Virus record (IMG/VR): IMGVR_UViG_3300033994_000677
Span: 1-28,516 of that record
DNA length: 28,516 nt
DNA from: a virus
Reading direction: 5' to 3' (one strand)
Numbering within the stretch: position 1 is the stretch's first letter; each line of letters begins with the position of its first letter. The translations under genes and the position numbers were made by a program. The notes beneath the pieces were generated by a model. The model worked only from the letters and a program-made list of their open reading frames with translations, made no database searches and was not told where the DNA came from. This document shows positions 1 through 28,516 of this stretch, one piece after another.

Positions 1-1541
1 TTAAGCGGCAGGCCTGAAGCACCAGAACCAGCACCACCAGTCTTGTTACAATCGGTGAAAGTACCATCGGTAAACAGCTCAACAAAGTAACGATTCGTTC
101 CACCAATAACTCGTTTCACCAGTACATAAATATCAGTTACATCTACGCCGACTTCTTCAAACGTGCCGTCGGTTGTAAACTCTGTAGCAGCAACAATCTG
201 CTGGCTTCTTAGGATTGTGTAAGCCGCCATTGTGCCATCGCTGATATTCGGCACCAACAGCAAATCGCCTTCATCGGTAGAAGTTGCTTTCCGCAAAGCA
301 AGACGCTTTGGGTTCTTCATCAAGTGCGAAGATAACAGCGATACGCGCTGCGTTACATAAGTCGCTTCGGTATCCGTGTAGAGGAATTCGTTAAGCGATT
401 TTCCTTGGCGCTGTAGGTAGATGGTACTGCCGTCAAGCTGCTGAACTCGGACACCTTCTTTTGCTCCGTTCTTACTTGCGCCTTTGACAAAGAAATTGGT
501 CGGCGTGATAGGGTCCAGACCAGACTGCGGCACATAGAACTCAGCACCAGTAGTAAACACTTGAAGATCACGAGCTGAAATAAGATCAACGATGGTATTA
601 AGCTGGTTCGTGTCCAGAGTTGCCTCAAGCGCATCGTCTTCATATCCACTGTCCGGTCTAAAGTCGAAGAACAAACCTACCTTGCTGCCCCAGATCGTTG
701 ACACTCTGGACTTACTGCCGCCAAAGTACAATCGTCCTTCGTGGAAAGTGACGGTTCTCGGCCAGCCTTTAGTGCTAGACCAAACAGCTTCGTAGCCGCC
801 TTCGACTTCCCATGAACCACTGGCAATGGCGTTTGTGTCAAAGAAGGGAATCTCAGTAATTCCGCGTACCACCGTGCCAGAATCATAGGACGTTATCCTT
901 AACCGTCCCTGCGGCGTAGCATTGATGTATTGCCCGACGCTGCCAGACGTAAACACCGAAGCGGATGCCGTAACCTTAACCGTCCCAGAAGTCTTATCAG
1001 GGGTAAGCGTCGCAGCAGGATTCGTAAAGGTCTGAGTAAATGCGTAAAACGGGATCGAATCAAAAGTGATCGTAGATATTGTCCAAGACGCATCATTGGC
1101 ACCACGCACTAATTTAACTGGGGCAACGTCCGGGTGGACAATAATCATTGTATCTGCTGACTGCGTGTAGCAGATGGTGTTTAAGCGAGAACCTGTCAAG
1201 CCAACGCCACTGGTGCTTAGATAATCGTTGCCAGACGCATTGATGTTTGTAATCAGTACGCCATCCTTAAAGACAGCCATCTGGTTATTGGTAAAGCACA
1301 ACATATAGCTGTCTGTTACCGAGAACTCAAACGGAACTAACCGTGCGCCAGATGAGGCATTAGCAATCTCTGCAATGTACTTTAAGCCTGAACGACGCTT
1401 CACACCGCCCTGTGGCTGCACAATAACATTCGTCAACTTCTCGCAGGCATTCTCGTATTGCTTTAGGTCAATACGCGCACGGAGCAACGGGTCAATCTCA
1501 CCCGAAGTAAAGTTGGTCTGAATGTTGATGAAGCGTGTCAT
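1..1541 (-). CDS. Tail nozzle protein, T7 gp12 (tail tubular protein B)-like, partial
   Basis: The frame is open from an ATG at 1541 to the left edge (about 513 codons), so the C-terminus lies outside the window. The start (MTRFINIQTNFTSGEIDP) and the following segment VQPQGGVKRRSGLKY (about residues 41-55) match the N-terminal signature I know from podoviral nozzle or stabilisation proteins, which form the distal tube of the short tail. The rest is rich in Thr, Gly and aromatic residues and predicted beta-rich, as expected for a beta-propeller nozzle; T7 gp12 is about 790 residues, so roughly a third is probably missing. Its ATG overlaps the TGA of the upstream adaptor gene by one base (TGATG), indicating translational coupling. 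Family assignment is good; it rests on motif recall. Confidence 0.85.
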   Translation of the reverse strand, partial: MTRFINIQTNFTSGEIDPLLRARIDLKQYENACEKLTNVIVQPQGGVKRRSGLKYIAEIANASSGARLVPFEFSVTDSYMLCFTNNQMAVFKDGVLITNINASGNDYLSTSGVGLTGSRLNTICYTQSADTMIIVHPDVAPVKLVRGANDASWTISTITFDSIPFYAFTQTFTNPAATLTPDKTSGTVKVTASASVFTSGSVGQYINATPQGRLRITSYDSGTVVRGITEIPFFDTNAIASGSWEVEGGYEAVWSSTKGWPRTVTFHEGRLYFGGSKSRVSTIWGSKVGLFFDFRPDSGYEDDALEATLDTNQLNTIVDLISARDLQVFTTGAEFYVPQSGLDPITPTNFFVKGASKNGAKEGVRVQQLDGSTIYLQRQGKSLNEFLYTDTEATYVTQRVSLLSSHLMKNPKRLALRKATSTDEGDLLLVPNISDGTMAAYTILRSQQIVAATEFTTDGTFEEVGVDVTDIYVLVKRVIGGTNRYFVELFTDGTFTDCNKTGGAGSGASGLPL

Positions 1542-2155
1542 CAATACCTCACAGCAATTAGGCTGTAATCTTCAATCGACTGCGGTGGCTGGCCTTGGCC
1601 TTCGATGTTGGCAGCAATGCGGAAGTAGCCACCACGGCCATTCTCAGACGGAGCGCCAACCGCAACACCTTGCCAATACTGTGCCTTGCTGGCCTGATCG
1701 GTCAAAGGCTCTGCCAAGTGCCATGCCATCATGTACTTCAGCAACTGAACGAAGTACACCGGCATTTTGTTTTCAGGTACCGAGAACTGATAGTCAACAA
1801 CTATTGTTGTCGAGTTAGTTAATAGCTTGTCTTCATAAAGCTCCCATTGCTGGAACGGGCGCTCACCGACAGCGGTGCTGGTAAATGCAGCACGGGGTGG
1901 GCCAATACGATCCGCAGGAAGCTGATAAGCGTACCGCCATTCATTGATTGGGGTAGTAAGAATCTGGGATAGTGAGACTTTTTTGAATGAGAAAGCCCAC
2001 GGATACTGCTGTAGCAGTGAATCGCGGACGTTGGGATAGATACGGTCGCAAATGTTGGCTGCGTCTGTACCTTCACTAAACGACGAAATAGGCTTTGCTC
2101 CGATCAGCAATAGCGCATCAGAACAGATTCGAATTGATGTATCACCGGCTGCCAT
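1541..2155 (-). CDS. Head-to-tail adaptor, T7 gp11 (tail tubular protein A)-like
   Basis: A 204-residue protein, close to the usual length (about 200) of the adaptor ring that joins portal and nozzle. It opens with SIRICSDALLLIGAKPI and continues with an acidic and aromatic stretch (YPNVRDSLLQQYPWAFSFKK), the pattern typical of tail tubular protein A, where an N-terminal helical bundle packs under the portal. The C-terminal part (YFVQLLKYMMAWHLAEPLT) also fits the family. It has a good ribosome site (AAGGG, 6 bases before ATG). It lies directly upstream of the nozzle gene and overlaps it by one base, the conserved order in T7-like virions. Confidence 0.88.
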   Translation of the reverse strand: MAAGDTSIRICSDALLLIGAKPISSFSEGTDAANICDRIYPNVRDSLLQQYPWAFSFKKVSLSQILTTPINEWRYAYQLPADRIGPPRAAFTSTAVGERPFQQWELYEDKLLTNSTTIVVDYQFSVPENKMPVYFVQLLKYMMAWHLAEPLTDQASKAQYWQGVAVGAPSENGRGGYFRIAANIEGQGQPPQSIEDYSLIAVRY

Positions 2156-2171
2156 CGCAAACCCTTCATGT

Positions 2172-2206
2172 AAGAAAGGGCTGACCCCTCATTGAGAAGC
2201 CAGCCC
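2172..2206 (-). terminator. Weak intrinsic terminator after the decoration gene
   Basis: On the minus strand a 6-bp stem GGGCTG/CAGCCC (2201-2206 with 2178-2183) encloses a 17-base loop and is followed by TTTCTT. The T tract is interrupted and the loop long, so termination is probably partial. It would reduce, not stop, transcription from the capsid and decoration genes into the tail genes. Confidence 0.5.
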
Positions 2207-2227
2207 CCGGTACTACAGCTAACCAGA

Positions 2228-2506
2228 TTAGTCGCTGTCGGTCGCGTCAACGGTCGTGCCGTTGGTTACGTCCACCACGGAGCCGGTGTTTGAGTTTACC
2301 CAAACAATCGACATTGCCGCAGTGCCACCAGTGCTGGTATGGCAGAAAATAACGTCGCCAACCTTCAGAACCGATGCAACGCCGTTGAAATACCCGGAGG
2401 TATTAACGTCAGCAATTGCGTCAGTCGTGCTGTAGGTGTGCATCGATGGCGCGTTACCGGCCTTTGATGCGCCGTGTGTGTTAAAACCAGTCATCGAAAA
2501 TGCCAT
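2228..2506 (-). CDS. Small virion protein, possible head decoration protein
   Basis: A 92-residue protein, rich in Thr, Ser, Gly and Val and nearly free of Lys/Arg (one Lys in SKAGN, one in LKVGD). It contains YSTTDAIADVNTSGYFN and VLKVGDVIFCHT, a pattern I recall in small proteins encoded right after major capsid genes in podoviruses and described as structural or head-fibre/decoration proteins. It starts 13 bases after the capsid stop with a GGAGAG ribosome site, so it should be made at high level with the capsid protein. The position and the beta-rich composition support a virion surface role; this is inference, and no specific fold is identified. Confidence 0.6.
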   Translation of the reverse strand: MAFSMTGFNTHGASKAGNAPSMHTYSTTDAIADVNTSGYFNGVASVLKVGDVIFCHTSTGGTAAMSIVWVNSNTGSVVDVTNGTTVDATDSD

Positions 2507-2518
2507 GATTACTCTCCT

Positions 2519-3364
2519 TTACGCGCCGTTTTCATCGCAAGTGATTTCCACGATGCCTTCAGCGTCGATAGCCACAGCACCAGCCGAGAACATCGAAGCA
2601 ACCAGATAAGAAGTCTTCTCTGCGATGTAATCGATGCGAGTGGTCAGGCCCATACCTTCGGCCATACCCACTGCTTGCTTGTGGTATGCGTACACTTTAC
2701 GGTCACCCGACGAAATTGCCAGACCACCTTCATCGCGGTCGCCAATGGTGATGAACTTGAAGCCCAGATAGGTATCAAGCTGACCAGCCACCAGTGCCTT
2801 GACGGTGTTGAAGTCAGACGATTTCACTTCTGTCTCGTCCAGCAACGACGCGAGGTTGTTAGCATGGATGATGATGAAGCGGTCAGTCGGAGGGACGTTC
2901 TTGGCATCCAGTGCCTTCTTAGCTGCCAGCAGCTTGTCCAGATTCATGTTGCTGTTTGCACCACCAACGCTGGAAGCAACTGTCAGGGAAGTACCGGAGT
3001 TCGTCAGGGAGTCGAGAATCAACTGGTCTTGACGACGAGCAATAGCTTTCGACACAACCTGAACGAGTTCTTGACGCTCGTCAAAGTTGATCTTAGCTTG
3101 GTTGAAAATGTCCGAGTATTCGGCAGCAATGTAATCCGACAGGGTGCAAGTAACTTGCGAGTAGGTTACATTCAGTGGGGTAACGTCAGTTTGCGGAACG
3201 CGAACATTAGCGACACCACGACCGATTTTTGGGAACTTGTGGGTTGCAGCCTCTACACCTGTACGAAGACGAACCGTGTTACGCAGGGCGCTTTCGCCTT
3301 GATAAGCCTGCTTAACTTCGGCATCGAACAGGGTAACAAAGGCATTAGATACTGAGATTGCCAT
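2519..3364 (-). CDS. Major capsid protein
   Basis: 281 residues. The position between scaffold-like and tail adaptor genes and the composition fit the major capsid protein. Recognisable segments are KFPKIGRGVANVRVPQ (about 64-79), CTLSDYIAAEYSDIFNQAK (about 93-111) and DRFIIIHANNLASLLD (about 161-176), which resemble the compact capsid proteins of BPP-1-type podoviruses (HK97 fold by family knowledge). It begins with a GAGG-type ribosome site 7-8 bases before the ATG and is preceded by a 215-base leader that holds a terminator, a promoter and a hairpin. It is the only structural gene in this operon with its own visible promoter, consistent with the need for hundreds of copies. Confidence 0.85.
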   Translation of the reverse strand: MAISVSNAFVTLFDAEVKQAYQGESALRNTVRLRTGVEAATHKFPKIGRGVANVRVPQTDVTPLNVTYSQVTCTLSDYIAAEYSDIFNQAKINFDERQELVQVVSKAIARRQDQLILDSLTNSGTSLTVASSVGGANSNMNLDKLLAAKKALDAKNVPPTDRFIIIHANNLASLLDETEVKSSDFNTVKALVAGQLDTYLGFKFITIGDRDEGGLAISSGDRKVYAYHKQAVGMAEGMGLTTRIDYIAEKTSYLVASMFSAGAVAIDAEGIVEITCDENGA

Positions 3365-3505
3365 ATTATTACCTCGTCAAAAAGTTAAAAAAACACTCTT
3401 TGCCTTGGTTATCCAGAATTACTGGGCCGCGACTTGCGTTTACGCCACGCCAATGCGAGAAGGTTCACTTCTATAAAGGGCCACAAGGGTTGTCCTTGTG
3501 ACAAG

Positions 3506-3534
3506 CTTATACACTACATTTTTGGAAATTGCAA
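3506..3534 (-). promoter_or_regulatory. Sigma70-type promoter for the capsid gene
   Basis: Minus strand: -35 TTGCAA (3529-3534), 17-base spacer, -10 TATAAG (3506-3511). Start of transcription should fall near 3499, leaving a leader of about 135 bases to the capsid ATG at 3364. The start of that leader can fold into a hairpin CACAAGG/CCTTGTG (3482-3500) with a 5-base loop, a usual way to protect an mRNA 5' end. The promoter directly follows a terminator, so capsid expression looks insulated from upstream transcription. Confidence 0.6.
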
Positions 3535-3558
3535 ATAAAAAACCCCGCCGAAGCGGGG
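3534..3558 (-). terminator. Intrinsic terminator after the scaffold gene
   Basis: Minus strand: 6-bp all-G/C stem CCCCGC/GCGGGG closed by a TTCG tetraloop (3543-3558), followed directly by six T residues (3537-3542) and ATTT. This is a textbook rho-independent terminator, 21 bases downstream of the scaffold stop codon. Its T tract adjoins the -35 box of the capsid promoter. Confidence 0.88.
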
Positions 3559-3579
3559 AAGTCTCCACGAAGGAGGAGG

Positions 3580-4362
3580 TTAGCTGCCAAACGCCTGCTG
3601 AAAAAGCTTTTCGACTTTGCGCCGATATTGTGGATCGGTCTTGTACTCTGGGCGACCTACCATCTCGTAGAGTTCGTCCTTACTAGGCGCACCCTCAAGA
3701 GGAACGGATTCTACAGGAACTCGGCCCTCATAGGCCTCCCGAAGTTTTGTCAAAGCGTTAAGACCTTTGGCTGTGCCGCCCCAGACCTTAAACTCGTCGA
3801 AGTCGTCCGCAGACCAGATACCTTTTTGCACCAGCCCTCTTGCCCACTGGGCATGGCCTTGGATGATAGCATCGGCTTTAGGACCCAATAATGCCCGTTC
3901 CCGCTCGGCACTTTGCTGGGTCATCTCGGACTGAGCGCCCATGATCTCGCCAAACTGACTTGCCATTTCGTCAAATGCTTCTTGGCTTAGACCGTATTTA
4001 GCAGCCCAGCCGACATAAGCACTTGCCAAAGGATCATCGGAGATGTCCTCGCCCAGCACGGAAGTATCGTATTTACCGCCTTCGGGAGCCTTGTGCTTTC
4101 CTGCACGAAACTTTTTCTCCAGTTCCGAGTAGGATTTTGCCAGCCCTTCGAGGTCGGGTTCGTTCTTGTCTTTGACCCAGAACTTCTCGGGCCAATAGTC
4201 TGGCCGCTCTAGCGGATCGTCATCGATCTCAGCGGACAGGTTTTGGGATGTTGGTTGGTCAATATGTGGAACACTTACACCAGCCTCCGGGGTTGTCGCC
4301 TCGTCAGCGGAATCAATCGATTCGCCGGCGAGAAGGCCACCAGTATCTGCTGTGTCTGTCAT
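3580..4362 (-). CDS. Capsid scaffolding / assembly protein-like
   Basis: 260 residues, very acidic and hydrophilic, with a disordered N-terminus (first 50 residues Asp, Glu, Ser, Thr rich) and a helical remainder. PDYWPEKFWVKDKNEPDLEG (about 54-73), followed by LAKSYSELEKKFRAGKHKAPEG, is a signature I associate with podoviral scaffold proteins. The C-terminus is basic (YRRKVEKLFQQAFGS), as in scaffolds whose C-terminal helix binds the capsid shell. It lies between the portal and capsid genes, the normal position. Its ATG overlaps the upstream TGA (ATGA). It is expected to be a temporary internal core of the procapsid. Confidence 0.8.
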   Translation of the reverse strand: MTDTADTGGLLAGESIDSADEATTPEAGVSVPHIDQPTSQNLSAEIDDDPLERPDYWPEKFWVKDKNEPDLEGLAKSYSELEKKFRAGKHKAPEGGKYDTSVLGEDISDDPLASAYVGWAAKYGLSQEAFDEMASQFGEIMGAQSEMTQQSAERERALLGPKADAIIQGHAQWARGLVQKGIWSADDFDEFKVWGGTAKGLNALTKLREAYEGRVPVESVPLEGAPSKDELYEMVGRPEYKTDPQYRRKVEKLFQQAFGS

Positions 4363-4619
4363 TGCAGGGCTCTCCTTATTCGAGCTTCAAGATCGCGGAT
4401 AACGGCGTTCTGACCTTCGCGCCAGTAGCCATAACTGTTATCCGCACCGGGTTGCCACGATGGATTTTCAAGGTAAGCTTCTCGCATCCATTGCAGCAAT
4501 TTTTTACCGTCCTCAGTGCCAAACACACGCTGCACTAAGCGGTCTAGTTCTTCTCTTTTTGATATAACTTCAGCCGCATCGACTGTAGGAATTGCTTCTA
4601 AATCATCCCACCCAGCCAT
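4359..4619 (-). CDS. Small Bbp19-like head protein
   Basis: 86 residues, with the core VFGTEDGKKLLQWMREAYL, then YGYWREGQNAVIRDLEARI. This helical pattern, with a Gly in the first helix and the xGxxxVIRxLExRI ending, resembles the short phage family named after Bordetella phage Bbp19, found beside portal and scaffold genes. The molecular role is not known to me. It has a GGGAGAG ribosome site and is translationally coupled to the scaffold gene through ATGA. Confidence 0.65.
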   Translation of the reverse strand: MAGWDDLEAIPTVDAAEVISKREELDRLVQRVFGTEDGKKLLQWMREAYLENPSWQPGADNSYGYWREGQNAVIRDLEARIRRALQ

Positions 4620-4627
4620 AACTCTCC

Positions 4628-4954
4628 CTATTTTGTTGGCAAATTAAACTTCTCCGTGGAATCAGCAAAGGGAGACTTGTTCTGTTTGACTCTCCCAGCC
4701 GCATAATCAACCGCCTTGTCGATGATCGATGGCGGTATGTTCTTCATAAAGTCAGGTGAATCGACATTGCTCTTACGCAAGTAATCCAACTCTTGCTTGG
4801 TAAGTGTCGGGACGATCAACGGGATCAGCGTTTCCTTGCCGTTTAAGCCTACGCCAATGCTAACCTCGGTCATGACATTGCCGTCTGGGCGTGGGATTTC
4901 ACCAAAGAATCCTTTGCCCTTTGGGCTACCGTCTGGTCGCTTGCCGTAGTCCAT
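4628..4954 (-). CDS. Conserved phage protein of unknown function beside the portal gene
   Basis: 108 residues, no membrane segment. It contains RPDGNVMTEVSIGVGLNGKE and then TLIPLIVPTLTKQELDYLRK, a module I recall from many podoviral genomes both as a stand-alone protein and as a domain in large virion proteins. No catalytic motif can be named. The ATG overlaps the portal stop TAA by one base (TAATG), so it is coupled to portal translation and is probably a head or DNA-ejection component. Confidence 0.6.
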   Translation of the reverse strand: MDYGKRPDGSPKGKGFFGEIPRPDGNVMTEVSIGVGLNGKETLIPLIVPTLTKQELDYLRKSNVDSPDFMKNIPPSIIDKAVDYAAGRVKQNKSPFADSTEKFNLPTK

Positions 4955-6543
4955 TACATCATCCCCTCTTCCATTTCACCCGATGCTTGCTCTACTACTT
5001 GCGTCGCACCGGCTGGCACCATACCTTGCTGTTCAGCCATTGCTGCGGCGATCTGTGCCTGCTGTGCCATTGCCTGCTGACGCTCAATCGAACTCATCCG
5101 CAGTGTGGCAGGTACACCCAGCTTGTCGCCGATGTAATCGACTGTCTCACCGTTGTTCAATGCCATCTGACCTTCAGGACCAAACGCTTCGGCAAGCTGC
5201 TTGAACTGCATGATGTTGCTGATCTCTTCCATGCTCTGTGCCATTGCCAGCGGAGCCACTGGTGACACCTTGACCTGCATACCGTTGACCTTCAACGGCA
5301 TTACGATCAAGCCTTTCTCATCCATCACCTCAAGGATTTTGGATACCAAAGGAATCATGGTTTCGTTAATCAAGCGTCCGAAGGCAGAGCCAAGGTTTTG
5401 CGACAACTCCTTCATGCGCTCAACAACTTCGGTGGCCGACCGTGCCGACATATTGTCCGGTGGCAATGATTCATCTAGCAGGGTACGCTTGATGTTCTGA
5501 CGCAGATCATTGATGACGATCTGGCTGACGTTGAAATCCCCAGCACGGGGCAATGCTTTGAGAGACTCGCCTTGCGGACCACCGTTTCTCGCCACAGGTA
5601 TAACCGCACCGGGGATAATCTTCACTGTCTGCGGATTCAACACGCCATCATCTGCTGCGGTGTACACGCCACTGATTGCCAGTGATGCGTTCTTTAGCAG
5701 GAGTTCCAGTGTTTTGTTCAGCGTCTTGATGTCAGGCAACGCGGTAATTGCAGGACCACGGCCATAGATTTCACCAGCTACCTTCATATAACGGCTAACG
5801 ACCCACGGGCTACGCTTTAGCAGGCGCTCATAAATCTTCTGCTTTGATTGCTCATGGATCACGCAGTAGTGGTATTCACCACGGCGATAGTCGTAGATGG
5901 TAGCTTCAACAAAGTCGAAATCGTCAGTCGGCTTGTCTTGAATCATCCGGGCAAGGTCGCCAGTAACTTTAGCTCCCTTCCATTGCTGGAAGACTGCCTC
6001 GCCTTTGATACGCATCATGCGGTAAACATTGTCTACCTGACCGTTCGCACCTTCCTCGTAGCTCACCAAAAACTGTGGCACAGGGGTAAAGTTGATCGGA
6101 TTGTCATCATCGCCCGGCTGTACCATCATGACAGCGGTACCGATGGACAGGTCCAGCAAGAACTCGCCAATGACCATATCAAAGTTCGACTGCTTTAGGG
6201 CAGCGAACATCTTCTCTGTGTACTGGTCGAGTGCAACCTGTGCTTCGTAGCGACGGTCCTCTGGAATATCAGGACCCGGCTCTAGGCGGCACCACTTACG
6301 CTGCGGGGGGAAGACACCAGACTGCATCCGGTTCGCAAACCGTTGGATGGAGTTGATTGCGGTCGAGTCAAACACCCGTGCCATCTTTTTCTGGCCGGGG
6401 CTTTTGCCCTCGTATTCCCCACCGTAGAGGTTACGCTGGGGTAAGCAGAATTCGTAAGCGTCTTCGTACAAATCACGGAACAATTCTTTCTTCGCCCGTG
6501 CGGTCTTGTGACGCTTGATGATCTCTTCAACTGAGTAAGCCAT
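4954..6543 (-). CDS. Portal (head-tail connector) protein
   Basis: 529 residues, the normal size of T7-type portals (about 535). The order of features fits: N-terminal helical part with FRDLYEDAYEFCLPQRN, a central stem-wing region including RSPWVVSRYMKVAGEIYGRGPAI (the GRGPA motif is typical of T7-like connectors), and a helical C-terminus rich in Met, Gln and Ala (MAQQAQIAAAMAEQQG) that would form the barrel. The protein forms the dodecameric ring through which the terminase pumps DNA. It sits between the small head genes and the scaffold, in the minus-strand virion operon. Confidence 0.92.
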   Translation of the reverse strand: MAYSVEEIIKRHKTARAKKELFRDLYEDAYEFCLPQRNLYGGEYEGKSPGQKKMARVFDSTAINSIQRFANRMQSGVFPPQRKWCRLEPGPDIPEDRRYEAQVALDQYTEKMFAALKQSNFDMVIGEFLLDLSIGTAVMMVQPGDDDNPINFTPVPQFLVSYEEGANGQVDNVYRMMRIKGEAVFQQWKGAKVTGDLARMIQDKPTDDFDFVEATIYDYRRGEYHYCVIHEQSKQKIYERLLKRSPWVVSRYMKVAGEIYGRGPAITALPDIKTLNKTLELLLKNASLAISGVYTAADDGVLNPQTVKIIPGAVIPVARNGGPQGESLKALPRAGDFNVSQIVINDLRQNIKRTLLDESLPPDNMSARSATEVVERMKELSQNLGSAFGRLINETMIPLVSKILEVMDEKGLIVMPLKVNGMQVKVSPVAPLAMAQSMEEISNIMQFKQLAEAFGPEGQMALNNGETVDYIGDKLGVPATLRMSSIERQQAMAQQAQIAAAMAEQQGMVPAGATQVVEQASGEMEEGMM

Positions 6544-6863
6544 TATTTTTTACTCGCTTCGTATCGTTTCAATAAAGCCCTGCCTTTTGCTGCCAGTTTT
6601 GCTGCGGCAGAACGGTCGCTTGGCACTGGTTCGCCCCATGCTTTTGCTGACAACGCCAATCTAGTTGGCTCTCCGCTGGGCTTCTTCATCGGGCCAGACG
6701 GATTGGTAAAGAATCTCGTCAAGAACGACCCCTTACGCCGCATCTTCTCTGGCGTATCGGCTGCACCTTTGACACCCGGCTTTAGGTTTGCGCCTTCTTT
6801 ACGCTTGAAGTGCGCTCTGCCTGCGGCTGTCAAACCACCTTCAGGGTCCTTCAGCTTACTCAT
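6543..6863 (-). CDS. Small basic head-region protein (DUF6321-like)
   Basis: 106 residues, strongly basic. The pattern LTAAGRAHFKRKEGANLKPG, then PEKMRRKGSFLTRFF, then PTRLALSAKAWGEPVP is one I recall as DUF6321, common just upstream of podoviral portal genes. Function is unknown; the charge suggests DNA or RNA contact. The last codon is shared with the start of the portal gene (TAATG) and its own ATG overlaps the stop of the gene before it (ATGA), so it belongs to a tight translational chain. Confidence 0.68.
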   Translation of the reverse strand: MSKLKDPEGGLTAAGRAHFKRKEGANLKPGVKGAADTPEKMRRKGSFLTRFFTNPSGPMKKPSGEPTRLALSAKAWGEPVPSDRSAAAKLAAKGRALLKRYEASKK

Positions 6864-7216
6864 GTCGTCCCGTCAGTCCTTAATATCACCCAGCAATCAA
6901 TATCCGTGCTTCCATTACCAGAAGTAATCGATGGCTTAATAAACCGTGGCTCTGTTAGCAAAGTTTCTATCGAGTCAGCCGTCAGGATCATTGATCCAAC
7001 GTCATGTTTCTTAGTAACAGCAAAGTTTGTACCGCTGTTCGAGCCGAGGATATTGAGGTTTGCGCTACCAGAAAAGCTACCGAAGCCATGAATTGTGATG
7101 TTGTGGAACTCATCGACCTGAAGCGCGGCACCATCGTCGCCCATCAGGAGACCTTCCCACTTGTAAATCCTTGCGTGTCGGTCGGCTGATACAAACTGCA
7201 ATGCTCTAGTCGCCAT
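6860..7216 (-). CDS. Hypothetical virion-region protein
   Basis: 118 residues, predicted mostly beta, with SFSGSANLNILGSNSGTNF in the middle and a Gly/Ser/Thr/Asn-rich composition typical of phage surface or spike proteins. There is no membrane segment or signal peptide and no family I can name. It overlaps the 58-codon gene upstream by 11 bases and the next gene by 4 (ATGA). A minor virion component is the best guess, from position and composition only. Confidence 0.55.
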   Translation of the reverse strand: MATRALQFVSADRHARIYKWEGLLMGDDGAALQVDEFHNITIHGFGSFSGSANLNILGSNSGTNFAVTKKHDVGSMILTADSIETLLTEPRFIKPSITSGNGSTDIDCWVILRTDGTT

Positions 7217-7382
7217 TTTCTTCTTCCTCGTCTACTTTCGCAGCCCGCATCATGTCTTCTTTGTTGGGCTTCTTCCTACCGTTCTCTCTGGCAATAATCT
7301 GTGCCACTTTCTTTTGCAGGGCTGACGGCTTCTTCATCTCTTCTTCGTCGTCGCCATTCATCTCAAGTTCAATCTTTAACAT
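7206..7382 (-). CDS. Small charged protein, paralogue of the one at 7836-7991
   Basis: A 58-codon gene starting at ATG 7382 and ending at TAG 7206-7208. The product is acidic at both ends with a basic middle: KKPSALQKKVAQIIARENGR and then KKPN. The middle is clearly related to the 51-residue protein encoded at 7836-7991 (KKLSPMQKKAAQMMAKKAGR followed by PYPN). The two copies now flank the HNH gene. Role unknown. Coding status is supported by the paralogy and by tight packing: it starts one base after the HNH stop codon and overlaps the next gene by 11 bases. Confidence 0.6.
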   Translation of the reverse strand: MLKIELEMNGDDEEEMKKPSALQKKVAQIIARENGRKKPNKEDMMRAAKVDEEEENGD

Positions 7383-7383
7383 C

Positions 7384-7839
7384 TCATTTCCCTTTCGCGG
7401 CTCTCATGTTGCTTATCAAAGTTAAGCCATACGACCCGCGTTCTTCGAGGTAATAAATGGCTGCCTTTAAAATTTCTACAGAATCTTTTGCCAAGCCTAA
7501 AACAGAGTTGCAAGGCAAACACAAAATACCACGGAACTCACCTGTAACATGATTGTGGTCAATCGCATAACCCCTTTTTCTATTTTCATAAACCATTAAG
7601 TCGGGCAATTCTTTTTTACAAATTGAACAACATCCATTTTGTTCGTCCCAAGCTTTTGAAAATTCGGAGTGAGTTATCCCATATTTATATTTTAAATGTT
7701 GCTCAAGTCTTTTTTTTGGAGTTCTGCTGTTCCAAGATTTTTTTTGTTTTTGTTTTTGACAGTCTATGCAGCAATATTGCCCTTTCCAAAAATCAGCAAT
7801 TTGTTTTTCCTCGGAACAAACGGGACAAAACTTTTTCAT
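7384..7839 (-). CDS. HNH endonuclease of the recombination endonuclease VII type
   Basis: 151 residues. The catalytic core is visible: C71-x2-C74, then IDHNHVTGEFRG (D94, H95, N96, H97), then C107-x2-C110-N111, the beta-beta-alpha-metal nuclease with zinc knuckle of T4 endonuclease VII and related homing enzymes. An extra N-terminal pair C5-x2-C8 and C24-x2-C27 may bind a second zinc. The gene is visibly more A/T-rich (runs of T on the plus strand at 7707-7757) than its neighbours, a sign of recent entry. It begins inside the stop of the preceding gene (ATGA) and has no intron structure around it, so a free-standing homing endonuclease is most likely. Its last residues NMRAAKGK look like the end of the neighbouring small family. 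Confidence 0.88.
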   Translation of the reverse strand: MKKFCPVCSEEKQIADFWKGQYCCIDCQKQKQKKSWNSRTPKKRLEQHLKYKYGITHSEFSKAWDEQNGCCSICKKELPDLMVYENRKRGYAIDHNHVTGEFRGILCLPCNSVLGLAKDSVEILKAAIYYLEERGSYGLTLISNMRAAKGK

Positions 7840-7991
7840 TTTTTTGATGCCGCCAAGTTATCGACGAGATTTGGGTAAGGACGGCCAGCTTTCTTTGCCA
7901 TCATCTGTGCTGCCTTCTTCTGCATTGGCGATAGCTTCTTCGGTTCGCCCAAGTCTTTAGGGCGTGGCTTATCCCAGACTTCTTTCATCAT
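7836..7991 (-). CDS. Small basic protein, paralogue of the one at 7206-7382
   Basis: A 51-codon gene from ATG 7991 (a second in-frame ATG follows at once) to TGA 7836-7838. The core LSPMQKKAAQMMAKKAGRPY is basic and helical, a short conserved phage family of unknown function. It overlaps the gene before it by 3 bases and the HNH gene after it by ATGA. The C-terminus (NLAASKK) differs from what the downstream relatives show, which may reflect the HNH insertion at its 3' end. Confidence 0.6.
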   Translation of the reverse strand: MMKEVWDKPRPKDLGEPKKLSPMQKKAAQMMAKKAGRPYPNLVDNLAASKK

Positions 7992-8146
7992 TTGCCTTTC
8001 TTCGCCATACCGGCTTCGGACATTGCAATGGCAATCGCTTGATCGCGTGACTTAACCTTTTGTCCGCTCGATGATTTCAGCTTGCCAGCTTTGTACTCGC
8101 GCATGACTTTGGCAACTTTGTTCTTCATCTTGTCGGACTTTTCCAT
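7988..8146 (-). CDS. Small DUF6496-like protein
   Basis: 52 codons, from ATG 8146 to TGA 7988-7990. The sequence KVMREYKAGKLKSSSGQKV, followed by KSRDQAIAIAMSEAG, matches a pattern I recall as DUF6496, a short basic family seen in phages and bacteria and always containing the SGxKVxxxxQAIAIAxSEA motif. Function is unknown. It is translationally linked on both sides: the upstream gene ends TAATG at its start, and its stop overlaps the next ATG. Confidence 0.7.
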   Translation of the reverse strand: MEKSDKMKNKVAKVMREYKAGKLKSSSGQKVKSRDQAIAIAMSEAGMAKKGK

Positions 8147-8430
8147 TACATTCCTCCGAGCGTTGTCGTTTCACCGCCAAGGCCAGATTCCGCATTGAGA
8201 CGCTCTTGTGACAGCAGTGTGCGTGATCCACGACGACGACGTAGTGCAAGGAAACGCTCTTCTGGTGCGGCAACACGGGCAGCAGGTTGTGACGCTTCTG
8301 CTGTTGTAGCGGCTGCACCACCTGTTGCAGTCGTTGCTTTTGTAGCAGCTGATGCTTTTTTGCTATCACCAAATACTGCTTTGCCTACAGTGGTAAAAAC
8401 TTTACCAACGCCTTTTGCTACACCGCTCAT
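8146..8430 (-). CDS. Hypothetical protein with C-terminal RRRGxRxLLSxER motif (copy 1)
   Basis: 94 residues. The N-terminus is a glycine/valine-rich helix (MSGVAKGVGKVFTTVGKAVF), the middle is a low-complexity Ala/Thr linker, and the C-terminus carries RRRRGSRTLLSQERLNAESG. The C-terminal motif recurs in the next gene upstream. Such basic G-x-x-x-LL endings occur in small podoviral proteins of the head gene cluster, but I know no proven role. It has a strong AAGGAG ribosome site. Confidence 0.6.
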   Translation of the reverse strand: MSGVAKGVGKVFTTVGKAVFGDSKKASAATKATTATGGAAATTAEASQPAARVAAPEERFLALRRRRGSRTLLSQERLNAESGLGGETTTLGGM

Positions 8431-8440
8431 GATTAGCTCC

Positions 8441-8692
8441 TTATTCCATTACGACCAATTGTGGTAGACCTGCCTCTGCGTCCATGCGCTCGGCAGACAG
8501 CAATGCGCGTTGACCGCCACGCCGTCTAGCTCTGGCTTGCGCTTGCAGGCGCATCGCCTCTTCTGTTTTCAATGCGGCAATCTCGTCTTCTTGCTTTTTA
8601 ATTCGCGCTGCCTCACGCTCATTGGCTTGGCGCTGCATTTCCATTTGTGCGCGGACAGCCCGATCTGAGCCACCGCCAAATAATCCGCTCAT
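8441..8692 (-). CDS. Hypothetical coiled-coil protein with RRRGxRxLLSxER motif (copy 2)
   Basis: 83 residues. A glycine-rich start (MSGLFGGGSDRAV) leads into a long charged helix (about residues 14-58) likely to form a coiled coil, then the C-terminal motif ARRRGGQRALLSAERMDAEA shared with the protein encoded at 8146-8430. The two are paralogues at their ends only: one has a coiled coil, the other a flexible linker. The ATG overlaps the stop of the gp13-like gene (ATGA). A small ejection or scaffold-associated protein is possible, but this is inference. Confidence 0.6.
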   Translation of the reverse strand: MSGLFGGGSDRAVRAQMEMQRQANEREAARIKKQEDEIAALKTEEAMRLQAQARARRRGGQRALLSAERMDAEAGLPQLVVME

Positions 8693-9180
8693 GTTTGCCT
8701 CACAATACTCATCATGTAGAAATCAGCCTTATCTGTTCCATAGGCTTTTAAGATAGCTTCTTGCTTAAATCCAATAGCATTCGCCCATTTAACCGCTGCT
8801 TCGTGGTCGCACCTTACTGTAATCTGTTGCCGGTGTAAACCGTAGGATATCGCGCATATATCTATAAATGCTCTGCCGCCACGGGTCATGAATATAGGGT
8901 AGGCGCGTAGACGTTCATCTGGGATGAACCACATCTCGGCAACGCCCGGCCAAAGTGGCACCATACCGAACACGCCGACAGGTTGACCGTAGATCATGAC
9001 GGTTGTGGCCTCCCCCATGTTGGCTTGAGCGGTCACCAGTTGCTCACGAGAAACGCTATCCCCAATACAAAGGATGTCTTTGTTGTTAGTATTTATGTAA
9101 CTAACATGGTCTGGGGCGTAGGGCATAAAAATCGCCCCATTGGGGCGACGGACTTGTTCGTTTAAGTCGAAGGCAATCAT
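8689..9180 (-). CDS. T7 gp13-like protein with GNAT-like fold
   Basis: 163 residues. The composition and order fit the phage gp13 family (DUF2833), which in T7 is needed for assembly of the internal core and looks like a GNAT acetyltransferase domain. Visible elements are IYGQPVGVFGMVPLWPGVAE (about 83-102), AEMWFIPDER, and the C-terminal helix EAAVKWANAIGFKQEAILK, the usual last helix and strand of a GNAT fold. No clear acetyl-CoA loop (R/QxxGxG/A) is seen, so it is probably not an active transferase. It is coupled to the terminase gene by ATGA. Confidence 0.75.
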   Translation of the reverse strand: MIAFDLNEQVRRPNGAIFMPYAPDHVSYINTNNKDILCIGDSVSREQLVTAQANMGEATTVMIYGQPVGVFGMVPLWPGVAEMWFIPDERLRAYPIFMTRGGRAFIDICAISYGLHRQQITVRCDHEAAVKWANAIGFKQEAILKAYGTDKADFYMMSIVRQT

Positions 9181-10733
9181 GCGAAGACATCGAAGTCGCT
9201 GTTAGCGATGGTTTGTGCGGTGAATGTTCCTGTGGGCAGGTGGGAATTCTTGGTCATTCTGCGGTGTTCGCCGCCACCTAGTAGTAGATACCCGAATGCG
9301 TCGCCAACGTGGGAGTGTTCATTCTTGTTGGGTGCGTCCCGGAAGCGTTCTTGCCCTGCGCCAACTGAGATTCGCTTGAAATGGTAGCCACCGGCTAGGG
9401 ATTTCCTAAGAAGTTTGCAGGATTTGTCCACACGCAGGCCGGGTTTACCGCCGATTAGGCGTTGCATGGGTGCGGCTGCGGCTTCTCGACGTACTTTAAA
9501 GTCGTTACTGGGGGTAGGTTGGGCGCGTAAACCCAGTGTTCGCAGGTGATCGAAGGCGGTGACTTCGTAAATAGCGTCACGTTGCATACCGGCGGGGTCG
9601 CCCCACACTAATACTTGGGCTTTTGGGTATCTGGCGTTCAGTTCCCCTAGTAATTGCTGGCCGAAACGCTCAAGGCCCATGTCGAAGGTGACGATTTCGT
9701 GCAGGATATTCCATGTACCTGCGCCTGTTTTCTGTCCGATGACGGCGGCTGGGGTCAAGCCGAAGTCAAGGCCAACGTGGATGGGCAGGCTGGAGTCGTA
9801 ATCCAAGTCGGCTGACATCATATTGTCGTCGTACTCAGGCCAGACGGGTCGGCCTTCCTGCACATAAGTGTATTTACCTTCGGCGTAACAGCGAATCCAG
9901 TCTAGGTTTTTTCCGAGGAGCATTTGCTGGTAGTAGCCTGCTGGTAGATTGCCGATGTTTTCAGCTTTGCTATTCTTTTTCCACCACCTTCCTGCACTAT
10001 AGATGCAATCGTTAGCTTCAGGATTTTCTGGAAGTTCTGCAACATCTGCTTCTTCGACTCCACCGGGTTGTCTGAAGAACTCCCATTTGAAGGCCCCACT
10101 CATTTTCTCCTTTTCTGCCAGTCTGAACCACCAATGGTCGTCATCCATTGGGTTGGTATCCATGATGATGCCGTGCCAACTTGCCCCACCATCACGTTTA
10201 GTCGGGTATCGTCCGACTCGGTGTGTCAGTCCATCGATGACTGCTTTGGGTAGTTCCCGTGCTTCGTTGACCCATGCACCGGTCAACTCCAACGACAGCA
10301 GCTTTCTGACATCCTTTGGCTGATCCAGTGCAAGGAAGATGACTTCGCAATCGATTCCAGCGGCACCTTCTCTCGCAGGCAGTCGGATGTGGTGGGTAAT
10401 CGGTGGTGTCCATAGCAGTGGCCCGAAAGTATTTTCTGGGAACAGGTCAAGCCATGTCTTAATGGTCGTCGTCTTCAGCATTGGGTAGCTGTTTCGGACA
10501 ATCGCAAAGCGGCTGTACTTAATGCCGTCAATCGGAGAAGGCTTTTGCTGCACGGCCTTCATCATGATCTCAGCGCAGCAAGCGTATGACTTGCCGGAGC
10601 CTACTGGCCCCATGATGCCGCGAACGAAAGCGTTAGACCGCAGGAATTTCCACGCCATTGGGCTGGTGGAAAAGTCTAAGTTCAGCCCGGTTACGGGCAT
10701 CTCTTTGGTACCTGCTTCTTTAGTTTTGCTCAC
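9177..10733 (-). CDS. terL: Terminase large subunit
   Basis: 518 residues. The ATPase half has Walker A GPVGSGKS (42-49), a Walker B-like strand LTGAWVNEARE (150-160, catalytic Glu157) and the coupling motif MDTNP (191-195). The nuclease half has three acidic sites: GLDFG (Asp323), WGDPAG (Asp379) and HVGDAFGY (Asp478), matching the RNase H-type fold that cuts concatemers. The enzyme powers DNA packaging through the portal. The start is GTG at 10733, inside the end of the small subunit gene (overlap 14 bases). It is the clearest marker of the minus-strand packaging operon. Confidence 0.95.
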   Translation of the reverse strand: MSKTKEAGTKEMPVTGLNLDFSTSPMAWKFLRSNAFVRGIMGPVGSGKSYACCAEIMMKAVQQKPSPIDGIKYSRFAIVRNSYPMLKTTTIKTWLDLFPENTFGPLLWTPPITHHIRLPAREGAAGIDCEVIFLALDQPKDVRKLLSLELTGAWVNEARELPKAVIDGLTHRVGRYPTKRDGGASWHGIIMDTNPMDDDHWWFRLAEKEKMSGAFKWEFFRQPGGVEEADVAELPENPEANDCIYSAGRWWKKNSKAENIGNLPAGYYQQMLLGKNLDWIRCYAEGKYTYVQEGRPVWPEYDDNMMSADLDYDSSLPIHVGLDFGLTPAAVIGQKTGAGTWNILHEIVTFDMGLERFGQQLLGELNARYPKAQVLVWGDPAGMQRDAIYEVTAFDHLRTLGLRAQPTPSNDFKVRREAAAAPMQRLIGGKPGLRVDKSCKLLRKSLAGGYHFKRISVGAGQERFRDAPNKNEHSHVGDAFGYLLLGGGEHRRMTKNSHLPTGTFTAQTIANSDFDVFA

Positions 10734-11163
10734 GGACTTCCTCTGCGTCGATGATCTCAGGGGCTTTGACGTTGATACCGATCACGCTCGGTTTATCGGA
10801 GTCTTCAACGGTATCTAGTAAGCCAGAGGCTTTAGCCAAGATGCGTAGTACACCCACTTTGTCGTACAGTTCGATGTCTAGTGTGCGTGTGCAGCCGCCT
10901 TCTTTGTCGTAGCGTTCGTTGACCTTGATGGACTTGATGGCTTGCTGGGCGTGTTCAGGGATGTCTTTGCTGGCTTTTACCTTAATGTTGCCGGTTTCAT
11001 CCCACTCCATGATGTCGGTCAACTTGGTATTGGCGATGGTTAGCAGGGCATAGGCCACTGCTTCTCTGTTTTTAGCGATAGTGGTGGAGCCGCCTAATCG
11101 TTCTTGGATTCTGCGAACGCCGCCCCAGTTCTTAATCGATGGTATTTGTTTGCTTACAGACAT
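10720..11163 (-). CDS. terS: Terminase small subunit-like protein
   Basis: 147 residues, directly upstream of and overlapping the large terminase gene. The C-terminal half has the pattern of the phage small terminase family: DIMEWDETGNIKVKASKDIP (about 50-69), then AIKSIKVNERYDKEGG, then IELYDKVGVLRILAKASGLL. The N-terminal half is short and its helix-turn-helix is less obvious (WGGVRRIQERLGGSTTIAKN), so the DNA-recognition part may be reduced or diverged. It should bind the packaging site and stimulate the large subunit. Confidence 0.78.
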   Translation of the reverse strand: MSVSKQIPSIKNWGGVRRIQERLGGSTTIAKNREAVAYALLTIANTKLTDIMEWDETGNIKVKASKDIPEHAQQAIKSIKVNERYDKEGGCTRTLDIELYDKVGVLRILAKASGLLDTVEDSDKPSVIGINVKAPEIIDAEEVREQN

Positions 11164-11165
11164 TG

Positions 11166-11579
11166 TTATCTTTTCAAAAGTTCCATTCGCAAAAGATTCA
11201 CAAACAAATTTTGTTGTGCAGTCGGCACTCCGCTACTAGGATCATCTGACAAAATCCTTGCGGCAATTGTTGCTTTCCTTTCGTCTTCGCTTGCGTTTTT
11301 ATATGTGGTTGTGTCAAGAAACGCTTTTTGCTGATTTGTTAATTCAAAGTCCGGCTTAAACTCTGGCTTCCGCATAATAATTCTGCTGGCCTCATTTACT
11401 GCCACGGACTGATATTGTTCTGGTTTGAGATTTGAATATGGGTTCAAAATGACTTTGTTGTCTTCCGTTGCCATTCCGGCCACATTTGCGTTTTTCTTAA
11501 AGTATTCAAGCTCTCCGGCATAGGGCTTTCTCATTTCTATGCCTTTAGGCAAACGGATAAAGTTAAAGTCTTTGTCCAT
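11166..11579 (-). CDS. Conserved hypothetical protein before the terminase genes
   Basis: 137 residues, soluble, mixed charge. It contains RKPYAGELEYFKKNANVAGM (about 17-36), then ILNPYSNLKPEQ and NEASRIIMR, a pattern I recall from proteins encoded next to terminase genes in several phage and prophage groups, without a known function. The start ATG 11579 follows an AAGAGGA ribosome site. The stop is 3 bases before the small terminase start, so the three genes form one unit. Confidence 0.65.
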   Translation of the reverse strand: MDKDFNFIRLPKGIEMRKPYAGELEYFKKNANVAGMATEDNKVILNPYSNLKPEQYQSVAVNEASRIIMRKPEFKPDFELTNQQKAFLDTTTYKNASEDERKATIAARILSDDPSSGVPTAQQNLFVNLLRMELLKR

Positions 11580-11609
11580 AATTTCCTCTTAAATATCATG
11601 CGTGTTAGC

Positions 11610-11625
11610 CCTCGTCTTTCCGAGG
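11610..11625 (-). other. Hairpin in the leader of the terminase unit
   Basis: A 5-bp stem CCTCG/CGAGG with a 6-base loop lies about 30 bases before the ATG at 11579. A T-rich stretch on the minus strand (11683-11699) lies further upstream, between this leader and the cysteine-rich peptide gene, but no clean terminator stem precedes it. No convincing -35/-10 pair was found here. Confidence 0.3.
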
Positions 11626-11730
11626 TGTCCGTGTAGTCTCACCAGTATAGGGGCCGGTTCCACACTGCCGCTGTTAGCAGGGAAAAACAAACAAAAAAAC
11701 CTGCGCCACCTGCGGCTGGGCTAAACCCTG

Positions 11731-11877
11731 CTAGTAGCAGGATGTATTACAACTTGCTCCATAGCAACAGGTGGTACAAGTAACGCACCGGCCAGCATCG
11801 CAGTAAGTGTTATAGGTGCAGGTCGCGTAGACCAGAGGGGCTGTAATTGCCAGCCAGAGTGCGAACAGGTATTTCAT
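11731..11877 (-). CDS. Secreted cysteine-rich peptide, copy 1
   Basis: A 48-codon gene from ATG 11877 to TAG 11731-11733. Residues 1-18 (MKYLFALWLAITAPLVYA) form a good Sec signal peptide: Lys2, hydrophobic core and a V-x-A cleavage site. The predicted mature part of 30 residues holds eight cysteines (full-length positions 20, 26, 31, 34, 37, 38, 43, 47), so it would fold through disulphides in the periplasm. The ribosome site AAGGAG lies 5 bases before the ATG. The tandem neighbour at 11962-12108 has the same length and identical cysteine positions. I know no family with this framework. Possible roles are envelope modification, superinfection exclusion or lysis control, but nothing in the sequence decides. 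Confidence 0.8.
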   Translation of the reverse strand: MKYLFALWLAITAPLVYATCTYNTYCDAGRCVTCTTCCYGASCNTSCY

Positions 11878-11961
11878 ATGGCTCCTTTCGGATTATCGGG
11901 TGGGGTACTCACTGTAACCCTTGACGACCTACAATTGATCGACACAGCTTTCCCCCGTATT

Positions 11962-12108
11962 TCAGAAACAGCTTTTCATACAGGATGACTCATAACAGCA
12001 GATTGAGCAACTGACGCACTTCTCTAGCGTACAGTAGTGTCGCCAAAAGCACTTCTCTAAAGTATCTGGCGGTGGCAGGCTTAGTGATATTGCTAACAGG
12101 TAGGTCAT
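11962..12108 (-). CDS. Cysteine-rich peptide, copy 2
   Basis: A 48-codon gene from ATG 12108 to TGA 11962-11964, with ribosome site AGGGGAG. All eight cysteines are at the same positions as in copy 1 (20, 26, 31, 34, 37, 38, 43, 47), and CCY, Ser42 and the aromatic last residue are shared, yet most other residues differ. This is strong evidence that both are real and under selection for the cysteine framework. The N-terminus MTYLLAISLSLPPPDTLE is a poor signal peptide: no positive charge, a short hydrophobic part and no A-x-A site. Copy 2 may therefore stay in the cytoplasm, where CxxC pairs could bind zinc, or use a non-standard export signal. Confidence 0.75.
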   Translation of the reverse strand: MTYLLAISLSLPPPDTLEKCFWRHYCTLEKCVSCSICCYESSCMKSCF

Positions 12109-12214
12109 GTGGCTCCCCTTGGGGTTATAGGATGGGTACTCGCTCCATTACTGAACTTCTGCCGCGTGGGGGCATATGCCGAACAGTAAAATCCGCTTTC
12201 CCCCTGTCAATATA

Positions 12215-12511
12215 TCAGAATGGGATTTCCTCATCCAGCGTGTCTTTTCTATCGCCGGGGGCATACCCATTGCCCTTATCTATACTGTGCTGGTTTATTG
12301 TCGGCTGTGCTGGGACCATCTTACCTAGAGACACATTAAAAAACGTATCCCCAGCTTTTGTCTTCTTTTCCCATGCTGACAGGTAAAACTCCTGCCCATT
12401 CAACTTCAATTTACCCGACCAGTCCGGGCTATCCTCATTCTTCTTTTTCTTGTTTAAAAACAGATTCCCACGGTTATCTTTTAACTCGTACGGAGTCACG
12501 TAATTAGTCAT
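12215..12511 (-). CDS. Small ssDNA-binding-like protein with SSB-type acidic tail
   Basis: 98 residues from ATG 12511, chosen because GGAGAG lies 5 bases upstream; an ATG 36 bases earlier has no ribosome site. The core DWSGKLKLNGQEFYLSAWEK, then KAGDTFFNVSLGKM, is a short beta-strand pattern common in phage OB-like or DUF736-like proteins. The last residues, LDEEIPF, closely match the acidic C-terminal tip (DDDIPF) by which bacterial SSB recruits partner proteins. It probably coats single-stranded DNA or mimics the SSB tail during phage replication. It is divergent from the HNH gene on the other strand. Confidence 0.6.
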   Translation of the reverse strand: MTNYVTPYELKDNRGNLFLNKKKKNEDSPDWSGKLKLNGQEFYLSAWEKKTKAGDTFFNVSLGKMVPAQPTINQHSIDKGNGYAPGDRKDTLDEEIPF

Positions 12512-12530
12512 ATAGCTCTCCAAAATATTG

Positions 12531-12558
12531 TTGCCGACAGTTGGCAACTGAGTATAAT
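12531..12558 (+). promoter_or_regulatory. Plus-strand promoter for the leader RNA and HNH gene
   Basis: -35 TTGCCG (12531-12536), 16-base spacer, consensus -10 TATAAT (12553-12558); predicted start near 12565. The -35 region lies in an inverted repeat GTTGCC-N7-GGCAAC (12530-12548), a plausible operator for the phage Cro-like or ribbon-helix-helix protein. The minus strand shows TATACT over the same place (12551-12556), which could serve the divergent SSB-like gene, though I see no minus-strand -35 box. Confidence 0.6.
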
Positions 12559-12565
12559 CTTAATC

Positions 12566-12667
12566 GTCTGTTTAGCGCCAGACTGAAAGCTTATTGATAA
12601 GGCCTTGCCTCCGAAAACTCCATCGGGGGGCGCTAACAAGGTCTTTTCAATGGGCTTTCCATTATGA
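12566..12667 (+). ncRNA. Predicted pseudoknotted leader RNA upstream of the HNH gene
   Basis: The RNA would begin with hairpin H1: stem GTCTG/CAGAC (12566-12570 with 12579-12583) and loop TTTAGCGC. A second element has stem P2 GGCCTTG/CAAGGTC (12601-12607 with 12637-12643, one G-T wobble) and, stacked on it, P3 CCTCCGA/TCGGGGG (12608-12614 with 12623-12629, one wobble). Between P3 and P2 a 7-base strand GCGCTAA (12630-12636) is exactly complementary to TTAGCGC in the H1 loop (12572-12578), giving a loop-strand pseudoknot. The 3' arm of P2 contains AAGG, the only ribosome-site-like motif before a 5-codon ORF (ATG 12650, stop TGA 12665-12667) that overlaps the HNH start as ATGA. A last hairpin AATGG/CCATT (12649-12663) abuts the HNH ATG. 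Hand-folded; no match to a known riboswitch or ribozyme was recognised. Confidence 0.5.
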
Positions 12668-13146
12668 AAACTCCCACCATCGGCCCGGTTCGTCTTTCGA
12701 TGAGCTACGGCAAGCCTTCCATCTACAAAGACGCTGCCAAGAAAAAAAAGAAGCGTCAAGAAAAGGCTAAGAAGACACTTGCCAAACTAGCCAGTCAATC
12801 CCCTGAAATTCAAAAGCTCATATCTCAACGAGCTACTGCCATTTCAAAAAAGCAATCAAAGAAGGCAAAGCCTGTCAATTTAAGCAATGCGCCTATATAC
12901 CAAAAAGGCATGGGTTCTGACTTCTATATCACTAAAGAATGGAGACAGCTTAGGTACTCCATCTTTGTAAAATATGGCAAAATCTGTATGTGCTGTGGCT
13001 CGAAGGATGGCTACTTACACGTAGACCACATCAAGCCACGTTCCAAGTTCCCAGAGCTGGAGCTTGAACCAAGTAATCTGCAAGTCTTGTGTGAGGCTTG
13101 CAACGTAGGTAAATCCAATCTGGATCAAACCGATTGGAGAAGGTAG
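12664..13146 (+). CDS. HNH endonuclease
   Basis: 160 residues. The first 75 are Lys-rich and helical (KKKKKRQEKAKK at about 26-37), probably DNA-contacting. The nuclease domain follows: EWRQLRYSIFVKYG, C108-x2-C111, VDHIKPRS (Asp121, His122), ELEPSNLQVLCEACN with Asn138 and C143-x2-C146-N147, all the elements of a McrA-type HNH fold with zinc pairs. There is no ribosome site directly before the ATG; translation may be coupled to the tiny upstream ORF. It is the only gene of its short plus-strand unit, flanked by structured non-coding sequence, which suggests a mobile homing-type cassette. A host-DNA-degrading or packaging-related nuclease is the alternative. Confidence 0.85.
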   Translation: MKTPTIGPVRLSMSYGKPSIYKDAAKKKKKRQEKAKKTLAKLASQSPEIQKLISQRATAISKKQSKKAKPVNLSNAPIYQKGMGSDFYITKEWRQLRYSIFVKYGKICMCCGSKDGYLHVDHIKPRSKFPELELEPSNLQVLCEACNVGKSNLDQTDWRR

Positions 13147-13598
13147 AAACAAGTATCCGGGCGTAAGGAGTCGCGCCCTCAATGGCATGAGATATACATT
13201 TGGCCCAACCGTGAAGAACGGTACCACCCGAAAGGGAAGACTGGGTCGGAAGCAATAAAACGGTACGCACCTAACGGTAATACGGCCTGAGCTTCCCTAG
13301 TGGCTACACACTAGATGCTAAACGGATACTGGAAGACATTTGCAAAGCCATGCAAATATCTACGACTCCCTTCGCACGTCTGTAGCTTTCGTAGCCAACC
13401 TAGCCTCAACCTTCCCACTGCCGGGCCAGCGCCCATCCCAGAGGAACCGAGACTCCCCATTTTATATAATTAAAAGTTCTAAACCTCCCTCGGTTCCGGG
13501 CCGATACCTTATAAAAAAGGCAGTGGAACAAGGCCAAAACCAACCTGCAAGCGGAAAAATCTGGGGAAAAATTGAGTAGGGTCCCCACGCCCACATAC
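13147..13598 (+). other. Non-coding, hairpin-rich region between the HNH and replication genes
   Basis: There is no convincing gene in these 452 bases. Plus-strand folding elements found by eye: GGGCG/CGCCC (13159-13178); a closing stem GGCCCA/TGGGTC (13202-13207 with 13242-13247, one wobble) around hairpins ACCGT/ACGGT (13208-13222) and CCC-GAAA-GGG (13227-13236, a GNRA tetraloop); GGAAGC/GCTTCC (13248-13253 with 13291-13296); CTAGTG/CACTAG (13297-13314); ATTTGCA/TGCAAAT (13338-13357). Further on, the inverted repeat GGAACCGAG/CTCGGTTCC (13443-13451 with 13489-13497) frames an A/T-rich core with TATATAAT. ACGGTA occurs at 13218, 13260, 13274 and 13601. A structured RNA, or a replication origin near the initiator gene, are the two readings. 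Confidence 0.5.
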
Positions 13599-14348
13599 CT
13601 ACGGTAGGGGGGGAACATGGTCCCTTTTCAATATGGCATCAATTGCCTGCCTGCGAAATGCACTGATTCTATGCGGTGGCTCACGGCTAGTGCCTGCTAC
13701 AGAAGCAAGAGTAGCCCTCACGATGTCGTCAAGTACAGGCACTGTCACCCCTGCCGCAGCTAACTCAGCAATGACTACCTCATCCTCGGGCGTTGCTAAC
13801 CTGCTAAAACCTGCTTGTCGATTGAGAGATATCCATCTTGCGATATATGCTTTTGTTACTAGCTCTCCCTCATCCTTCCTGCTTGCCGTTACTGCAACAT
13901 TGTTAAACGGTTCTTTATCCTGATTTAACAATTCGATGGTTTCCTTTTCTTTCCAAGCTTGCAAGGTAGGCGGCAAGTCTTCGAACTTGATCGAGTCCAT
14001 CAAGTTACTATTTGACAATGTTTCATCATAGACAACCCTGATGATCTGCGCTGTCTTGCCATAGCTGTGATTCTTGACTACTTTGAAATAACCTAGTTCT
14101 CTCAAGATTCTTATCTGCCTGCCTGCCGCTTGCCTGCTAACTCCGAGGGCTTTGCCTACGTTGGCATGGCTCGGCCAGCACAATCCTGCTCTGTTGGCAT
14201 AGCTGCATACTGTTAGCAGTACGCGCATGGCCGCTGGCTTAATCCTTCTGTCTGCTGCTGCTCTGATCGGCACAATCGAATACTTACGCAAGTCTTGCGG
14301 CCTGTGTTGCTTAATGATCGGTTCATCCGGTAGCTCAAAGCTTTGCAT
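13599..14348 (-). CDS. Replication initiator-like protein with winged helix
   Basis: 249 residues. About residues 38-95 form a winged helix of the HTH_36 type: AAMRVLLTVCSYANRAGLCW, PSHANVGKALGVSRQAAGRQ, then IRILRELGYFKVVKN. This N-terminal arrangement is typical of phage and plasmid replication initiators that open an origin and load the host helicase. The C-terminal 100 residues are helical with an Arg-rich end and no ATPase motifs, so it is an initiator or adaptor, not a helicase. A transcription regulator is the alternative. It is encoded with a ribbon-helix-helix protein just upstream (overlap 14 bases), like copy-control modules. With no DNA polymerase in the window, host replisome recruitment is plausible. 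Confidence 0.68.
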   Translation of the reverse strand: MQSFELPDEPIIKQHRPQDLRKYSIVPIRAAADRRIKPAAMRVLLTVCSYANRAGLCWPSHANVGKALGVSRQAAGRQIRILRELGYFKVVKNHSYGKTAQIIRVVYDETLSNSNLMDSIKFEDLPPTLQAWKEKETIELLNQDKEPFNNVAVTASRKDEGELVTKAYIARWISLNRQAGFSRLATPEDEVVIAELAAAGVTVPVLDDIVRATLASVAGTSREPPHRISAFRRQAIDAILKRDHVPPLP

Positions 14349-14517
14349 TAGTTATCATCCTGCTAAGTTTATCTTCAGTACTCTCTCTGCTGCGGTAGTA
14401 CTCTCTCACTGCCGCTTCAACGATACTCACCCTTGACCTGCGTTGATCTGCCGCAAGCTTGTCGAGCATCTCGCGTATCTCAGGACGCAACCTCAATAGA
14501 GTAGCCTTATGTGCCAT
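14335..14517 (-). CDS. Ribbon-helix-helix (CopG/Arc-type) regulator
   Basis: 60 residues. TLLRLRPEIREMLDKLAADQ (about 5-24) gives the DNA-contacting strand and first helix, and RRSRVSIVEAAVREYYRSRE the turn and second helix: a complete ribbon-helix-helix fold, normally a dimer that binds operator repeats. It is first in a two-gene unit with the initiator-like gene and lies beside overlapping divergent promoters, so it probably represses its own operon and perhaps the early plus-strand genes. No obvious ribosome site precedes its ATG. Confidence 0.8.
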   Translation of the reverse strand: MAHKATLLRLRPEIREMLDKLAADQRRSRVSIVEAAVREYYRSRESTEDKLSRMITNAKL

Positions 14518-14546
14518 TGGCGGAATCTATCACAATGCAGGCAATG

Positions 14547-14575
14547 ATTAAAATATATTACTTGCCATTTGCCAA
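14547..14575 (-). promoter_or_regulatory. Minus-strand promoter for the regulator and replication genes
   Basis: Minus strand: -35 TTGGCA (14570-14575), 17-base spacer, -10 TTTAAT (14547-14552), each 5 of 6 to consensus. Transcription should start near 14540, about 23 bases before the ribbon-helix-helix ATG at 14517. It overlaps the plus-strand promoter 14562-14589, so the two directions should compete. Confidence 0.6.
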
Positions 14576-14589
14576 GCAATGCCTATACT
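14562..14589 (+). promoter_or_regulatory. Plus-strand early promoter
   Basis: -35 TTGCCA (14562-14567), 16-base spacer, -10 TATACT (14584-14589), each 5 of 6 to consensus. It would drive the rightward early operon starting at 14637. The region also holds GGCAA-N17-TTGCC (14540-14544 with 14562-14566), possible half-sites for a repressor, though one of them coincides with the -35 box. Confidence 0.6.
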
Positions 14590-14636
14590 TAGTTCCGCAT
14601 CACTTGATAAACGTCAACCGAAAAGGAAACGACATC

Positions 14637-14837
14637 ATGAAAACACTAATCGAAATCGCTATCGAAAAGCTTCAGAAGCACGGATACAAAGCAGAAGTAT
14701 CGGGACTAATCGGCGGCTGGATTAACGTGACAGAACCGGCTGTAATTCGTTCAGGTGGTCAACCCGACAGAATCGTAAACGATATAACTACCATCCATCA
14801 CACCAGAGTGTGGGATTTCATCAACGAGCGCAATTAA
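14637..14837 (+). CDS. Small early protein of unknown function
   Basis: 66 residues. I chose ATG 14637 because AAAAGGAAAC lies just before it; an earlier in-frame start would run through the promoter. The product is a small alpha/beta protein: helix TLIEIAIEKLQKHGYKAEV, then GGWINVTEPAV and a polar end. No family recognised. It is the first gene of the rightward operon, the usual position for host-takeover proteins. Confidence 0.65.
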   Translation: MKTLIEIAIEKLQKHGYKAEVSGLIGGWINVTEPAVIRSGGQPDRIVNDITTIHHTRVWDFINERN

Positions 14838-14888
14838 ACAATCCGCCCCTTCGGGGGCTGTCAAACCTAAAAGGAAATGACATCATGA
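14835..14888 (+). repeat. Repeated inter-gene leader cassette (copy 1)
   Basis: The stop and spacer TAAACAATCCG (14835-14845) and the ribosome-site block AACCTAAAAGGAAATG (14865-14880) recur at 15245-15255 and 15260-15275; a diverged form, AACCGAAAAGGAAACG, precedes the ATG at 14637. In this copy a hairpin GCCCC-TTCG-GGGGC (14845-14858) sits between the two parts, with no T tract after it, so it is more likely an mRNA-stabilising or processing hairpin than a terminator. Confidence 0.6.
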
Positions 14889-15046
14889 AAGACTCAACCG
14901 CTCTCATCCTCTCATCAGTAGCTTTCAACCTGCTTACCTTGCTGGCTGTCATCAGTAGCTTGCCAGTAGCTGCCTGCGCTGTCTTATCTCTGTCGGGCGC
15001 TGCTCTGCTCGGCTTCGGCTTTTACAACCTTGCCAAATATAACTAA
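14885..15046 (+). CDS. Small membrane protein
   Basis: 53 residues, start at ATG 14885 after AAAAGGAAATGAC. Two hydrophobic stretches, ALILSSVAFNLLTLLAVIS (about 6-24) and VAACAVLSLSGAALLGFGFY (about 28-47), predict a two-pass inner membrane hairpin. It has almost no soluble part. Early phage membrane peptides of this type often exclude other phages or alter host transport, but no family is recognised. Confidence 0.6.
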   Translation: MKDSTALILSSVAFNLLTLLAVISSLPVAACAVLSLSGAALLGFGFYNLAKYN

Positions 15047-15058
15047 GGGGGAACGACA

Positions 15059-15247
15059 ATGGCTTATCAGTACAAATACACAGACAGATTCGATTCAAAG
15101 CTGATCGAGCATCATTACCTGTTATCCGTTAGCCACCGGCACTACTGGTTTCAATCTCTCACCCATTTGCGTGAATTCATGGATTCGTCTGAATTCGATT
15201 CGCGCATGACAATAGGCTATCCGGCAGTTTCTCCGCTTGACTACTAA
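15059..15247 (+). CDS. Small early protein of unknown function
   Basis: 62 residues, rich in Tyr, His and Ser (YQYKYTDRFDSKLIEHHYLL at about 3-22, then SVSHRHYWFQSL). Soluble, no known motif. Ribosome site AAGGGGG 6-8 bases before the ATG. It ends in the repeated TAAACAATCCG cassette. Confidence 0.6.
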   Translation: MAYQYKYTDRFDSKLIEHHYLLSVSHRHYWFQSLTHLREFMDSSEFDSRMTIGYPAVSPLDY

Positions 15248-15280
15248 ACAATCCGTCTAAACCTAAAAGGAAATGCAACC

Positions 15281-15538
15281 ATGATCGCCATTCACACCAA
15301 ATTCATACCTGCCGCTAACACTCGCGGTTCACGCATCAAGGCATACACAAGCACAGGCAAGCAAGCAACAATTTCCTACCCATATGAATTGTCATATGAA
15401 TTAGCCCATTTTGAAGCTGTCAAGGCATTAGTTGAAAACAATGGTCTTGATTGGAATCTTAACAATATGCGCTTTGGTGACAGCGCCGATGGTAAAGGAT
15501 ACGTTTTCTGCTTTGATGCTAGCAAGGTGACAGCATGA
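15281..15538 (+). CDS. Small early protein of unknown function
   Basis: 85 residues. It begins MIAIHTKFIPAANTRGSRIK and goes on to TATISYP-type strands, a helix HFEAVKALVENN and an aromatic end (GKGYVFCFDA), a compact alpha/beta protein. I recall proteins with this TKFxxxTNxRGSRIKA start in many phages and plasmids without known function. It follows the repeated AACCTAAAAGGAAATG leader, and its TGA overlaps the next ATG (ATGA). Confidence 0.68.
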   Translation: MIAIHTKFIPAANTRGSRIKAYTSTGKQATISYPYELSYELAHFEAVKALVENNGLDWNLNNMRFGDSADGKGYVFCFDASKVTA

Positions 15539-15621
15539 AAACTACCATTATCGAAGCTATCGGTGGCCTAGTTGCTTTCCTGATAATGTGGGCTTTTCTC
15601 TTTGTCTTGCTCTCGTTCTAA
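15535..15621 (+). CDS. Single-span membrane peptide
   Basis: 28 residues from ATG 15535 to TAA 15619-15621, coupled to the gene before it by ATGA. After MKTTIIEAIGG it is one hydrophobic helix (LVAFLIMWAFLFVLLSF). It is supported by the overlap and the position right before a terminator; by length alone it could be chance. Confidence 0.5.
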   Translation: MKTTIIEAIGGLVAFLIMWAFLFVLLSF

Positions 15622-15655
15622 TACAGGCCCTACAAGCCTTTTTTATTGCAGCACC

Positions 15656-15680
15656 AAGCCGGATACCCTCCGGCTTTTTT
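15656..15680 (+). terminator. Intrinsic terminator in the early operon
   Basis: Stem AAGCCGGA/TCCGGCTT (8 bp) with a 5-base loop, then four more T residues (15677-15680). It separates the small unknown genes from the recombination genes. There is no strong promoter between it and the gene at 15710, so partial read-through or antitermination is likely. Confidence 0.85.
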
Positions 15681-15709
15681 AAAGCCCTATAAACCCTTTG
15701 GGAGCCATC

Positions 15710-15901
15710 ATGCCAGTCTGCCTAACTAAGCAACCCTCAATCCCTGTATCCCTTGCCATTGTTCAGGAAATAAACCCTGACATTACCGAGCAAGATGCTT
15801 ACCAAGTGCTGCATTTATTGCACTTATCACAGCAACAGGGCTACTCAATCAATCATTCAATGATCGAACGCATCATTGATCGCGTTATCTTTCCATTTTA
15901 A
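15710..15901 (+). CDS. Small helical protein of unknown function
   Basis: 63 residues from ATG 15710 (GGGAG 5-6 bases upstream; an upstream TTG is less likely). The protein is helical: IPVSLAIVQEINPDITEQDA, then YQVLHLLHLSQQQGYSINHS. No family recognised. It is the first gene after the terminator and the lead gene of the recombination unit. Confidence 0.6.
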   Translation: MPVCLTKQPSIPVSLAIVQEINPDITEQDAYQVLHLLHLSQQQGYSINHSMIERIIDRVIFPF

Positions 15902-15914
15902 TAAGGGGTCTATC

Positions 15915-16871
15915 ATGGTCGGAAAAGTTACACCTAACACAATGCTGTCCGCTTCCCGCCTGCCTGCAATCATGGGATACAGCAAATACAGAAGCCCGAA
16001 TGACGAGCTACAAGCCAGCATAGGCGCTATAAACGGCATCGATTCAACATCATCACAAAATGAAGCAATGCAGTGGGGCGATACGCTAGAGCGCGTCATC
16101 ATTGAAAAAGCAGCAGAGCGACTAGGCGTTACCGATTTGGTAACACACCACCCTGAACCTCGCTTTCACCCCTTGCTGCCGCTGGCCTGTAGCATAGATG
16201 CTGTAGCAAATGGAAACGCAATAGTGGTTGCCAATGACCCCGACAAAGGAATCATGGTCATGGACGGCGACATCATGCAGCTAACAGGTACCGGCATCAT
16301 CGAAGCCAAGCTAACCTCAGTCGCGCCAGAACATACCCCAGCCCTCTACAGGGGGCCAATCCAATTGCAGGCACAGATGGACATCACAGGCGCTAAATGG
16401 GGCGCTCTGGCAGTCCTCTATCGCGGTACAGAGTTGCGGATTTTTCTTTTCAAACCGCACGAACCTACCCTTCGGGCCATCGAAAAAGCTACGCTCGACT
16501 TCCAACGTAGACTTGACATCTGGAAATCAGAGAGGCATATTGACTACTATCCACCTGTCAACAGTGATGATGCCAACAGGACATGGGGGACTGCCGAAGA
16601 TGCCACAGTCCATTTAGGTGGTGAGTTCGAACAGTGGGCGCGAGACATCCACGAAGCCAAGCAGGACATCAAGCAATGCGAAGACATCATAGATGACAGA
16701 GAGAAACGTATCAAAGAAGCAATGCAAACAGCTACCAAAGCTGAGATCGGGAAGTACCAAGTAAGCTGGCCGATGCGCCACTACAAAGCAACAACAGAGC
16801 GAGTCATCCCCGCCAAAGAGGGCTACTCAATCCGGCAGTCAAGCCTAACCATCAAGGAGAAAAAACAATGA
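15915..16871 (+). CDS. YqaJ / lambda-type exonuclease
   Basis: 318 residues from ATG 15915 (AAGGGG upstream). Motifs of the YqaJ-like viral recombinase family are visible: SASRLPAIMGYSKYRSPNDE (12-31), WGDTLE (Glu60), CSIDAVAN (Asp95), GIIEAKLTS (Glu130, Lys132) and QLQAQM (Gln150, Gln152). Asp95, Glu130 and Lys132 make the PD-(D/E)xK site. Such enzymes digest one DNA strand 5' to 3' and hand the 3' tail to an annealing protein, here the next gene, which overlaps by ATGA. The C-terminal 100 residues include a coiled-coil-like segment (DIKQCEDIIDDREKRIKEAM), not part of the minimal enzyme. Confidence 0.88.
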   Translation: MVGKVTPNTMLSASRLPAIMGYSKYRSPNDELQASIGAINGIDSTSSQNEAMQWGDTLERVIIEKAAERLGVTDLVTHHPEPRFHPLLPLACSIDAVANGNAIVVANDPDKGIMVMDGDIMQLTGTGIIEAKLTSVAPEHTPALYRGPIQLQAQMDITGAKWGALAVLYRGTELRIFLFKPHEPTLRAIEKATLDFQRRLDIWKSERHIDYYPPVNSDDANRTWGTAEDATVHLGGEFEQWARDIHEAKQDIKQCEDIIDDREKRIKEAMQTATKAEIGKYQVSWPMRHYKATTERVIPAKEGYSIRQSSLTIKEKKQ

Positions 16872-17890
16872 GCAATGTGACAGTCAGAAACGGCTTCCTG
16901 CCGACAACCTTTTCAGAAGCCAAGACCTTCGCCGGCGAACTGGCAGCATCCAACCTAGTACCCAAAGCCTACGCAGGCAAGCCACTGGACATCTTAGTTG
17001 CTATCCAATGGGGCAACGAGATTGGACTAGCACCTATGCAGGCACTGCAAAACATCAGCGTCATCAACGGCAAACCATCAGTCTATGGGGACGCAGCAAT
17101 GGCACTGGTGCAGGCACACCCAGCCTGTGAGGGCGTAGAAGAGTTCTTTGAGGGCGAAGGTACACCGAACCCTATCGCTGTCTGTATCGCCCACAGACGA
17201 GGCCGTAAGCCTGTCACAGCTAAATTCTCAGTCGAGGACGCAAAGAGGGCAGGCCTGTGGAATAAACAAGGTCCTTGGACATCCTACCCAAAGCGGATGC
17301 TACAGATGAGAGCCCGAGGCTTTGCCCTGCGAGATGCTTTCCCAGATGCACTGAAGGGACTCATCACCACAGAGGAAGCAGATGACTACCCAGCAGAAGC
17401 CAAGCAAGAAGCCAAGGACATCACGCCTAAGAATCCATTGGATGCTATCGCTTTGCCTGAAGTAATAGAACCTTCCTATCAGGAAGCCGCTGTAGAAGTG
17501 GTCGATGGTACAGTTACCGTTGAAGCAGAGGTAGTAGAAGTCGTCGCAGAACCAGAGGAACCAGAAACTTCTGGGGGTGGATGGCTTTTGTACATACCTC
17601 GCAAAGACCCGCAGGAACTATCGTCATTGGAAGAGTGGCTCAAGGAGTACAACGCGCTGGCAGACAAGACCGCTGGTGCAGGCAAGGCAGCACCCAGAGC
17701 AAGGATGACAGCCCTGCGTGAACTGCGAGAAGCCAACGATCCAACGATCAAGCGAACACCCACGCTAGTCAAGGTGGTGCTAACGCAAGGCCACCAGACC
17801 AGACTGGCTTGGCTAGGCCACCAGATGCGGGAAGAGGAAGGCAAATCTGACAACGTGAAGGAAGATCATGGACCACAACGTCAAACTTGA
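16868..17890 (+). CDS. RecT-like single-strand annealing protein
   Basis: 340 residues. SNLVPKAYAGKPLDILVAIQ (about 29-48), then WGNEIGLAPMQALQNISVIN and GKPSVYGDAAMALV, is the characteristic N-terminal core of phage RecT-family annealing proteins. The C-terminal third is acidic and low in complexity up to about 235 (VEVVDGTVTVEAEVVEVVAE), then helical and charged, unlike compact RecT, and may be a partner-binding tail. It pairs with the exonuclease upstream (ATGA overlap) to form a two-protein recombination system active on replication ends and concatemers. Confidence 0.85.
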   Translation: MSNVTVRNGFLPTTFSEAKTFAGELAASNLVPKAYAGKPLDILVAIQWGNEIGLAPMQALQNISVINGKPSVYGDAAMALVQAHPACEGVEEFFEGEGTPNPIAVCIAHRRGRKPVTAKFSVEDAKRAGLWNKQGPWTSYPKRMLQMRARGFALRDAFPDALKGLITTEEADDYPAEAKQEAKDITPKNPLDAIALPEVIEPSYQEAAVEVVDGTVTVEAEVVEVVAEPEEPETSGGGWLLYIPRKDPQELSSLEEWLKEYNALADKTAGAGKAAPRARMTALRELREANDPTIKRTPTLVKVVLTQGHQTRLAWLGHQMREEEGKSDNVKEDHGPQRQT

Positions 17891-18095
17891 GATAGCAAAG
17901 CAGTATCTACGGGACCGCAAGAAATACATATGCGAACAGGATCAGAGCGATCCGAATCGCTTTGTTCCACGCAAATCAGTAGAGACAGATGTCAAACAAA
18001 CATGGGGAGAATACCAACATGAGCAAAATAAAAGTAAACAACAAGCCGCATCGCCTATTCGATTTTTTGATCGAAAGATTCGGTATCAGAAGTGA
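17868..18095 (+). CDS. Small hydrophilic protein of unknown function
   Basis: 75 residues, with a GAAGGAAGA ribosome site before ATG 17868. The first 50 residues (MDHNVKLEIAKQYLRDRKKY, then ICEQDQSDPN) look protein-like and charged. It overlaps the annealing gene by 23 bases and the Cro-like gene by 77, unusually much, so the true 3' part is uncertain. No family recognised. Without it, about 130 bases would be empty in an otherwise packed operon. Confidence 0.5.
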   Translation: MDHNVKLEIAKQYLRDRKKYICEQDQSDPNRFVPRKSVETDVKQTWGEYQHEQNKSKQQAASPIRFFDRKIRYQK

Positions 18096-18237
18096 TTATC
18101 AGTTGTCACATATGCTAGAGGTAGGACCATCTGCCGTCAGTAAGTTCAGGTCAGGCAGGCCAATCACAGCCAACCTCATCCTGAAAGTGCATGAGACATT
18201 CGATGTACCCATCAAAGACATCAAGGCACTCTTATGA
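18019..18237 (+). CDS. Cro/CI-type helix-turn-helix regulator
   Basis: 72 residues from ATG 18019, chosen for the GGGGAG upstream; an ATG at 17989 is in frame but lacks a ribosome site. RSDYQLSHMLEVGPSAVSKF (about 24-43), followed by RSGRPITANLILKVHETFDV, is a XRE-family helix-turn-helix with helix 3 SAVSKFRSG. At this size it is a DNA-binding domain only, as in Cro. It probably acts on early phage promoters, maybe those at 12531 or 14562, but no operator match can be proven. Confidence 0.8.
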   Translation: MSKIKVNNKPHRLFDFLIERFGIRSDYQLSHMLEVGPSAVSKFRSGRPITANLILKVHETFDVPIKDIKALL

Positions 18238-18437
18238 TGAACCTAGTCGCAATCGCCAGCACGATGGCGGTAATCTACTGGGGCGCTATCGTACTCGCTG
18301 ACAAAAGCATCGGCGAGTACAAGCGTGGCTACAAGGACGGCATCTCAAGTCAACAGAGAATAATCGATGAGCCAAAGTGCGAAGACAAGCGCAAACCTAA
18401 AGTGGTGCAGCGCCTGCAACAGCCACCGAGAGACTGA
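18234..18437 (+). CDS. Small membrane-anchored protein
   Basis: 67 residues (two ATGs in tandem; the TGA of the regulator overlaps). One N-terminal membrane helix, LVAIASTMAVIYWGAIVLAD (about 4-23), followed by a basic, proline-containing cytoplasmic tail (KRKPKVVQRLQQPPRD). No family recognised. The last 71 bases overlap the next candidate gene. Confidence 0.55.
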   Translation: MMNLVAIASTMAVIYWGAIVLADKSIGEYKRGYKDGISSQQRIIDEPKCEDKRKPKVVQRLQQPPRD

Positions 18438-18558
18438 TGGTGGCGAGTGGAAAGAGTGTAGAAGGACAAGACGCTGGGTCTGCCTATCGTGCAAAGAACT
18501 AAAGTCACCTAGTTTCTATGGAAAAAATAATGTTCTGCCTACACTGTGTGAACTTTAA
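18367..18558 (+). CDS. Putative zinc-ribbon protein
   Basis: 63 residues. KWCSACNSHRETDGGEWKEC, then RRTRRWVCLSCK, has two CxxC pairs about 25 residues apart in an Arg-rich setting, a small zinc ribbon of a type I recall in phage early regions. It overlaps the gene before by 71 bases and the one after by up to 41, and its ribosome site is weak (AGAGAAT), so confidence rests on the zinc pattern. Confidence 0.5.
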   Translation: MSQSAKTSANLKWCSACNSHRETDGGEWKECRRTRRWVCLSCKELKSPSFYGKNNVLPTLCEL

Positions 18559-18742
18559 CCTGAGAGACTATCCGTCTCATGTTCGAGTCGGATTCGGTAG
18601 ATGTATGGCAGCTGACTTGTATAGCCAAGGCGCTGTCTTCATGCCGATCCGAACCGTTCATGAATGCGACAAGTACGACTCAGTAAAAGATGATGTGTTG
18701 ATAAAAAGAAAGGAATGGAATGAGAGCCGCAAAGGTAGATGA
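18530..18742 (+). CDS. Small cysteine-containing protein of unknown function
   Basis: 70 residues from ATG 18530 (GGA 8-9 bases upstream; ATG 18518 would add MEKI). FCLHCVNFNLRDYPSHVRVG at the start and ECDKYDSV near the end supply four cysteines (CxxC, GRCM, HEC) that could bind a metal. No family recognised. It overlaps the nuclease gene by 23 bases. Confidence 0.5.
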   Translation: MFCLHCVNFNLRDYPSHVRVGFGRCMAADLYSQGAVFMPIRTVHECDKYDSVKDDVLIKRKEWNESRKGR

Positions 18743-19034
18743 CAACCAGAAGGAGATCGTCAAAGCATTGCGGACTCTTGGCTGTTCCGTTCAGCATCTG
18801 CACAGCGTAGGCGCTGGATGCCCGGACCTGCTCGTCGGCTATAAGGGGTTCAACATCCTGCTAGAAGTGAAGGATGGCAACAAGTCACCGTCGCAACAGA
18901 AGCTAACGCCAGACCAAATAATCTGGCATAGAGACTGGCGCGGCCATGTCAATGTTGTCAATAGTTCAGAGCAAGCAATCATTGCAGTACTCACAACAGC
19001 CAGAGACTTGTCGGACTTGGACGATCTGAAATGA
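18720..19034 (+). CDS. Small PD-(D/E)xK nuclease (VRR-NUC-like)
   Basis: 104 residues. HSVGAGCPDLLVGYKGFNIL (28-47) followed by LEVKDG (Glu49, Lys51) with Asp36 in CPDLLVG gives the D-x(n)-ExK active site, and QQKLTPDQIIWHRDW matches the next conserved helix of small phage VRR-NUC-type or resolvase-like nucleases. A stand-alone nuclease that processes branched DNA beside an exonuclease and annealing protein is the likely role. Ribosome site AAAGGAATGGA. Confidence 0.8.
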   Translation: MRAAKVDDNQKEIVKALRTLGCSVQHLHSVGAGCPDLLVGYKGFNILLEVKDGNKSPSQQKLTPDQIIWHRDWRGHVNVVNSSEQAIIAVLTTARDLSDLDDLK

Positions 19035-19078
19035 GTCTGTGGCGTAAGCGAGGCGCAAGCCACATAAGGAGAGAAACA

Positions 19079-19270
19079 ATGACTAGAAATGACGTTAAAG
19101 GATTCTTTGAACTAATTAACTTCAGCACCGATGACGAAGATTCATTCAAGATTTTCTTGGACTTCGCCAGAGTAGTCGCAGCAGCAGAGCGTGAGGCTTG
19201 CGCCGAAGCTTGTGAGAGCGATGACTGGAATGTGGCAGCAGCTATGGTCCGCGCAAGGAAAAACAAATGA
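19079..19270 (+). CDS. Small conserved phage protein
   Basis: 63 residues from ATG 19079, which has an excellent AAGGAG 7 bases upstream; the in-frame ATG at 19031 overlaps the stop of the gene before (ATGA) but would add a basic 16-residue stretch. The C-terminal pattern AAEREACAEACESDDWNVAA followed by AMVRARKN is a very common ending in small phage and prophage proteins (EREACAxxC...AAxxIRxR) of unknown function. Confidence 0.65.
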   Translation: MTRNDVKGFFELINFSTDDEDSFKIFLDFARVVAAAEREACAEACESDDWNVAAAMVRARKNK

Positions 19271-19303
19271 GACAAACATTCGAAGCCAAGCTGAAGGAAA
19301 AGA

Positions 19304-19723
19304 ATGCGCCCCATCTATGAGACACAGGCAGACTTAAAGCGAGAGAAAGAAGTACAAGAAGCTTTGTACCTCATGTGGGAAGTGGACTTTCACAAGCTGC
19401 CTCGCGCCTACCATGTAGACTGGATGCTGACAAAGAAAGGACAAGCCAAAGGATTTGCCGAACTCAAGTGCCGAAACAATCCTCGCAGTCAGTATCCTAC
19501 CTTGATGCTATCAATGCACAAGTGGATGCACGGCAAGGCAATGGCACAAGAGATCGGGGGAAAGTTCATTGTCATCGTCCGGTGGAGCGATGGCATCTTC
19601 TACCACAAGCAAGGCTGGTGCGATGTCACCTACGGCGTAGGCGGCAGGAAAGATAGAGGGGACAGTCAGGATATAGAACCAGTGGTCCATATCCCGACTG
19701 ACTACTTCAGACGCGCTACTTAG
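19304..19723 (+). CDS. Putative PD-(D/E)xK nuclease-like protein
   Basis: 139 residues, ribosome site AAGGA 6 bases before ATG 19304. HVDWMLTKKGQAKGFAELKC (37-56) provides Asp39 and Glu53-x-Lys55 with the spacing of a PD-(D/E)xK nuclease, and helix QEALYLMWEV before it fits. The later helix (LMLSMHKWMHGKAMA) and strands (GKFIVIVRW) complete an alpha-beta core. It is last in the early operon and meets the lysis genes tail to tail, overlapping by 8 bases. Activity is inferred from residues only. Confidence 0.6.
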   Translation: MRPIYETQADLKREKEVQEALYLMWEVDFHKLPRAYHVDWMLTKKGQAKGFAELKCRNNPRSQYPTLMLSMHKWMHGKAMAQEIGGKFIVIVRWSDGIFYHKQGWCDVTYGVGGRKDRGDSQDIEPVVHIPTDYFRRAT

Positions 19724-20180
19724 GCCTCAAGGCTTCGTACTGTTTGACGCAGGTGTCGAGGGCTGCTTGGAGTCTTGCGGCATCGGCACTGTACCCTGCA
19801 AGAAAGATTGCATCTCGGCTTGCCAGTTCCGCTCCACTCGCTCCACCGCAAGATTGGGTGGCACCGGACACGGCACTTGCCGAGGTGGTGGGACGCTCGG
19901 GGCGCTGGCGCAAGCTGTTAATAAGCTTGTCAGACCGAGCGTTAATATCCTTGATTTGTTCATAAGACTCTTTCCTTAACTGGTCAGCTTGTGCCTGTAA
20001 TGCCTGCTCCTTCTCACGCGCAGCAGCTTGTGCCTTCGCATATTCCTCTGCCTGCTTGGCACGTTCCTGATCCCACGCAGACTGGACCTGTGCCTTACCG
20101 TGCGCCGTACCTTTGACGTAGCCACCAGCGCCTGCAAGGGCGACAGCGATAACGGCACCGGCCACAAAATAGGGATTCAT
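19716..20180 (-). CDS. Rz: i-spanin (Rz-like inner membrane subunit)
   Basis: 154 residues. One N-terminal membrane anchor (FVAGAVIAVALAGAGGYV, about 5-22) is followed by a long periplasmic coiled coil (about 35-90: QERAKQAEEYAKAQAAAREK and on), then a small C-terminal region with two cysteines. This is the Rz architecture, which spans the periplasm and joins the o-spanin to fuse the inner and outer membranes at the end of lysis. The o-spanin gene is nested in another frame. ATG overlaps the upstream stop (ATGA). Confidence 0.85.
   Translation of the reverse strand: MNPYFVAGAVIAVALAGAGGYVKGTAHGKAQVQSAWDQERAKQAEEYAKAQAAAREKEQALQAQADQLRKESYEQIKDINARSDKLINSLRQRPERPTTSASAVSGATQSCGGASGAELASRDAIFLAGYSADAARLQAALDTCVKQYEALRPK
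19727..19963 (-). CDS. Rz1: o-spanin lipoprotein (Rz1-like), nested in the Rz gene
   Basis: 78 residues, fully inside the i-spanin gene in another frame. Signal MNKSRILTLGLTSLL with lipobox LTAC (Cys18) marks an outer membrane lipoprotein; the mature part starts with a proline-rich stretch (SAPSVPPPRQVPCPVPPN), typical of Rz1. Full nesting is the classic lambda arrangement. It shows that the host has an outer membrane. Confidence 0.85.
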   Translation of the reverse strand: MNKSRILTLGLTSLLTACASAPSVPPPRQVPCPVPPNLAVERVERNWQAEMQSFLQGTVPMPQDSKQPSTPASNSTKP

Positions 20181-20362
20181 TTGGGCGGCACCTTAGTACC
20201 ATCAAGCTTCTTATGAATCTTTACCTCGCGGCAGACCTGTACTTCCTTACCCTTCTTATCCTTCTCAGCGTGGCAAACTTTCTTTGTCTCGCCAGCATGG
20301 ATTTGGAAAGCCAAGAACAAGCTGGCAATAACTGTGACAGCCATACGCGCATAGATCAGCAT
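20177..20362 (-). CDS. Small exported protein in the lysis region
   Basis: 61 residues. MLIYARMAVTVIASLFLAFQ IHA is a likely signal peptide (cleavage after residue 23), leaving a 38-residue Lys-rich mature chain with two cysteines (KVCHAEKDKKGKEVQVCREV), probably one disulphide, and the end KLDGTKVPPK. I recall similar short proteins in phage lysis regions with unknown role. It overlaps both neighbours by 1-4 bases. Confidence 0.6.
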   Translation of the reverse strand: MLIYARMAVTVIASLFLAFQIHAGETKKVCHAEKDKKGKEVQVCREVKIHKKLDGTKVPPK

Positions 20363-20805
20363 TATGAAATCTCCGGGTGAGGTGGTTGAACAGGTGCTGC
20401 CTTACCGCCATAGCCTGTAGCTACAGGTGTGGCAGAGATTGGATCAATCGTCGGTTCCATACGAACAGGAGCCTGTGTAGGTGAAGGTGGTGGCGACTTA
20501 GGTGGAGTAGGATCAGCCCAGTCACTCGCCTTGCTTACGCCGGGTGGTGGGTCAATCAACTTAGCTACGCCGTCCTTACCTTTGATGGCAAGTAATGTTC
20601 CCAATGCGCCCAATATGTACTTTGACATATCGGAAAGCAGTAGAAAAAATTGTTTGTCAGCAGGTGCCATACCAACCATAGGCTGAGTCACGAAGACGAC
20701 CGAGTACATCGACAGCATCGTCATGGTCAGAACAACAAGACAGAACGTCGAGCCAATGATAAGCTTTAGCAGAGCATCCATCTGCTCAGGGGCTAGGTTT
20801 TTCAT
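20362..20805 (-). CDS. Two-span membrane protein, holin candidate
   Basis: 147 residues. Two hydrophobic segments, LIIGSTFCLVVLTMTMLSMY (about 15-34) and SKYILGALGTLLAI (about 61-74), followed by a cytoplasmic or periplasmic tail of about 70 residues rich in proline (DPTPPKSPPPSPTQAPV). Location between spanins and endolysin and the two-span topology suit a class II-type holin, though the long Pro-rich tail is unusual and GPE-type roles cannot be read from sequence. Confidence 0.55.
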   Translation of the reverse strand: MKNLAPEQMDALLKLIIGSTFCLVVLTMTMLSMYSVVFVTQPMVGMAPADKQFFLLLSDMSKYILGALGTLLAIKGKDGVAKLIDPPPGVSKASDWADPTPPKSPPPSPTQAPVRMEPTIDPISATPVATGYGGKAAPVQPPHPEIS

Positions 20806-20986
20806 CTTTCATATCCTCCTGTTTCAGCAGTTGGTCAGGGCAGGTGCCGGTGATAGCGCAGTCTGGACGTTGGCATTCCTGTTTCTTCCAGTTAGCCTTA
20901 TCCATACAAGGGTACCTGAAGCGGTCCTCACACCCACTAAGCCAAGCGAGTGCCAGAAGTATTAAAGCTATTGAGCGCAATTTCAT
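20786..20986 (-). CDS. Small lipoprotein in the lysis region
   Basis: 66 residues with a lipoprotein signal MKLRSIALILLALAWLSGC (lipobox LSGC, Cys19). The mature chain has four more cysteines in a pattern I recall from phage lysis cassettes (PCMDKANWKKQECQRPDC, then TGTCPDQLL). It overlaps the endolysin gene by 50 bases and the next gene by 20. Being a lipoprotein with paired cysteines, it probably sits at the outer membrane; its part in lysis is unknown. Confidence 0.68.
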   Translation of the reverse strand: MKLRSIALILLALAWLSGCEDRFRYPCMDKANWKKQECQRPDCAITGTCPDQLLKQEDMKDEKPSP

Positions 20987-21593
20987 AGTGATGTTCCCTG
21001 TCTTCCAGTCCTATGTAGCCGCCATTGATTGCCTTGGTTAATCCCTTAAAGTCATTCGCATCAACGAAACGATTGAGTTTGTTTTCACTCCAGTACCAGC
21101 AGGCACTCTGCGCTGCTCCCTCGAAGGTCTGCAAATATTCAGCCGCTTCTTCAGGTGTAATCTCAAGCGAAGCAGCAAACCAAAAGTAATTATTTTTCCC
21201 GGTGAGTTGCAAAATTCCTCGGCCACGGAATTTGAACCCATCTCCGCTGGCCTCATCGCCATTGCCCATGCGGTTAGCGTAAACCTTGTTCGCTATCTTC
21301 TCAGGGTTACGGGCATAGAGTTTGGCTGTTGCCAAGTCAGGGAAATACTTGTCGAATATCCTGACCAGACCTTCTGCACTGTAGTTCAGGTTCTCTGTCA
21401 GGAATACATAGCCGCCTGATTCATGGCTAGTCTGGGCAAGGAAAGCAGCGATGCGCTTCGGTGTATTGATCTCGTACTCTTCGAGCAAAGACTTGCCACC
21501 GAACTCTGACTGCGGACTGAACATTGCGTCGTACCACTGGTCAGCGTACTTGCTCTTAGGAATAAACTTTCTGAATGCGTTGCGATCAATCAT
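20937..21593 (-). CDS. GH19-type endolysin (chitinase-like lysozyme)
   Basis: 218 residues, the usual size of phage GH19 enzymes. FLAQTSHESGGYVFLTENLN (51-70) carries the catalytic Glu58 and a second acid, Glu67; further landmarks are YANRMGNGDEASGDGFKFRG and RGILQLTGKNNY, both classic for the family. It cuts the glycan chains of peptidoglycan. There is no signal peptide, so it needs a holin. It is coupled to the membrane protein gene upstream (ATGA). Confidence 0.92.
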   Translation of the reverse strand: MIDRNAFRKFIPKSKYADQWYDAMFSPQSEFGGKSLLEEYEINTPKRIAAFLAQTSHESGGYVFLTENLNYSAEGLVRIFDKYFPDLATAKLYARNPEKIANKVYANRMGNGDEASGDGFKFRGRGILQLTGKNNYFWFAASLEITPEEAAEYLQTFEGAAQSACWYWSENKLNRFVDANDFKGLTKAINGGYIGLEDREHHYEIALNSFNTSGTRLA

Positions 21594-21895
21594 TTGCCAT
21601 ACATCCTTTCGCTTTGAATCTCACGCCGCAGCTCTCGCATCTTCCTAACCTCATGCACTGCCGCCTGCGTGGCGTAATACATGTCGTAGTACATGAAGGC
21701 CAAGATCGGCATGACGATAAAGAACATCAGCACCACGGCCATCACTGTAGCAATCAGTGACCAAGGTACATCCTCATTGTCGCGCTTCTGATTACCAGCC
21801 ACATTAGACCCACCGCCCATAGAATTACGAACACGACTGCTCCAATCCATACCAGACGACCCTTGAGCCGATTTACCGCCTGCCTTCGTTGCCAT
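21590..21895 (-). CDS. Single-span membrane protein, overlapping the upstream gene
   Basis: 101 residues. A polar Gly/Ser-rich N-terminus (about 1-43), then a strong membrane helix (SLIATVMAVVLMFFIVMPIL at about 46-65), then a charged cytoplasmic-type end (HEVRKMRELRREIQSERMYG). I recall relatives next to endolysin genes in marine and freshwater podoviruses. It overlaps the 232-residue gene by 142 bases in another frame; ATG 21850, with AAGGG upstream, would shorten the overlap to 97. Holin or anti-holin functions are possible. Confidence 0.6.
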   Translation of the reverse strand: MATKAGGKSAQGSSGMDWSSRVRNSMGGGSNVAGNQKRDNEDVPWSLIATVMAVVLMFFIVMPILAFMYYDMYYATQAAVHEVRKMRELRREIQSERMYGK

Positions 21896-22452
21896 CTAGC
21901 CGCCTGTAGTTTTCTTGTCTCTGCTGCTAACGCATCGGCCTGCTCATTCTGAATGTCGTGCCATGCCTTCTCAAACCTTGACCACACAGACCCCAGCTCT
22001 GGTGGCGTGTTGTAGACCATCTGCTCTCGCACCTGCGCCAGCATCTCGTCCAGTTTAGACTCTAGCCGGATGCGCTCCAGCGCCCTGCGACCTAGCGACA
22101 GATCACCCTTGTAAACTTCCTTTGCTGCTGCCTCGCTCTGCACATAGATTTTTAACAGCGCCTCGTACTGGTCAATAAAATTTCCAAGGTTCGACCAAAT
22201 GTCATTCAGCACATCATCAGGTACTGCCTTGGCTACTTCCTGCACCCGCTGCACTTCGGCGTTGTACTGCTTCTTCTGCTCGGGGCTTGGGTCAACTATC
22301 TTGTGGTACTGTTCCTTCAGGTCTTTCAGTACGTCGCTGACATCCCCGCTCGTGGATTTAATCTGCTTGTAGAGCTCGACTCCGCGCTTGGCGAGATCGA
22401 TTGCTGTGGTACAGGCTTTGTAAGCCGCAGCAATTGTGATCGGGTCAAGCAC
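21754..22452 (-). CDS. Helical tail-anchored membrane protein
   Basis: 232 residues, GTG start 2 bases after the preceding stop. Mostly alpha-helical with long charged stretches (ELYKQIKSTSGDVSDVLKDL; EKAWHDIQNEQADALAAETR) and one membrane helix near the C-terminus (VWIGAVVFVILWAVGLMWLV, about 199-218). This is a tail-anchored layout with the bulk in the cytoplasm or virion interior. No family recognised. It shares 142 bases with the next gene in a different frame. Confidence 0.6.
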   Translation of the reverse strand: MLDPITIAAAYKACTTAIDLAKRGVELYKQIKSTSGDVSDVLKDLKEQYHKIVDPSPEQKKQYNAEVQRVQEVAKAVPDDVLNDIWSNLGNFIDQYEALLKIYVQSEAAAKEVYKGDLSLGRRALERIRLESKLDEMLAQVREQMVYNTPPELGSVWSRFEKAWHDIQNEQADALAAETRKLQAARWQRRQAVNRLKGRLVWIGAVVFVILWAVGLMWLVIRSATMRMYLGH

Positions 22453-22453
22453 A

Positions 22454-22732
22454 TCAGAATAGGTGGAGCTGCTTTTTCATGCTGATAATCTCTTCGCGCA
22501 GGCTGTCGTTAGCTTCCTCGCACTTACGGTTCTGCTCTTCGACCGCAGCCAGCCGATCAGACAGGCGTGACACTTCTTCCCGCAGCATCTGGATGACCTG
22601 CTGGGTAGCAGCGTCAGTCGTGCTGTTGATGCGGCCTTCGCGGTTGTCGGCCAGCACCTTGCGGTACATAGCATAGGCACCGGCAACAGCAGCGCCAGCG
22701 CCAACGCCGAGGTTAGTCAGCCAATCATTCAC
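22454..22732 (-). CDS. Membrane-anchored coiled-coil protein
   Basis: 92 residues from GTG 22732. The N-terminus (LTNLGVGAGAAVAGAYAMYR) is a short Gly/Ala-rich membrane-type segment, and residues about 45-92 form a coiled coil (VIQMLREEVSRLSDRLAAVE, then EQNRKCEEAND). This layout is common in small phage lysis-region proteins near holins. It starts inside the end of the small gene upstream (8-base overlap). Confidence 0.6.
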   Translation of the reverse strand: MNDWLTNLGVGAGAAVAGAYAMYRKVLADNREGRINSTTDAATQQVIQMLREEVSRLSDRLAAVEEQNRKCEEANDSLREEIISMKKQLHLF

Positions 22733-22901
22733 CTGACACCTCGTCTGGCGGCATTGGTTCGTTGCCCTCGGAAAGCCACTTTAAATACGCTTGATAGTCT
22801 GTGTTGGCAGGGTCGAAGGGGACGGACGCACCGTCTGATAATCTTTCAACAGATTGCGGTGGTTGACTTGACTGTGGATTTTGGGGATATAGTCTGTACA
22901 T
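22725..22901 (-). CDS. Small tail-region protein
   Basis: A 58-codon gene from ATG 22901 to TGA 22725-22727, starting directly after the stop of the lectin-like gene, with GGAG 7 bases upstream. The C-terminal part DPANTDYQAYLKWLSEGNEP is a pattern widespread in short proteins encoded after tail fibre genes (YxxYLxWLxxGNxPxP). No function is known to me; fibre assembly or tail attachment would fit the position. Confidence 0.65.
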   Translation of the reverse strand: MYRLYPQNPQSSQPPQSVERLSDGASVPFDPANTDYQAYLKWLSEGNEPMPPDEVSGE

Positions 22902-23993
22902 TTATAACTCCGCTGTGGCTGCCCATTGAATTAACATATTTGTGCTGCTGGTTGAATTTTTGTTAAATGTAATACTGGATTCATAATTCGTCCAACCATC
23001 CATAGAACCTGTAAACGCAACTTCTGCTGTGCCGTTCCAATATCTTCCACCAACCGTATTAGTTAAATCTGGATTGTAATTTGTCGTTGTTGGTGCTGCC
23101 CTCATTCTTACTGGCAAAAGAATTGTTACAGTTCCAAAATTTGAAAGATTCTGCCAATTCCAATTTATAAAACCGTTTCTAGTGGCAGTTCCAACAGCGG
23201 TGTTGATGTCATATGATTTTGCGAAATACCGCTGGCACATCGCCAACTCACGCCCATAATCTCTGCGCTCGAACGGTGTTGCTACTGAGCCAGCTTCTAG
23301 TTGTACGCCGGTGATGTAGAAGGTTGCGCCGTTGGTTCCGACTACGCTAGTTGCGCCTGTGGCAGAGTTTAAGTTTGACCCAGCCCATGCACCCGCAGTG
23401 CCGCTATAAGTTGCGCCAACACCAAGGCCAAAGAACAGGAAAATTCCGGTGCTGTTATCAGTCAGCCAAGTGCCCGTCGTATCGCCAGAAATGGTGACGG
23501 TCTTGTACTCCCATGTATTTGCAGCGCTGATGCTGTAACTAAACGGATAAGAGCGATTGGCCGCGCTGTTGCGAAGGGAGCCGCCGAAAGTCCCCGTAAG
23601 GCTTGAGCGCACCCAGAATGACAGCGTGACTGTTTGAGCGCTTGCGCTGCCCCAGTTAAAATCGGCGACGTTGAAGCCTTCAATCGGCTGCAGTATCCCA
23701 AAGTAGTCAGTTGACGTAATAGAGTAAGCGGACGAAGACGTAACGCCAAGATAGTTGGTAAACCCCGCTGGAGGCGTAACACTGCCCGCATTACGTTGTA
23801 CGGTGTACTTACTGGCAGCGCTGGCCTGCCCTTGCCATCTGTCCAGCGTGTAGCTGTTGTTCGGCGTAACACTTGCCCCCGCATTCCTCTGGTCAATAAC
23901 CATCGCACCGTTAATGATGCGGTTACGGAAACCAAGTGAGCCACCGCTGTCATAGCTGGTGGCAAGTTCTGCTAGTTCTCTGGATCGTGGCAT
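22902..23993 (-). CDS. Tail lectin/carbohydrate-binding-type protein
   Basis: 363 residues from ATG 23993, chosen for the GGAGG 7 bases upstream; the open frame extends 96 bases further but into the fibre gene. LGFRNRIINGAMVIDQRNAG (about 20-39) followed by YTLDRWQGQ is a signature I know from phage proteins with a jelly-roll carbohydrate-binding domain, and TVTLSFWVRSSLTG and FYITGVQLEAGSVATPFE are further landmarks of it. The C-terminal 90 residues are a separate beta-rich part. It probably acts as a second receptor-binding or fibre-associated protein. Confidence 0.78.
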   Translation of the reverse strand: MPRSRELAELATSYDSGGSLGFRNRIINGAMVIDQRNAGASVTPNNSYTLDRWQGQASAASKYTVQRNAGSVTPPAGFTNYLGVTSSSAYSITSTDYFGILQPIEGFNVADFNWGSASAQTVTLSFWVRSSLTGTFGGSLRNSAANRSYPFSYSISAANTWEYKTVTISGDTTGTWLTDNSTGIFLFFGLGVGATYSGTAGAWAGSNLNSATGATSVVGTNGATFYITGVQLEAGSVATPFERRDYGRELAMCQRYFAKSYDINTAVGTATRNGFINWNWQNLSNFGTVTILLPVRMRAAPTTTNYNPDLTNTVGGRYWNGTAEVAFTGSMDGWTNYESSITFNKNSTSSTNMLIQWAATAEL

Positions 23994-24027
23994 TATTTGG
24001 CCTCCAATGCGGCGACTTTCGCCTGTG

Positions 24028-26880
24028 TTATCGAATAAACCATTCTTCCACCGTGTCTGATACGTCGCGCATCTTGATCCAGCGGTCATTGACTGGCTGA
24101 CCTTTAAGAACCTTCACCTGACCCACCAGACCGATGATGTTCCACTCAGGACGCTGCTCACGGGGTGTGTACTCAGCATCTTTATCCCACGCGGGATTTA
24201 GCTTGTAGTGCTGGAACTTATTGCCCTTGTCATCATGCGTCTTGACTACCGCATCATTAGGCACAGCAACGCCAGCAGGAATATGGTGCGACTCATAAGA
24301 GTGTTGCTTACCATCTTCGTCAGTCCATTCCACAACATCGTGGTCTTCCATAATGTAGCGGTCAAATTCATCCGTCAGGTATTTGTTCGCCCACTTGTTC
24401 CATGCGGTGTTACCAACCACCATTGAAGCCTTACTCGGCTCTTTAGGACGAACAACGCCTATGATGGCAGACGTAGGGTCTTGGCTAGTGGTTTCACGAA
24501 CTTTGTTGCCATCCAAGACAACAGTTGCGCCAAGCGTTAATGCAGCACCTGTAGCCGATTCAAAGAATTCTGCGTAATCAGCACCGTTGTTATTCCAAGT
24601 TCCATCTGCATAAGCATTTCCATCACCACGCAATGAATGTTCAGTGTCTGAATCATTGTTGCTTCTGGTGACAAAAAAGTTATACGCTGAATTACCAGAC
24701 CTATCGCACCAATTTACTTGGACAGAACTAGCATATGAAGTGCTACCCGCGTAAAAACCACCAAGCGTTGAACTAGTCGTTGATCCATCATAAGCCATCA
24801 ACCTAGTTCCATTTGTTACTGTTGATGTGCCAATCAATAAACGACCGCTGCTGTCGATACGGGCGCGTTCGGTTCCATTTGTGCCGAATGTAAGTGGGTT
24901 CGTTGAAAGACTGCGAATAAAAAGTGCGTTTGCGGCTGTTTGGGTAGAACTTAGTAAAGATATAGCACCAAGGTCGCCCGTATCATTCTTCATCAAAATG
25001 CCAGCAGCAGCACCAGAACCAGCGTTGGTATTAACAAAATACCCCCAAGTTGAACCGTTATAGTTTTGCTCAACTTGGAACCGTTGTGATGCTGTAGAGT
25101 TACCAATCACTAAATTCCCACTCGCATTCAGCGTCATCGCCTGTGTGAAGGTGATTGTGTTACCTGCTGTGCCGGAGGCTGCATTCCACCAAGCGTGTGT
25201 TCCAGCGCTTTGCTGATAATATGAAGCAGCAGCGGAACCGGCATAGATCCAATTGGTTCCATTAAAATATGCGTTGGATGTGAACAATGAGTTGTTTGCG
25301 CTGAATGCGGTTAGCGCTGTTCCTATCCGCGCTACTTCCAATGCTCTGACTGTTGAACCCCACGCACTCGGCGTAACCCCCAAGCCAAGGTTCCCACTCG
25401 CATCAATCCTCATGCTCTCAACACCGCCCTCTGAGAAAGCAATCGTGTCAGCAGCAGGGAAGAATATCCCCGTATTGGTATCGGCAGAGGTAGTCAGCGC
25501 AGGAGCCGAGACAGTACCCGCAGGCAACAGCAGCGATCCGGTCATCGTGTCGCCGGTCTTGGCAACAGCGTTCGCCACGTTGAACACAGCGAAGGCGATC
25601 ACCATCAGATCATCATTCAGCGCAGCAGCAACATTCAGCACAACGCTGGTGCCGTTGGTCGCGGTGTAGTCATCACCGGGTCGCAGCGTTACGCCGTTCA
25701 GCGATACGCTGATGCTGTTGGCGACATAAGACAGAGTCGCGCCGTTGGCATCTGTGCCGGAGAAGGTGGTCTGGCCTGAGGTCGCCACAAACTCATACGT
25801 CACCATCAGCGACTGCTGGGCAGCAGAAGCCTCGAGCCACTGAGCGCCGTCGTAGACCTTCATGCCCACAGGCGTTGTCGTGCGGTAGTACAGCGCACCT
25901 GTCAGCAGCGCGTTGCCGTCGTTGTCTACCGTCGGGTTGCTAGACTTCGCACCAAGGTAGCGGTCATCAAAGTTATCCAACGCAGCCGCAGCAGCCGCAG
26001 CAGATGTCGCTGCATTTGTTTCACTTGTGGCCGCAGCAGTGGCGCTGTTCGATGCGTTTGTTGCACTTGTGCTGGCATTGCTGGCCGACGTGCTGGCAGC
26101 TGTTGCTGAGTTCGATGCGTTGGTCGCCGACGTACTAGCTGCACTCGCGCTGTTGGCTGCGTTCGTCGCCGAGGTTGCTGCGTTGCTGGCGCTAGTCGAT
26201 GCCGAGCTGGCCGAGTTGGATGCGTTCGTCGCACTGGTCGAAGCATTCGACGCAGAGGTCGAGGCATTGCTGGCTTGAGTCGTAGCTGTGCTGGCAGAGC
26301 TTGACGCGCTTGAGGCCGAGCTTGCCGCCGCACTAGCCGATGCCGCAGCCGCTGTGGCACTGTTAGCCGCATTGGTCGCATAGGTCACCGCATTGGCGAC
26401 ATCAGCCGCAGAGACACCCGGCGTTGGATTACCATCGGCATCAAATGACAAGGTTTTGTTTGCGCGAGATGACTTGCTCGGCAGTGTCATGTTGATGTCA
26501 GTCGGGTCATAGACCGGAGCCTTTAGACCACGAAGTGCCAACTCATATGTCTGCTGATTGAAGATCGTCTGAGCATCTAACTCTTCGTTCAGCGAGTTAG
26601 CCAGCAGATCGCCACCAGTCACGAAGTCAGTAGACCGGGCAATACCACGGTCACCAACGATGGTGATGTTACTTGTGCCTGCGGTAGTTACCAGCGTAAC
26701 CGAACCAGTGCCATCTAGATTAAGACTGACGGTATAGTCAGTCGTTAGTGTCAGCAACGTGGAGCCACGATAGACAGCAATGTCTGTCTGCGTGAGAACC
26801 TCGAAGGTAAACTGATACGGTCCCGTACCATTAGGCGCATAAACGACTCTACGCAGCACATCAGAAATATCGATTGCCAT
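24028..26880 (-). CDS. Tail fibre with gp17-like N-terminus and Peptidase_G2-type C-terminus
   Basis: 950 residues. Residues 1-150 resemble the T7 gp17 N-terminal domain that binds the tail (VVYAPNGTGPYQFTFEV; IVGDRGIARSTDF; QQTYELALRGLK). Residues about 165-300 are a Ser/Ala/Thr/Asn heptad-repeat stalk. Then come beta-structured receptor-binding segments with repeated motifs such as SGNLGLG and RIDSSGRLLIG. Residues about 760-950 match the Peptidase_G2 intramolecular chaperone: GADYAEFFES, IIGVVRPKEPSKASMVVGN and PEWNIIGLVGQVKV. In related fibres this domain helps trimer folding and cleaves itself off. Confidence 0.88.
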   Translation of the reverse strand: MAIDISDVLRRVVYAPNGTGPYQFTFEVLTQTDIAVYRGSTLLTLTTDYTVSLNLDGTGSVTLVTTAGTSNITIVGDRGIARSTDFVTGGDLLANSLNEELDAQTIFNQQTYELALRGLKAPVYDPTDINMTLPSKSSRANKTLSFDADGNPTPGVSAADVANAVTYATNAANSATAAAASASAAASSASSASSSASTATTQASNASTSASNASTSATNASNSASSASTSASNAATSATNAANSASAASTSATNASNSATAASTSASNASTSATNASNSATAAATSETNAATSAAAAAAALDNFDDRYLGAKSSNPTVDNDGNALLTGALYYRTTTPVGMKVYDGAQWLEASAAQQSLMVTYEFVATSGQTTFSGTDANGATLSYVANSISVSLNGVTLRPGDDYTATNGTSVVLNVAAALNDDLMVIAFAVFNVANAVAKTGDTMTGSLLLPAGTVSAPALTTSADTNTGIFFPAADTIAFSEGGVESMRIDASGNLGLGVTPSAWGSTVRALEVARIGTALTAFSANNSLFTSNAYFNGTNWIYAGSAAASYYQQSAGTHAWWNAASGTAGNTITFTQAMTLNASGNLVIGNSTASQRFQVEQNYNGSTWGYFVNTNAGSGAAAGILMKNDTGDLGAISLLSSTQTAANALFIRSLSTNPLTFGTNGTERARIDSSGRLLIGTSTVTNGTRLMAYDGSTTSSTLGGFYAGSTSYASSVQVNWCDRSGNSAYNFFVTRSNNDSDTEHSLRGDGNAYADGTWNNNGADYAEFFESATGAALTLGATVVLDGNKVRETTSQDPTSAIIGVVRPKEPSKASMVVGNTAWNKWANKYLTDEFDRYIMEDHDVVEWTDEDGKQHSYESHHIPAGVAVPNDAVVKTHDDKGNKFQHYKLNPAWDKDAEYTPREQRPEWNIIGLVGQVKVLKGQPVNDRWIKMRDVSDTVEEWFIR
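25985..26390 (-). repeat. Heptad-repeat stalk in the tail fibre gene
   Basis: About 19 in-frame units of 21 bases encode seven-residue repeats of the type SNASTSA, TNASNSA and TAASTSA. With Ala and Ser at core positions this suggests a slim trimeric coiled coil. DNA units differ by synonymous changes, but runs are similar enough for slippage or recombination to change stalk length. Confidence 0.78.
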
Positions 26881-26891
26881 AGTATTACCTC

Positions 26892-28516
26892 TTAGTCCTC
26901 AAGCCTTAAACGGGTTGCAAGATCGGGGTCCTTCATCTTCAGCTTCTCCAGTGCCATCCTGTCAAAGACAGAAGAGATTGCCTGCAAAGAATCAGCCTTT
27001 TGCTCTTTGTCCATCAGGGCGTACTCTGGTGAACGAATCTTATTGACCATCATCGAATACATTGTGGCACCGGGATCGTACCCATCCCCAGTTGCGCTCT
27101 TCTCTCCCGGACCCCGGCCAGCAGCATCAATCTCCATTGCCGTTTTCAGAAGAAAATTATATTGCTCGGCGTTAAAAATAACACCACCTTTTTTCTTTTC
27201 TGGCATTTTTATGCCAGCCTCCAGCCGCTGCAATTCCTTGCCAACTTGGCTATATTGCTGGCTGTAGGTTTTCCACGGGGTGAATAGCTCATATGCCGAG
27301 CCATTGCCCTGTGGGACAGTCTCAGCCCAGCGGTTAAGCTTTGGTGGCATATCCTTAGAGAAGAATGGATTACGCGCCTTGGCCTTCTGTAGCGCCTCGT
27401 AGAAGCCTCTGAGCGGGGCTGGTAGACGGGTAGGGTCTTCGTTGAACATCCCCTTGGCTGGCAGCATAGTGCTGGAGCCATCCGGCATGATCCAACGCTC
27501 TGTGGCCGCAAAGCCAGACGAGACAGTTGGGAAAACATTCAGGCCAGCAGACACAGCTTTCTCTGATGCAACTTCGACAACCCTAGCCAGCTTGTCCTTC
27601 ATCTCACGCTGCTGCGGTCCAAAGGCTTTAGAGATGTCAGCAATGCCCTCGACCATTGGCAGGCTAGTCATGAACTCAGCCACACTCAAAGTCATCGCCA
27701 GAGCCAAGCCTTCCAGCACCGAGTTGTCTTCTTCGTGCTGGGCGTAGTAGGCAAAGTCGGCAGCCATCGCAATGACACCAGCCTCCGGTCCTAGCTGGTT
27801 GTAGCTGTAGCCAGTCCAGTTGCCATCAGCATCCTTGAAGTTGATGGTGTACGGCATGATGCCCATTGCTTGCAAATTCTGTTGAGCTGCAAGATCACTA
27901 GGGCCAGCACCAGTAATGACCATGTTGTCGCCAAAGCCGCCCATAGCGCCCCAAGCAATCATGCCCATTGTGGACGATCCAAGCGCAACCTTGGACAAAG
28001 CCAGATCAGCTTCAGGACCACCCGCTTTCAATGTCTGGTAAAACTTAGGGCTTACCAATTGTGCCGGGCTACGCTCTAGTGTTTGCAGAATGACATTACT
28101 TGGTGTCTTGTAGAACGGGACGATCAGCTTGACAGCCGGATGGTTGAAGAATGGTTCCATCTTCGCAAGGAAGTCAGGCAGATCGCCTTGGAATACCATC
28201 TCCTTTGCACCTTCACGGACATCAGTAATGATGTTCTCCGGCGGGTTCTGCATTATCTCTGCATACCGCTTTGAGGCAGCAGCACGAGCAAACTCTTTAG
28301 TCTGTTTCTGCTCTAGCAGGTCATCGTACAGCCTCATGCTGTCGCGCTTTGCCGCCTTACGCAGCAAGTGCTGGGAAGCCACCGACTTAAATACCTCGTC
28401 CTCTGTCACCAAGAATCTGCCCGGCAACCTATAGTAGTTACCCAATACATCGACAGCACGGCCACCAAGACTGTTTTCAGGGATGTCAAAGTTCTTTGCA
28501 GTGATTGCCTTACGGG
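26892..28516 (-). CDS. Large polyvalent-type virion protein, C-terminal part (partial)
   Basis: The frame is open to the right edge, so at least 540 residues are C-terminal to a larger protein. SLGGRAVDVLGNYYRLPGRF followed by LVTEDEVFKSVASQHLLRKA resembles the LPD38 domain at the end of huge polyvalent phage proteins, several thousand residues long, that are carried in the virion and injected. Two hydrophobic stretches (STMGMIAWGAMGGFG and VIAMAADFAYYA) could meet the membrane during DNA ejection. The in-frame TTG at 28445 is not the true start. It lies upstream of the fibre gene with 11 bases between. Confidence 0.8.
   Translation of the reverse strand, partial: RKAITAKNFDIPENSLGGRAVDVLGNYYRLPGRFLVTEDEVFKSVASQHLLRKAAKRDSMRLYDDLLEQKQTKEFARAAASKRYAEIMQNPPENIITDVREGAKEMVFQGDLPDFLAKMEPFFNHPAVKLIVPFYKTPSNVILQTLERSPAQLVSPKFYQTLKAGGPEADLALSKVALGSSTMGMIAWGAMGGFGDNMVITGAGPSDLAAQQNLQAMGIMPYTINFKDADGNWTGYSYNQLGPEAGVIAMAADFAYYAQHEEDNSVLEGLALAMTLSVAEFMTSLPMVEGIADISKAFGPQQREMKDKLARVVEVASEKAVSAGLNVFPTVSSGFAATERWIMPDGSSTMLPAKGMFNEDPTRLPAPLRGFYEALQKAKARNPFFSKDMPPKLNRWAETVPQGNGSAYELFTPWKTYSQQYSQVGKELQRLEAGIKMPEKKKGGVIFNAEQYNFLLKTAMEIDAAGRGPGEKSATGDGYDPGATMYSMMVNKIRSPEYALMDKEQKADSLQAISSVFDRMALEKLKMKDPDLATRLRLED

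Follow-up and report, generated by a model that had tools for sequence, protein, structure and literature searches.

Two adjacent 48-codon genes on the minus strand of an environmental phage genome raise the question of what their cysteine-rich products are, and where and how these would act in an infected cell. The window, i.e., the whole stretch of DNA analysed (28,516 nucleotides), is a 28.5-kb IMG/VR virus record that is incomplete at both ends. Its closest relative among isolated phages, Methylophilales phage MEP301, is collinear with it and shares 77% identity in the terminase large subunit (TerL), 71% in the connector and 67% in the capsid. The contig ends lie inside the genes for tail tubular protein B (1–1571) and an internal virion protein (26892–28445), and the structural region consequently lacks several kb relative to MEP301.

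Copy 1 (11731–11877, minus strand) encodes a 48-residue precursor with an ATG start and is a typical member of the eight-cysteine family described below. Copy 2 (11962–12108, minus strand), also with 48 residues and an ATG start, is a divergent duplicate with 8/8 cysteines kept and no recognisable signal peptidase site. Each gene has a Shine-Dalgarno-like motif four bases 5′ of its ATG, which is AAAGGAG in the leader of copy 1 (11878–11910, minus strand) and AAGGGGAG in that of copy 2 (12109–12142, minus strand). The copy 1 leader recurs before copy 2, the common sequence being GAGTACCC...AAGG(G)GAGCCAYATG, and the aligned upstream sequence thus confirms the ribosome sites and shared leader described in an earlier note on this DNA. 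Cysteines are found at positions 20, 26, 31, 34, 37, 38, 43 and 47 of both proteins, which are 40% identical overall (19/48 residues in common); the chance that all eight cysteines would be among the common residues is 1.4e-4. The exact framework matches only copies 1 and 2 in the window and is absent from all 100 dinucleotide-preserving shuffles of it, which bears out the tandem arrangement of minus-strand ORFs with the same eight cysteine positions.

A search with copies 1 and 2 recovered 128 relatives from IMG/VR, and the eight cysteines were kept in all those read. Relatives lacking both C26 and C31 were also found, including in the environmental phage records MW202462 and MW202544. A search with this six-cysteine form yielded at least 120 stretches, and almost every one of them contains a real precursor gene. 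With a broader profile, at least 513 of the first 600 pattern stretches of IMG/VR were found to encode relatives. The cysteine spacing therefore has homologues, comprising about 100 or more phage stretches with the eight-cysteine form and hundreds more with the six-cysteine form. The family is large and has no name, with at least 500 stretches in IMG/VR, where contigs are redundant and mostly fragments. As the earlier note had suspected, it corresponds to no named phage family: no model in Pfam, PHROGs, NCBIfam or PADLOC covers it, and a text search of the literature found no paper describing it. Grouping the terminases of 30 long contigs plus that of the window gives ten lineages at 40% identity; at 70%, the two cysteine forms co-occur inside one terminase lineage. 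Nearly all relatives are single-copy. No tyrosine integrase was found in 36 long contigs, which are possibly incomplete. Plasmids yielded no relatives in a tblastn search with the low-complexity filter. A single relative, on the contig of a metagenome-assembled genome (MAG), was found among bacterial genome contigs with the eight-cysteine query, and a profile search of 399 genomes of that MAG's phylum, which also covered the six-cysteine form, returned the same contig only. A bacterial origin was rejected on the basis of this lone occurrence.

Although hundreds of environmental phages from diverse lineages carry the gene, it is missed by standard annotation because it is short, rich in cysteine and threonine, subject to low-complexity masking and sometimes overlapped by a gene call on the wrong strand. 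The last of these explains its absence from the annotation of MW202462, in which a gene annotated as UOF77143.1 overlaps the real peptide gene in antisense (MW202462.1, 33818–33958; contig L206, 755–895).

The gene 5′ of the pair, for a protein resembling single-stranded-DNA-binding protein (SSB; 12215–12547, minus strand), matches PHROG 18154 (E 1.3e-11), and a relative of it is the immediate upstream same-strand neighbour of the peptide gene in 78 instances, mostly of the eight-cysteine form (duplicates counted). With duplicates likewise counted, the eight-cysteine form is most often found directly after the SSB-like gene and has ERF or RecT-like genes upstream, and the six-cysteine form often has a DUF1376 replication protein gene after it and sometimes a Cro/YdaS-like regulator upstream. 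On the other side of the pair are the minus-strand genes for the terminase small subunit (TerS; 10720–11163) and TerL (9177–10733), the latter being the basis for the phage lineages. Within the lineage of the window, the slot between SSB and TerS is empty in MEP301, where the two genes abut and there is no peptide gene; it holds a six-cysteine gene in contig L403 (gene order SSB, peptide, TerS, TerL) and the eight-cysteine copies in the window. The lysis genes (endolysin and Rz; 19716–21593) are located about 8 kb from the pair. Promoter and terminator scans were near chance and found none framing the pair. The peptides are therefore treated as operon members, and a moron design with its own promoter and terminator was rejected.

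Two further observations concern the same region. The 3′ flank of copy 1 (11640–11735) contains AGCAGGG...CCCTGCT and a T-rich stretch that are strongly conserved among sister phages. An RNA element was considered here and rejected, as the conserved stretch has no Rfam match and an ordinary folding energy (z −0.58); the flank, which is located just before the terminase genes, is possibly a packaging site or a terminator. A 137-aa gene (11166–11579) between the peptides and TerS is missing from that location in MEP301 and in L340-type contigs, and has a weak, sub-threshold match to the Pfam B domain (PF02216).

Residues 1–18 of copy 1 (MKYLFALWLAITAPLVYA; 11824–11877, minus strand) form a Sec signal peptide with a predicted signal peptidase I cut after VYA, leaving a mature peptide of 30 amino acids and eight cysteines (11734–11823, minus strand). 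Signal peptides were assigned by rules, not by SignalP. By these rules, an AxA signal-peptidase site is found in 124/124 distinct members other than copy 2, with the cleavage motif [V/A/T/S]-[Y/W]-A or similar lying 0–5 residues before the first cysteine. K or R is present among the first five residues after Met in 121 of 125 members. Copy 2 has no basic residue before its hydrophobic run, has PPP-D and LEK at the cleavage region, and reaches a 15-residue hydropathy maximum of 0.89 vs. 1.96 in copy 1. The contrast drawn in the earlier note, with a Sec signal in copy 1 and none in copy 2, is hence upheld on a rule basis. A strict lipobox precedes the first cysteine in only one of the 124 members; the residue before that cysteine is S, A, T, N, Q or V, and the gap between AxA and cysteine is 0, 1, 2 or 5 residues. 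Mature peptides have approximately 30 residues, of which roughly one quarter are cysteine and one quarter threonine, and their charge is mostly neutral to +1.

C26 and C31 are jointly present or jointly absent in every member found. No single-cysteine variant at these positions was recovered in three targeted scans of the collection or among the 309 members collected, and the pattern candidates for seven-cysteine intermediates were rejected as unrelated cysteine-rich frames. The tree contains a single split between the two forms, for which reason many independent gains of C26/C31 were rejected and the contrast between forms counts as one covariation observation. Close eight-cysteine pairs have a pN/pS of 0.08 in the mature part, and close six-cysteine pairs differ there by 54 synonymous and 0 nonsynonymous changes. 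Judging from these substitutions, the copy-1-type peptide is conserved, functional and under strong purifying selection. Selection on the framework, as proposed in the earlier note, is borne out by this strong constraint among copy-1 relatives, while the comparison of copies 1 and 2 with each other, suggested in the same note, reveals weak constraint only (pN ~0.44, pS ~0.72).

AlphaFold2 applied to 82 family sequences predicts a three-stranded antiparallel sheet with strands at mature residues 2–9, 12–21 and 24–29, joined by two-residue turns (mean pLDDT 89.9, pTM 0.40). Six-cysteine sequences alone gave identical strands (pLDDT 92.3, pTM 0.44); pTM is low in both of these 30-residue models. 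Through the predicted turns, antiparallel registers require paired residues to sum to 21 and 45, and the mature cysteines at 2, 8, 13, 16, 19, 20, 25 and 29 pair completely on them as 2–19, 8–13, 16–29 and 20–25 (2+19=8+13=21; 16+29=20+25=45). The predicted disulfides are accordingly C20–C37, C26–C31, C34–C47 and C38–C43 in precursor numbering. Eight random positions would pair fully on registers 21/45 with p=4e-4; since 19% of random sets would do so on some register pair, the argument for this pairing needs the AlphaFold model. Cysteines 8 and 13, which face each other, are precursor C26 and C31, the two absent from the six-cysteine form, and the six-cysteine model was built without sight of this pair. 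Length changes in the mature part are located at both predicted turns. Thr36, Gly40, Thr45 and Tyr/Phe39 are kept in nearly all members, and His23 is conserved in most six-cysteine members and replaced by Asn in most eight-cysteine members. Mutual information among other residue pairs revealed no clear ladder, with the exception of one pair at sum 21. The PDB yielded no sequence-profile match and no Foldseek match below E 1, in what is a weak test at 30 residues. Considered together, the signal rules and the cross-strand fit of the cysteines support the secreted, disulfide-rich nature ascribed to copy 1 in the earlier note, and it is very probable that the peptide is both exported and disulfide-folded.

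The inhibitor cystine knot of conotoxin framework VI/VII has the pairing 1–4, 2–5, 3–6 and characteristic loop ranges. The six-cysteine form has the same C-C-CC-C-C order, but its loops of 13, 2, 0, 4 and 3 residues are outside the usual ranges, and the strand registers of the model imply the pairing 1–3, 2–6, 4–5 instead. Threonines at mature positions 3/18/27 and 4/6/15/17 align across the predicted strands, and in the six-cysteine form the model has a flat Thr/Asn array on one sheet face, recalling glycan- or ice-binding surfaces. Tenebrio antifreeze proteins provide the analogy for a Thr-x-Thr ice-binding face. Ice binding was rejected, as position 22 is Thr in the six-cysteine form but Tyr in the eight-cysteine form, and three strands are few.

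What might such a peptide do? Copy 1 would be a phage-encoded precursor of a 30-residue mini-protein, which would be exported through Sec to the periplasm, cleaved by signal peptidase I after VYA, and oxidised by host Dsb enzymes to a three-stranded antiparallel β-meander held together by four disulfides across its strands (three in the six-cysteine sister form). Being encoded together with SSB, recombination and replication genes, it would be made with them, and thus probably before lysis starts. In the periplasm it could bind a conserved target, namely an incoming tail lysozyme, the receptor plug or the injection apparatus, and thereby exclude superinfecting phages. Action of copy 1 on the envelope, as the earlier note had supposed, fits the evidence. 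Superinfection exclusion at the envelope is tentatively regarded as the peptide's most likely job, ahead of the rivals discussed below, and the whole explanation, of an exported and oxidised periplasmic effector that most likely excludes superinfection, is given a probability of approximately 0.4.

Precedents are found in well-studied phages. T4 Spackle (Sp, gp61.3) is a small periplasmic protein with a cleaved Sec signal, which inhibits the incoming tail lysozyme and makes infected cells resistant to later infection; its 97-residue precursor has a 22-residue signal and one cysteine pair that is dispensable for binding (PMC7650644). The lipoproteins Llp of T5 and Cor of T1 and phi80 are small, act at the periplasmic face and block the receptor in infected cells, and Llp is lipidated and encoded adjoining the receptor-binding protein gene (PMC9586334). 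The present peptide has the export signal of such exclusion proteins (AxA in 124/124, by rules) but differs from each of them. Compared with Spackle, it has 30 mature residues and six or eight cysteines, and no PHROG or Pfam link to it. Unlike Llp and Cor, it has no lipobox and its neighbours are SSB, ERF/RecT, DUF1376 and TerS genes; by these features it falls outside the Llp/Cor lipoproteins and would at most act in the manner of exported phage exclusion proteins. These differences also weigh against exclusion itself, as the known proteins either exceed the peptide in size (75 mature residues in Spackle) or are lipidated (Llp), the Llp gene adjoins that of the receptor-binding protein while the peptide gene is not close to tail genes, and diversification might be expected of receptor blockers, whereas the peptide surface is conserved over many lineages. 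A more specific version, which is doubtful, would have a phage-specific β-meander family with the pairing 1–3, 2–6, 4–5 plus an optional fourth staple that comes or goes as a unit, spread among many unrelated phages at a few slots of the replication region and neutralising one conserved periplasmic target. If true, it would represent a small-protein architecture without clear match in the PDB, and phage effectors acting on the envelope would gain a new class.

The conserved surface also bears on a second reading, in which the exported, disulfide-stapled peptide targets a host envelope process for host takeover rather than phage exclusion. Candidate targets are cell-wall synthesis, a periplasmic protease or quality-control factor, or an envelope stress sensor. 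A single surface kept across at least ten terminase lineages is what a conserved host target would suit, and the gene lies in the replication region; against this, the peptide has no homology to any known host-takeover protein, and takeover is considered somewhat unlikely. Release at lysis, with action outside the cell as a microcin- or defensin-like antagonist, a signal or a means of progeny protection, is less probable again. The very stable architecture predicted for a secreted peptide of ~30 residues would suit that role, but the peptide has a net charge of 0 or +1 and is neither cationic nor amphipathic, which sets it apart from most membrane-active peptides. No immunity or exporter gene was noticed adjoining it, and there is no outer-membrane export signal.

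Copy 2 requires separate treatment. It is confined to the species group of the window, with 13 loci in a targeted search, all encoding a 100% identical protein. In six sister contigs (L340, L341, L342, L344, L345 and L347), ~150 bp carrying copy 1 are missing (11742–11893, minus strand; nearly all of copy 1 and its ribosome site) and copy 2 is retained. The two copies are therefore not an obligate unit. Retention of 8/8 cysteines suggests that copy 2 was under selection for its framework for much of its history. In this diverged duplicate export would have been lost, and the gene may now either drift or be moving to a role in the cytoplasm. An improbable alternative is a separate function for copy 2 as a reduced peptide of zinc type in the cytoplasm, maintained while copy 1 can be lost. 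Maintenance of the ORF and eight cysteines despite ~60% amino-acid divergence (p 1.4e-4) and its sole presence in the six sister contigs speak for such a role; on the other hand, its very long branch in the tree and the copy 1/copy 2 pN of 0.44 suggest relaxed selection, and its uniformity is explained by recent spread. Only two synonymous sites vary among the copy 2 loci, and non-coding DNA around them is conserved to the same degree. Since the SSB gene upstream is more diverged, this uniformity is best attributed to recent recombination.

A metal-binding peptide or pair, whether metallothionein-like or cuproprotein-like, is very unlikely. The high cysteine content and the His23 of most six-cysteine members would be in its favour, but this His is Asn in most eight-cysteine members, predicted export leads into an oxidising compartment, two of the eight cysteines come and go as a hairpin pair, and no NCBIfam metal family was above cutoff. 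The suggestion in the earlier note that the two copies bind metal as a pair fails on further grounds, since nearly all relatives are single-copy, copy 1 is deleted from several contigs of the species group in which copy 2 stays, and the cysteine positions suit cross-strand disulfide registers better than a metal site.

Small exported periplasmic phage proteins of the T4 RI type exist, and a similar regulator of lysis timing acting on the holin was considered; it is highly improbable, as the gene lies among SSB, replication and terminase genes, ~8 kb from endolysin and Rz, and the neighbours of both cysteine forms are replication genes. Slightly less credible still is a lipoprotein. This reading follows the UniProt name of the best structural match in BFVD, A0A6J5M8Q5 (‘Lipoprotein’, uncultured Caudovirales phage; TM 0.90), and the first cysteine is indeed near the cut. 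With 49 aa and 55% identity to the peptide over 29 residues, A0A6J5M8Q5 is almost certainly a family member. Its label is probably wrong, given the single strict lipobox in 124 members, and likely stems from automatic naming; the varied residue before the first cysteine, the variable gap from AxA and the predicted pairing of C20 with C37 are also at odds with lipidation. Spurious ORFs, an idea encouraged by the short length of the genes, their omission by annotators and the wrong-strand call in MW202462, can be dismissed in view of hundreds of homologues, purifying selection and a conserved operon position, the substitution pattern alone ruling it out for copy 1.

If confirmed, the peptide would be a compact phage effector that is exported and whose predicted fold is cheaply testable, and it would offer an entry point to envelope modification by the phages of small aquatic bacteria. 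The occurrence at one locus in closely related phages of six-cysteine, eight-cysteine, tandem, copy-2-only and empty states provides a clean natural experiment.

Between the window and contigs L340–L347, several hundred bases of coding and non-coding DNA (window 11590–12300) are nearly identical, and the SSB gene upstream is more diverged. To judge by this pattern, the block was recently recombined, and one breakpoint of the tract lies in SSB. An HNH endonuclease gene is located on the opposite strand just beyond SSB (12664–13146), and an endonuclease VII-like gene within the structural block (7384–7839). Both are possible free-standing homing endonucleases, which could drive local recombination.
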